64,000 bases of DNA, from NCBI RefSeq assembly GCF_900106675.1, contig NZ_FNOB01000001.1, positions 124,001 through 188,000 of the forward strand, in the 5' to 3' direction. Numbering within the stretch: position 1 is the stretch's first letter; each line of letters starts with the position of its first letter. The DNA is from Allgaiera indica (GTDB lineage Bacteria > Pseudomonadota > Alphaproteobacteria > Rhodobacterales > Rhodobacteraceae). The notes beneath the pieces are model-generated. The model had not been told where the DNA came from. It did no database searches and worked only from the letters and a program-made list of their open reading frames with translations. This document shows positions 1 through 64,000 of the stretch, piece by piece. Made by a program: the position numbers and the translations under genes.

Positions 1-874
1 TGGCGCCGCCCACGCCCAAAGGCATCCCCGGCATCGGGATGTAGGGAGACCCGCCGGCCTTGGGCCCCACGGCGCGCAGTTCGGCCTCGGCCTGGGCGGT
101 CTTTTGCTGCATCTCGGCGCGGCGGCGGTGCTTGCCACGCGGCTCTCCGCGCCATTCGCGATAGGCGACGGTGATCGTGTCCTCGTCCATCATCGCGGCC
201 TGAATACGCGGCCAGGGGCAGGCATAGATGCAGATCTGTTCCCGCGCGAAGCCGCCGAAGGCAAAGGTGGTGCCGGTCAGCACCGCGACGGTCATATAGG
301 CGACGGGATGGGCCTGACCCGTCAGCAGATTGACCAGCAGCGTCGGCGCATCGGCGAAATAGAACACCCAGGCGCCGCCGGTGGCCAGGCCGATCAGCAT
401 CCAGGCGATCCATTTTATTACCCGCAGGCGCAGTTTGCGCGCGCTCCAATCCTCTCGATAGAGCCGCAGGCGCGCGTTGCGGTCGCCCTCGATCCAGCGC
501 TCGACCAGAAGGAAGAGATCGGTCCAGACGGTCTGCGGGCAGGTATAGCCGCACCAGACCCGGCCCAACGCCGAGGTAAACAGAAAAAGCCCCAGCCCGG
601 CCATGATCAGAAGCCCCGCGACGAAATAGAACTCGTGCGGCCAGATCTCGATCCAGAAGAAAAAGAAACGCCGGTTGGCCAGATCCACCAGCACGGCCTG
701 ATCGGGCAGGTTTGGTCCGCGATCCCAGCGGATCCAGGGGGTGACGTAGTAGATCCCCAGTGTCACCGCCATGATCACCCACTTGAGGCTGCGAAAGCGG
801 CCGCGCACCCGGCGCGGGAAGATCGGCGCCCGCGCGGTATAAAGTGGCTCGGGGCTGGTGTCTTGCGAACTCAA
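1..874 (-). CDS. ccoG: Cytochrome cbb3 oxidase accessory protein CcoG, 3' end beyond window
   Basis: This membrane polyferredoxin acts in copper delivery and assembly of the cbb3 terminal oxidase. About 291 residues are visible, with hydrophobic segments after residue 30, the motif WCGYTCPQTVW followed by ERWIEGDRNAR, and then the segment REQICIYACPWPRIQ, all typical of CcoG/FixG/RdxA. The start is a TTG at 874, chosen because GGAGG lies 6 nt upstream and no in-frame ATG precedes the conserved region. After WRGEPRG, where the family normally runs quickly into the ferredoxin cysteines, there is a charged then Gly/Pro-rich stretch of at least 40 residues reaching the window edge. The gene is separated from ccoNOQP by a lysR/satP insertion and has its own FNR-type box upstream. 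ccoHIS probably follow outside the window. Confidence 0.93.
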   Translation of the reverse strand, partial: MSSQDTSPEPLYTARAPIFPRRVRGRFRSLKWVIMAVTLGIYYVTPWIRWDRGPNLPDQAVLVDLANRRFFFFWIEIWPHEFYFVAGLLIMAGLGLFLFTSALGRVWCGYTCPQTVWTDLFLLVERWIEGDRNARLRLYREDWSARKLRLRVIKWIAWMLIGLATGGAWVFYFADAPTLLVNLLTGQAHPVAYMTVAVLTGTTFAFGGFAREQICIYACPWPRIQAAMMDEDTITVAYREWRGEPRGKHRRRAEMQQKTAQAEAELRAVGPKAGGSPYIPMPGMPLGVGGA

Positions 875-940
875 CTGCGGCCTCCGCTGAAATCACGAAC
901 TCGTGTGATCGAGATATCGGACAACCGCAAGGGCCGTGCC

Positions 941-954
941 TTGACCTGCGTCAA
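941..954. promoter_or_regulatory. FNR/FnrL-type box upstream of ccoG
   Basis: The site reads TTGACCTGCGTCAA, a perfect palindrome of TTGAC and GTCAA with a 4-bp spacer, close to the FNR consensus TTGAT-N4-ATCAA. Its centre is about 73 bp before the ccoG TTG start. On the minus strand GATATC lies about 32 bp from the box centre, the position expected of a -10 element for activation from -41.5. On the plus strand GATAAC (979-984) is about 34 bp away, so either direction is possible. Control of cbb3 assembly genes by FnrL is established in Rhodobacter; occupancy here is inferred. Confidence 0.75.
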
Positions 955-1124
955 TAACACGCCATGGCTTGAAAGAACGATAACGGGCGCCGCCTTTGCC
1001 CTTCTGCGACGCCCGGAAAGATAGACACCGGTGCCCCCAGGAAACGCGCGAACAGGACGGGGCACCGGTGCTGGCCCCGTTGCCAGGGCTCGGATCAATC
1101 TGGAACGTTCCGGGGGGATTCGCC

Positions 1125-1138
1125 TTGACCTGTATCAA
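1125..1138. promoter_or_regulatory. Second FNR/FnrL-type box in the ccoG-satP gap
   Basis: The site reads TTGACCTGTATCAA, matching the FNR half-sites TTGAC and ATCAA around a 4-bp spacer. It is 257 bp from ccoG and 471 bp from satP, too far for simple promoter action on either, and lies about 40 bp before the long inverted repeat at 1179. The promoter it serves is unknown. Confidence 0.6.
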
Positions 1139-1178
1139 ATGGCGCGCCGCTTTGTGGTCGCGCCTTGCACGGCGTCAA

Positions 1179-1303
1179 GGCCGCGGTCGGGCGGGGGCGC
1201 CGCTCCGGCCTCCGCGTACGGACCAGCCGTAGCGTTTTTCCGGCCGCGGGCGGGGCAGCTGCCGCGCGCTGCAGCCGAACGGCACCCCCGCCCGACCGCG
1301 GCC
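1179..1303. repeat. Long-armed inverted repeat (23-nt arms, 79-nt loop)
   Basis: The arms at 1179-1201 and 1281-1303 are reverse complements over 23 positions with a single mismatch, which becomes a G-U pair in one strand's RNA. The arms are G/C only apart from single bases, so an RNA crossing this region would form a very stable closing stem with further internal pairing. No T-tract follows either arm, so it does not look like a simple terminator. Function is unknown. Confidence 0.7.
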
Positions 1304-1602
1304 GGAATATGTACCGCAGCCCCGCCCCCCCCCCGGCGCGGAAGGGCACTTCGCGGCGGCAGCGCAATCACGGCGCGATCACCTTGCGGTCAGAGTTCGC
1401 GAGCAGATTGTCACGATCCCGCGCGGCAATACAGACATGGATGACATGTGGTTTCGGCGGAGCTAGCTCTGCCTGTCATCGGTGGATTTCCACCTGTGGG
1501 TGCGCTCAGAGCAGAGCCACGCGCAAGACGCGGACGGGGCCGGGCCCGGACCCCGCCTGAGCCGCCGATGCCATCTATCGGGCCCGAAGAGGAGGAGACT
1601 CG

Positions 1603-2160
1603 ATGAAGTTTGCCAATCCCGCCCCCTTGGGGCTTGCCGGTTTCGCCTTCACCACCTGGATGCTCAGCATGCATAACGCAGGCTGGTTCGGAGGTGCCGA
1701 CGTCGACCTTGTGCTGGCGCTCGCGTTCGCCTACGGCGGCTCGGCCCAATTGCTGGCCGGGCTTCTGGAATACCCGCGCGGCAACACCTTTGGCTTGGTC
1801 GCCTTCGTCAGCTATGGCGCCTTCTGGTGGTCCTGGGCGCTGTTCACGATGATGTTCCACGGCAAGGCACCTGGCATTTTCATCGGCTGGTACCTGTTCG
1901 TGTGGGGGGTCTTCACCTTCTACATGTGGCTGGCCACCTTCCGCGCCAACAAGGCGCTGCAGCTGGTGTTCCTGGCGCTGTGGCTGACCTTCGTGCTGCT
2001 TGCCCTGGGCGTTTGGTTCGCCCCCGTGCTGGGCACCATCGGCGGCTATGTCGGGCTGGTGACCGCGGTGCTCGCCTTCTACCTTTCGGCCGCCGAGGTC
2101 ATCAACGAGAACTACGGCCGTACGGTCCTGCCGATCGGCCCCTACGCCTCCGCCGTCTGA
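1603..2160 (+). CDS. satP: Acetate/succinate permease of the GPR1/FUN34/YaaH (SatP) family
   Basis: The 185-residue protein begins with the family signature NPAPLGLAGF (residues 4-13) and has about six hydrophobic segments, the usual layout of proton-coupled acetate/succinate permeases of the inner membrane. AmiS/UreI-type amide channels are a distant alternative of similar size, but the NPAPLGL motif favours SatP. GAGGAGGAG lies just before the ATG. The 3' end overlaps the convergent LysR gene by 19 bp. The satP-lysR pair sits between ccoNOQP and ccoG, which are usually adjacent. Control by the neighbouring LysR protein is plausible but unproven. Confidence 0.88.
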   Translation: MKFANPAPLGLAGFAFTTWMLSMHNAGWFGGADVDLVLALAFAYGGSAQLLAGLLEYPRGNTFGLVAFVSYGAFWWSWALFTMMFHGKAPGIFIGWYLFVWGVFTFYMWLATFRANKALQLVFLALWLTFVLLALGVWFAPVLGTIGGYVGLVTAVLAFYLSAAEVINENYGRTVLPIGPYASAV

Positions 2161-3041
2161 GGCCCCGCGCCCGCCACCTGCCGCCGCGCCCATCGGGCGA
2201 AGGCACGGGCCGGCGGGCGCAACACGCCCTCGGGCGTCACCAGGAAATACCCCTTCTTGCGATCGTCGGCATACAGCACGCGCAGCCGTCCCGCGGCGAT
2301 ATCCGCCGCGACGAAGGCCCCGGCGATCACTGCCACCCCCATTCCGTCGCGCGCCGCGTCGATCATCATGTTGCCGGGCAGCGATACGATCCCGCGTCGC
2401 GCCCTGGTGGCCACACCATGCGCCTGCAGGAAATCCGTGGCCTCGCTGGTGCCCAGCTCCTGCATCCAGGGATAACCCGCCAGATCGGCAAGGTCGCCCA
2501 CCGGCCCCGCGCCCACCAGCCCGGGCGCCGCGACCACCACCATTCCCGAATCCACCAGCCGATGCACCACGTAGCCCGGCCAGTCACCGCTACCGTAGCG
2601 CAGGGCGATGTCATAGCCGCCGCGCCCCAGCGGCTGCACCGCCCCGCTGGGATCGATCACCACGTCGATGTCCGGGTGCTGATCGCGAAACTCGGCGATC
2701 CGCGGCATCAGCCAGCCGGCGGCGAAGCTGGGCGTCGTGGTCAGGCGCAACGGGCGCGCGGCCTCGGCCCCGGTCAGGCGCTCGACCATGCGGGCGATCT
2801 CTCCAAAGCCGCCGGCCAGCGCCCCGGCCAGAAGTTCGCCCTCGGGTGTCAGCGTCAGTGCCCGGCCAGCGCGGCGCAGAAGCTGCACGCCCAGATGGGC
2901 CTCGAGCACCCGCAATTGCTGACTGATCGCGGCATGGCTGACGCCCAGCGCATCGGCCGCGGCGACCACGGTGCCGGTTTCGGCATAGGCCGAAAACGCG
3001 CGCAGGGCGGTGAGCGGGGGAAGATCGCGCCAAGGTATCAT
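2142..3041 (-). CDS. LysR-family transcriptional regulator, GcvA-like
   Basis: The 299-residue protein has an N-terminal winged helix-turn-helix (PPLTALRAF, then ALGVSHAAISQQLRVLE, residues about 8-50) and a periplasmic-binding-fold effector domain of about 200 residues. Length and N-terminus match the GcvA/AmpR branch of LysR regulators. It is convergent with satP (19-bp overlap) and divergent from the small ORF at 3140, with 98 bp between them. LysR proteins often autoregulate and control the divergent gene, so the small ORF or satP are candidate targets. The effector is not predictable from sequence. Confidence 0.92.
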   Translation of the reverse strand: MIPWRDLPPLTALRAFSAYAETGTVVAAADALGVSHAAISQQLRVLEAHLGVQLLRRAGRALTLTPEGELLAGALAGGFGEIARMVERLTGAEAARPLRLTTTPSFAAGWLMPRIAEFRDQHPDIDVVIDPSGAVQPLGRGGYDIALRYGSGDWPGYVVHRLVDSGMVVVAAPGLVGAGPVGDLADLAGYPWMQELGTSEATDFLQAHGVATRARRGIVSLPGNMMIDAARDGMGVAVIAGAFVAADIAAGRLRVLYADDRKKGYFLVTPEGVLRPPARAFARWARRQVAGAGPQTAEA

Positions 3042-3139
3042 TCAATCTGATCTTACATATCGAAAATATTCCAGACTCGCATGATGAACCGTTTTTGCCA
3101 AAGCTGAAAGGGCACCCAGGCACAGAACGGAGTCAGTTC

Positions 3140-3376
3140 ATGTTGAGAATATTTGCAGATAGCTTTCTTCTGGCCAGCGGCGTCACCCGCCCCCGGCCCG
3201 AGCGGCGGGCGCAAGGCGTGGTCGACAGCCCCGCCGCCCACGACCCCGAGCGCGTCTGGCTTTCCGCCGACTTCGAGCGCCGCTACCGTCGCGCCGAACG
3301 GGTGGAGCACCGCCGCGCGAAGCCCGCATTCTGGCGCGGGCGGCGCAGGCCGTCGCCGGAAACCGGTGCGGAATGA
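3140..3376 (+). CDS. Small protein of unknown function, divergent from the LysR gene
   Basis: The open frame encodes 78 residues starting MLRIFADSFLL, with GGAG nearby upstream, and ends just before a bidirectional terminator. The first 16 residues could form an amphipathic or hydrophobic helix; the rest is rich in Arg and acidic residues, with two arginine clusters near the end (FERRYRRAERVEHRR and WRGRRR). I recognise no domain. It is not secreted by any clear signal. Its place, divergent from a LysR gene and closed by a terminator, argues for a real gene, but the basic composition could also be a high-GC artefact. Confidence 0.45.
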   Translation: MLRIFADSFLLASGVTRPRPERRAQGVVDSPAAHDPERVWLSADFERRYRRAERVEHRRAKPAFWRGRRRPSPETGAE

Positions 3377-3381
3377 TCAGC

Positions 3382-3410
3382 AAAAAGGCCCGGCGGGGGC
3401 CGGGCCTTTC
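3382..3410. terminator. Bidirectional terminator between the ccoP operon and the small ORF
   Basis: A perfect 11-bp stem (3384-3394 with 3399-3409) encloses the loop GGGG. On the minus strand it is followed by a T-run (complement of 3382-3386), so it should end the ccoNOQP transcript, whose last stop is at 3440. On the plus strand the stem itself ends in TTT and closes the small ORF. Confidence 0.85.
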
Positions 3411-3439
3411 CGTCGGATTCTGCGGCCCGGGCGCAGCGT

Positions 3440-4315
3440 CTATTCGCCACCGCCCAGGCTGTGGACGTAATAGGTTACGGCCCGGATATCGGCCTCGGAC
3501 AGACGCTTGCCCCAGGCGGGCATCACGCCGAAGCGGGCGTTGGTGACGGTTTCGGTCAGCGTCTTGCGGTCGCCGCCGTAAAGCCAGATCGCGTCGGTCA
3601 GATTCGGCGCCCCCATGGCGCGATCGCCCTTGCCCCCTGCGCCGTGGCAGGCGGCGCAATTGTCGGCGAAGATTGTCTTTCCCGCCTCGACCGCCTTCGG
3701 ATCCGTCGCCGCATTTGTCAGCGACATCACATATTGCACGACCTGAGCGATCTGCGGCTGCGTCAGGATGCCGTCGCGGCCGAAGGCGGGCATCTGGGAA
3801 TAGCGCGCCTCGCTGTCGTCGGTGTTGCGCACACCATGGGTCACGGTGAAGGCGATATCCTTCAACGTACCGCCCCAAAGCCAGTCGTCGTCAAGCAGGT
3901 TGGGGAAGCCCTTGTTGCCCTGCGCGCCCGAACCGTGGCATTGCGCGCACCAGGTGCGAAACACCGCGGCACCGGCATTGGTGGCATATTGCGACAGCGC
4001 AGGGTCGTTCTTGATCTGGCCCAGATCGGTCGCGACCAGCTTGGCCTGGATCGCCTTGTTCTGATTGGTCCAGCTTTGCATCTCGGCCTTCACGTCGCCG
4101 CGCGTCGACCAGCCCAGGACGCCCGGGGTCGCGCCGTTGATCAGCGGCCAGGCCGGGTAGAAGATCGAATAGCCCGCCGCCCAGATGATGCAGACGTAGA
4201 ACACCATCACCCACCAGCGGGGCATCGGGTTATTGAATTCCTCGATCCCGTCCCAGCTATGGCCGGTGGTCTCGACATCGCCGGGCTTGCGGTCGGGTTT
4301 GGTCGGGTCGCTCAT
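3440..4315 (-). CDS. ccoP: Cytochrome c oxidase cbb3-type subunit III (dihaem)
   Basis: The protein (291 residues) is the membrane-anchored dihaem cytochrome that passes electrons from soluble cytochromes c to CcoO/CcoN. It has one N-terminal membrane helix near residues 33-60 and two haem c sites, CAQCH at 123-127 and CAACH at 220-224, each followed by Met-containing segments (SQMPAFG and GVMPAWG) fitting axial ligands. Length is normal. The start overlaps the ccoQ stop (ATGA), so the two are translationally coupled. It is the last gene of ccoNOQP and is followed by a strong terminator. Confidence 0.98.
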   Translation of the reverse strand: MSDPTKPDRKPGDVETTGHSWDGIEEFNNPMPRWWVMVFYVCIIWAAGYSIFYPAWPLINGATPGVLGWSTRGDVKAEMQSWTNQNKAIQAKLVATDLGQIKNDPALSQYATNAGAAVFRTWCAQCHGSGAQGNKGFPNLLDDDWLWGGTLKDIAFTVTHGVRNTDDSEARYSQMPAFGRDGILTQPQIAQVVQYVMSLTNAATDPKAVEAGKTIFADNCAACHGAGGKGDRAMGAPNLTDAIWLYGGDRKTLTETVTNARFGVMPAWGKRLSEADIRAVTYYVHSLGGGE

Positions 4316-4515
4316 TGCGTCGCCTCCTTCTCGGCGGCGTCGGCCGCATCACGGGCCGGGCTGTGTTCGTTACGAAAAATCGCGGTCGCGGCCTCGTCCT
4401 GGTCCTTGCGGCTGCCTGGACGGAAGGCCCAGACGATGACGCCAAGGAAGACCAGAACCAGAAACAGCAGCATCCAGCTATCCGCGAAATGGCGCAGGGT
4501 GTCGTAGGTGCTCAT
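4312..4515 (-). CDS. ccoQ: Cytochrome cbb3 oxidase subunit CcoQ/FixQ
   Basis: This 67-residue protein has a single membrane helix (residues about 14-31) followed by the RPGSRK basic segment and an acidic, Ala-rich tail. CcoQ stabilises the CcoP-CcoNO core and in Rhodobacter has a regulatory role in oxygen signalling. It lies between ccoO (9-bp gap) and ccoP (4-bp overlap), the standard order. Confidence 0.95.
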   Translation of the reverse strand: MSTYDTLRHFADSWMLLFLVLVFLGVIVWAFRPGSRKDQDEAATAIFRNEHSPARDAADAAEKEATQ

Positions 4516-4524
4516 CCCCGCCCC

Positions 4525-5253
4525 CTACCGGCTGGCGTCGGGGGTGAAGGTCGAGAAATCGACCATCGTGCCCAGCACCTGAAGATAGGCGACCAGCGCG
4601 TCCATCTCGGAAATTCCCGGGCGGCCGTCGAAATTGCGCACATTGGTCTTGGAGTAGCGCCGTTGCAGCGCCTCCACCCCGTCGGCATCGGGGTTGGCCT
4701 GCGCGGCGAAATCGGCGCGTGCGCTCTTGAGCATGTCGTCGGTATAGGGCACGCCCACGAAGCGGTTCGTCTTCATCGTGTCGGCGATGTATTCGCCCTC
4801 GATCATCCGGTTCAGCAAGAAGCCGTATTTGGGCATGATCGATTCCGGCACCACCGATTGCGGATTGGTCAGGTGATCCACATGCCAGGCATCCGAATAG
4901 CGCCCGCCGACCCGCGCCAGATCGGGCCCCGTCCGTTTCGAGCCCCATTGGAACGGATGGTCGTACATCGATTCCGCCGCCAGGCTGTAATGGCCATAGC
5001 GCTCGACCTCGTCGCGCATCGGGCGGATCATCTGGCTGTGGCAGACGTAGCAGCCCTCGCGGATGTAGATGTTGCGCCCCTCCAGCTCCAGCGGCGTGTA
5101 GGGGCGGACCCCCTGCACCTTCTCGATCGTGTTCTTGAGGTAGAACAGCGGCACGATCTCGACCAGGCCGCCGATGGTGACCACCAGGAAGGCAAGCACC
5201 AGAAGCAGGGTGGCGTTGGTCTCGATGACCTTGTGTTTGTCCAGAAATGCCAT
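4525..5253 (-). CDS. ccoO: Cytochrome c oxidase cbb3-type subunit II (monohaem)
   Basis: The protein (242 residues) has an N-terminal membrane anchor (residues about 14-38) and a periplasmic cytochrome c domain with haem motif CYVCH at residues 68-72. The conserved strings [15 protein letters not shown] and [16 protein letters not shown] are diagnostic of CcoO/FixO. A later Met in SIMPKY is the likely axial ligand. It follows ccoN by 12 bp in the same operon. Confidence 0.98.
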
Positions 5254-5265
5254 GTCTGCCTCCGC

Positions 5266-6867
5266 TTACTCGGCCGGGATCGCGGCGCCGGCGGGCGCCT
5301 TGGCCCCCACCGAGGTCACGGTCTTCCACAGGTTGAAGCACATGATCAGCGCCCCGGTCAGGTACATCGCCCCGCCCACGGCCCGCACCACGTTCATCGG
5401 GAATTTCGCGGCGACGGTGTCAGCGAAGGAGTTCACCAGGAAGCCGTTGGCATCGACCTCGCGCCACATCAGGCCTTCCATGATCCCCGACACCCACATC
5501 GAGGCGGCGTAGAGAATGATCCCGATGGTGGCGAGCCAGAAGTGCCAGCTGACCAGGCTGAGGCTATAGATCCGTTCGCGATGCCACAGCCGCGGCACCA
5601 GGAAGTAGAGCGCGCCGAAGGTGATCATGCCGTTCCAGCCCAGCGCGCCGGAATGGACATGGCCGATGGTCCAGTCGGTGTAGTGCGACAGCGAATTGAC
5701 CGAACGGATCGACATCATCGGCCCCTCGAAGGTGGACATGCCGTAGAAGCCGACCGAGATCACCATCATCCGGATGATCGGATCAGTGCGCAGCTTGTCC
5801 CAGGCGCCCGACAGCGTCATCAACCCGTTGATCATGCCGCCCCAGGACGGCATCCACAGCATGATCGAGAAGATCATCCCAAGCGTCGAGGCCCAGTCGG
5901 GCAGCGCGGTGTAGTGCAGATGGTGCGGACCGGCCCAGATATACAGGAAGATCAGCGCCCAGAAGTGGATGATCGACAGCTTGTAGCTGTAGACCGGGCG
6001 TTCGGCCTGCTTGGGCACGAAATAATACATCATCCCCAGGAAGCCCGCGGTCAGGAAGAAGCCCACGGCGTTGTGGCCATACCACCACTGGGTCATCGCG
6101 TCCTGCACGCCCGAAAACACCTGCACCGACTTGGATCCGAAGATCGACACCGGAATCGAGATGTTGTTGAAGACATGCAGCATCGCCACCGTCACGATGA
6201 ACGACAGGTAGAACCAGTTCGCGACGTAGATGTGCTTTTCCTTGCGGTTCAGGATGGTGCCCAGGAAGACCGCCAGATAGGCCAACCACACGATCGTCAG
6301 CCACAGGTCGACATACCATTCCGGCTCGGCATATTCCTTGGATTGGGTCGAGCCCAGGATATAGCCCGTCGCGGCCAGCACGATGAACAGGTTGTAGCCC
6401 CAGAACACGAACCAGGCGAGGTTGCCGCCCCACAGCCGCGCGGCCGAGGTGCGTTGCACCACATAGAACGAGGTCGCGATCAGGGCGTTGCCGCCAAAGG
6501 CAAAGATCACGGCCGAGGTGTGCAAGGGCCGCAGTCGGCCAAAATTCATGTAGCCCTGCGCCCATTCGAAGTTCAGCGACGGAAAGGCAAGCTGCGAGGC
6601 GATGAAGGTTCCCGCCAGGAACCCGACCACGCCCCAGAAGGCGGTGGCGACCACACCATAGCGTATGACGCTGTCGAAATATTCGCCCGCGGGCGCCGGC
6701 GCCCGGATGTCGCCTGTCCGCCGCAAGGAGATGATGAACATCACCGTCGCGACCACCAGGATAAGAAAGGCATGCACCTGATAGGCGACGTCATGCGCGA
6801 AATTGGCGGCGATGGCGGCGAAGATCGCAATCAACCCCAACGCGACCAGTTTGATGTAGTCCCACAT
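5266..6867 (-). CDS. ccoN: Cytochrome c oxidase cbb3-type subunit I (catalytic)
   Basis: This haem-copper oxidase subunit reduces oxygen at the b3-CuB centre in the inner membrane. With the start MWDYIK at 6867 it has 533 residues, the normal length; an upstream in-frame ATG at 6945 is rejected because GAGGAAA lies before 6867 and the extension is not conserved-looking. The CuB and haem histidines appear in [24 protein letters not shown] and HVHSGALG. It is the first gene of ccoNOQP, expressed at low oxygen in relatives, and has an FNR-type box about 100 bp upstream. Confidence 0.98.
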
Positions 6868-6959
6868 TGCCCGTGTTTCCTCAGTCGTGCCCCGCCAACG
6901 CCGAACCGGCGGGCAGTCCTCGTTCCGAACGCTTGTGCCCCCCACCGGATAAAGACGCC

Positions 6960-6973
6960 TTGATCCATGTCAA
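6960..6973. promoter_or_regulatory. FNR/FnrL-type box, probably for ccoNOQP
   Basis: The site reads TTGATCCATGTCAA, with half-sites TTGAT and GTCAA around 4 bp. Its centre is about 99 bp upstream of the ccoN start. No clear -10 element is visible at the class II distance, so the exact promoter is uncertain. FnrL activation of ccoNOQP is known in Rhodobacter. Confidence 0.8.
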
Positions 6974-7012
6974 GATTTCGTGAGCAAAAAGTGTGGCCGC
7001 GTGATGTTAAGA

Positions 7013-7026
7013 TTGATCCCGATCAA
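7013..7026. promoter_or_regulatory. Consensus FNR/FnrL box, probably for uspA
   Basis: The site reads TTGATCCCGATCAA, an exact match to TTGAT-N4-ATCAA. Its centre is about 103 bp before the uspA start and 53 bp from the other box, so each divergent gene has a box at about the same distance. Shared control of both genes is possible. Confidence 0.85.
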
Positions 7027-7122
7027 GGCGCCGCCTGCGCGGCGGCGCCAATTTGGATATTGGTCGGAGCGGGCGATAACGCCCGGTGAAGATGTCGGAA
7101 CGAATGCTTCGGGAGGCGCGGG

Positions 7123-7962
7123 ATGTCCTACAAGACTTTGCTGACGGTACTGACCTCGCCCGACGGAGCGGAGGGGACGCTTGCCGCCGCGACCGCGATC
7201 GCACATCGCGAACGCGCGCATCTGGAGGTGCTTTGCCTTGGCATCGACCGCACCCATGCGGGCTACTACGAGGCCGGCGTTAACATGATGCTACAACAGG
7301 AAATGATCGACCGCGCCAAGGCCGACGCCCAGGATCTGACAAAGAAGACACGCGCGATTCTATCGGGCGAGACGATCGGCTGGTCGGTCGAGGCCGGGGT
7401 CGCTCAGATCGGCGGAGTCGGCACCACCGTGGCGCTGCACGCGCGCTTTGCCGATCTGGTCGTGCTACCGCCGCCCTATGGTCCGGGGCGGGGTCCGGAA
7501 GACGAAGCCACGATCGAAGCGGCACTGTTCGCAGGCCAGGCGCCGGTGCTCGTGGTGCCGGCCTCCGGGCTGCGCGAAGGCTTCGGGCGGCACATCGTCG
7601 CAGCGTGGAATCAAAGCAATGAATCCCTCATCGCCGTGCGCCGCGCGCTGCCGCTGCTGATCGAGGCCGACGTGGTGAACATCGCCATCGTCGACCCGCC
7701 CCAGCACGGACCCGAGCGGTCCGATCCCGGCGGACTGCTCAGCCAGATGCTGGCGCGCCATGGCGTGAAGGTCGAGGTGTCGGTGCTGGCGAAGACCCTG
7801 CCGCTGGTGTCCGAGGTGCTCAAGCGGCATCTGCGCGATCAGAACGCCGATCTGCTGGTGATGGGCGCCTACGGCCACTCGCGCCTGCGCGAGGCGATTC
7901 TGGGCGGCGCCACGCGCGCCATGCTCGAAGGCGCGGAATTGCCGGTGTTCATGGCGCATTGA
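7123..7962 (+). CDS. Universal stress protein, tandem UspA domains
   Basis: The 279-residue protein is about twice a single Usp domain. The N-terminal half begins with a Usp-like strand (YKTLLTVLTS), and the C-terminal half ends with the nucleotide-binding signature VMGAYGHSRLREAILGG (residues about 247-263), so the second domain is the likely ATP-binding one. GGGAGG lies before the ATG. A protein of this size beside ccoN is conserved in Rhodobacter and Paracoccus. A consensus FNR box upstream suggests induction at low oxygen. Its partner or client is unknown. Confidence 0.88.
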   Translation: MSYKTLLTVLTSPDGAEGTLAAATAIAHRERAHLEVLCLGIDRTHAGYYEAGVNMMLQQEMIDRAKADAQDLTKKTRAILSGETIGWSVEAGVAQIGGVGTTVALHARFADLVVLPPPYGPGRGPEDEATIEAALFAGQAPVLVVPASGLREGFGRHIVAAWNQSNESLIAVRRALPLLIEADVVNIAIVDPPQHGPERSDPGGLLSQMLARHGVKVEVSVLAKTLPLVSEVLKRHLRDQNADLLVMGAYGHSRLREAILGGATRAMLEGAELPVFMAH

Positions 7963-8247
7963 TCCGCCACCCGACCTGCGCATTCGCCGCCCGCGCCCCT
8001 CTTGGGTCGCCGCGCGCCCGCGTGGCGCGTTTCCCAAAGCCGGAGATGCCACGCCCCCCCGGGGGCCTGGGCCGGCAGCACGGCTGCCGACACTTCCGAC
8101 GAAGCATTTCGCACGGCAAAACGCGCGGAACCTTCCGCCTTTCAGCGTTCCTCAAATACGCCCTGGCAGGCGCAGCACCCCCGCCGCCGACACGGGGAAA
8201 AACGCCTGCCCGAGCATCATTGATCAACCGCGCCTGCCGCCAAAGAC
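7963..8247. other. Gap between convergent uspA and aldehyde dehydrogenase genes
   Basis: No gene was found. An 8-bp inverted repeat (8165-8172 with 8203-8210) with inner CCCC/GGGG pairing and a smaller GGCAGC/GCTGCC hairpin near 8074 could act as a terminator for either convergent gene, but neither has a clear T-tract. Confidence 0.4.
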
Positions 8248-9696
8248 CTATTGCGCGGCTTCGCTTCCCCAGCCGGAAATCGCCTTGGCCTCAAGGAATT
8301 CCTCGATCCCCCAGACGCCACCCTCGCGCGCCCGGCCCGAGGATTTCACCCCGCCGAACGGCGCCCCGGCACCGCGCGGCTGGCCGTTCATCTCGACCAT
8401 GCCGGACCGCAGGCGCAGCGCCACGCGGTTGCGTCTTGCCGGGTCTTGGCTTTGGACGTAGTTCGCCAGCCCGTAGACCGTGTCGTTGGCGATCCGCACC
8501 GCCTCTTCCTCGGTGTCGAAGGGGATCATCGCCAGCACCGGGCCGAAGATCTCTTCCTTCTCGATGGTCATACCCGGGGTCACATCCGCGAAGACGGTGG
8601 GCCGCACGAAATAGCCTCGGTTCACGCCCTCGGGCCGGCCGGTGCCGCCGCCGACCAGCCGCGCGCCCTCGTCGATACCCGCCTGGATCAGACCCTGGAT
8701 CTTTTCAAACTGCGCCGCGTTGACCACCGGCCCCATGTGCCGCCCCTCGTCGCGCGGGCTGCCCACCGAAAGCTTGCCGGCCACTTCGCGCGCGATCTCG
8801 ACGGCCTGGTCATAGATCGGACGCTCGACCAGCATCCGGGTCGGCGCGTTGCAGCTTTGGCCGGTGTTATTGAAGCAATGCAGCACGCCGCGCTTCACCG
8901 CCTTGTCGTCGGCATCGGCAAAGATCAGGTTCGCGCCCTTGCCGCCCAGCTCCAGAACCACGCGTTTCAGCGTCTCGGCCGCCGCCTTCGAGATCGCCTT
9001 GCCGGCCCGGGTCGAGCCGGTGAACGAGATCATCTCGACATCGGGATGGGTGGAAAGCTGGCTACCCACGCCCGCGCCATCGCCGTTGACCAGGTTGAAG
9101 ACGCCCGCGGGCACGCCGGCCTCATCCAGGATCTCGGCGAAAACCACCGCCGACAGCGGCGCCTCCTCGGAAGGTTTCAGCACCATGGTGCAGCCGGCCA
9201 GTAGCGCGGGGATCACCTTCAGGGTGATCTGGTTCATCGGCCAGTTCCACGGCGTGATCAGGCCGACCACGCCGATCGGCTCCATCGCGATGCGGTCGTC
9301 GGGCGCGTGGGGACCCAGAGGGCGCAGGAACTCGATCTGATCCATCGCCCGGATGAAGTTCTTGATATGGCCGATCCCGGCCGGTACCTGCTGCTGACGC
9401 GCCATGTCTATCGGCGCGCCCATCTCCAGGCTGATCGCCTGGGCCAGGTCCTCGCCGCGCGCCTTGTAGATCTCTAGGATCTTCTTCACCACATCGACCC
9501 GGGCAGAGGGATCGGTCCGCGACCAGGTCTCGAAGGCGCGCTTGGCTGCGGCGACGGCGGCGTCGGTATCGGCCTGGTCGCCCAGCGAGATCACCGCGCA
9601 GGGATCTTCGGTCGCCGGATCGATGACTTCGTGATCGCGCGCGGCGGCGGGTGCCACCCAGGCGCCGTCGATGTAGAAATCGGTCTTGCGGATCAT
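8248..9696 (-). CDS. NAD(P)-dependent aldehyde dehydrogenase
   Basis: The enzyme (482 residues) oxidises an aldehyde to a carboxylate. The start MIRKTDFYIDG at 9696 is preferred over an in-frame ATG at 9756 because GGAGGAGGGG lies directly upstream. Family motifs are present in order: TPWNWP, the cofactor loop FTGSTRAGK, catalytic Glu in LELGGKGANL, catalytic Cys in GQSCNAPTRM, and EEIFGPVLAM. The substrate is not predictable; betaine-aldehyde and other broad-range ALDH branches share these motifs. It is transcribed alone, convergent with uspA and divergent from the peroxiredoxin gene. Confidence 0.93.
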   Translation of the reverse strand: MIRKTDFYIDGAWVAPAAARDHEVIDPATEDPCAVISLGDQADTDAAVAAAKRAFETWSRTDPSARVDVVKKILEIYKARGEDLAQAISLEMGAPIDMARQQQVPAGIGHIKNFIRAMDQIEFLRPLGPHAPDDRIAMEPIGVVGLITPWNWPMNQITLKVIPALLAGCTMVLKPSEEAPLSAVVFAEILDEAGVPAGVFNLVNGDGAGVGSQLSTHPDVEMISFTGSTRAGKAISKAAAETLKRVVLELGGKGANLIFADADDKAVKRGVLHCFNNTGQSCNAPTRMLVERPIYDQAVEIAREVAGKLSVGSPRDEGRHMGPVVNAAQFEKIQGLIQAGIDEGARLVGGGTGRPEGVNRGYFVRPTVFADVTPGMTIEKEEIFGPVLAMIPFDTEEEAVRIANDTVYGLANYVQSQDPARRNRVALRLRSGMVEMNGQPRGAGAPFGGVKSSGRAREGGVWGIEEFLEAKAISGWGSEAAQ

Positions 9697-9916
9697 TGGC
9701 AGCCCCTCCTCCTGGAAAACTGGCGCCACCCTGCCACCGGGCCCCGCGACCCGCAAGTGCGACCTCGGCTGCCCCAGGGGCGCCCGGACCCGGGCGCCCG
9801 GACCGGGGGAACCCGCCGACCCGCTGGAAAGAGCGGCATTTGGATCTAAGATCTTTATCTCGCGCGCACATTGTATATTTGTGACCCGGCGACCGCCTCA
9901 GACGAAAGGATCTACC

Positions 9917-10570
9917 ATGGGACTGCGCATCAACGATATCGCCCCCGATTTCACTGCCGACTCCACCGAGGGCAAGATCTCCTTCCACAACTGGATCGGA
10001 AACAGCTATGCGATTCTATTTTCGCATCCGAAGGACTTCACCCCTGTCTGCACCACCGAATTCAGCGCCGTGGCCCAACTGGCCCAGGACTTCGAGAAGC
10101 GCGACACCAAGGTCATGGGTGTGTCCGTGGACAGCGTCGCCGAACACATGAAGTGGAAAGCCGACATCGAGAAGGTGGCGGGGGTGCCGGCGAACTTCCC
10201 GATCATCGACGACAGTTCGCTGACGGTATCGAAGCTTTACGACATGCTGCCCGCCGAAGCCTACCTGCCCGATGGCCGCACCCCGGCCGACAGTGCCACG
10301 GTGCGCACGGTGTTCATCATCGGCCCCGACAAGAAGGTGAGGCTGACGATGACCTATCCGATGTCGGTGGGCCGCAACTTCGCCGAGATCGTGCGCGCCC
10401 TGGATGCGGTTCGCGCGACCGACGGCGCGCCCTTCGCCACCCCGGCGAACTGGCTGCCCGGTCACGACATGATCGTGGCCATGTCGGTCTCGACCGAGGA
10501 GGCCCAGGCGAAATTCGGTGAAGTCGAGGTGAAGCTGCCCTATCTGCGCACGATCAGGGTTCCGTCCTGA
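9917..10570 (+). CDS. 1-Cys peroxiredoxin (Prx6 type)
   Basis: This thiol peroxidase of 217 residues reduces hydrogen peroxide or organic peroxides. The peroxidatic motif PKDFTPVCTTEF places the active Cys at residue 45, with Thr42 and Pro38 of the P-x3-T-x2-C signature and Arg in TVRTVFII. No other Cys exists in the protein, so it is a true 1-Cys enzyme needing an external reductant. The long C-terminal extension with WLPGHD is typical of Prx6. The start is the ATG after GAAAGGA. A palindromic terminator follows. Regulation is not evident. Confidence 0.95.
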   Translation: MGLRINDIAPDFTADSTEGKISFHNWIGNSYAILFSHPKDFTPVCTTEFSAVAQLAQDFEKRDTKVMGVSVDSVAEHMKWKADIEKVAGVPANFPIIDDSSLTVSKLYDMLPAEAYLPDGRTPADSATVRTVFIIGPDKKVRLTMTYPMSVGRNFAEIVRALDAVRATDGAPFATPANWLPGHDMIVAMSVSTEEAQAKFGEVEVKLPYLRTIRVPS

Positions 10571-10601
10571 CCCGGACGCATGGCGACACCGGAAATGCGC
10601 A

Positions 10602-10629
10602 AGGCCCCGGAATTCCGGGGCCTCTTTCA
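10602..10629. terminator. Terminator after the peroxiredoxin gene
   Basis: A perfect 22-bp palindrome spans 10602-10623 (11-bp stem with the central AATT as loop) and is followed by CTTTC. It ends the peroxiredoxin transcript and may also stop readthrough from the convergent soeABC operon. Confidence 0.8.
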
Positions 10630-10720
10630 TGTCGCGGGCGCCCTGTCGCCCTGGACCGTTTGCGCCCGGATCCGCGCATTCCGGTCCGTGACCCCCCGGG
10701 GGGGGGCACGTAAAGCCCGC

Positions 10721-11602
10721 CTAGCGTGCGCCGTAATAAAGGCCCACGACATGTTCGGCCTCGGCGAAGAACAGCCATCGTGCCGCGGCGGCGCCGGTCA
10801 GGTGAAAGATCAGCGCCAGGGCGATGCCGAACAGGCTGCCCTCGGGGGCGATCAGCATAACCAGCGCGGGCAGGATGGCCGCGAAGGCCACGGCGATCAC
10901 CCGCAACTTCTGGGCATGGCGGCGACCGACGACATAGATCATCTCGTCCATCAGATAGTTGGTGCCGGTATGCGGCCCCTCGTAAAGCCGCACCTTGCCG
11001 ATCTTGCCCAGGCCCGTCGCGGTTTCCATGGTCGAACCGCTGTCGGCCAGGCGCTTGTCGCCGACGTTGAAGATCGCGACCAGCACGGCCGTCAGCACCA
11101 CGCAAAGAAGGATCGACAGCACGTTGAAGCCGGACAGGATCGCCCCGCCGGTCAGGGCGAAGGTCATGAACATCACCGGGGTCAGCCACTGGTTCCAGCG
11201 CGGCACTGTCTTGAGCTGCGCGTAGATCATCGAGGTGCAGAACACCGTGACCAGCGCCAGCAGCGCGCCCGGCCAGCCCAGGGTGGCCAGCGGGAAGCCG
11301 CCGAAGATCTCGAACAGGGCGACGGGCGCCAGGATCAGCAGGGTAAGGACCGAGAAGATGCCCTCGCGGCTAAGCCAGCTGGTGCGCCACTGGCTGAAGG
11401 CGCGGATCGCGTTCTTGGGGTTGCCAAGGTGGAAAACCGACGCCAGCAGGCCGACCACGGCAAACCCGTAGCCCAGGCCCCAGACCAGGAAGGCCGCCCA
11501 GCCCGCGGGCGGCACCACGAGGCCGGCGCCGAGATAGGCGAGGAAGCCGAAACCCAGCCCCGAGAGCACGGTAAAGACGATGACGGAGGGCGCAGGATGC
11601 AT
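10721..11602 (-). CDS. soeC: DmsC-family membrane anchor of a sulfite dehydrogenase-like complex
   Basis: The 293-residue protein is strongly hydrophobic with about eight membrane segments and resembles DmsC, the quinone-interacting anchor of DMSO reductase-type complexes (start MHPAPSVIVFTVLSGLG). Its start overlaps the soeB stop by one base (TGATG), so it is translationally coupled. In this context it should anchor SoeAB on the cytoplasmic face and pass sulfite electrons to quinone. DmsC of an actual DMSO reductase is the alternative, disfavoured because the catalytic subunit lacks a Tat signal. Confidence 0.8.
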   Translation of the reverse strand: MHPAPSVIVFTVLSGLGFGFLAYLGAGLVVPPAGWAAFLVWGLGYGFAVVGLLASVFHLGNPKNAIRAFSQWRTSWLSREGIFSVLTLLILAPVALFEIFGGFPLATLGWPGALLALVTVFCTSMIYAQLKTVPRWNQWLTPVMFMTFALTGGAILSGFNVLSILLCVVLTAVLVAIFNVGDKRLADSGSTMETATGLGKIGKVRLYEGPHTGTNYLMDEMIYVVGRRHAQKLRVIAVAFAAILPALVMLIAPEGSLFGIALALIFHLTGAAAARWLFFAEAEHVVGLYYGAR

Positions 11603-12339
11603 CAGAGTTTCTCCAGCAGGCGGTCAAGGAAGCCGGCCACGCCGGTGGCCTTGACGTCGGCGATGGGGGTCAGCGGCGCGGCGGCCGGGCGATCCTTGGG
11701 ACGCGGCGGCAGGTATTTGTTCACCGGCTTGGTGCCCTGTTCGGGCATCAGATCCATGCCGCCTCGTTCGGCCACCATGCGGCTGACATTGCTGTCGGGA
11801 TCGGCAAAATCGCCGAAATGCCGCGCGCCGGCCGGGCAGGTACGCACGCAGGCGGGCACGCGGTCCACCTCGGGGAGGTTCTCGTTGTAGATCCGGTCAA
11901 CGCAAAGCGTGCATTTCTTCATCACGCCCGCGGCGCGATCCATCTCGCGCGCGCCGTAGGGGCAGGCCCAGGCGCAAAGGCCGCAGCCCATGCAGGCGTC
12001 TTCGTTGACCAGCACGATGCCGTCCTCGGCGCGCTTGTAGCTGGCGCCGGTGGGGCAGACGGTGACGCAGGGCGCGTCCTCGCAATGCAGACAGGACTTG
12101 GGGAAGTGCACGGTCTGCGCGCAGCCCCCGCCCGAGGGCTGTACCTCGTAGGAATGGATGCGGTTGAGGAACGTCCCCGAGGGATCTTCCCCATAGGCAT
12201 TCATGTCGGCCAGAGGCGCGCCGTAGTTTTCGGTATTCCATCCCTTGCAGGCGGTCACGCAGGCGTGGCAGCCGACACAGATGTCCAGGTCGATCACAAG
12301 GCCCAGCTTGCGATCGGTCTTTTGCGGCAGCTCGGTCAT
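11602..12339 (-). CDS. soeB: Four-cluster ferredoxin subunit of a sulfite dehydrogenase-like complex
   Basis: The protein (245 residues) carries four Cys groups for [4Fe-4S] clusters: CVGCHACVTAC, CLHCEDAPCVTVC, CMGCGLCAWAC and CTLC with a late CVRTC. This is the DmsB/PhsB-type electron relay between the molybdenum subunit and the membrane anchor. It has no signal peptide. The start overlaps the stop of soeA (ATGA) and its stop overlaps soeC. Confidence 0.88.
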   Translation of the reverse strand: MTELPQKTDRKLGLVIDLDICVGCHACVTACKGWNTENYGAPLADMNAYGEDPSGTFLNRIHSYEVQPSGGGCAQTVHFPKSCLHCEDAPCVTVCPTGASYKRAEDGIVLVNEDACMGCGLCAWACPYGAREMDRAAGVMKKCTLCVDRIYNENLPEVDRVPACVRTCPAGARHFGDFADPDSNVSRMVAERGGMDLMPEQGTKPVNKYLPPRPKDRPAAAPLTPIADVKATGVAGFLDRLLEKL

Positions 12340-15137
12340 GCCTTTTCCCCCTGACGACGGTGCTTGGGTGCCTCGGGCACCGGCGACTTGATCGGCGGCA
12401 GGTTCGGCTCGGTGTGATGCCGGGCCGGGGCCTTCTCGATCTTCACCCGCAGGTCGAACCAGGCCGCCTGCCCCGTCACCGGATCGGAATTCGACCAGCG
12501 CAGCCCGTCGCCCTTGGCCGGCAGCAGTTCGTGGATCAGGTGGTTGAGCAGGAAGCCCTTGGTCGCCTCGGGCGCGTTCTCTTCCAGCGCCCAGGCGCCC
12601 TTGCGCTTGCCGATCGCGTTCCAGGTCCAGACCGTGTTCGGGTTCAGCCCCGCCATATGCGCCACCGGCACCACGATCTCGCCATGTGGCGAGCTTACCC
12701 GCGCCCAGTCGCCCTCGGCGAAGCCGTGCTTTTCCCAGATCCCGGTGGGCAGGTAGAGCGGGTTTTGCCCGTGGATCTGGCGCAGCCAGGCGTTCTGGCT
12801 GCCCCAGGAATGGTACATCGCCATCGGCCGCTGGGTCAGGGCGTGGATGGGATAATCCTCGGCGTCCTCGTCCCCGAAGGGGGTGTACCAGCAGGGAAGC
12901 GGCTCCATCGCCTGTTTCAGCCGGTCGCGCAGATGGTCCGGCGGCTGGCGGTCGCCATGACCCTCGGCGGCCAGCTGGAAGCGGCGCATCGGTTCGGAAT
13001 AGAGCGAGAAGAGATAGGGCGAGGGCGCGTCGAACAGCCCGATCTTCACCGCCCAGTCCTGATAGCTCTTGTTCCAGGGTTTGAAGTAGGAGCCGTCCTC
13101 GGGCATGTGCGCCAGGAAGAAGGCGCCGTTCTCGATGTAGCGCTTGATCTGGTCGGGGTTCGGGGCGCCGCGGCCCACACCTTCGCCATTGCCACGAAAG
13201 CCCATCAGCGGCCCCACGCCGGGGCGGCGCTCGTGGCTGACGATGTAGTCGGCGTAGTCCTTGTACTTGGCGCCGCCGTCCTCATTGACGAAGCCCGGCA
13301 GACCCAGCCGCGCGCCCAGGTCGATCAGCACCGACTGGAAGCCGCGCACATTGCGATCCGGCTCGACCACCGGCCAGCGGATCGCATCCGCCGCCGCGTC
13401 GGCCTCGCCGATGGGACGGTCGAGCAGGCTGATGCAATCGTGGCGTTCCAGATAGGTCGTGTCGGGCAGGATCAGGTCGGCATAGGCGACCATCTCGGAC
13501 GAATAGGCGTCGGAATAGATGATTCGCGGAATCACATATTCGCCGTCCTCGCCCTTGTCGGTGAGCATCTCGATCACCGCGCGGGTGTTCATCGAGGAGT
13601 TCCACGCCATGTTCGCCATGTATAGAAACAGCGTGTCGATCTTGTAGGGATCGCCGGCATGGGCGTTCGAGATGACCATGTGCATCATGCCGTGCGCCGA
13701 CAGCGGGTTCTCCCACGAGAACGCCTTGTCGATGCGCGCGGGGCTGCCGTCTTCCTTCAGCGCCAGATGTTCTGGCCCCAAAGGATAGCCCAGATGCGGG
13801 CCGTTCAGCGGCTTGCCGGGCGTCACGCCGCAATGCGGCTTGGGATGGCCTTCCACGGGTTTCGGATAGGGCGGCTTCATGCGCCAGCCGCCGGGGCATT
13901 CCACCGCCCCCAGCAGCACCTGCAGCATGTGCAGCGCACGCGCGGTCTGGAAGCCGTTGGAATGGGCCGAGATGCCGCGCATCGCGTGGAAGCTGACCGG
14001 GCGGCCGATCATCTTGTCATGCTTGTCGCCGCGGAAATCGGTCCAGGGCTGGTCCAGCTCGATCGCCTCGTCGAAGGCGACGTGCGCCAGCTCGGCGGCG
14101 AAACCCTTGATGCGCTCGGCGCTGATGCCGACGCGTTCGGCCACGGCCTCGGGGGCGTATTTCTCGTCGAGGTATTTCTCGGCCATCACCTGAAAGACGG
14201 TGCGGCAGCCCTGGTGCGTGGCCCCCAGATCGGGCCGCACGCCGGGGGTGTCGAAGGGCACCGGCTTGCCCGAGCGCTTGTCGATCACCAGAAGCTTGTC
14301 GTCGGCATCGCGCAGAAGCAGGCCGTTCTCGGGGCCCGCGTCGGCCTTGACCAGACAGGGCGCGTTGGTGAACCGCGCCAGGTATTCGAGGTCGATCTTG
14401 CCGGCCTTGAACAGCTCATGCACCAGCGCCAGGATCAGCAGACCGTCGGCGCCTGGCGTGACGCCATACCAATCGTCGGCCACGGCATTATAGCCCGAAC
14501 GGATCGGGTTCACGCCGATGACCCTGCCGCCGCGGGTCTTCAGCTTGCCGATGCCCATCTTGATCGGGTTGCTGTCGTGATCCTCGGCCACGCCGAACAG
14601 GACGAACAGCTTGGTGCGGTCCCAGTCGGGCGTGCCGAATTCCCAGAACGCGCCGCCGATCGTGTAGATCCCGCCCGCCGCCATGTTGACCGAGCAGAAG
14701 CCGCCATGCGCGGCGTAGTTCTGCGTGCCATAGGCCTGGGCCCAGAAACCGGTCAGCGATTGCGACTGGTCGCGCCCGGTGAAGAAGGCCATCTTTTCGG
14801 GGTTGGTCTCGCGCAGCGGTTTAAGCCAGCTGACGGCCAGTTCAAGCGCCTCGTCCCAGCTGATCTCCTGGAACTCGCCCGAGCCGCGCGGCCCGACCCG
14901 CTTCATCGGGTGGCGCAGGCGCGAGGGCGCGGTGACCTGCATGATCCCCGAGGAACCCTTGGCGCAGAGCACCCCCTTGTTGATCGGATGGTCGCGATTG
15001 CCCTCGATATAGGCGACACGGCCGTTCTTCATGTGCACGTTGATACCGCAACGGCAGGCGCACATATAACAGGTGGTCTTGCGGATCTCGTCGGATACCT
15101 TCGGAGAGGTGTCCAGTATCGGCTGCCGATATGTCAT
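12336..15137 (-). CDS. soeA: Molybdopterin oxidoreductase, SoeA-type sulfite dehydrogenase catalytic subunit
   Basis: This large molybdenum enzyme (933 residues) has an N-terminal [4Fe-4S] motif (TTCYMCACRCGI, residues about 21-32, and a later Cys in GVLCAKG), a molybdopterin core and a C-terminal Mo-cofactor-binding domain. There is no twin-arginine or Sec signal, so it should stay in the cytoplasm. A DmsABC-like trio lacking the Tat signal fits SoeABC, the sulfite:quinone oxidoreductase known in Allochromatium and Ruegeria; the string FCSVNMAAGGIYTIGG also looks SoeA-like to me. Thiosulfate/polysulfide reductase-type or formate dehydrogenase-like activity is possible. A TauE/SafE permease is encoded elsewhere in the window (38381-39133). 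Confidence 0.75.
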   Translation of the reverse strand: MTYRQPILDTSPKVSDEIRKTTCYMCACRCGINVHMKNGRVAYIEGNRDHPINKGVLCAKGSSGIMQVTAPSRLRHPMKRVGPRGSGEFQEISWDEALELAVSWLKPLRETNPEKMAFFTGRDQSQSLTGFWAQAYGTQNYAAHGGFCSVNMAAGGIYTIGGAFWEFGTPDWDRTKLFVLFGVAEDHDSNPIKMGIGKLKTRGGRVIGVNPIRSGYNAVADDWYGVTPGADGLLILALVHELFKAGKIDLEYLARFTNAPCLVKADAGPENGLLLRDADDKLLVIDKRSGKPVPFDTPGVRPDLGATHQGCRTVFQVMAEKYLDEKYAPEAVAERVGISAERIKGFAAELAHVAFDEAIELDQPWTDFRGDKHDKMIGRPVSFHAMRGISAHSNGFQTARALHMLQVLLGAVECPGGWRMKPPYPKPVEGHPKPHCGVTPGKPLNGPHLGYPLGPEHLALKEDGSPARIDKAFSWENPLSAHGMMHMVISNAHAGDPYKIDTLFLYMANMAWNSSMNTRAVIEMLTDKGEDGEYVIPRIIYSDAYSSEMVAYADLILPDTTYLERHDCISLLDRPIGEADAAADAIRWPVVEPDRNVRGFQSVLIDLGARLGLPGFVNEDGGAKYKDYADYIVSHERRPGVGPLMGFRGNGEGVGRGAPNPDQIKRYIENGAFFLAHMPEDGSYFKPWNKSYQDWAVKIGLFDAPSPYLFSLYSEPMRRFQLAAEGHGDRQPPDHLRDRLKQAMEPLPCWYTPFGDEDAEDYPIHALTQRPMAMYHSWGSQNAWLRQIHGQNPLYLPTGIWEKHGFAEGDWARVSSPHGEIVVPVAHMAGLNPNTVWTWNAIGKRKGAWALEENAPEATKGFLLNHLIHELLPAKGDGLRWSNSDPVTGQAAWFDLRVKIEKAPARHHTEPNLPPIKSPVPEAPKHRRQGEKA

Positions 15138-15243
15138 CCCTGTCGCGCTCCTCCAGCCACATATGCAGGCGTCCGAATATACTAATCAGCAATTTGTTCC
15201 AACTCCAAGTTTCCTCACGACGCTGTGTCGGCATTTTTCGCTT

Positions 15244-15273
15244 TCCGTCCGGACCGGTTAATTATCGGACGGA
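15244..15273. promoter_or_regulatory. Inverted repeat in the soeA / DUF4170 divergent promoter region
   Basis: Arms TCCGTCCG (15244-15251) and CGGACGGA (15266-15273) flank 14 bp that include the AT-rich TTAATTAT. It lies 107 bp before soeA and 86 bp before the DUF4170 gene. The layout fits an operator for a dimeric regulator. No regulator gene is adjacent. Confidence 0.45.
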
Positions 15274-15358
15274 CGGGTTGAATCGGGCCTCCGTGCCGCT
15301 TGACCCTCGGCGCGCAATGTCTAGGTTGCGCGCAACTTCCGCCTAACAGGAGCCTCGC

Positions 15359-15604
15359 ATGACCCAGCGCCTTCATCTCGTCTTCGGCGGGGAGTTGATA
15401 AACCCCGCCCAGTCGGTCTTTAAGGATGTCTCGAAGATCCACATCGTCGGCATGTACCCCGATTACAAATCCGCCCATGCCGCCTGGAAAGCCGAAGCCC
15501 AGCGCACGGTGGACGACGCGCATACGCGCTATTTCATCGCCCACCTGCACCGCCTGCGTGACGAGGAAACCCCCGCCAGCGCGACGGAAGAGTTGGGCGA
15601 CTAG
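15359..15604 (+). CDS. DUF4170 domain-containing protein
   Basis: The 81-residue soluble protein matches the small DUF4170 family in size and sequence (TQRLHLVFGGEL at the start, MYPDYKSAHAAWKAEAQRTVDDA in the middle). AGGAG lies before the ATG. It lies 8 bp upstream of waaA and directly ahead of lpxK, an arrangement common in alphaproteobacteria, which suggests an accessory role in lipopolysaccharide assembly. Its biochemical role is unknown. Confidence 0.85.
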   Translation: MTQRLHLVFGGELINPAQSVFKDVSKIHIVGMYPDYKSAHAAWKAEAQRTVDDAHTRYFIAHLHRLRDEETPASATEELGD

Positions 15605-15612
15605 GGCCGCCG

Positions 15613-16914
15613 ATGGCCTTCCCGCTTGGGCTGAGACTCTACCTTTTCGCCACGGCACGGCGCGCGCGCCCTGGCGGACAGGAGCCGGCCGGCCGAGCGG
15701 ATCGCCCTTCGGGGCCGCTGATCTGGATGCCGCTTGCGGGCGGCATTCCCCCAAGCCTGCCCCAGCTGATCGGCCACTTGCAGGAGGCACCCGGCGCGAC
15801 CCGGAGCACCCCCGAGGTGCTGGTGACCCTGCCCGGCGACGCGTCCCCTTCCCTGCCGCCCGATGTGCTGGTGGCCTCGGCCCCGCCCCAGTCCCTGCCC
15901 GATATCCGCCGCTTTCTGGATCGCTGGCGCCCCGATCTGGTGGTGCTGACGGGTGACTGCCTGCCCGCGGCCCTGATCCACGAGGCCAGGCGCGCCGGCA
16001 TCGCCGTGCAATGGATCGACGCCGCCCCGCCGCGTGCCGGGCACCCAAAGCGCTTTCCCGGCGTGCTGCGCGCGCTTTTGCAAAGCCTTTCCCTGATCGT
16101 CGCCCGCGATCGCGAATCCGCCCGTGCCCTGCGCCGCCTGGGCGCGTCCGACAGCCGCATCGAGATCGCCGGCGCCCCGCATGAGGAACCCATCGTCCTT
16201 CCTTACGTCGAGGCCGAGCGCGAGGCGATGGCGGCGCTGCTGCGCGCGCGCCCGATCTGGCTGGCCGCGGGCCTGCCCGAGGCCGAGGAAAACCTGGTGC
16301 TGGAAGCCCACCGCGCGGCGCTGCGCAAGGCGCATCGATTGCTGCTTATCGCCGTGCCGCACGATCCGGCGCGCGCCGAGGCGCTGCGCGCCAAGATGGA
16401 GATCGCCCAGGGCTGGTCCGTCGCCTGCCGTTCGTCCGACGAGGAGCCCGACGAAGAGGTCCAGGCCTATATCGCCGACACCGAAGGAGAGATGGGCCTT
16501 TGGTACCGCCTTGCGCCGATCAGCTACATGGGCGGCAGCCTCACGTCCGGCGCGCGGCGCTCTCCGCTGGAGGCCGCCGCGCTGGGTTCCGCCATCGTCC
16601 ACGGGCCCGAGCACGGCCCCCACGGCGCCACCTTCGTACGCCTGGCCGAGGCCCGCGCCACCCGGCCGATCCTGTCCTCGCCAGAGCTGGGCCGCGCGGT
16701 GGCCGAACTGATCGCCCCCGACCGCGCCGCCGCATTGTCGCACAACGCATGGGAGGCCAGCACCGCCGGCGCCGAGGCCACCGACCGGCTGGCCGCGATG
16801 ATCGCCGCCGCCCTGCCACAGCCAGCGGCCGACAACGCGGGCGACGAGGCTGACGCGGACACCGCCGCGGCGGGGCCCGGTCGCGGCGCTCCGACCGAAA
16901 GGGAAGCACCATGA
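15613..16914 (+). CDS. waaA: 3-deoxy-D-manno-octulosonic acid (Kdo) transferase
   Basis: This inner-membrane-associated GT-B glycosyltransferase adds Kdo to the lipid A precursor. At 433 residues it is near the usual length. The C-terminal half contains [11 protein letters not shown] and [20 protein letters not shown], the CMP-Kdo-binding motifs of WaaA. The N-terminal membrane-anchor helix seen in enterobacterial WaaA is weak here. The gene overlaps lpxK by 4 bp and follows DUF4170, forming one operon. Confidence 0.93.
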
Positions 16915-17912
16915 TGCGCGCGCCCGCCTTCTGGGACCTGCCCCGCGCCACGCTGGCCGCGCGGCTGCTGCAGCCACTCGGCGCGCTTTACGCCATGGGC
17001 ACGGCACGGCGGCTGGCGCGCGGCGGGCCGGGCATGCGCGCCCAGGTCCCGGTGATCTGCGTCGGCAATCTCAGCGCCGGCGGCACCGGCAAGACACCCA
17101 CCGTCATCGCCCTGGTTCAGCGCCTGGCCGAACGCGGCATCACCGCCCATACGGTTTCGCGCGGCTATGGCGGGCGGCTTGCGGGGCCGCTGCGCGTCGA
17201 CCCCGCGCGCCATACCGCCGCCGATGTCGGGGACGAGCCCTTGCTGCTGGCCGCCTTCACCCCCGCCTGGATCGCCCGCGACCGCGCCGCCGGGGTGCGC
17301 GCGGCGCAAGCGGCGGGGGCGCGGGCGATCGTGCTGGACGACGGCTTTCAAAGCCCCGCCGTGGTTCAGGATCTGGCGATCGTCGTGGTCGATGCCGCGC
17401 GCGGCTTCGGCAACGGGCTGTGCCTGCCCGCCGGCCCGCTGCGCGAACCCGTCGCCACCGGCCTGTCTCGCGCGGGGCTGCTGCTGTCGATCGGCCCGGA
17501 TCCGGCGCAGAGGTCGTTTCGCGACCGCTGGGGTTCCTCCCTGCCCCCGGGCCTGCCCCTTCTGACGGGCGAACTCGCACCGTTGCAGATGGGGATGGAC
17601 TGGCACGATCAGCCGGTGCTCGCCTTCGCCGGCATCGGCCACCCCGAGAAATTCTTCGCCACGCTGCGCGGCCTGGGCGCCCGGATGATCCATGTCGAGG
17701 CGCTGGAAGACCACCAGCCGCTGACCGAGGCGCTGATGACCCGGCTGGAACGCGACGCCGAAGCCGCCGGTGCCCAACTGGTGACGACGGAAAAGGACGC
17801 CGTGCGCCTGCCCGCGCACTTCCGCCCGAAGGTGCTGACGCTGCCGGTGCGGCTGCAACTGGACGCGCCAGAGGCGCTGGACGCGCCCCTCGACCGGCTC
17901 TTCGGCGCCTGA
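16911..17912 (+). CDS. lpxK: Tetraacyldisaccharide 4'-kinase
   Basis: LpxK (333 residues) phosphorylates the 4' position of the lipid A disaccharide at the inner membrane. Visible features are the P-loop [13 protein letters not shown] (residues about 47-59), the conserved SRGYGG, LDDGFQ and a C-terminal HPEKFF/EDHQPLT region. The start is the first of two adjacent ATGs, overlapping waaA's stop. It is the last gene of the operon and is followed after 13 nt by copy A of the dispersed 3' repeat. Confidence 0.96.
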
Positions 17913-17925
17913 GCCTGCACCCTTC

Positions 17926-17974
17926 TTCATCTTGGCGGGAATACTCCGGGGGCGCAGGGGGCGGCGCCCCCGCC
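17926..17974 (+). repeat. Dispersed 3'-end repeat, copy A
   Basis: This element begins TTCATCTTGG, continues with AATACTC and ends in a G-run/C-run hairpin (GGGGGC-GGC-GCCCCC type). It starts 14 nt after the lpxK stop, in the same orientation, and lies between convergent lpxK and tag. Three more copies occur in the window (24391, 34984, 55961). The hairpin suggests transcript end formation or stabilisation. Confidence 0.85.
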
Positions 17975-17983
17975 CGCGGCGTC

Positions 17984-18553
17984 TCACCCCAGCGCGGCGA
18001 TACGTTCATGCGCCGGGCAGGTCATCAGATGGTCGTTCACCATGCCCACCGCCTGCATGAAGGCATAGGTGATCACCGGGCCGCAAAAGCGAAACCCCCG
18101 TGCCTTCAGATCCTTCGAGATCCGGCGCGACAGCTCGGTTTCAGCCGGCACCTCGGCCTGGCTTTGCCAGCGGTTGCGGATCGGCGCACCACCCACCCGC
18201 GACCACAGGAAATTCTCGAAACCTTCGTCGGCCTCGATATCCAGCCAGGCTCGGGCATTGCCGATCGTCGCCTCGATCTTGGCGCGCGACCGGACAATCC
18301 CCGCATCACCCAGCAGGCGCTGCACCTCGGCCTCACCCCAGGTCGCGATCACGTTCGGATCGAAGCCCTCGAACGCGGCACGAAAGGCTTCTCTCTTGCG
18401 CAGGATGGTGATCCAGGACAGACCCGCCTGAAAACCGTCGAGAACCAGCTTTTCCCACAGCGCGCGGCTGTCGCGCTCGGGCACACCCCATTCGGTGTCA
18501 TGGTAGGCCATGTACACAGGATCGCTGCCACACCAGCCACAACGCTCGCCCAT
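17984..18553 (-). CDS. tag: DNA-3-methyladenine glycosylase I
   Basis: This base-excision repair enzyme removes 3-methyladenine from alkylated DNA. It has 189 residues, the normal size. Zinc ligands of the family are visible: Cys5 in ERCGWCG, His18 in AYHDTEWG, and His175 and Cys179 near the C-terminus (NDHLMTCPAH), at almost the positions of E. coli Tag. The helix-hairpin-helix region includes GFQAGLSW. It is monocistronic and convergent with lpxK across repeat copy A. Confidence 0.97.
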   Translation of the reverse strand: MGERCGWCGSDPVYMAYHDTEWGVPERDSRALWEKLVLDGFQAGLSWITILRKREAFRAAFEGFDPNVIATWGEAEVQRLLGDAGIVRSRAKIEATIGNARAWLDIEADEGFENFLWSRVGGAPIRNRWQSQAEVPAETELSRRISKDLKARGFRFCGPVITYAFMQAVGMVNDHLMTCPAHERIAALG

Positions 18554-18675
18554 CTGCCTTCCTTTCCACCGCGCTTGTGCAAAATGCCCGTGGAAAAACT
18601 AGTGGGGATGGCGCGGATTCACCAGTTCTTTACGCCCCACGCTGCAAGATCGCCGGGCAGGGGAAGGAGCGCGCG

Positions 18676-19572
18676 ATGGCAGAGGCTGGAAAACCTGGGT
18701 CGGACCCAGCGTCCCGGGACGCGACGATTGCGGACTCGGACGCGATGATCGCGGAAACGATCATCCATGGCGCTGACAGCCCGCTTTCCTGCGCGGTGAC
18801 GGAGCGCGACCGCGACGTGATGCAAATGGTGCGCCGCGCCCTGAAATCGGGCCATGCCTGCCTGGCGTTCCAACCGGTGGTGCATGCGCGCGATACAGCG
18901 CGGGTGGCCTTCCAGGAAGGATTGATTCGGCTGATGGACCACACCGGCCGCGTCATCCCTGCCAGAGAATTCATCACGGTGACCGAAACCAGCGAACTCG
19001 GCCGTCTTATCGACACCCGCGCGCTGGAACTGGGGCTGGCGGCTCTACAGCGGTTTCCTGCGCTGCGCCTGTCGATCAACATGTCGGCACGGTCGATCGG
19101 CTATCCCGAATGGAAGGCGGCGCTGACGCGTGCGATCAAGACCGATCCGACTTTGGCCGAGCGGCTGATCCTGGAGATCACCGAAAGCTCGGCCATGCTG
19201 ATGCCGGATCTCGTCTCGGTCTTCATGCGCGATCTGCAGCGCGTCGGGGTGTCCTTCGCGCTGGACGATTTCGGGGCGGGCTACACCGCGATCCGGCACT
19301 TCAAGGATTTCTACTTCGATATCCTCAAGATCGACGGGCAGTTCATTCGCGGGGTCCATGCCGATCCCGACAATCAGGTGCTGGTGCAGGCAATGGTTTC
19401 GATCGCGCGGCATTTCGACATGTTCAGCGTCGCCGAATTCGTCGAGGATCAACGCGACGCGGACTTCCTGGCGCGGGTCGGGGTGGATTGCCTGCAAGGC
19501 TACCTCTTCGGCGCGCCCACGACCAAGCCGCCCTTCGTCGCCCGGATGGACCGCCGCCAGTTGCGCGCCTGA
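18676..19572 (+). CDS. EAL-domain protein (cyclic-di-GMP phosphodiesterase type)
   Basis: The 298-residue protein is essentially a lone EAL domain after a 60-residue leader, with no sensor or membrane segment. Start 18676 follows GGAAGGAG; an earlier ATG at 18577 is less likely. Motifs seen are FQPVV, SINMS, EITES, DDFGAG, LKIDGQFI, AEFVED and QGYLFGAP. The name-giving motif reads EGL (FQEGLIRL) instead of EAL, but the Glu, the Asn, the DDFGxG pair, the Lys and the later Glu are kept. Activity is therefore plausible; a c-di-GMP sensor role is the alternative. The gene stands alone. Confidence 0.87.
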   Translation: MAEAGKPGSDPASRDATIADSDAMIAETIIHGADSPLSCAVTERDRDVMQMVRRALKSGHACLAFQPVVHARDTARVAFQEGLIRLMDHTGRVIPAREFITVTETSELGRLIDTRALELGLAALQRFPALRLSINMSARSIGYPEWKAALTRAIKTDPTLAERLILEITESSAMLMPDLVSVFMRDLQRVGVSFALDDFGAGYTAIRHFKDFYFDILKIDGQFIRGVHADPDNQVLVQAMVSIARHFDMFSVAEFVEDQRDADFLARVGVDCLQGYLFGAPTTKPPFVARMDRRQLRA

Positions 19573-19755
19573 TCACCGTGCCGCCGGCCCGCCCGTACGT
19601 GGACGGGGGCCTTCCCGGGCGCGGGCCCACCGCCACCGCGCCCCGCCGACGTCCCCCTTTTCGTTGCGCTTCATCCCGCAAAAGCCTAGTCATGCTGCAA
19701 AGCGGCGCATCCGCCAGCCTGCGGGCGCCGGAATCGGCAATGGAAAGGATGCAGC

Positions 19756-20931
19756 ATGACCAATGTCGTTATCGTCTCGGCCGCCCGAACGGCCGTGGGT
19801 TCGTTCAATGGAGCCTTTGCGAACACCCCCGCGCATGATCTTGGCGCCACGGTGCTCGAAGCCATCGTCGCCCGCGCCGGAATCGACAAGGCGGATGTGT
19901 CCGAAACCATCCTCGGCCAGGTGCTGACGGGCGGCCAGGGCCAGAACCCAGCGCGCCAGGCCCATATCAATGCCGGCTTGCCGATCGAAAGCGCCGCCTG
20001 GGGCATCAACCAGGTCTGCGGATCGGGGCTGCGCGCCGTAGCGCTTGGGGCGCAGCACATCTTGCTGGGCGACGCCCGGATCGTCGCCGCCGGCGGGCAG
20101 GAGAACATGAGCCTTTCGCCCCATGTCGCGCATCTGCGCTCCGGCCATAAGATGGGCGACATGAAGTTCATCGATTCGATGATCAAGGACGGGCTGTGGG
20201 ATGCCTTCAACGGCTATCACATGGGCCAGACCGCCGAAAATGTCGCCGCCCAGTGGCAGATCAGCCGTGACGCGCAGGATGAGTTCGCCGTCGCCAGCCA
20301 GAACAAGGCCGAGGCGGCGCAAAAGGCGGGCCGCTTCGCCGACGAAATCGCCCCCTTCACCGTCAAGACCCGCAAGGGCGACATCGTGGTCGATGCCGAT
20401 GAATACATCCGCCACGGCGCCACGATCGAGGTGATGCAGAAATTGCGCCCCGCCTTCACCAAGGACGGCTCGGTCACCGCGGCCAACGCCTCGGGCATCA
20501 ACGACGGTGCGGCGGCAGTGCTGCTGATGTCGGCCGAAGAGGCCGAAAAGCGCGGGCTGGAGCCACTTGCCCGGATCGCCAGCTACGCCACCGTCGGCGT
20601 CGATCCCAAGATCATGGGCACCGGCCCGATCCCCGCCAGCCGCAAGGCGCTGGAGAAAGCGGGCTGGAAGGTATCCGACCTGGACTTGGTCGAAGCCAAC
20701 GAGGCCTTCGCCGCCCAGGCCTGCGCGGTGAACAAGGACATGGGCTGGGATCCGGCGATCGTGAACGTGAACGGCGGCGCCATTGCCGTCGGTCACCCGA
20801 TCGGCGCTTCGGGCGCGCGCATCCTGAACACGCTGCTCTTCGAAATGAAGCGCCGCGACGCGAAAAAGGGACTGGCCACGCTGTGCATCGGTGGTGGCAT
20901 GGGCGTCGCCATGTGTCTCGAGCGCCCCTGA
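19756..20931 (+). CDS. phaA: Acetyl-CoA acetyltransferase (beta-ketothiolase)
   Basis: This thiolase (391 residues) condenses two acetyl-CoA to acetoacetyl-CoA for polyhydroxybutyrate synthesis. The acyl-accepting Cys88 lies in [10 protein letters not shown], the catalytic His in [15 protein letters not shown], and the second Cys in CIGGGMG near the C-terminus. GGAAAGGATG precedes the ATG. phaB follows by 105 bp in the same direction, making a phaAB operon; the synthase phaC is not in the window. Confidence 0.95.
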
Positions 20932-20962
20932 TCCCGCGCGGGACCGATAGGCATCAATTCTG

Positions 20963-20990
20963 CGCGCAACTTTATTGCGCGTGGAACTTT
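20963..20990 (+). promoter_or_regulatory. Hairpin between phaA and phaB
   Basis: CGCGCAA (20963-20969) pairs perfectly with TTGCGCG (20975-20981) across a CTTTA loop. A T-run begins 6 nt later. It could be a leaky terminator that lowers phaB relative to phaA, or an operator. A TTGCGC to TAATAC pair with 17-bp spacing also starts here and could be a weak internal phaB promoter. Confidence 0.4.
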
Positions 20991-21036
20991 TTCTAGGTAA
21001 TACTGTTTCAAAGCCAATCGAGTCCCGGGAGGAAGC

Positions 21037-21759
21037 ATGTCCAGAGTAGCCTTAGTGACTGGTGGAAGCCGCGGAATCGGTGCCGCAATTTCGGTCGCGC
21101 TGCGCGATGCAGGATACAAGGTTGCGGCGAATTACGCCGGCAATGACGCCGCCGCCGCCAAGTTTTCGGACCAGACCGGGATCAAGACCTACAAGTGGAA
21201 CGTCGCCGATTACGCGGCCTCAAAAGCCGGGATGGCGCAGATCGAGGCTGATCTGGGCCCAATCGAGATCGTCGTCGCAAATGCCGGCATCACCCGCGAC
21301 GCACCGTTTCACAAGATGACGCCCGAGCAATGGCACGAAGTGATCGACACCAACCTGACGGGTGTGTTCAATACCATCCATCCGAACTGGATCGGGATGC
21401 GCGAACGCAAGTTCGGCCGCATCATCGTGATCTCGTCGATCAACGGCCAGAAAGGCCAGTTCGCCCAGGTCAACTATGCCGCGACCAAAGCCGGGGACCT
21501 GGGAATCGTCAAGAGCTTGGCGCAGGAAGGCGCGCGGTTCGGCATCACCGCGAACGCGATCTGTCCGGGCTACATCGGGACCGACATGGTCATGGCGGTG
21601 CCCGAAAAGGTGCGCGAAGCGATCATCGGACAAATCCCCGCCGGACGTCTGGGTCAGCCGGAAGAAATCGCGCGCGTGGTGACCTTCCTGGCCGCGGACG
21701 ACTCCGAATTCATCAACGGGTCAACCATTTCGGCGAACGGGGCGCAGTTCTTCTCTTGA
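21037..21759 (+). CDS. phaB: NADPH-dependent acetoacetyl-CoA reductase
   Basis: This short-chain dehydrogenase (240 residues) makes (R)-3-hydroxybutyryl-CoA for PHB. The cofactor loop is TGGSRGIG (residues 7-14), followed by the NAG motif (NAGITRD), the catalytic Ser in ISSINGQKGQ and Tyr-x3-Lys in YAATKAG. Size and the GQKGQFAQVNY string match PhaB rather than FabG, as does the neighbour phaA. GGGAGGAAG precedes the ATG. Confidence 0.95.
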   Translation: MSRVALVTGGSRGIGAAISVALRDAGYKVAANYAGNDAAAAKFSDQTGIKTYKWNVADYAASKAGMAQIEADLGPIEIVVANAGITRDAPFHKMTPEQWHEVIDTNLTGVFNTIHPNWIGMRERKFGRIIVISSINGQKGQFAQVNYAATKAGDLGIVKSLAQEGARFGITANAICPGYIGTDMVMAVPEKVREAIIGQIPAGRLGQPEEIARVVTFLAADDSEFINGSTISANGAQFFS

Positions 21760-21893
21760 CCGCTGCGGGTTTCGGCGGAAGGAGACCATCTGCGCCTGTT
21801 CCGGCCTGAATAGCCGTCCTACAGCCCGCCCGGCCTCGGCGCGAACAAGGCCCGCCGGGCCGCCCGCTTCGACAATCGTAGATCACGGCCCGA

Positions 21894-21934
21894 GTGTCGC
21901 CTCGGTGTCACGTCAGACGACACCGGGGCGACAC
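21894..21934. repeat. Strong 16-bp hairpin downstream of phaB
   Basis: GTGTCGCCTCGGTGTC (21894-21909) and its reverse complement at 21919-21934 pair over 16 positions with one G-T mismatch, around a 9-nt loop. It lies 135 nt after the phaB stop in a 260-bp gap before the convergent YdcH-type gene. No T-tract follows, so it is not a standard terminator; transcript stabilisation, an operator or an RNA element are possible. Confidence 0.65.
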
Positions 21935-22019
21935 CAAGTGCTGACGCCAAACACAAGGGGCGTGGGTTTCCCCCCGCCCCTTCGGCCACTTGGGCCGGGT
22001 ACCAAGCTTCTCCCCACCG

Positions 22020-22187
22020 TCAGGATTGGCTGAGCCGCTGGATCTCTTCCTTCAGGCGAAGTTTCTGCTTCTTCATTTCGGCGATCTGCAACCCATCCAT
22101 GGCGGGGTTACGTTGCGCCTGTTCCACCTTTTCAGAGAGGGTCTGATGCTTCCGCCGAAGCTCCTGCAGGTGGGACACGATGGTCAT
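22020..22187 (-). CDS. YdcH/DUF465 family small coiled-coil protein
   Basis: This 55-residue protein reads MTIVSHLQELRRKHQTLSEK at the N-terminus, then PAMDGLQIAEMKKQKLRLKEEI, the DUF465 pattern of two short helices likely forming a coiled-coil hairpin. GAGGAGGAAG precedes the ATG. It is transcribed alone, convergent with phaAB. The cellular role of the family is unknown. Confidence 0.92.
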   Translation of the reverse strand: MTIVSHLQELRRKHQTLSEKVEQAQRNPAMDGLQIAEMKKQKLRLKEEIQRLSQS

Positions 22188-22319
22188 AGTCTTCCTCCTC
22201 TTCTGAAATAGGACAATTTCATGACAGCACGTTTGCCGAGTCGTGTCATCCCCGATGCCGAGTCACGCACCATCACTGACATTGGAACCGCCAAAACTTG
22301 CCGAAACCTTAAGAACCGG

Positions 22320-23108
22320 TTACCGCGCCGGCCAATTCAGCGCCTCGCCGTGGCGTAGAATGGCTTCGGCGGCAGCGGAATGGCTGTTTTCGTCGCGCAG
22401 ATGGGCCGCGCCCTCGTGCAAAACGAAGGGGGAAAGCAGGCGAAAGCCGCCACGGCCGCCCTTGCGGGCCCGCAGCAAGATGCGCGTTGCCGGGCGCCCG
22501 CCGCGCGGCGCCAGAGGCAGCAGATCCATGCTGCCCAGCCGCCCATCGCAGCCCGCCAGCAGATCCGGCAGGCGCGCGGCCAGGTGAATCAGCGTCAGCC
22601 AACCGCCGGGCCGCAGCCTGCGAACGGCAAGGTCGATCCAGGCGGCAAGCGGCGTGGCCTCGCGCAGGCCGGTCTCTCGGCCCGGATCCCGCGCCTCCGT
22701 CCCGCCGCCCGCTGGGTACCACGGCGGGTTGATCATCACATGATCGAAGCCAAGCGCGCGCAAATCCGCCGGCGGCCGGGCGACATCGCCTTCGATCACC
22801 CGCAGCGCTATGCCGTTCGCGCGCGCGTTGCGCCTGGCCAGGTCGGCGTAGGCGTGCTGCAGTTCCATGCCGGTCTGTTCGACCCCCGCGACGCGCGCGC
22901 CCAGGCAGATCGAGGCAACGCCGGCGCCACAGCCCAGCTCCAGCACCGCCTGGCCAGGGCGGGCGGGGCAGGCGGCGGCCATCAGCACCGGATCGGTCGC
23001 GGCGCGGTAGCCGTTTCGGGGCTGCGCGATCCGCAACCTGCCGCCGAGAAAGCCGTCTTCGGTTAGCTCGTCGGCGGCGAAGGCCCGCTCAGCGCCCGAG
23101 GTCGACAT
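22320..23108 (-). CDS. N6-adenine methyltransferase, TrmN6/YfiC-like
   Basis: This SAM-dependent methyltransferase (262 residues) has the SAM loop LELGCGAGVASICL (residues about 56-69), an acidic strand end (GVEQ) and the N6-adenine catalytic motif NPPWYPAG (residues about 127-134). The preceding GYRAATDPVLMAA is typical of enzymes that methylate A37 of tRNA-Val. Substrate assignment is by family only. It overlaps the DUF2007 gene upstream by 20 bp, so the two are coupled. Confidence 0.85.
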   Translation of the reverse strand: MSTSGAERAFAADELTEDGFLGGRLRIAQPRNGYRAATDPVLMAAACPARPGQAVLELGCGAGVASICLGARVAGVEQTGMELQHAYADLARRNARANGIALRVIEGDVARPPADLRALGFDHVMINPPWYPAGGGTEARDPGRETGLREATPLAAWIDLAVRRLRPGGWLTLIHLAARLPDLLAGCDGRLGSMDLLPLAPRGGRPATRILLRARKGGRGGFRLLSPFVLHEGAAHLRDENSHSAAAEAILRHGEALNWPAR

Positions 23109-23304
23109 CGTTGTCGCGCAAGATCAGTTCGGCGCGGTACAAATCCCGATCGCGCACCATCAAGCGGCGCGGCAATATGCCGATCGAGCCTTCGAGGACG
23201 CTCATATTTACGTCCAGTGGAAAGCTGTCTATACCCTCGCCTTGCAGAAGCGCTGTGGCGAAGGCGATGATCGTCGGATCCGTGGTACGCAGAAGTTCTT
23301 TCAT
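23089..23304 (-). CDS. DUF2007 family small protein
   Basis: The 71-residue protein has the DUF2007 layout: an N-terminal MKELLRTTDPTIIAFATALLQGEGI helix followed by a beta-rich half with RRLMVRDRDLYRAELIL. The family is annotated as putative signal transducing proteins without a proven role. It overlaps the TrmN6-like gene by 20 bp and is divergent from the prenyl synthase gene with 53 bp between them. Confidence 0.85.
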   Translation of the reverse strand: MKELLRTTDPTIIAFATALLQGEGIDSFPLDVNMSVLEGSIGILPRRLMVRDRDLYRAELILRDNDVDLGR

Positions 23305-23357
23305 GCCCGCGAGTTAAGGCCAATCGCGGGCGAATGTCGAGAAGCCTTGAGGGCGGC

Positions 23358-24359
23358 ATGGGGTTGATGGAAACCACGAACAAGCCTCAGGACCAGCTGG
23401 CGCGCTGGCTGACCGAGGACATGAGCGCCGTGAACGGGCTGATCCGCGACCGGATGGCAAGCGAACATGCGCCGCGCATTCCGGAAGTCACCGCCCATCT
23501 GGTGGAAGCCGGCGGCAAACGCTTGCGCCCGATGATGACGCTGGCGGCGGCGCGGCTGTGCGGCTACGGCGGGCCCTATCACGTCCATCTGGCGGCGACG
23601 GTTGAATTCATTCACACCGCCACGCTGCTGCATGACGATGTCGTGGACGAAAGCCGGCAGCGTCGTGGCCGACCGACCGCGAACCTGCTTTGGGACAACA
23701 AGTCAAGCGTGCTGGTCGGCGACTATCTGTTTGCCCGCGCCTTTCAGCTGATGACCGAATGCGGCAACCTGCGCGTACTGTCGATCCTGTCGAACGCGTC
23801 GGCGGTAATCGCCGAGGGCGAGGTATTGCAACTGACCGCGGCGCAGGACCTGGGCACAGATGAGGATATCTACCTCAAGGTCGTGCGCGGCAAGACGGCG
23901 GCGCTGTTCTCGGCGGCAACCCAGGTCGGCGGCGTCATCGCCGGTGCGCCCGAGGATCAGGTCGACGCCCTCTTCGCCTATGGCGATGCGCTGGGGATCG
24001 CCTTCCAGATCGTTGACGACCTGCTCGATTACGGTGGCACCAGCGCCGTGATCGGCAAGAACGTTGGCGACGATTTCCGCGAACGCAAGCTCACCCTGCC
24101 GGTGATCAAGGCCATCGCCACCGCCGATGCGGACGAACGCACGTTCTGGACCAGGGTGATCGAGAAGGGCGATCAGCGCGAAGGCGACCTGGAACAGGCT
24201 CTTAAACTGCTCCGCGCCCATGGCGCACTCGACGCGGCCCGCGCCGAGGCCATGGACTGGGCCGCCAAGGCCAAGGCCGCGCTTGCCCCGCTGCCAGCGC
24301 ACGAATTGCGCGACATGCTGCGCGATCTGGCCGATTACGTCGTCGAGCGGGTCGCCTAG
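23358..24359 (+). CDS. Long-chain polyprenyl diphosphate synthase, probably decaprenyl (ubiquinone side chain)
   Basis: This trans-prenyltransferase (333 residues from the MGLMETT start) has both Asp-rich motifs, LLHDDVVDE (first) and IVDDLLDY (second), and GGKRLRP for substrate binding. Its size and sequence match octaprenyl/decaprenyl synthases (IspB/DdsA) supplying the ubiquinone tail; ubiquinone-10 is usual in this order. ATGs at 23334 and 23367 are alternative starts. Copy B of the 3' repeat begins 32 nt after the stop. Confidence 0.9.
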   Translation: MGLMETTNKPQDQLARWLTEDMSAVNGLIRDRMASEHAPRIPEVTAHLVEAGGKRLRPMMTLAAARLCGYGGPYHVHLAATVEFIHTATLLHDDVVDESRQRRGRPTANLLWDNKSSVLVGDYLFARAFQLMTECGNLRVLSILSNASAVIAEGEVLQLTAAQDLGTDEDIYLKVVRGKTAALFSAATQVGGVIAGAPEDQVDALFAYGDALGIAFQIVDDLLDYGGTSAVIGKNVGDDFRERKLTLPVIKAIATADADERTFWTRVIEKGDQREGDLEQALKLLRAHGALDAARAEAMDWAAKAKAALAPLPAHELRDMLRDLADYVVERVA

Positions 24360-24390
24360 GGCGCAAGTCCACGCCTCGGAAACCACCCCC

Positions 24391-24444
24391 TTCATCTTGG
24401 CGCAAATACTCTCGGGGAGCGCGAGGGGCAGACAGCCCCTCGCC
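24391..24444 (+). repeat. Dispersed 3'-end repeat, copy B
   Basis: The copy begins TTCATCTTGGCGCAAATACT and ends with a GAGGGGC-AGACA-GCCCCTC hairpin. The compensatory changes relative to copies C and D (A and T replacing G and C at paired positions) keep the stem intact. It lies between convergent prenyl synthase and yggS genes. Confidence 0.85.
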
Positions 24445-24464
24445 ACCCAGCCAACAATCGGCGC

Positions 24465-25124
24465 TCACGCCTTGGCGTAATCCCGGGCGCCGAAGATCGC
24501 GCTGCCCACGCGCACGTGCGTAGCCCCGGCGGCGATCGCGGCCTCAAAATCCGCGCTCATGCCCATCGACAGTCCGTGCAAGCCGCTCTCCGCCGCAAGC
24601 CGCGCCAATGCCGTGAAATGCGGCACCGGATCGGCCCCCTCGGGCGGGATGCACATCAGCCCGGCCAAAGGCAGGTCCATCCGCCGGCAATCCGCAATGA
24701 AGGTCTCGGCCGCTTCGGGCAGGACGCCCGCCTTCTGCGGCTCGCGGCCCGTGTTGACCTGCACGAACAGTTCGGGCGCCGCGCCGCGCGCCTGGACCTG
24801 CGTGGCCAGCTTCTTCGCCAGCGACGGCCGGTCGAGCGTATGGATCGCCTCGAACAGCTCCAACGCCTGCTTGGCCTTGTTCGATTGCAGGGGGCCGATC
24901 ATATGCACCTCGAGCCCGGGAAACCGCGCCCGGAAATCGGGCCATTTCGATGCCGCTTCCTGTACATAATTCTCGCCAAACAGGCGATGGCCCGCCTCCA
25001 GCACGGCCTCGACCCGCTCCAGCGGCTGCACCTTCGACACCGCGATCAGCCGCACCGAGCCTTCTGCCCGGCCCGCCGCCGCCTCGGCCGCGCGCACCCG
25101 CGCGGTGATCTCACTCAGTCCCAT
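24465..25124 (-). CDS. YggS/PROSC-family PLP-binding protein
   Basis: This 219-residue single-domain TIM-barrel protein binds pyridoxal phosphate through the Lys in LIAVSKVQP (residue about 31). The strings FGENYVQE, HMIGPLQSNK and LSMGMSADFEAAI are family hallmarks. YggS proteins have no known enzymatic activity and maintain PLP and amino-acid homeostasis. Length is normal. It is transcribed alone from the minus strand, downstream of the porin gene's terminator. Confidence 0.95.
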   Translation of the reverse strand: MGLSEITARVRAAEAAAGRAEGSVRLIAVSKVQPLERVEAVLEAGHRLFGENYVQEAASKWPDFRARFPGLEVHMIGPLQSNKAKQALELFEAIHTLDRPSLAKKLATQVQARGAAPELFVQVNTGREPQKAGVLPEAAETFIADCRRMDLPLAGLMCIPPEGADPVPHFTALARLAAESGLHGLSMGMSADFEAAIAAGATHVRVGSAIFGARDYAKA

Positions 25125-25170
25125 CTCGCCTCCGTTTCCGGCGCCAAATGGACACAGACCGGCGCAAAAG

Positions 25171-25196
25171 AAAAGAGCGGGCCAAGGCCCGCTCTT
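25171..25196 (-). terminator. Rho-independent terminator of the porin gene
   Basis: An 11-bp stem (25173-25183 with 25186-25196) with a 2-nt AA centre is followed on the minus strand by a T-rich tail reading TTTTCTTTT. It lies 25 nt after the porin stop. Confidence 0.9.
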
Positions 25197-25220
25197 CCCA
25201 AGTCACTGTCCCGTTCCGAA

Positions 25221-26201
25221 TTAGAACGTGAAGATCACACCGAAGTCGGCTTTGGTCGCGCCCGACGGATCTTTCGCGACGCCGCCCTGCAGCGCAGCGC
25301 CGCCCAGGTCGTACTTCGCGCCGACGCCGTAGGCGTTCGACGGAGCGTTCTTGTCCTGATGCGCGTAGTAGGCGTTCATCGTGACCGCACCCATAGTGTA
25401 GGCCGCGTTCAGCGCGTACTTGGTCACGTTGGTACCCTTGGTACCGTTAGTGACCGGAGCGTTGCTCGCAGCACCCAAGGTCAGATTGACCGGGCCGATC
25501 TTACCGGAAACGGTGCCTACAACGCGACGGCTCTGCGAACCGTTGTAGCTGCCGGTCGAATAGCCGAGAGCACCGGTGAACTGACCGAAGTTGTACGAGA
25601 TCATCGCCTGAGTGCTGGTGTTGCCGGCGCCGGTCGCAAGGCCACCGCGGGCAAGCTCGGCGTGCAGAGCGCCCATGGTGTAGTTGACCTGAACACCCGA
25701 GGCGTTGCCATAGGTACCATTAGCGCCGTAGCCTTGATAATTACCCATCCAGTCGAACGAGTGGTAGGTGCCGCCAGCGTCATAGTAGTTGGTCACCATG
25801 CCGCCGTAGCTCAGGCCGGTCAGACCGGTCGTCGGAGCGTAAACACCAGGCATATCTTCGATCGGGCCATCGACGTTGTCGAACTCAACCTTCACGCCGT
25901 TCTGCTGAATCCAGATCTGGCTAGCGCCGTTCTGCAGGACGCCGGTGCCGGTGCCGCTGATGTTGGCTCTGTTAGAATCGCTCTGGAAGCGGGTCTTGAC
26001 GCCCAACTCCAGGCCCGAGTCGGTTTTCTTGTCGACTTTCAGGTAGAGGCGGAAGCGGTCGGTCAGCGCGGTGGTCGCGGTGCCGTTCTTCGGCTTCGAG
26101 TAGCTGATACCAGCGCGGGCATAGCCGCTGAAGGTCACGTCGGCCGAAGCGGCGCCAGCGGTCAGAGCCACTGCAGCGGTCGCAAGGAGGATCTTTTTCA
26201 T
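25221..26201 (-). CDS. Outer-membrane porin, Rhodobacter type
   Basis: The protein (326 residues) starts with a Sec signal peptide (MKKILLATAAVALTAGAASA, cleavage before DVTFSGYARAG) and continues with alternating Gly/aromatic beta-strands ending in a C-terminal Phe (FGVIFTF), the outer-membrane insertion signal. It belongs to the 16-stranded general porin group of Rhodobacter and Paracoccus. The longer reading frame to 26561 is rejected because the signal peptide with GAGGGA before it fixes the start at 26201. Codon choice is distinctly biased towards preferred codons and the base composition is less GC-rich than neighbours, as expected for a very highly expressed gene. Confidence 0.93.
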   Translation of the reverse strand: MKKILLATAAVALTAGAASADVTFSGYARAGISYSKPKNGTATTALTDRFRLYLKVDKKTDSGLELGVKTRFQSDSNRANISGTGTGVLQNGASQIWIQQNGVKVEFDNVDGPIEDMPGVYAPTTGLTGLSYGGMVTNYYDAGGTYHSFDWMGNYQGYGANGTYGNASGVQVNYTMGALHAELARGGLATGAGNTSTQAMISYNFGQFTGALGYSTGSYNGSQSRRVVGTVSGKIGPVNLTLGAASNAPVTNGTKGTNVTKYALNAAYTMGAVTMNAYYAHQDKNAPSNAYGVGAKYDLGGAALQGGVAKDPSGATKADFGVIFTF

Positions 26202-26497
26202 GGTTTCCCTCGTTGTCTCAAAAGGTCGGCCCAACTCGGGACAGTCCAAATTGGGTATGGCTCTATTTCCCGGTTCCACCCTTTCAATGCAAGGTGAACC
26301 CGAGACCCGTGCCGCGAAGGTCCAAAAATTGGTGCAGCTTTGCCACAGTCCCGCCGGGGCCCCGCCGGGCAGCCGGCTGCGCCCCGGAGCGGCTTCTTTC
26401 CCTGGCCCCGGACACGCCCCCGGGGGCACGCACGCAAAAGCCTTGTTCGCGCGGGGTTGCTCGGCTAGACAGACCGAAACGGAAGAGGGCAGGCAGT

Positions 26498-27031
26498 ATG
26501 AGCTTGAAACGCATTCTCCGCGCGGGTCTGATGAGCGGCGCCCTTGCCGCGCTGGCCGCATGCGGCACCAGCGGTTTCAGCGGTAATCTGTTCGGGCGCG
26601 GCAAGGCGGCCCCCAAGACCTCGGCGCAGGGCACTGCGGCCACGCCTGAGGCAAGCCGCGAAGAAAACCCGACGGGGCTGGGCCGTACGCCCTCGATCAA
26701 GGCGCTGTTCGCGCCGGGCAAGAACCCGAACGTCACCATCGAGGTGAACAAGTATATCTGGAACGCCGCACTGCAGGTGCTGGATTTCCTGCCGATCGAA
26801 TCGGTTGATCCGTTCAGCGGCGTGATCGTGACGGGCTATGGGCGCCCGCCGGGCGGTGGCCGCGCCTACCGCGCGACTGTCTATGTGCAAGACCCCGCGC
26901 TTGACGCGCGCGCGCTGCATGTGGCGCTGGCAACGCGATCAGGTCCGGTCAGCGCCGCGACCCAGCGCGCCGTGGTCGATGCGATCCTGACGCGGGCGCG
27001 CCAGTTGCGCGTCGCCGACGGCAAGCTGTAG
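26498..27031 (+). CDS. DUF3576 family outer-membrane lipoprotein
   Basis: The 177-residue protein starts MSLKRILRAGLMSGALAALAAC, a lipoprotein signal with lipobox LAAC at residues 19-22. After a low-complexity linker (residues 25-62) a globular domain of about 110 residues begins at LGRTPSIKALF. The domain matches DUF3576 (YIWNAALQVLDFLPIESVDPFSG). The function is unknown; it is probably a periplasm-facing envelope protein. GGAAGAGGG lies upstream. It is divergent from the porin gene across 296 bp that hold no other gene. Confidence 0.85.
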   Translation: MSLKRILRAGLMSGALAALAACGTSGFSGNLFGRGKAAPKTSAQGTAATPEASREENPTGLGRTPSIKALFAPGKNPNVTIEVNKYIWNAALQVLDFLPIESVDPFSGVIVTGYGRPPGGGRAYRATVYVQDPALDARALHVALATRSGPVSAATQRAVVDAILTRARQLRVADGKL

Positions 27032-27258
27032 GCGCCCGGCCGCTCAGACATTCACGATCGGTCCTTGGCGTCGGCATTGACGCCTCGGCGGTGGGGGCTG
27101 TGCCCGCTGCACGCCCCAGGCTACCTCTGCCAAAGCGAACACCACAGGACCAATCGTGCCTGTGCGTGGGGAAAGCACGCCACGGGGGCGTGAGCGCGCG
27201 GAACAGGTATCCGCGGCGGGACTCGGCCTACTTGATTTCAAGCCATGGCTTGCCCGGT

Positions 27259-27708
27259 TCAGCCGCGCCGCGCCGCAAGCCTGAACACCGCCGCGAGCGT
27301 CAGGCAGAGAGCCGCGGCAATCCCCGCGAGCACGACCATCAGCCCGGCGACCAGATTGCCTGCCAGGATCGGCGCAAGAACCGTTCCGAACACCGGGCCC
27401 AAGGGATTCGCTCCGCCCGCCGCGGCGGCGCCCGCATCTTCGCCTGCCCGCATCGCGACGCCCGCCAGCGGCAAGGCCCCAAGGCCAAAGGACAGCCCCA
27501 GCGCCAGAAAACCCCGGCTGGTCTGGGCCGCCGCCCCGGCACCCATCGCAACGTAGCGGTGTCCGGCAAGCGCCGCCGCCGCCAGCGCGATCAGCGCCGG
27601 CAGCACGGCGCCGGCCAGTCCCAGGCCAAGCGCCTGGGCCAGCGCAAGCGCGACCCTGCCCCACCAAAGGCCAAGGACCGCCGCAAACAGGATCGGCGCC
27701 GGCCCCAT
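27259..27708 (-). CDS. Small integral membrane protein of unknown function
   Basis: The frame encodes 149 residues, almost wholly hydrophobic, with about four membrane segments rich in Ala, Leu and Gly and a short basic end (RLAARRG). I recognise no family. It starts 3 nt after the stop of the UbiH-family gene, so it is co-transcribed and probably translated by reinitiation. The 227 bp between this gene's end and the DUF3576 gene hold no feature I can support. Confidence 0.6.
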   Translation of the reverse strand: MGPAPILFAAVLGLWWGRVALALAQALGLGLAGAVLPALIALAAAALAGHRYVAMGAGAAAQTSRGFLALGLSFGLGALPLAGVAMRAGEDAGAAAAGGANPLGPVFGTVLAPILAGNLVAGLMVVLAGIAAALCLTLAAVFRLAARRG

Positions 27709-27711
27709 CGC

Positions 27712-28950
27712 CTAGATCGCCCGCCCGCGCAGCAGCCGCGGCACGTCGCCCGACAGCCCCGCGGCCTCGCGGATGAAGCGCCGGCGCAGGCCTGGCAGGG
27801 CGTTCACCGCGCCCAGCCCCAGGTCTCTCGCACCGCGCAGCACCGGGTTGTCGTTGGAAAAGAGCCGCGTCACCGCATCCATGCCAAAGGCCAGAAGGGT
27901 CGCATCGAAGCGCCGCCAGGCCTGGTAGCGGGTCAGCACATCGAGCGCGCCGATATCCTCGCCCCGCCTCGCGGCCTCGACCAGCACCTCGGCCAGGGCG
28001 CCGACATCGCGCAGCCCAAGGTTCAGCCCCTGCCCGGCGACCGGATGCACGCCATGGGCGGCGTCCCCCACCAGCGCCAGCCGCGGCGCGACATAGGCAT
28101 TGGCAAGCGACAGCGACAGCGGATAGGTGAAACGCTTGCCCACCAGGTGGAAGGCGCCCAGATGGTCGCCCACCCGCAGATGCAGTGCCTGCAGATAGGC
28201 CGCATCATCCATCGCCTGGATCTGCGGCGCCAGCGATTCGTCCTCGGACCACACGATCGCCGTGCGGTTGCCGGACAGCGGCAGCAATGCCAGCGGCCCG
28301 CTCGGCAGGAAGAACTGCTGCGCGACGCCGTTGTGCGGCAGCTCATGCTCGATCGCGCAGACCAGCGCCAACTGGCCATAGCCATGCCCGATGCGCCGGA
28401 TCCCGGCCCGCGCCGCGGTGCCCGAGGCCCGCCCATCGCAGCCCGCCAGCACCCGGCCCCGCACCTGCCCGCCCGAAGCCAGCGTCACCGTCACCCCCGC
28501 GGCCTCGACCGCCTGCGCCACCACCGTGTCAGCCGAGATCCGCGTGATCCCCGGCACCTCGGCCATCGACGCGATCAGCGCCCGGCGCAGGAAACGATCC
28601 TCGAGCATATAGCCCATCGGCCCTTCCTCGATCTCGCCCGAGTCGAAATGCAAAAACAGCGGCGAAGGCCCCTGGCCCGCGCGCCCGTCCGAGGCCTTGA
28701 CCTGAAGGATCGGCTGCGCCCGGTCCGCGACCCGCTTCCACACCCCCAGCGCCGCCAGCATCCGCTGCGAGGCCAGCGCCAGCGCATAGGCGCGGCCGTC
28801 GAAATCCTCGGCCTCGCGGGCGGCTTCGGGCAGCGCGTCGATCACCGTCACCGACAGCCCCCCCTGCGCCAGCGCCAGCGCCAGCGCCGGCCCGTTCAGC
28901 CCGCCGCCGACGATCACCACATCGCTGTCCCGTGCCTCCGTGCCTGCCAT
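27712..28950 (-). CDS. UbiH/UbiF/Coq6-family FAD-dependent hydroxylase
   Basis: This flavin monooxygenase (412 residues) hydroxylates the ubiquinone ring. It has the N-terminal FAD fold VVIVGGGLNGPALALALA (residues about 10-27), a mid DG-type motif, and the ribityl-binding string LALVGDAAHGVHPVAGQGLNLGLRD, diagnostic of the UbiH/COQ6 group. The start at 28950 follows AGGAG. The carbon position hydroxylated cannot be read from the sequence. It shares an operon with the small membrane protein downstream and is divergent from the amidase gene. Confidence 0.92.
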   Translation of the reverse strand: MAGTEARDSDVVIVGGGLNGPALALALAQGGLSVTVIDALPEAAREAEDFDGRAYALALASQRMLAALGVWKRVADRAQPILQVKASDGRAGQGPSPLFLHFDSGEIEEGPMGYMLEDRFLRRALIASMAEVPGITRISADTVVAQAVEAAGVTVTLASGGQVRGRVLAGCDGRASGTAARAGIRRIGHGYGQLALVCAIEHELPHNGVAQQFFLPSGPLALLPLSGNRTAIVWSEDESLAPQIQAMDDAAYLQALHLRVGDHLGAFHLVGKRFTYPLSLSLANAYVAPRLALVGDAAHGVHPVAGQGLNLGLRDVGALAEVLVEAARRGEDIGALDVLTRYQAWRRFDATLLAFGMDAVTRLFSNDNPVLRGARDLGLGAVNALPGLRRRFIREAAGLSGDVPRLLRGRAI

Positions 28951-29106
28951 CGTCGCCCACTCCTGCATCCGTTGCGGCGGTTCCGAAATGCTCATCGGAT
29001 GAGCGATCGGCACCGGCCACCTTGGGGCCACTATGCGCGTCGCGACGGGATTGTCCATGCGCGCCCGCGCCGCTACCGTCGCGCCGGACAGATGGCGGAG
29101 ACCCAC

Positions 29107-30438
29107 ATGGAAAATTGGCGGAAACAAAGTGCATCGGATCTGGGCCGCGGGATCGGCGCGGGACGGATCGACCCGGTCGCGCTGGCCGAGGCATTCCTTG
29201 ATGCGATCGCGGCGCATCCCGACGGCCGCCGCATCTATGCCCGCACCACCGCCCCCCGCGCCCTGGCCGAGGCCGAGGCCGCCCGCGCCCGCGCCCGCGC
29301 CGGGTTGCGCCTGGGGCTGCTGGACGGGGTGCCGATCTCCTGGAAGGATCTGTTCGACACCGCCGGGGTGGAAACCGAGGCCGGATCGGCCCTGCTGCGC
29401 GGCCGCACGCCCGAAGCGGATGCCCAGGTGCTGGTCGCCGCCACGCTGGGCGGCGCGGTCTGCCTGGGCAAGACCCATATGTCGGAGCTGGCCTTTTCGG
29501 GGCTGGGCCTGAACCCGGTCACCGCGACGCCGCCCTGCGTCAACGACCCCGAGGCGGTGCCAGGGGGCTCTTCCTCCGGTGCGGCGGCTTCGGTGGCCTT
29601 CGATCTGGCGCCGGCGGCGATCGGCTCTGACACCGGGGGTTCGGTACGCATCCCTTCGGCCTGGAACGATCTTGTGGGGCTCAAGACCACGCTTGGACGC
29701 CTCAGCAACAAGGGCGTGGTGCCGCTGTGCGAACGTTTCGACACCGTGGGCCCGCTATGCCGCACGGTCGAGGACGCGGCCGAGGTTCTGGCGCTGCTGG
29801 AAGGCCGGCGCGCCTGCGATCTGCGCGGCGCGACGCTGGCGGGCGCGCGGCTGGCGGTGCTGGACACGGTGGCGCTGGACGATCTGCGCGCCGAACCGGC
29901 GAAGGGATTCGAACAGGCCTCTGCCCGCCTCGCCCAAGCCGGGGCAAGCCTGACCCATATCGCCGCGCCGGAGGTCACCGAAGCGATGGCGATGGCGCAG
30001 GTGCTCTTCTCGACCGAGGCCTATGCGATCTGGCACCAGCAGATCGAGGCCCGGCCCGGGTTGATGTTCGCGCCGATCCTCGAGCGTTTCCGGGGTGGTG
30101 CCGCGACCACCGCCACCGATTACATCGCCGCCTGGCGCCGGTTGGAGGAACTGCGCGCCGCCTGGAACGCCCGCATCGCGCCCTTCGACGCGGTGATCCT
30201 GCCGACCGCGCCGATCCTGCCGCCCAACGCCGCGCGCCTGATGGAAGACCCCGATTACTATGTTCCCGAAAACCTGATGACGCTGCGCAATACCCGGATC
30301 GGTAACCTGATGGGATCGGCCGGGCTGACGTTGCCCACGGGCGTGCCCTCGACCGGGATCATGTTCCTGGGGCTGCCTTTCGCGGAAGAGCGCCTGCTGC
30401 GTCTGGGGGCGGCGGCCGAGCGCGCCATCGGGCGTTGA
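29107..30438 (+). CDS. Amidase signature family hydrolase
   Basis: This amide hydrolase (443 residues) has the complete Ser-Ser-Lys triad: Lys in PISWKDLFD (residue about 81), the GGSSSGAAASVA loop and Ser in SDTGGSVRIPS. The start at 29107 follows GGAG at the right spacing; the reading frame stays open about 2 kb upstream but that part is non-coding. It could act on aliphatic amides, allophanate or another small amide; GatA is less likely because no gatB or gatC is adjacent. A terminator follows. Confidence 0.9.
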   Translation: MENWRKQSASDLGRGIGAGRIDPVALAEAFLDAIAAHPDGRRIYARTTAPRALAEAEAARARARAGLRLGLLDGVPISWKDLFDTAGVETEAGSALLRGRTPEADAQVLVAATLGGAVCLGKTHMSELAFSGLGLNPVTATPPCVNDPEAVPGGSSSGAAASVAFDLAPAAIGSDTGGSVRIPSAWNDLVGLKTTLGRLSNKGVVPLCERFDTVGPLCRTVEDAAEVLALLEGRRACDLRGATLAGARLAVLDTVALDDLRAEPAKGFEQASARLAQAGASLTHIAAPEVTEAMAMAQVLFSTEAYAIWHQQIEARPGLMFAPILERFRGGAATTATDYIAAWRRLEELRAAWNARIAPFDAVILPTAPILPPNAARLMEDPDYYVPENLMTLRNTRIGNLMGSAGLTLPTGVPSTGIMFLGLPFAEERLLRLGAAAERAIGR

Positions 30439-30506
30439 CCTCCGGCGGCGGGGGTCGAATCACCTGCGTGCGGCGTCGGGGCGAAAAAGTCACAATCAAG
30501 CCATTT

Positions 30507-30531
30507 AAACGCCCGCAAACGGGGCGTTTTT
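30507..30531 (+). terminator. Rho-independent terminator after the amidase gene
   Basis: AAACGCCC (30507-30514) pairs with GGGCGTTT (30522-30529), followed by T residues. It separates the amidase gene from dapC. Confidence 0.88.
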
Positions 30532-30605
30532 CTGGACCCTCGGACAAAGCGACGATAGATTGAGCGCTGAAACGGGACGGCATGATCCCGGTCACGAGGC
30601 AGCAT

Positions 30606-31799
30606 ATGGCATTTCCGGAGCGGTTTTCGAACCTGCCTGATTACGCATTTCCGCGCCTGCGCGCGCTAATCGACTCGCACCAGCCGGGCGGGCCGCCGAT
30701 TGCCATGACCATCGGCGAGCCGCGCCATGCGCAGCCCGATTTCGTGGCCGAGGTGCTGGCCGCCCATGTCGGGGAATTCGGCAAGTATCCGCCCAACGAC
30801 GGCACGCCCGAACTGCTGGAGGCGATCGCAGCCTGGGTCGCCCGCCGCTATGGCGCCGCGCTGGACCCCGCGCGCCAGATCATGGCACTGAACGGCACCC
30901 GCGAGGGGCTGTTCAACGCGGCCGTCGCGCTTTGCCCCGAGACCAAGCGCGGCGCCAGGCCGATGATCCTGACGCCGAACCCCTTCTATCAGGTCTATGC
31001 CGTGGCCGCCCTGGCCGTCGCGGCCGAGCCGGTCTATGTGCCCGCCACAGCCGCGTCGGGTTTTCTGCCCGATTACACCGCCCTTCCCCCCGAGGTGCTG
31101 GACCGCACCGCGATCGCCTATCTATGTTCGCCCTCGAACCCGCAGGGCGCGGTGGCCAGTGCCGAATACCTGGCCGATCTGATGGCGCTGGCGGAAAAGC
31201 ACGATTTCCGCATCTTCGCCGACGAATGCTATTCCGAGATCTGGCGCACCGCGCCGCCCCCCGGCGCGCTGCAGGTGGCACAGGCGCAGGGCGCCGACCC
31301 CGAGCGCGTCTTCGTCTTCCATTCGCTGTCCAAGCGCTCGAACCTGCCGGGGCTGCGCTCGGGCTTCGTGGCGGGCGGGCCCGAGGGGCTGGCGCGGATC
31401 AAGCAGTTGCGCAATTATGCCGGCGCGCCGCTGCCGCTGCCGCTGCAACGGGTGGCGGAACACGCCTGGGCAGACGAAGCCCATGTCGAGGCAAGCCGCG
31501 CGTTGTATCAGGAAAAGTTCCGCCTGGCCGACAAGATCTTCTCTGGTCTTCAGGGGTATCAGCGCCCCGAGGGCGGCTTCTTCCTGTGGCTGCCGGTGCC
31601 CGACGCCATCGGCGACGGCGAGACCGCGGCGCTGAAGCTTTGGCAAGAGACCGGCGTCCGGGTGCTGCCTGGTGCCTATCTGGCGCGGGACGTGAACGCA
31701 GAGAACCCCGGAAAGGGGTATATCCGGGTCGCCCTGGTGGCCCCAAAAGACGAGATGCAGCGCGGGCTGATCCAGCTGCGCGACTGCCTCTACGGGTAA
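30606..31799 (+). CDS. dapC: N-succinyldiaminopimelate aminotransferase (class I/II PLP enzyme)
   Basis: The 397-residue fold-type I aminotransferase binds PLP at the Lys in [17 protein letters not shown] (residue about 243) and the C-terminal Arg in YIRVALVAP. The pattern [28 protein letters not shown] and LCSPSNPQG strongly matches DapC, which transaminates N-succinyl-L-2-amino-6-oxopimelate in lysine/peptidoglycan precursor synthesis. The start at 30606 follows GAGG; an ATG at 30582 is less likely. ftsK follows after 16 bp in the same direction. Confidence 0.85.
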
Positions 31800-31815
31800 G
31801 GTGAGGACGACAGGC

Positions 31816-34800
31816 ATGGCTTCCTATCAGATCAGACAGCGCGATCCGCTTCTCGACCAGAAGATGCAGGCATTGCTTGAACGACGCGGGCGCGAACTGA
31901 TCGGCGTGGCGCTCTTGCTGGCGACGTTGATGATCGCGCTGATGCTGGGCTCCTACACCGCGGGCGATCCGGGCTGGATGGCGGCGACCGACGGGCCCGT
32001 GCACAACCTGCTGGGCAAGTTCGGGGCCACGATCGCCTCGCCACTGATCATCATCGCCGGGCGCGGAGCCTGGGGCCTTGTGGTGGTGCTGCTGATCTGG
32101 AGCCTGCGTTTCATCTTTCACCGTGGATCGGAACGCGCCCTGAATCGGGTCATCTTCGCCCCGATCGCGATCGCGGTTCTGTCTGTCTATGCCTCGACCC
32201 TGACGCCGGGGCCGGGCTGGCACCATTCCTTCGGCCTGGGCGGGCTGTTCGGCGATACGGTGCTGGGGGCGGTGCTGGGCGTCGTACCACTGCCCGCCGC
32301 TTTCGCGCTGAAGCTGATGTCGCTGATCATGGCGGTCGCGGTCATCGCCATGGGCCTGTTCGTGACCGGCTTCGACGGCGCCGAGGTCAAGACGCTGGGC
32401 AAGTTCCTGGCGCTGGGGGTCGTGCTGCTTTACGCTGGCCTGCTACGGCTGATGGGGCGTACCGCCTCGGGCGGGGCGGGGCTGGCGCGCAGCTATGCCG
32501 ACACCCGCCGCAGCCGCCGCGCGGAAGTGCGCGCGCGCGCCAAGCAACATGACGCCAATGACTATCTCCCCGATGCGGAACCGAACCTGCGCCCCGAGCC
32601 GATGACTGTCGGTTCTCCTTTGCGGCGGCTCGTGCAGTCGCGCGACCATGCGCCCGAACCGCATTTCGCGGCCGAACAGCACCCCGCCCCGCTTGTGCAA
32701 CCGACGAAAGCCACGTTCCTGTCGCGGATGCCGGGGCTGGTGAAACGCGCGTCGATGCCGGCGCCCGAGCCCGAACTGGTGGAACCCGGGCCCCAGGAGT
32801 GGGACGAAACAGCCCCCAGCGAAGATCGCATCCGTGCCCGTATCACCAGCGCGATCCATGCCCGCGCCCAGGCCCGGCCCGAGCCGGTACGCGACACGGC
32901 TAAGATCACCGTCCCCGAGGATGTGCCGCCACGCTTCCGCCTGCCGCGCTTCGGCGGCGGATCCCGTGCGCCGCGGCAGGAACCGCCGCTGACCGCCTCG
33001 ACCCGCGCCGAGCCGCCAGTTACCGCCAACAGCCCGGCGCCGGCGCCCGCCGCCTCGGCCATCAGCCGCGCGGTCGGCGCGGCGCTGGCGCGCGCACCGC
33101 GCAATGCCCCCGCCCCGATGGCGGTCGATGTCGAGGATCTGGAGGGCGACTACGTCCCCGATCACCTGGCCGACTACGACGCGGTGATGGAGCCCGACTA
33201 TGCACCGGCGGACCCGCAGATGGACCACGCCGCCGGCACCGCGGATTATCCCGACGCCGATATCGCCGCGGCCCCCTCCCCCACCCCGCGCGTGGCCGCG
33301 CCCGAGCCTCGGCGCGTGGTGCAGCATCCGCCGCACAAGCCCGCCCAACCCTCGCGTCGGGCCCAGGAAGAGGCCCAGCCCGCGCTGCGCTTCGCCGAGC
33401 CGCAGGCGCCCGCCTACGAGCACCCGCCCCTGGGCCTGCTGACCAACCCGGCCGAGGTCGAGCGTCATCACCTGTCGGACGAGGCGCTGGAGGAAAACGC
33501 CCGGATGCTGGAGACCGTGCTCGACGATTACGGCGTGAAGGGAGAGATCGTCAGCGTCCGCCCCGGCCCGGTGGTCACGATGTATGAGCTGGAGCCCGCC
33601 CCGGGCCTGAAGGCCAGCCGCGTGATCGGCCTGGCCGACGACATCGCGCGTTCGATGTCGGCGCTGTCGGCGCGGGTTTCCACCGTGCCGGGCCGCTCTG
33701 TCATCGGCATCGAACTGCCCAACGCCAACCGCGAGAAGGTGGTCTTGCGAGAGATCCTCTCGGCGCGCGATTTCGGCGACAGCCATCTGAAGCTGCCACT
33801 GGCACTGGGCAAGGATATCGGCGGCGGCTCGGTCGTGGCCAACCTTGCAAAGATGCCCCACCTGCTGATCGCCGGGACCACCGGCTCGGGCAAGTCGGTG
33901 GCGATCAACACGATGATCCTGTCGCTGCTTTACAAGCTGAGCCCCGAGGAATGCCGGCTGATCATGATCGACCCGAAGATGCTGGAACTGTCGGTCTACG
34001 ACGGCATCCCGCATCTGCTGTCGCCCGTGGTGACCGACCCCAAGAAGGCGGTCGTCGCCCTGAAGTGGGTCGTCGGCGAGATGGAAGAGCGCTATCGCAA
34101 GATGTCCAAGATGGGCGTGCGCAACATCGAGGGCTTCAACGGCCGGGTGAAGGAAGCCCAGTCCAAGGGCGAGCTTTTCAAGCGCACGATCCAGACCGGC
34201 TTCGACGAGGACACCGGCGAGCCGGTGTTCGAGACCGAGGAATTCGAGCCGAAGTCGCTGCCCTACATCGTGGTCATCGTCGATGAGATGGCCGACCTGA
34301 TGATGGTCGCCGGCAAGGAGATCGAGGCCTGCATCCAGCGCCTGGCGCAGATGGCGCGGGCCTCGGGCATTCACCTGATCATGGCGACGCAGCGGCCTTC
34401 GGTCGATGTCATCACCGGCACGATCAAGGCGAACTTCCCCACCCGGATCTCGTTCCAGGTGACCTCGAAGATCGACAGCCGCACGATCCTGGGCGAACAG
34501 GGTGCCGAGCAACTGCTGGGCATGGGCGACATGCTGTACATGGCCGGTGGCAGCCGCATCATCCGCGTCCACGGGCCCTTCGTGTCGGACGAGGAGGTCG
34601 AGGAAGTGGTAAACCACCTCAAGAGCTTCGGCCCGCCGGAATACATGTCGGGCGTGGTCGAGGGACCGGATGACGAGAAGGCCGACGATATCGATCTGGT
34701 GCTGGGCCTGGGCGGCAATACCGACGGCGAGGACGCGCTTTACGATCAGGCGGTGGCGGTGGTGCTGAAGGACCGCAAGGTTTCGACCTCCTACATCCAG

Positions 34801-34920
34801 CGCAAGCTGGCGATCGGCTACAACAAGGCCGCGCGCCTGGTCGAGCAGATGGAGGAAGAGGGCCTGGTCAGCGCCGCGAACCATGTCGGCAAGCGCGAGA
34901 TCCTGGTGCCAGAGCAATAG
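31816..34920 (+). CDS. ftsK: DNA translocase FtsK
   Basis: This septal motor (1034 residues) clears chromosome termini during division. Four to five membrane helices occupy residues about 25-200. A long Pro/Ala/Glu-rich linker runs to about 540. The RecA-like motor has Walker [13 protein letters not shown] (about residue 690) and Walker [15 protein letters not shown]-terminal winged-helix gamma domain ([25 protein letters not shown]) reads KOPS sites. The start at 31816 is preferred over 31801. A strong terminator follows. Confidence 0.97.
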
Positions 34921-34945
34921 GGCGACCCCCAGCATGGCGTTCGTG

Positions 34946-34974
34946 CCAGGGCCCTCGGGCCCTGGTTTTCGTTT
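34946..34974 (+). terminator. Rho-independent terminator of ftsK
   Basis: CCAGGGCCC (34946-34954) pairs perfectly with GGGCCCTGG (34957-34965), followed by TTTTCGTTT. It lies 25 nt after the ftsK stop. Confidence 0.92.
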
Positions 34975-34983
34975 GCGGCGCCG

Positions 34984-35034
34984 GCGGCGGGGGCTCTGCC
35001 CCCTGCACCCCCGGAGTATTTGGACCAAGATGAA
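34984..35034 (-). repeat. Dispersed 3'-end repeat, copy C
   Basis: On the minus strand this copy begins TTCATCTTGGTCCAAATACT and ends with the GGGGGC-AGA-GCCCCC hairpin. It starts 61 nt after the selD stop, in selD's orientation, and lies between convergent ftsK and selD just beyond ftsK's terminator. The ftsK side already has its own terminator, so this copy most likely serves selD. Confidence 0.85.
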
Positions 35035-35094
35035 GATCAAGGCGCTTTCCGCCCTCGGCTTCGCGGAAACACGTCCCGGACGGGCCTTAGGCGC

Positions 35095-37281
35095 TCAGGT
35101 CACGTCGATCCAGGGGAAGCCTTCGGTGACCTCGCCGATCACCGCAGCGTGCGCGCCAGCGTCCCTCAGAGCGGCGCACAGGGCCTGGGCGCGCGGCCCG
35201 GGCACCGCCGCAAGCAACCCGCCCGCGGTTTGCGGATCGAAGAGCAGATCCGGTTCGGGGCCGTCGGGCACCGCCATCCGCGTGGCGGCCCGCCGGTTGG
35301 CGGGATAGAGCGTCGAGCGATGGCCCCGACCGGCCAGATCCGCAGCGCCCTCAATGAAGGGGATCTGCGCAAGGTCCAGCTTGGCGGCACAGGCCGAGGC
35401 GTCGAGGATCTCGAAAAGATGCCCGGCCAGGCCGAAGCCGGTCACATCGGTCATCGCATGGGCCTCGGGGGCCAGGATTGCGGCGTCTGCTGACAAGGGC
35501 CGCGACTGGCTGGCAAAGCAGGCGGCGACGGCACGGCCGGGGGCGGCGCGGGCCATCTCGGCGGCCAGAATGGTGCCGGTGCCCAGGGGTTTCGTCAGGA
35601 TCAGGAGGTCACCGGGGCGCGCACCGCCCTTGGCCGTGGCGCGGGGCGCGAGGCCGGTGAGGGTGAAGCCGAGCGTCAGTTCCGACCCGACCGAGGTATG
35701 GCCCCCCACCAGATCCGCCCCCGCTGCGCGAAAGACAGACTCGGCGGCCGCCATGATCTCGGCCAGGGTGCGGGCCTGCAGGTCGGGCGACAGCCGAGGC
35801 AGGGTGATCTGCGCCAGCGCCGCCTGTGGCGCCGCGCCCATCGCCCAGATGTCGCCAAGCGCATGAATCGCGGTGATCTGCGCCATCAGCCAGGGATCTT
35901 CGGTGAAGGCGCGCAGATGGTCGGTGGTGATCACTTGCACGCCGTCGCCATGGGTCAGCACCGCGGCATCGTCACCCGGCCCCGACAGGGTATCGGCGCG
36001 CTGCGGCCCCGGCAGCCCCGCAAGCGCCGCGAACAGCGCCCCGGGCCCCACCTTGGCGCCGCAACCGCCGCAAAGCGGCTTGCCGTCGGCCAGTTCCTCG
36101 GCCACGCCGGCGGCGACCTCTCGCGGCAGCGGTGGCCGAGGCATCGCCGGCAAGTCATGGAATTTGCGCATGAACTTGCGGTCGATCCGATCCTTCCAAC
36201 GCCAAAGCCAGCGCCCGCCCAGCCGCAGCCCCGCCTTGTCGGCCACCGCGCCCCTGAACCCGGTCGAAACAAGTTTCAGGTAGTCGCGCTGCGGCCGATA
36301 GGGCCGCAGGTCGCCCGCCCCCAGCGCGGCGCGCAGGTTGTGATACAGCACGGGCGCTTCGCGCACCGCGAAGACCCCGGCCTTTGGCCGCGGCGCATGG
36401 CTGAGATGCGCGCAATCGCCGACCGCGAAGATCGCGGGATCGGTCAGCGACTGAAGCGTCGGGCCGACGCTGACATAGCCCTCGTGCAGCTCCAGCCCCG
36501 TGTCGGCCAGCCAGCCCTGCGGCCGCGCCCCCGCCGCGCCCAACTGGAAGGCGGCGGGGATCAGGCGACCATCGGCCAGACGCAGGCCTTCGGCGGTGGC
36601 AGTCTTGGCCACCGCATCGGTGATCAGGGTCACGCGGGCCTCTGCCAGATGACGTAGCAACGCGGAACGCGCGCCCTTGCCGATGTTGGGCAGCGCCTCG
36701 GGCGCGCGTTCGACGATCGTGACCTGCGGGTCGGTGATGCCCACCTGCCGCAGCCGATGCGCGGCGGCCAGCGCCAGTTCCACCCCGGCAATGCCGCTGC
36801 CCAGCACCACGACCTGCGCCGCCACCTCGCCGCGCGCGGCGAGGGCGGTGAACGCCCCCCAGCGCGCGGCGAAATCGTCCATCGGCTTGGCCGGCGCGCC
36901 ATGCGCGGCAAAGCCCTCAAGCTCGGGCATTTCAGTGGTGATGCCGATGTCGATGGAGGCCACGTCATAGGCCACCGGCGGGCGGCCGGGAACATGGACG
37001 GTGCGCGCCGCGCGGTCGATGCCTTCGGCCCGGCCCAGGATCAGCCGGGCGCCGGCGTGACGGGCAAGGCGCACCAGGTCGATTTCCAGCGCGGCACGGT
37101 CGTAATGGCCGGCGATATGGCCCGGCAACATGCCCGAATAGGGCGCCGTGGGATGCGGGTTGATCAGCGTCAGCCGGGCGCCGGGCAGCGGCCGCATCCC
37201 CCAGCGGCGCAGCACCAGCGCATGGGCATGGCCGCCGCCGATCAGCACCACGTCCCGGGTGGCGGGGATCAGCGGCTGCAT
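35095..37281 (-). CDS. selD: FAD-dependent oxidoreductase fused to selenide, water dikinase (SelD)
   Basis: The 728-residue protein joins an NDH-2-like pyridine nucleotide-disulfide oxidoreductase (residues about 1-390; FAD loop VVLIGGGHAHALV, second dinucleotide loop VVVLGSGIAGVELALA, then FAVGDCAHL) to SelD (about 395-728). SelD makes selenophosphate for 2-selenouridine and selenocysteine. Its catalytic Cys and Lys are in LCGGCGAKVG (about residues 400-409), with Asp-rich metal sites in GPGDDAAVL and HALGDIWAMG. The start overlaps mnmH by 13 bp. This fusion is known in Rhodobacterales; the oxidoreductase may supply reduced selenium but that is unproven. Confidence 0.94.
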   Translation of the reverse strand: MQPLIPATRDVVLIGGGHAHALVLRRWGMRPLPGARLTLINPHPTAPYSGMLPGHIAGHYDRAALEIDLVRLARHAGARLILGRAEGIDRAARTVHVPGRPPVAYDVASIDIGITTEMPELEGFAAHGAPAKPMDDFAARWGAFTALAARGEVAAQVVVLGSGIAGVELALAAAHRLRQVGITDPQVTIVERAPEALPNIGKGARSALLRHLAEARVTLITDAVAKTATAEGLRLADGRLIPAAFQLGAAGARPQGWLADTGLELHEGYVSVGPTLQSLTDPAIFAVGDCAHLSHAPRPKAGVFAVREAPVLYHNLRAALGAGDLRPYRPQRDYLKLVSTGFRGAVADKAGLRLGGRWLWRWKDRIDRKFMRKFHDLPAMPRPPLPREVAAGVAEELADGKPLCGGCGAKVGPGALFAALAGLPGPQRADTLSGPGDDAAVLTHGDGVQVITTDHLRAFTEDPWLMAQITAIHALGDIWAMGAAPQAALAQITLPRLSPDLQARTLAEIMAAAESVFRAAGADLVGGHTSVGSELTLGFTLTGLAPRATAKGGARPGDLLILTKPLGTGTILAAEMARAAPGRAVAACFASQSRPLSADAAILAPEAHAMTDVTGFGLAGHLFEILDASACAAKLDLAQIPFIEGAADLAGRGHRSTLYPANRRAATRMAVPDGPEPDLLFDPQTAGGLLAAVPGPRAQALCAALRDAGAHAAVIGEVTEGFPWIDVT

Positions 37282-38324
37282 TGGATCAGCGCCTCGATTC
37301 GGGCCGCTAGACCGGGTAGCGCGGCCTCGCCCAGATCTTCGGTGGTGACGGTGCGGGCCTGGTCGCCGGCGGTGCGGGCGCGCTGCTTGTCGTAGCGCGG
37401 GTCGTAATGCTGCCGCATCAGTTCTGCCGCAAGCGTCTGGAACCGGCCCGTGTCCGCAAGGCCGTGCCAGTGCTCGATCGACTCGGCGGGCTGCATCGGG
37501 CGCAGCTTGTCGATCACCCGATGCAGGGCCTCGCGATCGGCGGTCAGGTCGGCATAGGCGCGCGCCAGGAAGGCCGCGCGCGCCTCCAGCGGGGCCGCGA
37601 CATGGATGCGCGGCGCGTCGCACATCGCGCGCCACAGCTTCGGCGGCAGGCGCAGATCGCCCACCTTGCTCGATTCGGCCTCGACCACCACGGGCCGGGT
37701 CGGGTCGAGCGCCGCGATCTCTTGCACCAGCGCGGTCTCGAACCCCTTCTGCGCCGGCTGCCCGCCCACCATCTGCCCGAAGAGAGACCCCCGGTGATTG
37801 GCCAGCCCCTCGAGGTCGATCACCTGCACGCCGCGCGCCCGCAGCTGATGCAGCAGTGCCGTCTTCGCCGTTCCGGTATTGCCGTCCAGCACCACCACCG
37901 GCGCCGGGAAGGGGGTTTCGTAAAGTGCCTTCACCACCAGCGCGCGCCAGCTTTTGTAGCCGCCTGCGACGGTTTCGGCCCGCCAGCCGATCTGGCCCAG
38001 GATCGTGGCGAAGGAACCCGACCGCTGGCCGCCGCGCCAGCAATAGACCAGCGGACGCCAGCCGCCGTCCATATCGGCCAGGGGCCCTTCGATATGGCGG
38101 GCGGCATTCTTCGCCACCAAAGCGGCGCCGATCTTGCGCGCCTTGAAGGGGCTTTCCTGCTTGTAGATCGTGCCGACCCGGGCGCGTTCGGCATCGTCGA
38201 GGACAGGCAGCGAGATCGCGCCGGGCATGTGGTCCTCGGCGAATTCGGCGGGGGAACGCACGTCGATCACGGCGTCGAAGCCCAGCGAGGCGAGGTCGGT
38301 CAGCGATGTCAGGGTCACGGCCAT
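37269..38324 (-). CDS. mnmH: tRNA 2-selenouridine synthase
   Basis: This enzyme (351 residues) replaces sulfur by selenium at the wobble 2-thiouridine of Lys, Glu and Gln tRNAs. The N-terminal rhodanese domain has the active Cys95 in VYCWRGGQRSG, and a P-loop region VVLDGNTGTAKTALLHQL follows at about residue 145. Pairing with selD argues that this organism uses selenium at least for tRNA modification. No selA or selB lies in the window, so selenoprotein synthesis is undetermined. Confidence 0.95.
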   Translation of the reverse strand: MAVTLTSLTDLASLGFDAVIDVRSPAEFAEDHMPGAISLPVLDDAERARVGTIYKQESPFKARKIGAALVAKNAARHIEGPLADMDGGWRPLVYCWRGGQRSGSFATILGQIGWRAETVAGGYKSWRALVVKALYETPFPAPVVVLDGNTGTAKTALLHQLRARGVQVIDLEGLANHRGSLFGQMVGGQPAQKGFETALVQEIAALDPTRPVVVEAESSKVGDLRLPPKLWRAMCDAPRIHVAAPLEARAAFLARAYADLTADREALHRVIDKLRPMQPAESIEHWHGLADTGRFQTLAAELMRQHYDPRYDKQRARTAGDQARTVTTEDLGEAALPGLAARIEALIQCSR

Positions 38325-38380
38325 GGCCCGGGATTACCCTGTGCGCGCGGCGCTGGAAAGGGGGCCCGGATGCGCGACCG

Positions 38381-39133
38381 TCAGGCCAGCGCGTCCCAGA
38401 TCAGCTTGGCCCCGGTCAGCACCAACAGCACATAGGTCAGGGCGAAAAACCATTTCTCGGGCACCATATGATGCGCCTTGACCCCGATCCAGGCACCGAG
38501 GACGGCGAAGGGGGCCAGCATCAGATCGCCCAGAACGGTCTGGTGGGTGAAGATGCCGAGATAGAGGAAGGGGAAGAATTTCAGGATGTTGATCACCCAG
38601 AATACGACCACAGTCGTAGCCTGGTAGGTGGTCTTTCCGATGCCGATCGAAAGCAGGTAGATCGCCGCGGGCGGGCCACCGGCGTTCGACACGAAGCTGG
38701 TGAAGCCGCCGATCACGCCCATGGCGACACCCAGGCCCCGACCCGACTTGCGCCGGCCCAGCCGCACCCAGCCGCGCGCCAGCACGAATTGCCAGGCGAC
38801 AAAGGCCAGCGCCATCGAGCCGATCAGCAGCCGGAAGAATTCCGGATCGGCGATATGGTAGATCGCGGCCGCCAGCGCGATACCCGGCACCGCGCCGATC
38901 AGAAGGGCGCGCGCCGCGCCGCCGTCCCACTTGCGCCAATAGGGGCGCAGGTTGGTCACATCCATCAGCATCAAGAGCGGCAGCATCAGCCCCAGCGCCT
39001 GGCCGGGCGTCAGGATCAGCGCCAGAATCGGCGTCGCCGCAAAGGCCGCGCCAGAGCCGAACCCGCCTTTCGAGATGCCCGCGAACAGCACCGCCGGGAT
39101 CGCCAGCGCGAAGAAGGTCAGGTCGAATACCAT
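38381..39133 (-). CDS. TauE/SafE (TSUP) family permease
   Basis: The protein (250 residues) has about eight membrane segments and the typical N-terminal GISKGGFGSGAAF (residues 19-31) of the TSUP family, with a repeated GxxSGFxSxxxGxGGG-like motif in the second half (GGFTSFVSNAGGPPAAIY). The family moves sulfite, sulfoacetate or other sulfur anions. A sulfite dehydrogenase-like operon is encoded about 23 kb away, so sulfite export is a reasonable guess but not supported by linkage. It is upstream of mnmH, 56 bp apart, on the same strand. Confidence 0.88.
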   Translation of the reverse strand: MVFDLTFFALAIPAVLFAGISKGGFGSGAAFAATPILALILTPGQALGLMLPLLMLMDVTNLRPYWRKWDGGAARALLIGAVPGIALAAAIYHIADPEFFRLLIGSMALAFVAWQFVLARGWVRLGRRKSGRGLGVAMGVIGGFTSFVSNAGGPPAAIYLLSIGIGKTTYQATTVVVFWVINILKFFPFLYLGIFTHQTVLGDLMLAPFAVLGAWIGVKAHHMVPEKWFFALTYVLLVLTGAKLIWDALA

Positions 39134-39162
39134 GACTGTGTCCTGCCTTTCACCCGCGCTAA

Positions 39163-40277
<1,115 letters not shown>

Positions 40278-40278
<1 letters not shown>

Positions 40279-40973
40279 TGACGAGGCAGCCCCCGGCCAA
40301 CGAAAACCCCGGCCGGGGGCATGCACTGCGCCGCACGGTCTTTCTGCATATCGGCAAGACCGGGGGCACCGCGTTGCGGGCGATGCTTCGCGCCCATTTT
40401 GCGCGGACCGGGCAGCGCCCGTTCGTGATCCTTCCCCATAGCGTGACGCTGGACCAGGCCGCGGCCCGGTATCCGCGCGCCGAGATCGGGTTCTTCATCC
40501 GCGATCCGCTTGATCGGCTGGTGTCGGGCTTTCTGTCGCGCCAACGGCGGGGCTGGCCGCGCCATGACATCCCCTGGACCGAGGACGAGGCCCGCGCATT
40601 CGCGGATTTCGACAGCCCCGATGCCCTGGGCCGCGCTCTGGCCGCGGACGATCCCCGTGCCCACGCCGCGCTGCAGGCCATACAGCACACGCGCGAAGGT
40701 CTGGCGCATTTCCTGGGCAGTCCCGAAACGCTGGACCATCTGGCGCCGCGGATCGGCTTCATCGGCCAGACCGAAAGGTTCGCGGCCGACATCGCGCGAC
40801 TGAAGGCGCGCTTTGGGCTGGCGCACGATCTCGCCCCGCCCGAAGACGCCGTCGGCGCCCATCGCAACCCCGAACCGCAGCGTGCCCGGCTTTCGCCCGA
40901 GGCGGCGGCGGCGCTGCGCGGATGGCTGGCCGCGGATTACGCGGTGTACGCCTGGTGCCGATGCCGGCCGTGA
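40278..40973 (+). CDS. Sulfotransferase-family protein
   Basis: This 231-residue protein has the two PAPS-binding motifs of sulfotransferases: FLHIGKTGGTALRAML near residue 22 (5'-phosphosulfate loop) and IGFFIRDPLDRLVSGFLSRQ near residue 73 (3'-phosphate motif). It is soluble with no signal peptide. Its start overlaps the mdh stop (TGATG), so the two are translationally coupled, although no metabolic link is obvious. A hypothetical gene at this spot occurs in relatives. The acceptor (carbohydrate or lipid) is unknown. Confidence 0.82.
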
Positions 40974-41032
40974 GTCGTCCATGCGGCCGACTCGGCCGCG
41001 ACACCCTGCCGCAGAGAGGGGCCGCATAGATA

Positions 41033-41063
41033 TGTGATCACAGCTTCAAATTGCGTGATCACA
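41033..41063. promoter_or_regulatory. Tandem GTGATCAC palindromes ahead of sucC
   Basis: TGTGATCACA (41033-41042) and CGTGATCACA (41054-41063) are two palindromes whose centres are 21 bp apart, two helical turns. They lie about 110-135 bp before the sucC start, between the sulfotransferase gene and the sucC-lpdA block. This fits cooperative binding by a dimeric regulator on one DNA face. The sequence recalls CRP- or FadR/GntR-type operators but the regulator is unidentified. Confidence 0.7.
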
Positions 41064-41169
41064 AAGCCCCCTTTTTTTTCGCAAATCCGCGATTTCCTGT
41101 AGATATCCGTTTCTCCGCCCGCCGCGATGTGCCATGTCGGCTGAAATTTCTCAGAGACGGGACGAGTTC

Positions 41170-42363
<1,194 letters not shown>

Positions 42364-42491
42364 ACCACGACGCCTGAGTCAAATACATCACGCGACTTGT
42401 CCTTTGGCACAGTGAAGCGAAGGCGGTGAACGGCAAGCGCCCGATCCGTGGTATGAGTGAGCATGGGTATGCCAAAGAGGAGAGTAACGGA

Positions 42492-42743
42492 ATGAGGATA
42501 CACCTTCCGAAAGCAGGACTGGCAGCCATTCTTGGCTGCGTGGCCCTGGCGGGCTGCGCCGACGGGATCCATGTCGAGGAACACACCTACAAGGGCACCC
42601 TGACCTGCCCGAACCTCGACCCCGTGGCTCAGAAATACATGCACGGCACGCCGAGTTCGCCGGTGCGTTGTGGTCCGCAGAAGGTGAACTACTGGGATCC
42701 GACGGTCACCACGACCGGCGGGCATTCGAAGCCCGCCGGCTGA
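42492..42743 (+). CDS. Small lipoprotein between sucC and sucD
   Basis: This 83-residue protein starts MRIHLPKAGLAAILGCVALAGC with a lipobox ALAGC at residues 18-22, so the mature protein is about 62 residues and two more Cys (TCPNL and RCGPQK) could form a disulfide. GAGGAGAG precedes the ATG. I recognise no domain. The position inside the suc block, in the same direction, suggests co-expression, but an envelope lipoprotein has no known part in succinyl-CoA metabolism. Confidence 0.8.
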   Translation: MRIHLPKAGLAAILGCVALAGCADGIHVEEHTYKGTLTCPNLDPVAQKYMHGTPSSPVRCGPQKVNYWDPTVTTTGGHSKPAG

Positions 42744-42892
42744 CCTGGATCCCCTCGCGGCGGCTGGCTGCGCCGTCGCGCCGACAGGCCATCCCCGCGC
42801 CCTAGGGCGGGCTGCGGCGGGGGATGTTTTGCAGCCGCAAGATTTACAGGCGCTTCGCGGCGCCCGACCCTAAGACCAAGCAGGAGGGCCAG

Positions 42893-43774
42893 ATGGCCGT
42901 ACTCGTCGACGAAAACACCCGCGTCATCTGCCAGGGCATCACCGGCAGCCAGGGGACCTTCCATTCCGAACAGGCGATCGCCTATGGCACCAAGATGGTC
43001 GGCGGCGTGACCCCGGGCAAGGGCGGCCAGACCCATCTGAATCTGCCGGTCTTCGACTCGGTTCACGAAGCCGTCGCCAAGACCGAGGCGAACGCCACCG
43101 TGATCTACGTCCCGCCGCCTTTCGCCGCGGATTCGATCCTGGAAGCCATCGACGCCGAGATCGAGCTGATCGTCTGCATCACCGAGGGCATCCCGGTGCT
43201 GGACATGATGAAGGTCAAGCGCGCGCTGAACGGGTCCAAGTCCACCCTGATCGGTCCGAACTGCCCGGGCGTCATCACCCCCGACGCCTGCAAGATCGGC
43301 ATCATGCCCGGTCACATTCACAAGCGCGGCTCTGTCGGTGTTGTTTCGCGCTCGGGGACGCTTACCTATGAAGCCGTGAAACAGACGACGGATGTAGGCC
43401 TGGGCCAGTCCACCTGCGTCGGCATCGGCGGCGACCCGATCAAGGGCACCGAGCATATCGACGTGCTGGAATGGTTCCTGGCCGACGACGAGACCCAGTC
43501 GATCATCATGATCGGCGAAATCGGCGGCTCGGCCGAGGAAGAGGCGGCGCAGTTTCTGCGTGATGAGGCAAAGCGTGGCCGCAAGAAGCCGGTCGCGGGC
43601 TTCATCGCCGGCCGCACGGCGCCGAAGGGCCGGCGCATGGGCCATGCCGGCGCCATCGTTGCAGGTGGCAAGGGCGACGCGGAATCGAAGATCGAGGCCA
43701 TGAAATCGGCCGGGATCGTCGTGGCCGACAGCCCGGCGGGCCTGGGCGAGGCAGTGTTGAAGGCGATCGGCTGA
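42893..43774 (+). CDS. sucD: Succinyl-CoA synthetase alpha subunit
   Basis: This 293-residue CoA-binding subunit carries the phosphorylated His in [17 protein letters not shown] (about residue 250) and the CoA-binding N-terminus [18 protein letters not shown]. The motif LIGPNCPG is also present. The start at 42893 follows AGGAGGG; an earlier in-frame ATG at 42824 is rejected. Confidence 0.98.
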
Positions 43775-43810
43775 CCCCGGCCGCCACGCGCAGAAGAGGG
43801 AGTTCCCCCG

Positions 43811-44116
43811 ATGGGGTTCGCGCAGGCAATCAGGACGTGTTCGGGGAAGCATCGCTTCTTCGCGCGGCCTGACGCGCCCGCCCTGCTGCGGCGGCCCCCC
43901 CTTCGCGCCCAGCCGGACGACGCCGAGGCACCGCGTCCCGGCGCCCGGCTTGCGGGGCGCCCCCACCCTGCCCGGCGCCTCCGGTCCCTGCATCCGAACT
44001 CCTGCATTTTCCATTCCGGGGCACATCCCGCCCCCGGGCCGCTTCGGCGGCCTTTCCGGCGCTCGCAGCCCGGCCCCCTTCCCTACGGTCCAAACCCGCT
44101 CGAGGTAACATCATGA
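43811..44116 (+). CDS. Doubtful open frame in the sucD-sucA gap
   Basis: The 338-bp gap between sucD and sucA contains a 101-codon frame that starts after GAAGAGGGAG and ends in an ATGA overlap with sucA. These two signals favour a gene. The product is Arg/Pro/Ala/His-rich with no recognisable fold or repeat, as chance frames in GC-rich DNA often are. I list it because its ends fit translation coupling to sucA; nothing else is visible in the gap. Confidence 0.2.
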   Translation: MGFAQAIRTCSGKHRFFARPDAPALLRRPPLRAQPDDAEAPRPGARLAGRPHPARRLRSLHPNSCIFHSGAHPAPGPLRRPFRRSQPGPLPYGPNPLEVTS

Positions 44117-47073
44117 CCGACCAATCCCCCAACGACCAATTCCGCGCCTCGTCGTTCCTCGACGGGGCGAATGCCGATTACATCGCCCAGCTCGAGGCCC
44201 GCTATGCCGCCGATCCGGCCAGCGTCGATGCCGCCTGGGCCGAATTCTTCGCCGCCGTCGGCGATGAGGCCCCCGCCGCGCGCAAGCAGGCCGCGGGCCC
44301 CAGCTGGGCGCGCGCCGACTGGCCGCCGGTTCCGACGGACGATCTTACCTCGGCGCTGACGGGCGAATGGCCCGCCGCGGCGGCCGAGATGAAGGACGCG
44401 GGCAAGAAGATCGCCAAGCAGGCCGAGAAATCCGGCGTCAGCCTGACCGACGATCAGGTCCAGCGCGCGGTGCTGGATTCGATCCGCGCGCTGATGCTGA
44501 TCCGCGCCTATCGCATCCGCGGCCACCTGGCCGCCGACCTGGACCCGCTGGCGCGCAGCGAAACCACCCACTACCCCGAGCTGGACCCGAAATCCTATGG
44601 TTTCGCCGAGGCCGACATGGACCGGCCGATCTTCATCGACAACGTGCTGGGCATGCAGCTGGCCTCGATGCGGCAGATCCTGGAGATCGTGAAGCGCACC
44701 TATTGCGGCACCTTCGCGCTGCAATACATGCACATCTCGGACCCCGAGCAATCGAGCTGGCTGAAGGAGCGGATCGAGGGCTACGGCAAGGAGATCAGCT
44801 TTACCCGCGAGGGACGCCGGGCGATCCTGAACAAGCTGGTCGAGGCCGAGGGCTTCGAGAAGTTCCTGCATGTCAAGTACATGGGCACCAAGCGCTTCGG
44901 CCTGGACGGCGGTGAAAGCCTGATCCCGGCGATGGAGCAGATCATCAAGCGCGGCGGCGCGCTGGGGGTGAAGGAGATCGTCATCGGCATGCCCCACCGG
45001 GGCCGTCTGTCGGTGCTGGCCAACGTACTGGCCAAGCCCTACCGCGCGATCTTCAACGAATTCCAGGGCGGCAGCTTCAAGCCCGAGGACGTGGACGGGT
45101 CGGGCGACGTGAAATATCACCTCGGCGCCTCGTCGGATCGCACCTTCGACGACAACACCGTGCACCTGTCGCTGACCGCCAACCCCAGCCACCTGGAGGC
45201 GGTGAACCCCGTCGTTCTGGGCAAGGCACGCGCCAAGCAATCGCAGCTCAACGATGCCGAGCGCAGCCAAGTGCTGCCGGTGCTGCTGCATGGCGACGCG
45301 GCCTTCGCCGGCCAGGGTGTGGTGGCGGAATGCTTCGGCATGTCGGGGCTGGTGGGCCACCGCGCGGGCGGCACGATCCATCTGGTGGTGAACAACCAGA
45401 TCGGCTTCACCACCGCGCCGCATTTCTCGCGCTCGTCGCCCTACCCGACCGATATCGCGCTGATGGTCGAGGCGCCGATCTTCCACGTCAACGGCGACGA
45501 TCCCGAGGCCGTGGTTCATGCCGCCAAGGTGGCCACCGAGTTCCGCCAGAAGTTCCACAAGGACGTGGTGATCGACATCTTCTGCTACCGCCGCTTCGGT
45601 CACAACGAAGGCGACGAGCCGATGTTCACCAACCCGATCATGTACACCAAGATCAAGAAGCAGAAGACCACGCTTCAGCTTTATACCGAGCGTCTGGTGA
45701 AGGACGGGCTGATCCCCGAGGGCGAGATCGAGGACATGAAGGCCTCGTTCCAGGCCCATCTGAACGAGGAATTCGAGGCCGGCAAGGATTACAAGCCCAA
45801 CAAGGCCGACTGGCTGGATGGCCGCTGGTCCGGGATCGACCGCGAGGGTGCCGAATACACCCCGGGCCAGACCGCGATTTCGCCCGACACGCTGGCCGAG
45901 GTCGGCGAGGCCCTGGTGCGGGTGCCGGAAGGCTTCAACCTGCACAAGACCGTGGGCCGGCTGCTGGAAGCAAAGCGCAAGATGTTCGAAACCGGCCAGG
46001 GCTTTGACTGGGCCACCGCCGAGGCGATCGCCTTCGGCAGCCTGACAACCGAGGGCTTCCCGGTCCGTCTGTCGGGCCAGGACTGCACCCGCGGTACCTT
46101 CAGCCAGCGGCATTCGGCCTTCTTCGATCAGCAGACGGAAGAGCGTTATTACCCGCTCAACCACATCCGTGAGGGTCAGGCGCGCTTCGAGGTGATCGAC
46201 TCGATGCTGTCGGAATACGCGGTGCTGGGTTTCGAATACGGCTATTCGCTGGCCGAACCCAACGCGCTGACCCTGTGGGAAGCCCAGTTCGGCGACTTCG
46301 CCAACGGCGCGCAGATCATGTTCGACCAGTTCATCAGCTCGGGCGAACGCAAATGGCTGCGGATGTCGGGTCTGGTGATGCTGCTGCCGCACGGCTTCGA
46401 GGGCCAGGGACCGGAACATTCCTCGGCCCGGCTGGAGCGCTTCCTGCAGATGTGCGCCGAGGACAACTGGATCGTCGCGAACTGCACCACGCCGGCGAAC
46501 TACTTCCACATCCTGCGCCGGCAGTTGCACCGCAGCTTCCGCAAGCCCTTGGTGCTGATGACGCCGAAATCGCTGCTGCGCCATCCGATGTGCATCTCGG
46601 ACGCCGAGGATTTCACCACCGGTTCGCATTTCCACCGCGTGCTGTGGGACGACGCCGAAAAGGGCCATTCCGACACCAAGCTGGTGGCCGACAAGAAAAT
46701 CAAGCGCGTGGTGATGTGTTCGGGCAAGGTCTATTTCGATCTGCTGGCCGAACGCGACGCGCGCGGCATCGACGACATTTACCTGATGCGGCTTGAGCAA
46801 TTCTATCCCTTCCCGGCGCTGGCGCTGGTGAAGGAGCTGGAGCGCTTCAAGCAGGCGGAAATCGTCTGGTGCCAGGAAGAACCGAAGAACCAGGGCGGCT
46901 GGACCTTCATCGAGCCGAACATCGAATGGGTGCTGACCCGGATCGGGGCGAAACATTCGCGGCCCCGCTATGTCGGCCGTCAGGCCTCGGCCTCGCCGGC
47001 GACCGGTCTGGCCAGTCAGCACAAGAAACAGCAGGAAGCGCTCGTGAACGAAGCGCTGACGATCGAAGGATAA
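44113..47073 (+). CDS. sucA: 2-oxoglutarate dehydrogenase E1 component
   Basis: The 986-residue thiamine enzyme decarboxylates 2-oxoglutarate. It has the N-terminal E2-binding segment ([21 protein letters not shown]), the thiamine-diphosphate core with [19 protein letters not shown] and NNQIGFTT, and the C-terminal transketolase-like half with [11 protein letters not shown]. Length and order match the family. sucB follows by 4 bp. Translation may be coupled to the doubtful upstream frame. Confidence 0.98.
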
Positions 47074-47077
47074 GAAT

Positions 47078-48607
47078 ATGGCAACGGAAGTGCGTGTTCC
47101 CACGCTGGGTGAAAGCGTCTCGGAAGCCACGGTCGCGACCTGGTTCAAGCAGCCGGGCGATGCGGTCGCGGTGGACGAGATGCTGTGCGAACTGGAAACC
47201 GACAAGGTCACCGTCGAGGTGCCCAGCCCGGTTTCCGGCATTCTCGACGAAATCGTCGCCAAGGAAGGCGAAACGGTCGGTGTGAACGCTCTGCTCGCGC
47301 AGGTCGCCGAAGAGGGCAAGGCCGGCGCGGAAGAGCCCCGGCCGCGCAAGACGGCGGATCAGGACACGATTGTTGCAGGCGGCGGAGAAGAGAGCAAGAT
47401 GGTCGACGTGATGGTGCCCGCGTTGGGCGAAAGCGTATCCGAGGCGACGGTCGCCACCTGGTTCAAGAAGGAAGGTGAGGCGGTCGCACAGGACGAGATG
47501 CTGTGCGAGCTGGAGACCGACAAGGTCTCGGTCGAGGTGCCGGCGCCCGCCGCGGGCGTGATGGGCAAGATCCTGGTGGGCGAAGGCGAGACCGTCGCCG
47601 CAGGCTCGAAACTGGCCGAGATCTCGGCGGGCGCCTCTGCCGCCGCCTCGGCACCGGCACCGGCCGCGAAGGAAGAAGCGGCCCCCGCCCAGTCCGAGGC
47701 GCCCCGGAAGGATGTCGAGGACGCGCCCTCGGCCAAGAAGGCGATGGCCGATGCGGGTATCGGCCGCGATCAGGTGCAGGGGACCGGCCGCGACGGCCGT
47801 GTGATGAAGGACGACGTGGCGCGCGCCGTGGCCGCGGCTTCCGCGAGCACGACGAAGACCAGCGCCCCGGCCCCGGCGCCGCGCGCCGCGGTGCCCGCCG
47901 ATGACGCCGCGCGCGAGGAGCGGGTCAAGATGACCCGACTGCGCCAGACCATCGCGCGGCGCCTGAAGGACGCGCAGAACACCGCCGCCATGCTGACGAC
48001 CTATAACGAGGTCGACATGAAGGCGATCATGGATCTGCGCAACGAATACAAGGGCGTGTTCGAGAAGAAGCACGGGGTCAAGCTGGGCTTCATGTCGTTC
48101 TTCGTGAAGGCCTGCTGCCACGCGCTGGCCGAAGTCCCCGAAGTCAACGCCGAGATCGACGGCACCGACGTGGTCTACAAGAACTACGTCCACATGGGCG
48201 TGGCCGTGGGTACACCGCAGGGCCTGGTGGTGCCGGTGGTGCGCGACGCCGACCAGATGGGTTTCGCCGCGATCGAGAAGAAGATCGCCGAACTGGGCGC
48301 CCGCGCCCGTGACGGCAAGTTGTCGATGGCCGAGATGCAGGGCGGCTCCTTCACCATCTCGAACGGTGGCGTCTATGGTTCGCTGATGTCCTCGCCGATC
48401 CTGAACCCGCCGCAATCGGGGATCCTGGGGATGCACAAGATCCAGGAACGCCCGATGGTCGTCGGCGGCCAGATCGTGATCCGGCCGATGATGTATCTGG
48501 CGCTCAGCTACGATCACCGCGTGGTCGACGGCAAAGGCGCGGTGACCTTCCTGGTGCGGGTCAAGGAAGCGCTTGAGGATCCGCGCCGCCTGCTGATGGA
48601 TCTGTAG
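47078..48607 (+). CDS. sucB: 2-oxoglutarate dehydrogenase E2 with two lipoyl domains
   Basis: The 509-residue dihydrolipoyl succinyltransferase carries two near-identical lipoyl domains at residues about 1-77 and 108-184, each with the lipoylated Lys in ELETDKV. An Ala/Glu/Pro linker leads to the peripheral subunit-binding domain ([11 protein letters not shown] to GRVMKDDV), then the catalytic domain with His in [11 protein letters not shown]. Most proteobacterial SucB proteins have a single lipoyl domain, so this one is longer than usual. It follows sucA by 4 bp. Confidence 0.97.
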
Positions 48608-48625
48608 TCCATACCCAAGCAATTC

Positions 48626-48650
48626 GGGCCCCGGCCAGGCGCCGGGGCCC
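48626..48650. terminator. GC hairpin after sucB
   Basis: GGGCCCCGGC (48626-48635) pairs perfectly with GCCGGGGCCC (48641-48650) around 5 nt. There is no T-tract, and genes continue in the same direction, so it may only stabilise or partly end the sucAB message. Confidence 0.45.
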
Positions 48651-48667
48651 GCCATTCAGGTTGAGCC

Positions 48668-49063
48668 ATGACCCCTGAACTCAGCGCCCTTGCCGTCGCG
48701 ATCTTGCTGCACGTCGCCCTTCAGGGCCTCTTTGCCGTCCGTGCCAATCGCGAACTCGGCCCGCGCTACACCACCGGCCCGCGCGACACCCTGCCCGAGC
48801 GCCCGCTGGGCAGCACCACCGCCCGCATCCAGCGCGCGACGGACAACTCGCTCGACAGCCTGATCCTGTTCGCGCCGGCGGCGTTGATGGTCGGCCTCAG
48901 CCACTACGGCGGCCCCATCACCGCGGCGGCGGCCTGGGTGTTCGTGGCGGCTCGGCTGCTTTATATTCCCGCCTATGCGCTGGGTCTGGCCCCCTGGCGT
49001 TCGGCGGTCTGGATGCTGGGACTTGCGGCGACAGTGGTTCTGGTCGTGGCCACGCTGGTGTGA
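48668..49063 (+). CDS. MAPEG-family membrane protein (first of two)
   Basis: This 131-residue protein has four membrane helices in the MAPEG pattern (LSALAVAILLHVALQGLF, then RATDNSLDSLILFAPAAL and AARLLYIPAYALGLAPWR). The family includes membrane glutathione transferases, but bacterial members inside suc operons have no known role. It lies 60 bp after sucB in the same direction and resembles the next MAPEG gene only distantly. Confidence 0.88.
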   Translation: MTPELSALAVAILLHVALQGLFAVRANRELGPRYTTGPRDTLPERPLGSTTARIQRATDNSLDSLILFAPAALMVGLSHYGGPITAAAAWVFVAARLLYIPAYALGLAPWRSAVWMLGLAATVVLVVATLV

Positions 49064-49205
49064 TCCCATGATCCTTCCGGGCGCAAACGGGCAAAGGGGG
49101 GCGTGGCCGACGGGCCGAAGGAAGGCTTGCCTGTCCGCACGCCGTGCGCGTCGGGGCTGGTGCTGTTATGCTGCCCCCGGTGCCATAGCCTGAAAGGAAC
49201 GCTTC

Positions 49206-49595
49206 ATGTTCACCGACGAACTCGGCATTCTCGCCCTCTACGGTCTTTTTGTCTGCCTCGTCCTGTTCTTGCAGGTCTCCGGCGCGGCGACGCAGTTCGA
49301 CATGGGCTATCTGCTGTCCTCGCGCGATGAGAAGCGCACCCTCGAAGGGATGGTCGGCCGCATGGAGCGCGCGCTGAACAATTCGATCGTCGCGCTGGCA
49401 CTGTTTGCCCCGCCGATCCTGATCCTGGCGCTGCGTCAGCATGGCGACGGCCTTAGCCTGGTCGGGGCCCAGATCTTCCTGATCGCGCGCATCCTGTATG
49501 TTCCGGCCTATGTGTTCAATCTGATCGGTCTGCGCACCCTGCTGTGGCTGGCGGGTTTTGCCTGCACCATCGGTCTTTACCTGCTGGCGCTATGA
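49206..49595 (+). CDS. MAPEG-family membrane protein (second)
   Basis: The 129-residue protein again shows four helices and the MAPEG pattern: RMERALNNSIVALALFAPPIL followed by ARILYVPAYVFNLIGLRTLLW. GAAAGGAACG lies before the ATG. The stop overlaps the start of the next gene (ATGATG context), so it is coupled to it. The two tandem MAPEG genes probably arose by an old duplication, given their low identity. Confidence 0.88.
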   Translation: MFTDELGILALYGLFVCLVLFLQVSGAATQFDMGYLLSSRDEKRTLEGMVGRMERALNNSIVALALFAPPILILALRQHGDGLSLVGAQIFLIARILYVPAYVFNLIGLRTLLWLAGFACTIGLYLLAL

Positions 49596-50107
49596 TGCTG
49601 TCCAAGGCCCGCCCCCTCTGCCGTGCCATCCAGGCCCTCGCGCTGCTCGCGCTGCTTGCCAGCATCGGCGCGATGGGGCTTTTCGGCACGCCGCCCTTAG
49701 GGAGGGCCGGGGCGACGCTGCTGGCGTTGCTGGCGATCGCGCTGCTGGTGACGGCGGGCCTGGGGTTGCGCAGGCTTGCCGAATTGCGCGCCTACGCCGT
49801 GCCGGAATTCGAGGCCGCCCTGCTGCGGTCGATCATCGGCGGGATGATCTTTCTCGCGGCGGTCTATCACCTGTCCTGGGTCATGCGTACCTTCGCCATC
49901 ATCCACGTCTCGTTGGACCGGTTGATGCCGCTTTGGGCGGACCATGTGCTGGGCCTCGCCCCAAGTGTTCTGATCGTGCTCGCGGCGGAACGGATCCTGC
50001 GCCACACCCCCGGCGCCGACGGATTCCGCACCGCCGGCAAATTGAAATCCTTCCGGCCACGCGCCGGACAGACAAAGAAGAAATCCAAAGGAGGCCTTCA
50101 TGGCTAG
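49592..50107 (+). CDS. Small membrane protein between MAPEG gene and lpdA
   Basis: This 171-residue protein has about four hydrophobic segments, is rich in Leu and Ala, and ends with a basic tail ([14 protein letters not shown]). I recognise no family. Its start overlaps the MAPEG stop and its own end overlaps the lpdA start by 8 bp, so it sits inside the sucAB-lpdA transcript. Whether it works with the dehydrogenase complex is unknown; the basic tail is likely cytoplasmic. Confidence 0.75.
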
Positions 50108-51488
50108 CTATGATGTGATCGTGATCGGCGGTGGCCCGGGGGGCTATGTCTGTGCCATCCGCTGCGCCCAACTGGGGCTGAAAACCGCCTGCGTCGAGGG
50201 GCGCGACGCCCTGGGCGGCACCTGCCTGAACGTGGGCTGCATCCCCTCGAAGGCGTTGCTGCACGCCAGCCACATGCTGCACGAGGCCGAGCACAACTTT
50301 GCCACCCTCGGGCTGAAGGGCAAGGCGCCTAGTGTCGATTGGGCGCAGATGCTGTCCTACAAGGACGACACCATCGCCCAGAACACCAAGGGCATCGAAT
50401 TCCTGTTCAAGAAGAACAAGATCGACTGGATCAAGGGCTGGGCCACGGTGCCCGCCGCGGGCAAGGTCAAGGTCGGCGACGAGACCCATGAGGCCAAGAA
50501 CATCGTCATCGCCTCGGGGTCCGAACCCGCGCCGCTGCCGGGCGTCGAGGTCGACGAGAAGGTGATCGTCACCTCGACCGGCGCGCTGTCGCTTGCCAAG
50601 CCGCCGAAAACCATGGTGGTGATCGGCGGCGGCGTCATCGGGCTGGAACTGGGCTCGGTCTACGCGCGGCTTGGTGCCAAGGTGACGGTGGTCGAATTCC
50701 TCGACGCGATCGTGCCGGGCGCCGATGCCGAGGTCGCGCGCACCTTCCAGCGCATGCTGAAGAAGCAGGGGATCGAGATCGTCACCGGCGCAGCGGTGCA
50801 GACCGCCACGGTGGCGAAGGGCAAGGCCAAGGTCACCTACAAGCTGCGCAAGGACGACAGCGAGGCAACGCTTGACGCCGACGCGGTGCTGCTGGCCACC
50901 GGCCGCCGCCCCTATACCGAGGGGCTTGGCCTTGACGGGCTGGGCGTGGCGCTGACCAAGCGCGGCCAGATCGAGACCGACAAGCAGTGGCAGACCTCGG
51001 TCAAGGGCATCTACGCGATCGGCGACGTGATCGAAGGGCCGATGCTTGCCCACAAGGCCGAGGACGAGGGCATGGCGGTGGCCGAGGTGATCGCCGGCCA
51101 GCATGGGCATGTGAACTACTCGGTGATCCCAGGCGTGATCTACACCACCCCCGAGGTCGCCTGGGTCGGCCAGACCGAAGAGGCGCTGAAGGCCGAGGGC
51201 CGGGCGTTCAAGGCGGGCAAGTTCTCGTTCATGGGCAATGCGCGCGCCAAGGCGGTGCTGCACGGCGAAGGCTTCGTGAAGATCCTGTCGGACAAGGAAA
51301 CCGACCGCATCCTGGGGGTTCACATCATCGGCCCCTCGGCGGGTGAGCTGATCCACGAGGCCTGCGTCGCGATGGAATTCGGCGCCGCCGCCGAAGACCT
51401 GGCGCGCACCTGCCACGCGCATCCGACCTTCTCGGAAGCGGTGCGCGAGGCCGCGCTTGCCTGCGGTGACGGCCCGATCCATTCGTGA
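50100..51488 (+). CDS. lpdA: Dihydrolipoyl dehydrogenase (E3)
   Basis: This flavoprotein (462 residues) reoxidises the lipoyl groups of SucB. It has the FAD loop [13 protein letters not shown], the redox disulfide in [19 protein letters not shown], the NAD loop [13 protein letters not shown], a second FAD contact IYAIGDVI and the C-terminal active-site His-Glu in [19 protein letters not shown] lies before the ATG, inside the previous gene. It is the last gene of the suc block. Confidence 0.98.
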
Positions 51489-51644
51489 TCAACGGGGGGC
51501 GCGCGGCCGTCCGGGCGCCCCCACTGCCCCATTTGCGGGCGCCGCCCCCCCCCCGCGCCTCCGGCCGGCTGGGGCACCGGGGTACAACCGGCTTTCCCTT
51601 CGCCCCCGTTGTGCTTAAAGATCGCCCGGACTTAGGGGCAGGAC

Positions 51645-53303
51645 ATGACCGAGACATTCCGGATCACACTGGCGCAGCTTAACCCCACGGTCGGGGCGCT
51701 GGCCGCCAATGCAGAAAAGGCCTATGCGGCCTGGGCGCGGGGCCGCGACGCCGGCAGCGATTTCGTCGCGCTGCCCGAGATGTTCCTGACCGGCTACCAG
51801 ACCCAGGACCTGGTGCGCCGCCCCGCCTTCCAACGCGATGCGATCTGCGCCCTGGACGCCCTGGCCGAACGCTGCGCCGATGGCCCGCCGCTTGGCATCG
51901 GCGCCCCCTGGGTCGAGGGCGCGGCGCTTTACAATGCCTATCTCGTCTTGCAGGGCGGCAAGATGATTGCGCGGATGCTCAAGCACGAATTGCCCAACGA
52001 CGATGTCTTCGACGAGGTTCGCCTGTTCACCTCCGGCCCGATATCGGGGCCGGTGCGGATAGGACCGCTGCGGCTGGGCATCCCGGTCTGCGAGGACGCC
52101 TGGCACCCCGACGTGGCCGAGACCCTGGCCGAAACCGGGGCCGAGGTGCTGTTCGTGCCCAACGGATCGCCCTATCGGCGCGGCAAACGCGATTTGCGGT
52201 TGAACGTGACGGTGGCACGGGTGGTCGAGACCGGGCTGCCGCTGATCTACCTCAACACCGTGGGCGGGCAGGACGATCAGGTCTTCGACGGTGCCAGTTT
52301 CGCTCTGAACCCGGGCGGCGAACTGGCGATGCAACTCGCGCCCTTCGAGGAGGTGATCGAGGAGATCACGCTGAAGCACGGGCCGGAGGGCTGGCGCGTG
52401 GCGCAGGCGCCCGAGGTCGCGCTGCCCGACGAATGGGAACAGGACTACCACGCCATGGTGCTGTCCTTGCGCGATTATCTGGGAAAGTCTGGCTTTTCCT
52501 CTGTGGTGCTGGGCCTGTCGGGGGGCATCGATTCCGCGCTGGTGGCGACGATCGCCGCTGATGCGGTGGGGCCAAAGAACGTGCATTGCGTGATGCTGCC
52601 GTCTGAATTCACCTCGCAGGGCTCGCTGGACGATGCGGCCGCGGTGGCGGGGGCGCTGGGCTGCCGGCTGGACACGGTGCATATCGAGGCCGCGCGCGGC
52701 GCCGTGGGCGAGGCGCTGGCGCATCTGTTTCAGGGCACCCGCCCCGACGTGACCGAGGAAAACATCCAGTCACGCCTGCGCGGACTGATGCTGATGGCGC
52801 TGTCGAACAAGTTCGGAGAGATGCTGCTGACCACCGGCAACAAATCCGAAATGGCGGTGGGCTATGCCACGATCTATGGCGACATGGCCGGCGGCTACAA
52901 CCCGATCAAGGACCTTTACAAGACCCGGGTGTTTCAGACCTGCCGCTGGCGCAACGCCAACCACCGCCCCTGGATGATGGGCCCGGCCGGCGAGGTGATC
53001 GCGCCGCGCATCATCGACAAGCCGCCCTCGGCCGAGCTGCGCGCCGAGCAGAAAGACGAAGACAGTCTGCCGCCCTACGAGGTGCTGGATGCCATCCTAG
53101 AGCGGCTGATCGAGGGCCAGCAATCCATCGCCGAAATCGTCGAGGCGGGATTTGATCGTGCGACCGTCGAGCGCGTCGAGCATCTGCTTTATATCAGCGA
53201 GTGGAAGCGGTTCCAGTCGGCGCCCGGCACGCGGCTGTCGACCATGGCCTTCTGGCTGGATCGGCGCTACCCGATCGTCAACCGATGGCGTGATCGTGGA
53301 TAG
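51645..53303 (+). CDS. nadE: Glutamine-dependent NAD+ synthetase
   Basis: The 552-residue two-domain enzyme amidates nicotinate adenine dinucleotide. The N-terminal nitrilase-like glutaminase has the Glu-Lys-Cys triad in [16 protein letters not shown] and GIPVCEDAW, and the synthetase half (from about residue 270) has the ATP-pyrophosphatase loop [13 protein letters not shown]. Length is normal for this fused form. The 156 bp upstream hold a run of ten C (51545-51554) but no other feature. It is probably monocistronic. Confidence 0.97.
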
Positions 53304-53410
53304 GGCAAGTTCCGTGCATCAGCGCACATAAGCCGCGCGATCTTTTGCAGTTTACCACAGAGGCGCACGATATAGTTTCCTTAGGGACAGCCCCGCATAG
53401 GAGATGCATC

Positions 53411-54004
53411 ATGTCCGCAGTGAAACTTGCGATCATCTATTACTCGACCTACGGCACCAACCACCAGATGGCCGAAATCGCCGCCGAGGCGGCCCGCGCG
53501 GCCGGCGCCGAAGTGCGGCTTCTGAAAGTCGCCGAGACCGCGCCGAAGGAGGTCGTGGCCGGCCAGGATGCCTGGGCCGCGCATGCCGAGAAGACCTCGG
53601 ATGTCCCGACTGTCAGCCATGACGACATGGTATGGGCTGATGCCTATCTGTTCTCGGCCCCCACCCGCTACGGTTCGGCGCCGTCGCAGCTGCGCGCCTT
53701 CATCGATACGCTGGGCCCGCTTTGGCAGCAGGGCAAGCTGGCGAACAAGGCGGTCAGCGCGATGACCTCGGCCTCGACCCCCCATGGCGGGCAGGAGGCG
53801 ACGACGCTGGGTCTTTACACCAGCTTCATGCATTGGGGCGCGCTGATCGTGGCGCCGGGATACACGCATGAGAAGATCTTCGTGACCGGCAACCCCTATG
53901 GCTACAGCCACAAGCAGGGCGACGCCTTCGATGACACCGCGAAGACGGTGATCGGCCATCAGGCGAAGCGTCTGGTCGAGGTGGCGGGCAAGCTGACGGC
54001 CTGA
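53411..54004 (+). CDS. WrbA-like flavodoxin / NAD(P)H:quinone oxidoreductase type IV
   Basis: This 197-residue flavoprotein has the FMN phosphate loop [12 protein letters not shown] (residues about 10-21), an [20 protein letters not shown] segment and [15 protein letters not shown], all WrbA-family motifs. Such enzymes make two-electron reductions of quinones to avoid radical formation. The start at 53411 follows TAGGAGAT; an in-frame ATG at 53345 is rejected. It is convergent with the M20 gene. Confidence 0.93.
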
Positions 54005-54040
54005 CTTACGGCCTGACGCGGGCATCTCTTGCGTGATCCG

Positions 54041-54062
54041 CGCCCCGGCCCCGGTCGGGGCG
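54041..54062. terminator. GC hairpin between convergent wrbA-like and M20 genes
   Basis: CGCCCCG (54041-54047) pairs with CGGGGCG (54056-54062). It may end both convergent transcripts, but neither side shows a T-tract. Confidence 0.4.
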
Positions 54063-54067
54063 TGCGG

Positions 54068-55357
54068 CTATTGCGGCAGCAGCAATTCGCCCAGGGTCAG
54101 GGCCATGACGCGGGCCGCGTCCATCATGTCTTCGACCCCGATCCATTCATCCGGCTGATGCGCCAGATCCAGGATCCCCGGCCCATAGGCGATGCAGTTC
54201 TTCAGCTTGCCGATCCGGTCGATATGCTTCTGATCGTAGGTCCCGGGCGAGACGACATAGCCCGCCTCGCGGTCCAGCACCGTCTGGATCGCGCGCGCCA
54301 CCGAACGCACCACCGGCGCCTCGCGATCGGTCATCGAGGGGACCACCTCGAACAGGTCGCGGAGGTCGTATTCGAACGTCGGCCGCTTTGCCTTCACCCG
54401 TTCCAGCAGGCGGGTGATCTCGGCCTTCACCTCGTCCAGATCCTCCTCGATCAGGAAGCGCCGGTCGATCACGATGCGGCAGCGGTCGGCGACGCAGGCC
54501 GACGGGAAGCCGGTGTAATCGGCCTCCTGCTCGGGCTCTCCGCCGTGGATCGAGTTGATGTTCAAGGTCGATTGCCGCGCGCCCTCGGGGATTACCGGCA
54601 TCGCGGTGTGCTTGGTGGCAAGCAGCGGGTAAAGGACCTCTTCGATCTCTTCCAGCACCGCGCCCATGTGGCGGATCGCGCTGTCGCCCAGAAAGGGCAT
54701 CGAGCCATGGGCGATGCGGCCCTTGGTCTCGATCTCGGCCCACCAGACGCCACGGTGACCCAGGCAGATGCTGTCCTTGTGCAGGGGTTCGGGGATGATG
54801 ACGTGCTGCACGCGATCGGGCGCGAAGAAGCCCTGTTCGGCCAGATAGGCGACGCCACCGAAACCGCCAGATTCCTCATCCGCGGTAGCCGAGATCTCGA
54901 TCGCGCCGGCGTGGTCGGGATGGGCGGCGATGAACGCCTCGGCCGCGATGATCGAGGCGGCGATGCCGCCCTTCATGTCGCAGGTGCCGCGGCCATAGAT
55001 GCGGTCGCCGTCCAGTTCCGCGCCAAAGGGATCGCGGGTCCAGCCGTGGCCGACCTCGACCACGTCGTGATGGCCGTTGAAATGCACGCAATCGCCGGGG
55101 CGCGTGCCCTCGCGCCGGGCGATCAGGTTCCAGCGGGGGTATTTGTCGCTGTCAGCCGGCGCGCCCTTTGCCCGGATCATCTGGCAGTCGAACCCGCGCG
55201 CGCCTAGGTAGCGGTCGAGATAGGCGCAGATATCATGATAGTGGCGCCCCGGCGGGTTGAGCGTTGGGATGCGCACGAGATCCTGCGTCAGCGCGACCAG
55301 CGCGTCGCGGCGGCGTTCCAGTTCCCGGTAGAGGCGATCATCTTGCGGCATGCGCAA
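54068..55357 (-). CDS. M20-family metal-dependent amidohydrolase (ArgE/DapE-like)
   Basis: The 429-residue enzyme has the di-zinc peptidase M20 motifs: FNGHHDVVEV, CDMKGGIA with the bridging Asp, ADEESGG with the general-base Glu pair, and IPEPLHK. A later GTYDQKHI with His completes the site. It looks like ArgE/DapE rather than AllC, but it lies at the end of a purine (ureide) cluster on the same strand, where allantoate amidohydrolase would be expected. Its substrate could be allantoate, a related carbamoyl compound or an N-acyl amino acid. It is separated from allA by 104 bp. Confidence 0.85.
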   Translation of the reverse strand: MRMPQDDRLYRELERRRDALVALTQDLVRIPTLNPPGRHYHDICAYLDRYLGARGFDCQMIRAKGAPADSDKYPRWNLIARREGTRPGDCVHFNGHHDVVEVGHGWTRDPFGAELDGDRIYGRGTCDMKGGIAASIIAAEAFIAAHPDHAGAIEISATADEESGGFGGVAYLAEQGFFAPDRVQHVIIPEPLHKDSICLGHRGVWWAEIETKGRIAHGSMPFLGDSAIRHMGAVLEEIEEVLYPLLATKHTAMPVIPEGARQSTLNINSIHGGEPEQEADYTGFPSACVADRCRIVIDRRFLIEEDLDEVKAEITRLLERVKAKRPTFEYDLRDLFEVVPSMTDREAPVVRSVARAIQTVLDREAGYVVSPGTYDQKHIDRIGKLKNCIAYGPGILDLAHQPDEWIGVEDMMDAARVMALTLGELLLPQ

Positions 55358-55461
55358 AGCCTATTGCGGCCCGAGGGACACCGCAATGGGGGTTGCGTCA
55401 TGGTGGACTGCGTCGTCGCCCGGCAAGGGCGCTTTCCCGCCCGCGGCGATGCGGGGGCGTT

Positions 55462-55953
55462 TCAAGGTTTGGTCACGATGTAAGGCGTGTCGAACCAATG
55501 TTCCTGAAGGTTCGCGCCCTCGCCGATACGGTCGACCACGGCGAAAAGACCGGGGGCGTGCAGCGGTGTCAGCACGCCATGCCAGGTGCCGCGGTGCAGG
55601 TTGATCGCCTGTCCGGGCGCGGTCAGGAAAGCGCGCGGCATCGCCGGCACCCCGTCCGCGTCCGGCGCGACGACCACCAGAAAGGGATGTTCGTGCATCG
55701 GCAGGAAGGCCTGGCTGCCCTCGGGGTGGCGCTCGACCATCTGCAGGCTGTAGGGCAGGCTGCGCGGCTCGGCCCGGAACAGGCTGATCCCGGCGCGTCC
55801 GCCGGAGCCGAAATCAAGCCGCGCCCGGTCGTGCCAGCGCCCGCAAAGTCCCTGATTGATAATCTTGTCGGGTGCGCCCGACGCGTCGAGCACATCGCCA
55901 AAGGGGGCGAAGGCGGCGGCGGTGAGCGGTTCGGGCGTGAGCGTGCGGGTCAT
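55462..55953 (-). CDS. allA: Ureidoglycolate lyase
   Basis: This cupin-fold enzyme (163 residues) splits ureidoglycolate to glyoxylate and urea. The strings FAPFGDVLD, NQGLCGRWHDRARLDF and FLPMHEHPFLVVVAPD with HRGTWHGVL are family marks, including likely catalytic His residues. The start MTRTLTPEPL is only 7 nt after the hairpin of 3' repeat copy D and has no visible Shine-Dalgarno, unlike most genes here. It lies downstream of allE in a purine operon. Confidence 0.92.
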   Translation of the reverse strand: MTRTLTPEPLTAAAFAPFGDVLDASGAPDKIINQGLCGRWHDRARLDFGSGGRAGISLFRAEPRSLPYSLQMVERHPEGSQAFLPMHEHPFLVVVAPDADGVPAMPRAFLTAPGQAINLHRGTWHGVLTPLHAPGLFAVVDRIGEGANLQEHWFDTPYIVTKP

Positions 55954-55960
55954 GCGCCGG

Positions 55961-56014
55961 CGGCGGGGGGCTGTCTGCCCCCCGCACCCCCCGAGAGTAT
56001 TTTTGCCAAGATGA
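55961..56014 (-). repeat. Dispersed 3'-end repeat, copy D
   Basis: On the minus strand it begins TTCATCTTGGCAAAAATACT and ends in a GGGGGGC-AGACA-GCCCCCC hairpin. It starts 10 nt after the allE stop and ends 7 nt before the allA ATG. Unlike the other copies it lies inside a co-directional operon, so it should either attenuate the distal genes or mark a transcript end. Confidence 0.85.
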
Positions 56015-56023
56015 AAGTGCGTA

Positions 56024-56866
56024 TCATCCTGGGGCCCCGAAGGCACCGGGGCCGCGCAGGTTGGCGTGGCGATTCACGTCCTTGTAGAGCAGGTAGCGGA
56101 AAGGGCCGGGGCCGGCGGCGTAGCAGGCTTGGGGGCAATAGGCGCGCAGCCACATGAAATCGCCCGCCTCGACCTCGACCCAGTCGCGGTTGAGCTTATA
56201 GGCCGCGCGGCCCTCAAGCACGTAGAGACCATGCTCCATCACATGGGTTTCCTCGAAGGGGATCAGGCCGCCGGGCTGGAAGGTGACGATGTTGACATGC
56301 ATGTCGTGGCGCAGATCGTCGGGGGCGACGAAGCGGGTGGTGGCCCAGCGCCCCCCGGTGTCGGGCATCGGGATCGGGGCGATATCGGCCTCGTTGGCGA
56401 CGAAGGCCCCGGGGGCGGGCAGGCCCGGGGCGGGTTGATAGAGCTTGCGGATCCAGTGGAAGCGCAGGGGGGTGTCGCCGGGGTTCGCCACGCGCCAATC
56501 GCTGCCGGGCGGGAGATAGGCATAGCCGCCGGGGCCCAGTGCATGGGCCCGACCTGCGAGGATCAGCGTCATCGCGCCCTCGGTAACGAACAGCACATGC
56601 TGGGCGCCGATTTCGGAATCGGGCGCGTCGGAACCGCCGCCGGGGGCGACCTCCATCACATATTGGCTGAAGGTTTCGGCGAAACCCGAAAGCGGCCGCG
56701 CGATGATCCAGGCGCGGGTGCCGGTCCAGCCCGGCAGGAAGGAGGTGACGATGTCAGAGAACACCCCCTTTGGGATCACCGCATAGGCCTCGGTGAAGAC
56801 CGCGCGGCCAGTCATCAGCGCGGTCTGTGGCGGCAGGCCGCCATGCGGGGCGTAGTAATTGCTCAT
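56024..56866 (-). CDS. allE: (S)-ureidoglycine aminohydrolase
   Basis: This bicupin (280 residues) converts ureidoglycine to ureidoglycolate with release of ammonia. The two cupin halves (residues about 55-150 and 185-275) include EIGAQHVLFVTEGAMTL and ETHVMEHGLYVLEGRAAYKL with metal-binding His/Glu. The N-terminus SNYYAPHGGLPPQTALMTGRA is typical. It overlaps the puuE-uraD gene by 4 bp and precedes allA. Confidence 0.94.
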   Translation of the reverse strand: MSNYYAPHGGLPPQTALMTGRAVFTEAYAVIPKGVFSDIVTSFLPGWTGTRAWIIARPLSGFAETFSQYVMEVAPGGGSDAPDSEIGAQHVLFVTEGAMTLILAGRAHALGPGGYAYLPPGSDWRVANPGDTPLRFHWIRKLYQPAPGLPAPGAFVANEADIAPIPMPDTGGRWATTRFVAPDDLRHDMHVNIVTFQPGGLIPFEETHVMEHGLYVLEGRAAYKLNRDWVEVEAGDFMWLRAYCPQACYAAGPGPFRYLLYKDVNRHANLRGPGAFGAPG

Positions 56867-58278
56867 GCCAGCATGTCCTTCAGGCGCAGTTCCGCGATAC
56901 GTTCGACCTGGGTGCAGGCCTCGGCGAATTCGGCGTCGCTGTCGTTGGCAAGGCGGCGCTCAAAGGCCGCAAGGATGCCCGCCTTGTCATGGTCGCGCAC
57001 CGCGATGATGAAGGGAAATCCGTGCTTTTCCATGTATCTGGCGTTCAGATCCTCGAAACGAGCGCGCTCGGCATCGGTCAGGGCGTCAAGCCCTGCGCTG
57101 GCCTGTTCTCTGGTCGAATCCGCGGTCAGCCGCCGGGCCTGGGCAAGCTTTCCGGCCAGGTCCGGGTGGGCCTTGAGCACGCCCAGCCGTTCCTCGGGGC
57201 GTGCGGCGCGGAAGATGCGGCACAGCGCGCTGTGTACGCCGGTCGGCGTGTCATGCGCCGGGCCCAGTTCCAGTCCCCAGGCGCGGTCGGCGATCCAGGG
57301 GGAATGTTCGAACACACCCCCGAAGCGCGCGACAAAGCTGTCGCGCGACATGGCCGAGGGGCGCTCGAGCCGCCGGTGGGGGTGGTGCCGGGCCCAGTGG
57401 CGCGCGATGTCGAGGCGGCGCGGGAACCAGACGCCCTCATGCGCCATCGCATGATCGAGGAACCGCGACAGCCCGGCGATCTTTCCCGGGCGCCCGATCA
57501 GACGGTTGTGCAGCCCGATCGACATCATCTTCGCCGCCCCCGCCGCGCCCTCGGCATAGAGCACGTCGAAGGCGTCGCGCAGATAGGTGAAGAACTGTTC
57601 CCCCGTGATCCAGCCGGGCGAGGTGGCGAAGCGCATGTCGTTGGCTTCCAGCGTGTAGGGGATGATCAGCTGGTCTCGGTCCCCGACCTCGATCCAGTGG
57701 GGCAGGTCGTCGTCATAGGTGTCGGAGATATAGGCGAACCCGCCCTCCTCGGCCGCCAGGCGCACGGTATTGGCGCTGCAGCGCCCGGTGTACCAGCCCA
57801 GCGGGCGTTCTCCGACCACCTCGGTATGCAGGCGGATGGCTTGCGCGATGGCGGCGCGTTCCTCGGCCTCGGGCATGTCCTTGTGCTCGACCCATTTCAG
57901 GCCGTGAGAGGCGATCTCCCACCCTGCCGCCTTCATCGCCGCGACCTGTTCGGGCGCGCGGGCGAGTGCGGTGGCGACGCCATAGATCGTCAGCGGGATG
58001 TCGCGGGCGGTGAACAGACGGTGCAGGCGCCAGAACCCGGCCCGGGCGCCGTATTCGTAGATCGATTCCATGTTCCAGTGGCGCTGGCCCGGCCACGGCG
58101 CGGCGCCGGCGATGTCGGACAGGAAGGCCTCGGACGCCGCGTCGCCGTGGAGGATGGAATTCTCGCCACCCTCCTCGTAGTTCAGCACGATCTGCACCGC
58201 GATCTTCGCGCCGCCTGGCCAGGCGGCATCGGGCGGGTTGGCGCCGTATCCCAGCATGTTGCGCGGATAGCGGTTCAT
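56863..58278 (-). CDS. puuE: Allantoinase PuuE fused to OHCU decarboxylase
   Basis: The 471-residue protein joins a polysaccharide-deacetylase-like allantoinase (residues about 1-305; LNYEEGGENS, ASHGLKWVEH, GRCSANTVRLA and ISDTYDDDLPHW) to 2-oxo-4-hydroxy-4-carboxy-5-ureidoimidazoline decarboxylase (about 310-471; VARFGGVFEHSPWIADRAW, KAHPDLAGKLA and NARYMEKHGFPFIIAVR). It would form allantoin from OHCU and hydrolyse it to allantoate in one protein. It is the first gene of the minus-strand operon and overlaps allE by 4 bp. Confidence 0.95.
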   Translation of the reverse strand: MNRYPRNMLGYGANPPDAAWPGGAKIAVQIVLNYEEGGENSILHGDAASEAFLSDIAGAAPWPGQRHWNMESIYEYGARAGFWRLHRLFTARDIPLTIYGVATALARAPEQVAAMKAAGWEIASHGLKWVEHKDMPEAEERAAIAQAIRLHTEVVGERPLGWYTGRCSANTVRLAAEEGGFAYISDTYDDDLPHWIEVGDRDQLIIPYTLEANDMRFATSPGWITGEQFFTYLRDAFDVLYAEGAAGAAKMMSIGLHNRLIGRPGKIAGLSRFLDHAMAHEGVWFPRRLDIARHWARHHPHRRLERPSAMSRDSFVARFGGVFEHSPWIADRAWGLELGPAHDTPTGVHSALCRIFRAARPEERLGVLKAHPDLAGKLAQARRLTADSTREQASAGLDALTDAERARFEDLNARYMEKHGFPFIIAVRDHDKAGILAAFERRLANDSDAEFAEACTQVERIAELRLKDMLA

Positions 58279-58435
58279 CGTGGTCTCCCTGCCATGCCTC
58301 GCGGGTTTCTAGCGTGGATCCGCGGGCCGGTTTTTCAAATTCTCGCAGAAAGTCCTATCTTGGCGCCGGCGGGTCGCGCCGCGCAAGCGCCCGCGGCAGG
58401 ATTGCGCAAGGAATGTTCACGGAAAGGGAACCCCG

Positions 58436-58795
58436 ATGCCCGAGGGATATCTGACGACCCATGTGCTTGACACCGCGCGGGGCCGGCCTGCGCAGGGGCT
58501 GGAAATCACCCTGTTCCGCCTTGGCGGCGCCGGCCCCGAGAAGATCGCCGCGGCGGTGACCAATGCCGATGGCCGCACCGATGCGCCGATCCTGCCCCGC
58601 GCGCAATTCGCGGCGGGCAGCTATGAGCTGGTGTTCTTCGCCGGTGCCTATCTTCGCCGCACCGGACAGGCGGGGGCGGATCCGCTGTTTCTGGACGTGA
58701 TCCCGATCCGGTTCGGCATCAGCGACGCGGACAGCCATTACCACGTGCCCTTGCTGCTGTCGCCGCATGGCTATTCCACCTATCGTGGCAGCTAG
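58436..58795 (+). CDS. uraH: 5-Hydroxyisourate hydrolase
   Basis: This transthyretin-like enzyme (119 residues) hydrolyses 5-hydroxyisourate, the step before OHCU. It begins with [14 protein letters not shown] (catalytic His9) and ends with the diagnostic YRGS C-terminus after [13 protein letters not shown]. It is divergent from the puuE-uraD operon across 157 bp, so a shared regulator is likely; no urate oxidase gene is in the window. Confidence 0.96.
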
Positions 58796-58870
58796 AGCGC
58801 AGGCCGCCGCGTTGACAGGGCCGTGGCGGTCGCGCATGACGACAGGGCGCGGGTTACCGGAGGCTGGTGA

Positions 58871-60175
58871 ATGAAAATCGCGATGATCGGCACGGGCTAT
58901 GTCGGCCTGGTGTCCGGGGTCTGTTTCTCGGATTTCGGGCATGAGGTGGTTTGCGTCGACAAGGATCCGGCAAAGATCGCCAAGCTAGAGGCCGGCAAGG
59001 TGCCGATCTACGAGCCGGGGCTTGAGGCGCTGATGGCCAAGAACGTAGAGGCCGGACGGCTGAGCTTCACCCGCGATCTGAAATCGGCGGTGGACGGGGC
59101 CGAGGCGATCTTCATCGCGGTCGGCACGCCGACGCGGCGCGGCGATGGCCATGCCGATCTGACCTATGTGATGAACGCGGCCGAAGAGATCGCCGGCGCG
59201 CTGACCGGCTACGCCGTGGTGGTGACCAAATCGACCGTGCCGGTTGGCACCAACAGGCAGGTCAAGGAAGCGATCGCCAGGGCCAATCCCGGCGCCGGTT
59301 TCGACGTGGCCTCGAACCCGGAATTCCTGCGCGAGGGCGCCGCGATCGACGATTTCATGCGCCCCGACCGCGTGGTCGTGGGCGTAGAGAGCGAACGCGC
59401 GAAAGTGGTGATGGGCGAGATCTACCGCCCCCTGTTCCTGCGCGAATTTCCGATCGTCTATACCGATCTGGAATCGGCCGAGATGATCAAATATGCGGCC
59501 AACGCCTTTCTGGCGACCAAGATCACCTTCATCAACGAGATCGCGGCGCTGTGCGAGCGGGTGGGCGCGGACGTGAAGGCGGTGTCGAAGGGCATGGGGC
59601 TGGACGGGCGGATCGGCAACAAGTTCCTGCATGCCGGGCCGGGCTATGGCGGGTCGTGCTTTCCCAAGGACACGCGGGCGCTGGCGCGGATCGGGCAGGA
59701 TCATTCGATGCCGCAGCAGATCGTCGAGACGGTAATCGCGGTGAACGAGGAAATGAAGCGGCGGATGATCGACCGGATCGTCGATCTTTGCGACGGCTCG
59801 GTGAACGGCAAGACGATCGCGGTGCTGGGGGTGACGTTCAAGCCCAACACCGACGACATGCGCGAGGCGCCCGCGCTGACCATAGTGCCCGCGCTGGTGG
59901 GCGGCGGCGCCAGGGTAAAGGTGGTCGATCCGCAGGGCCGCAAGGAGGGCGAGGCGCTGCTGCCCGGGGTGACCTGGTGCGACGATGCCTATGCCGCGGC
60001 GCAGGGGGCGGAAGCGGTGGTGATCTTGACCGAATGGAACGAGTTCCGGGCGCTGGACCTGAAGCGCCTGGCCACGGGGATGGCGGCGCCGCGGATGGCA
60101 GACCTGCGCAATATCTATTCGGCGCGCGACGCCACGCGCGCGGGATTTGCGGCCTATATCAGCGTCGGGCGCTAG
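58871..60175 (+). CDS. ugd: UDP-glucose 6-dehydrogenase
   Basis: The 434-residue enzyme oxidises UDP-glucose to UDP-glucuronate for polysaccharide or envelope sugars. It has the NAD loop IGTGYVGLVSGVCF (residues 7-20), the substrate motif KSTVPVGTN, the catalytic Cys in GPGYGGSCFPKDT (about residue 263) and LGVTFKPNTDDMREAP in the UDP-binding domain. GGAGG lies upstream. It is unlinked to other polysaccharide genes here; the next 235 bp contain a small CCGGGG/CCCCGG hairpin but no gene. Confidence 0.97.
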   Translation: MKIAMIGTGYVGLVSGVCFSDFGHEVVCVDKDPAKIAKLEAGKVPIYEPGLEALMAKNVEAGRLSFTRDLKSAVDGAEAIFIAVGTPTRRGDGHADLTYVMNAAEEIAGALTGYAVVVTKSTVPVGTNRQVKEAIARANPGAGFDVASNPEFLREGAAIDDFMRPDRVVVGVESERAKVVMGEIYRPLFLREFPIVYTDLESAEMIKYAANAFLATKITFINEIAALCERVGADVKAVSKGMGLDGRIGNKFLHAGPGYGGSCFPKDTRALARIGQDHSMPQQIVETVIAVNEEMKRRMIDRIVDLCDGSVNGKTIAVLGVTFKPNTDDMREAPALTIVPALVGGGARVKVVDPQGRKEGEALLPGVTWCDDAYAAAQGAEAVVILTEWNEFRALDLKRLATGMAAPRMADLRNIYSARDATRAGFAAYISVGR

Positions 60176-60410
60176 GCAGGTTGCGTTTCTCGGCGCCGGG
60201 GTTGTTATCCCCGGATCCCCGCGGGAACCCCGAGCCAGCAAGAATGCGCAACGCGATCGTCGCCCTGCCAAGCGGTTTCCGCGGCCGTGCCGCAGGCCCC
60301 GGCCCGAGGGGCCGCACGCGCACCGAGACGGACCCCCTTGGGGCGCGATCGGCGGTTTTGGCGGGCGCGCAACTTGCGCTAGACTGCCGCAAGAACGACA
60401 TGAGGACGAC

Positions 60411-60758
60411 ATGGGCGATTCCGAACAGATTCGAAACGCGCTGGCGATTCTGATACCGGTCGTCGTGCTGGTGCTGATCGCGGCGGCGGTGCCGCTCTGG
60501 CTGGCCCGGCGGCTGGGCCACGATCTGCGCGCCCGCGCGGTGAACATCGCGGTCTCGTCGCTGGCCATGCTGGTTCTTTCGGGCGGCTATTTCGCGGTGC
60601 TCTATCTGCTGGAAGCGCCGGGCGTCGCGGGCGCGATCGGCGCGCAGCCGGTACAGGCGGCGGCCCATTTCCTTTGGCTCGGTCTGATGGCGGGGCTGGT
60701 CTGGGCGCCGGTGGTGGTTCTGGCCGCAACCCTGCGGCCCGGCCAAGGGCGCAGGTGA
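60411..60758 (+). CDS. Small membrane protein, first of a three-gene set
   Basis: This 115-residue protein has three hydrophobic segments (residues about 10-32, 44-66 and 81-108) and I recognise no family. GAGG precedes the ATG. Two more membrane protein genes follow with gaps of 4 and 8 bp in the same direction, so all three are one transcription unit. Nothing in the sequence indicates catalysis; a structural or assembly role for the DUF1523 protein is only a guess. Confidence 0.72.
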   Translation: MGDSEQIRNALAILIPVVVLVLIAAAVPLWLARRLGHDLRARAVNIAVSSLAMLVLSGGYFAVLYLLEAPGVAGAIGAQPVQAAAHFLWLGLMAGLVWAPVVVLAATLRPGQGRR

Positions 60759-60762
60759 CAAG

Positions 60763-61035
60763 ATGGGCTTCGCCCGCGCACTTCTGCTGGGCTTCGGGAT
60801 CCTGACCGTGTTCTATGTGCTGATCTCTCTTTACGCGCGCTCACTGGTGCGCGAACGGCTGGAGAAACAGCTGCAGGCAGAACATCCCGGGCTGGGCGGC
60901 GCAGAGCGGAACGCCTATATCGAGGCCGGCATGGCCACCTACCGTCGATCCTTGCGCCGCAAGCTGATCCTGGGGGTATATGTCGTGCCACTGCTGGCGG
61001 TTGCCGCGATCGCCTATTTCATCAACCGGCAATAG
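60763..61035 (+). CDS. Small membrane protein, second of a three-gene set
   Basis: The 90-residue product has an N-terminal hydrophobic helix (FARALLLGFGILTVFYVLIS), a charged amphipathic centre (RERLEKQLQAEHPGLGGAERNAYIEAG) and a C-terminal helix, a two-helix hairpin with the charged loop probably cytoplasmic. No family was recognised. It starts 4 bp after the first gene and ends 8 bp before the DUF1523 gene. Confidence 0.75.
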   Translation: MGFARALLLGFGILTVFYVLISLYARSLVRERLEKQLQAEHPGLGGAERNAYIEAGMATYRRSLRRKLILGVYVVPLLAVAAIAYFINRQ

Positions 61036-61043
61036 GGGCGGGA

Positions 61044-61700
61044 ATGCGACGCACTTTCAAATGGGGCTTCATCGGGGTGATGGTGCTGATCGTCGGGCTG
61101 TTCCTCGACTACACGCTGCCGCAGCACGACGTGGTGCGCATCACCGACACCTATAACCGGGTGACACCGCTGGGATCGCTGAACCGGCTTTTCTACGCCT
61201 CGCCCGATGCCGGCACCAAACCGGGGACCGCGGCGCCCGATATCCGCTTCATCGCCGCGGTGCGGCCCAACGGCAAGGTGATCGTCTATCGCAATGAGGA
61301 TACCGGCTGGATCTGGCCACCGTTCTTCAAATTCAACAGTTCCAACCTGCAGGCCGAGGCCTCGGCGATGAAATCCACCGCCGATGCGCCGCGCTGGGTG
61401 ATGGTGACGAATTACGGTTGGCGCATTCCCTTCCTTTCGACCTATCCGAACGCGATCGGCATCCGCGCGGTGTCGGGGCCCGATGTCAAGGTATTCCCCT
61501 GGCTCAACATCTTCATCCTGGTCGTGCTGGCGCTGATCGTCGTCTTCTTCTGGCGCATGTGGGTGCGATTTCGCGAACGCACGCTCGATCCGCTCATCGC
61601 CGGCGGGCAGGAACGCTGGGACCGGACCGAGGCGCGCGCTGAAAACGCGGCGGCGGATGTGAAGAGCTGGTGGCGGCGGATCATCAGACGCGGGCGGTAA
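61044..61700 (+). CDS. DUF1523 family membrane protein
   Basis: The 218-residue protein has an N-terminal helix (residues about 8-24), a periplasmic domain of about 120 residues with DYTLPQHDVVRITDTYNRVT and VTNYGWRIPFLSTYPNAIGIRAV, and a C-terminal helix followed by a basic amphipathic tail ending RRIIRRGR. These match DUF1523, whose role is unknown. It is the last gene of the three-gene set. Confidence 0.87.
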   Translation: MRRTFKWGFIGVMVLIVGLFLDYTLPQHDVVRITDTYNRVTPLGSLNRLFYASPDAGTKPGTAAPDIRFIAAVRPNGKVIVYRNEDTGWIWPPFFKFNSSNLQAEASAMKSTADAPRWVMVTNYGWRIPFLSTYPNAIGIRAVSGPDVKVFPWLNIFILVVLALIVVFFWRMWVRFRERTLDPLIAGGQERWDRTEARAENAAADVKSWWRRIIRRGR

Positions 61701-61906
61701 GGGCCGCCGCCGGGGCCGCCTTCGCGTCGCCGCCCGCGTCTGCCAATGGATCGCACCATCGGGTTCGCGGGGGCTCGCCATAGCGGAAACCCGCCCCGGG
61801 ACCTGGCCTTCATCGCGTGCGCTTGTCAGACCGGGGGACGTCCCTTAGGCTTCGCCGCAACCGGGCACGGACCCGGCGGCAGACAGCGAAGTCAGGGAGC
61901 ATCCGG

Positions 61907-63403
61907 GTGGTGAAAAAATCGGGTGGGAAGCGTCTGAGCACGCTGGTCGTGATCGCGGCCCTGGCAGGCGGGGCGGCGGTGGCCCAGGGCAGCGGCTCTG
62001 TCACCAAGCAATATGACAACGGCGGCGTCTATACCGGCAGCTTCAAGGACGGCAAGCAGAACGGTCAGGGCACCTACAAGCTGCCCAACGGCTATGAATA
62101 CACCGGCCAGTGGGTGAATGGAGAGATCAGGGGCCAGGGCACCGCGCGCTTCCCCAACGGCTCGGTCTATGTCGGGCATTTCTTGCAGGGCAAGCCCAAC
62201 GGCAAGGGCAAGATCACCTTCGCCGACGGATCCACATATGAGGGCGACTGGGTCGACGGCCAGATGACGGGGCAAGGCACGGCGACCTATGCCAACGGCG
62301 TGACCTATGTCGGCGGCTTCAAGAACGGGGTGCATGAAGGCCATGGCCGGATGACCGGCAAGGACGGATATGTCTATGACGGTACCTGGGCGAACGGCCA
62401 GAAACAGGGCAAGGGCAAGATCACCTATCCCGACGGCACCACCTATGTCGGCGACCTGAACAACGGCAAGCGCGACGGCGAAGGCACCCTGACCATGAAG
62501 GACGGCATGGTCTACACCGGCCAGTGGAAGGACGGGCAGATCAACGGCAAGGGCAAGCTGACCCAGCCCAACGGCGATGTCTATGTCGGCGATCTGGTCA
62601 ACGGCAAGCGCCAGGGCCAAGGCAAGGTCACCTATGCCAACGGCGACATCTACGAAGGCGCCTTCGTCGCCGACAAGCGCCAGGGCCAGGGCACCTTCAA
62701 GGGCAAGGACGGCTATGTCTACACCGGCCAGTGGAAGGACGGGCAGATCACCGGCAAGGGTAGTGTCACCTATCCAGACGGCTCCAGCTATACCGGCGAT
62801 CTGGTCAACGGGCTGGCCGATGGCGGCGGCAAGATCACCTATCCCGACGGCTCGACCTATGAGGGCCAGTGGAAGAAGGGCGTGATCGACGGCAAGGGCG
62901 TCGCCCATTACGCCAACGGGCTGACCTATGACGGCACGTTCAAGAACGGCCGCAACGACGGCCAGGGAACGATGACCTATCCGGACGGCTACAAGTATGT
63001 CGGCCAGTGGAAGGATGGCCAGCGCGAGGGCCAAGGCACCGCGACCTATCCCGACGGCACCGTCTACACGGGCCATTTCGCCAACGGCCAGCGCGACGGC
63101 CAGGGCGAGATCACCATGAAGAACGGCTTCAAGTACACCGGCGAATGGAAGGCCGGGCAGATCGACGGCAAGGGCGTGGCGACCTACGCCAATGGCGATG
63201 TCTATGACGGCATGTTCAAGGAAGGCCACCGCGAGGGGCCGGGCGTGATGCATTACGCCTCGGGGCAAGAGGCCTCGGGCGAATGGAAGAACGGTGCCCT
63301 GACCGGACAGGACGCGCCCGCCAGCGCCAATGGAACAGAGGCCGCGCCAGACGCCGCCGGCACCAAGGCCCAGACCAAGTCCCAAACCAAGGCCCAGCCC
63401 TAG
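61907..63403 (+). CDS. Exported protein of 18 MORN repeats
   Basis: The start is a GTG at 61907 (AGGGAG 7 nt upstream; a second GTG follows at once), giving 498 residues with a signal peptide (KKSGGKRLSTLVVIAALAGGAAVAQG). An ATG at 61817 is rejected because its extension is Arg-rich and would precede the signal. Residues 40-453 are 18 uninterrupted 23-residue MORN units of pattern YxGxW/F-xxGxxxGxG-xxxYxxG, with a degenerate nineteenth, then a Thr/Gln/Ala tail. MORN arrays form long beta solenoids that bind lipid or protein. The role here is unknown. Confidence 0.9.
   Translation: MVKKSGGKRLSTLVVIAALAGGAAVAQGSGSVTKQYDNGGVYTGSFKDGKQNGQGTYKLPNGYEYTGQWVNGEIRGQGTARFPNGSVYVGHFLQGKPNGKGKITFADGSTYEGDWVDGQMTGQGTATYANGVTYVGGFKNGVHEGHGRMTGKDGYVYDGTWANGQKQGKGKITYPDGTTYVGDLNNGKRDGEGTLTMKDGMVYTGQWKDGQINGKGKLTQPNGDVYVGDLVNGKRQGQGKVTYANGDIYEGAFVADKRQGQGTFKGKDGYVYTGQWKDGQITGKGSVTYPDGSSYTGDLVNGLADGGGKITYPDGSTYEGQWKKGVIDGKGVAHYANGLTYDGTFKNGRNDGQGTMTYPDGYKYVGQWKDGQREGQGTATYPDGTVYTGHFANGQRDGQGEITMKNGFKYTGEWKAGQIDGKGVATYANGDVYDGMFKEGHREGPGVMHYASGQEASGEWKNGALTGQDAPASANGTEAAPDAAGTKAQTKSQTKAQP
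62024..63265 (+). repeat. Tandem 69-bp coding repeat (MORN units)
   Basis: Eighteen consecutive 69-bp units encode the MORN array. Near-identical segments recur at the DNA level, for example the stretch encoding YTGQWKDGQI at units 8 and 11, so the array can gain or lose units by recombination or slippage. Confidence 0.9.
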
Positions 63404-63436
63404 GCCAAAAGGCGGGCTCGGGCGATTGAGGCCCTG

Positions 63437-64000
63437 CTAGGCCCGCAGGATCGGCCAGAGCGAGGCAACCAGCAGCGCGGCCATCGTCCAGTTGAACAGC
63501 GCCAGCCGGCGCGGGCTGGTCAACACCCCGCGGATCTGCCGCCCCATCATCACCCAGGTCGAGATCGACGGCAGGTTCACCGCGCCGAAGACCAGCGCCA
63601 CCCAAAGCCCGCCCAGGGGGCTTTCGGGCGGCGCATAGGCGGCGATCGCCGTGGTCGCCATCGCCCAGGCCTTGGGGTTCACCCACTGGAAGGCCGCGGC
63701 CTGAAGAAAGCTTAGCGGTCGGCCGTTCGCCGCCGCCTGGCCGGGCGGCGCGGCATGGGCGATCTTCCATGCCAGCCACAGCATGAACACCGCGCTGACC
63801 GCCTTCAGCACCACATGCAGCGGCGGCCACAGCGCGAAGATCTGCGTCAGCCCCAGCGCCAGCAGCGCCGCCATGAAGACGAAGCCCAGCGCCACGCCCA
63901 GCATATGCGGCAGCGTCCGCAGCAATCCGAAATTCGCCCCCGACGCCATCAGCATCAGGTTGTTCGGCCCCGGCGTGATCGACGAGACGAAGGCGAACAG
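63437..64000 (-). CDS. LysE/RhtB-family amino-acid exporter, 5' end beyond window
   Basis: The last 188 residues are visible; the N-terminus is cut by the window edge. It contains ITPGPNNLMLMASGANFG, the family signature near the first helix, followed by several hydrophobic segments and FQWVNPKAWAMA in the middle. LysE/RhtB proteins export basic or other amino acids and some small metabolites; the substrate cannot be read. It is convergent with the MORN gene with 33 bp between them and no obvious terminator. Confidence 0.93.
   Translation of the reverse strand: MFAFVSSITPGPNNLMLMASGANFGLLRTLPHMLGVALGFVFMAALLALGLTQIFALWPPLHVVLKAVSAVFMLWLAWKIAHAAPPGQAAANGRPLSFLQAAAFQWVNPKAWAMATTAIAAYAPPESPLGGLWVALVFGAVNLPSISTWVMMGRQIRGVLTSPRRLALFNWTMAALLVASLWPILRA

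Follow-up and report, generated by a model that had tools for sequence, protein, structure and literature searches.

The two identical palindromes upstream of sucC in the analysed DNA of Allgaiera indica are very probably a predicted docking site through which AkgR would activate citric-acid-cycle (TCA) genes in Rhodobacteraceae. The comparative sequence evidence suggests that AkgR, an activator of the GntR family, would use the pair as a double operator at both the sucC block and sdhC, and we assign this reading a probability of roughly 0.86. The window, which is the whole stretch of 64,000 nucleotides that was analysed, carries the palindrome GTGATCAC twice ahead of sucC, with 13 bases between the two boxes and a centre-to-centre distance of 21 bp (Table 1). 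The end of the downstream box is 107 bases away from the ATG of sucC. The preliminary description had noted identical 8-bp palindromes at 21-bp centre spacing ahead of the sucC-lpd block, and both the identity and the spacing are exact in the sequence; its span of 41033-41063 narrows to 41034-41062 for the boxes themselves. The site links an oddity of raw sequence to a known TCA-cycle activator across some 200 genera of one family, and it offers a natural test case for helical phasing and A/T tracts in activator action at a distance.

Table 1. Predicted operator, A/T tracts, putative promoter elements and downstream genes, in window coordinates.
Feature	Position	Strand	Basis
Upstream AkgR-type box GTGATCAC	41034..41041		exact pair in 205/248 family genomes
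13-bp spacer, A/T-rich centre	41042..41054		N13 is the commonest spacing of pairs
Downstream AkgR-type box GTGATCAC	41055..41062		exact pair in 205/248 family genomes
A/T tract 1 (AAA, +1 to +3 from box end)	41063..41065		window read; family profile
A/T tract 2 (T8, +10 to +17)	41072..41079		window read; family profile
A/T tract 3 (AAAT, +21 to +24)	41083..41086		window read; family profile
A/T tract 4 (ATTT, +30 to +33)	41092..41095		window read; family profile
A/T tract 5 (TAGATAT with one G, +38 to +44)	41100..41106		window read; family profile
Putative -35 (TTTCTC)	41110..41115	+	inferred from TTT common at +48 to +50 of sucC sites
Putative -10 (CATGTC), weak	41133..41138	+	inferred from +71 (C 65%) and +73 (T 56%); no consensus match
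sucC	41170..42363	+	ORF; tblastn matches
sucD	42893..43774	+	ORF; name and start by inspection
sucA (2-oxoglutarate dehydrogenase E1)	44113..47073	+	ORF; name by inspection
sucB (E2)	47078..48607	+	ORF; name by inspection
lpd (E3)	50100..51488	+	ORF; name by inspection

By inspection, mdh lies upstream of the operator, and a sulfotransferase-like ORF (40080-40973, + strand) separates it from the operator of sucC. A small lipoprotein-like ORF (42426-42743, + strand) is located between sucC and sucD, and the sucB product (47078-48607, + strand) apparently has two tandem lipoyl domains; both assignments were made by inspection.

The window contains four copies of GTGATCAC against 0.87 expected, a number reached by 0 of 100 shuffles. 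The remaining two copies (18069 and 35927) lie within coding-like ORFs, by inspection those of a tag-like glycosylase and a selD-like fusion. A 982-aa ORF at 35095-38043 (- strand) appears on inspection to encode a pyridine-nucleotide oxidoreductase fused to a SelD (selenophosphate synthetase)-like protein. The whole genome has 146 copies of the palindrome, about 2.5 times the rate predicted by the window shuffles. If these 146 copies were placed at random, about 0.005 pairs would be expected by arithmetic at exactly 13-base spacing. A genome scan for pairs at 21-bp spacing, which the preliminary description had proposed, found two of them, before sucC and before sdhC, and its view of the site as unlikely by chance agrees with 2 pairs found against about 0.005 expected. 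The second pair lies upstream of sdhC, sdhD and sdhA. The genome has no pair at other spacings among 8-18 bases between copies, and the reversed-pattern control gave 0 pairs in the same scan. This control was also 0 in the N13 (13-base spacing) scan of 248 genomes and in the one-mismatch and held-out scans described below, and 1 in each of the whole-genome count, the N0-30 family scan and the class scan. It is a lenient control because its pattern includes CTAG, a tetranucleotide that many bacteria have at low frequency. An Rfam scan of 40900-41250 with E up to 1 gave no match to a riboswitch or structured leader. A CRP/FNR-type site was also considered and rejected by inspection, because the half-sites are contiguous here, as judged against the CRP/FNR consensus.

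The pair is nearly restricted to Rhodobacteraceae. In a family sample of 248 Rhodobacteraceae genomes, one per genus, the exact N13 pair was found in 205 (reversed control 0), and a pair at any spacing of 0-30 in 222 (reversed control 1). The preliminary description had held that absence from close relatives would speak against the site, and the pair is indeed conserved in these 205 of 248 genomes. The spacing itself is rigid, with 354 pairs at N13 versus 84 for all remaining 30 spacings in N0-30 taken together, summed over the 248 genomes; among the 75 sites listed in the N0-30 scan, 65 are at 13, 5 at 12 and 5 elsewhere. A one-mismatch pair was present in 11 of the 43 genomes without the exact N13 pair. 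In the class-level scan, the exact pair occurred in 4/5 family genomes versus 2/380 non-family genomes, and neither of the two non-family pairs (L227 and L228) has a suc, sdh or fumarase match in its vicinity. We also inspected named sucC loci, taking the best 80 of a longer list, of which 44 were Rhodobacteraceae-like by record title and identity and 36 belonged to other alphaproteobacteria. Among these best 80 loci, the pair precedes sucC in 41/44 of the Rhodobacteraceae-like group (35 at N13 and 6 at N12) and in 0/36 of the other alphaproteobacteria.

Every family site read (144/144) precedes TCA genes, with sucC at 72 sites, sdhC at 70, sucA at 1 and fumarase at 1. The exploratory set consisted of 69 of the 75 sites listed in the 248-genome N13 scan, and its sites lie before sucC (34), sdhC (33), a fumarase gene (1) and sucA directly (1). 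The held-out set consisted of 75 of 76 sites from 38 other two-pair genomes, for which the predictions were written down first. All 75 held-out sites lie before TCA genes: 38 before sucC, 36 before sdhC, and additionally the site L270, which is also before sdhC and whose sdhC match begins at residue 8. Two features of an AkgR operator are found here, namely the palindrome GTGATCAC at the sucC site and a position before TCA genes of the AkgR regulon at 144/144 family sites. In one genome (G042), a third pair (L036 1501-1529) is located ahead of a fumarase gene, which suggests that the regulon can spread.

AkgR of Rhodobacter sphaeroides and its TCA regulon were reportedly described by Imam, Noguera and Donohue in mBio in 2015, and we take RSP_0981 to be AkgR. 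In the available passages of one paper, GTGATCAC is the motif of AkgR, and AkgR is called an activator in R. sphaeroides (PMC6365646). Excerpts of another give sucCD, sdh and 2-oxoglutarate dehydrogenase as predicted targets of the GntR protein RSP_0981 in R. sphaeroides, and the number RSP_0981 is close to those of sdh, RSP_0974-6 (PMC4344238). Since the palindrome is published as the AkgR motif in these passages, the sucC site represents a known kind of operator. The preliminary description had envisaged a regulator of succinyl-CoA/2-oxoglutarate metabolism at the site, and this is supported by the comparative sequence evidence together with the AkgR motif and the RSP_0981 targets in the published passages. 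The likeness extends to both elements, as GTGATCAC is among the binding sites of R. sphaeroides AkgR (PMC6365646, passages available) and the predicted targets of RSP_0981 are the same operons as those found here (PMC4344238, passages available). The fixed 21-bp doubling, the phased A/T tracts, the near whole-turn -35 distances and the family-wide extent go beyond those AkgR and RSP_0981 passages. We found no description of a phased A/T architecture with the pair in the literature searched, the primary AkgR paper lying outside it. The regulator and the motif are already known; in the literature read, a box doubled this rigidly, followed by an A/T ladder in helical phase and spaced from the promoter by near whole turns, appears to be an undescribed variant.

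The DNA between the pair and the promoter contains A/T-rich tracts in helical phase with the boxes. The family A/T peaks lie near +2, +12, +22, +32 and +42 past the pair end, at sucC and sdhC alike. In the exploratory set, the A/T period was 9.9 bp for sucC (n=34) and 10.2 bp for sdhC (n=33), and 0/5000 random rotations were as strong. The held-out set without L270 gave 9.8 bp for sucC (n=38) and 10.1 bp for sdhC (n=36), with 0/5000 rotations each. Individual promoters were in phase in 64/67 exploratory cases, 58 of which exceed 95% of base shuffles, and in 74/74 held-out cases, 70 of which do so. The period persists after dropping sequences that are at least 50% alike (n=32 and 46). AA and TT are the commonest A/T steps in the tracts and TA is the rarest, while pure runs of A or of T account for only some of their length. 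A weak 10-bp period is also seen in the flank upstream of the pairs, with a power of 0.16 and 0.15 versus 1.33 and 0.88 downstream. Four sdhC sites with a -35-like element at 48-49 show weak A/T phasing (amplitude 0.055).

The distance from the pair to a -35-like element of sdhC also changes in near whole turns. At the 34 sucC sites, T is found at +48 to +50 in 85, 82 and 74%, respectively. A sigma-70 consensus scan before the window sucC gave no promoter, and the putative -35 and -10 elements in Table 1 are not consensus matches. The sdhC sites have a clearer element, [GT]TGAC, which we took as the -35; it occurs exactly once in 28/33 exploratory and 31/36 held-out sites, with 0.14 per site expected in shuffles. 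Among all 69 sdhC sites, [GT]TGAC is missing from 9 and occurs twice in 1. Where it occurs once, the element lies 58-61 bp past the pair in 48/59 sites; in the other 11 the distance is 37, 48, 49, 69, 70, 79 or 80, which differs from the main one by close to whole turns. The whole-turn test, which was designed after the distances were seen, gave P of about 1e-4 when counted by site (11), 0.002-0.003 by distinct value (7) and 0.012-0.015 by cluster (4). The predicted sdhC -35 distances of 49, 58-61, 70 and 79-80 were loosely matched, the held-out set adding 37 once, 48 once and 69 twice. The held-out resultant of 0.88 passed its mark mainly because most sdhC sites share one distance.

From these putative elements, the two boxes at sucC would be placed near -88 and -109, and those at sdhC roughly a turn farther out. 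Such a position well upstream of the polymerase suits a fixed-face activator, not a blocking repressor. In class I activation, CRP acts from -61.5 and further upstream. The arrangement found here agrees with this class, in that the predicted activator would bind ahead of the -35 and keep to one face of the helix, as judged from putative -35 elements. It resembles class I CRP in its upstream position and apparent helical-face dependence, and differs from it in that two dimers of another protein family would bind further upstream (at about -88 and -109 at sucC, from the putative -35). Provided that the -35 is correctly assigned, the tracts at sucC lie near -42, -52, -62, -72 and -82. The positions further upstream (around -62, -72 and -82) are used by the RNA polymerase alpha C-terminal domain (alphaCTD) in E. 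coli as well. The two positions nearest the -35 are alphaCTD-contacted regions in E. coli according to the available part of PMC2613000. The same part describes UP elements of bacterial promoters as A/T-rich, upstream of the -35 and contacted by the alphaCTD in the minor groove (PMC2613000). The promoters here resemble UP elements in that they, too, have A/T-rich tracts ahead of the -35; UP elements as described there have two subsites (-58 to -45 and -45 to -37), whereas here five tracts extend over about 45 bp and are tied to the activator pair (PMC2613000, available part).

We propose that two AkgR dimers, one per palindrome, would sit two helical turns apart on the same DNA face. They would be placed some 85-110 bp ahead of the point where the sucC-sucD-sucA-sucB-lpd block starts, and the same pair would serve sdhC. 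The phased A/T tracts may curve the DNA or dock the alphaCTDs, by which AkgR could reach the polymerase, and this would be a class I-like activation at a distance. At akgR itself, a single box just before the start codon would lead to repression by AkgR. In its full form, the model has the AkgR dimer pair coupled to the polymerase by an A/T ladder of one tract per turn, which docks alphaCTDs or wraps DNA; the ladder length would evolve by whole turns only, with the A/T phase but not the sequence kept, and the single core-promoter box would give negative feedback at akgR. We hold this full form tentatively, at somewhat short of even odds. Curvature alone, or wrapping on a protein, would account for the A/T phase just as well as alphaCTD docking.

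The phased A/T tracts could instead be a general feature of strong promoters in the family, as curvature or UP-like DNA, unrelated to AkgR. We consider this unlikely, though it keeps an appreciable chance. A/T-rich UP elements contacted by the alphaCTD are described for bacterial promoters in the available part of PMC2613000, and the promoters examined for phasing were those of sucC and sdhC only; transcription start sites of R. sphaeroides have been mapped (PMC7471390). Against such a general feature, in two operons the A/T phase stays fixed relative to the box for more than 40 bp, and no such period appears around single GTGATCAC sites (154 oriented copies, each site taken both ways), where the power is 0.03 at best. 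Moreover, 111/141 promoters surpass the 95% level of 4000 windows with comparable composition.

A candidate akgR gene was found through the small genome G090, which has only three GntR-domain hits. One of its GntR proteins has reciprocal best hits of 58-66% identity in 5/6 other small genomes and 34% identity in the sixth. A relative of this candidate (P0001) has a GntR wHTH (51.5 bits) and an FCD domain (71 bits), and McbR (4p9f) is its nearest solved structure by sequence. An FCD domain may be attributed to AkgR from the inferred ortholog. Across the 248 genomes, the best matches of the candidate have an E of 1e-78 or better in 221, and are worse than 1e-60 or lacking in 27. Scored against a pair at any spacing, 217 genomes have both, 4 the gene only, 5 the pair only and 22 neither (Fisher P = 7e-23, uncorrected for relatedness but with one genome per genus). 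The candidate is thus present in 217/222 family genomes with a pair and absent in 22/26 without any; the absences are softer than these counts, because 15 of the 27 genomes were scored on 12 first-look candidates only. The exact N13 pair is missing from 21 ortholog-bearing genomes; in 17 of them the pair has a different spacing, and 4 have no exact pair (G040, G147, G155 and G166), a one-mismatch pair being present in three of these four. The candidate lies within 25 kb of a pair in 15/51 genomes compared.

The pair is kept in 5/27 genomes without a strong ortholog (G019, G033, G096, G114 and the window's genome, G000). In G000, which was scored in full, no akgR ortholog was seen and the syntenic place reads N in the assembly; both congeners searched have the akgR candidate at 74-75% identity. 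G000 has 17 GntR-domain hits over Pfam's cut-off, and none of the 15 best of its 20 GntR-domain hits is a clear ortholog of the candidate group (best about 30%). The GntR proteins of G000 at L061 (beside oxalate-type genes) and L047 (beside transporter/SDR genes) look like local regulators by inspection.

We read 32 akgR loci, comprising the 30 best-matching and the two congeners and thus not a random draw. GTGATCAC is near the akgR start in 20/32 loci and absent in 12/32. In 17 of the 20 box-bearing loci, the next in-frame start codon follows the box after 16-18 bases, and the box is usually downstream of a TTGAC. A protein bound to this single box past the TTGAC would block the promoter.

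These results bear on the possibility that the pair is mainly read by another protein, e.g., a second GntR regulator, with the akgR candidate as a mere fellow traveller. The five genomes that have the pair and lack a strong ortholog, and the 17 GntR-domain hits in the window's genome, would fit such a protein. In the available passages of PMC6365646, moreover, the GntR-like PS417_07240 of a deoxyribonate cluster in Pseudomonas simiae is the proposed binder of the same palindrome GTGATCAC as found here, and AkgR is 32% identical to it. However, the palindrome proposed for PS417_07240 is a single one, 40-47 bp ahead of the start codon of its own gene, and the target is a catabolic cluster, whereas the palindrome is doubled here and lies before TCA operons (PMC6365646, passages available). 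The absence of the candidate in 22/26 genomes without any pair, the box near its own start in 20/32 loci and the publication of the motif for AkgR in those passages (PMC6365646) make another main reader quite improbable.

Repression rather than activation of sucC and sdhC by AkgR on the pair is highly improbable. Many GntR/FCD proteins are repressors, and the akgR box just before the start codon is at a repressor position. By contrast, at sucC and sdhC 37-80 bp separate the box end from the -35-like element, too great a distance for a bound protein to block it and one that falls near whole turns, and AkgR is termed an activator in the available passages of PMC6365646. A chance repeat without function, for which the 146 single copies of GTGATCAC in the genome could be cited, is of negligible probability in view of the 2 pairs found against about 0.005 expected, both ahead of TCA operons, the exact pair in 205/248 genera and the held-out sites (75/75 before TCA genes).

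At G187:C1:3357949-3357969, two GTGATCAC boxes are only 5 bases apart, with the end of the akgR match in this genome about 40 bases away, an arrangement that differs from the pairs at the TCA operons.
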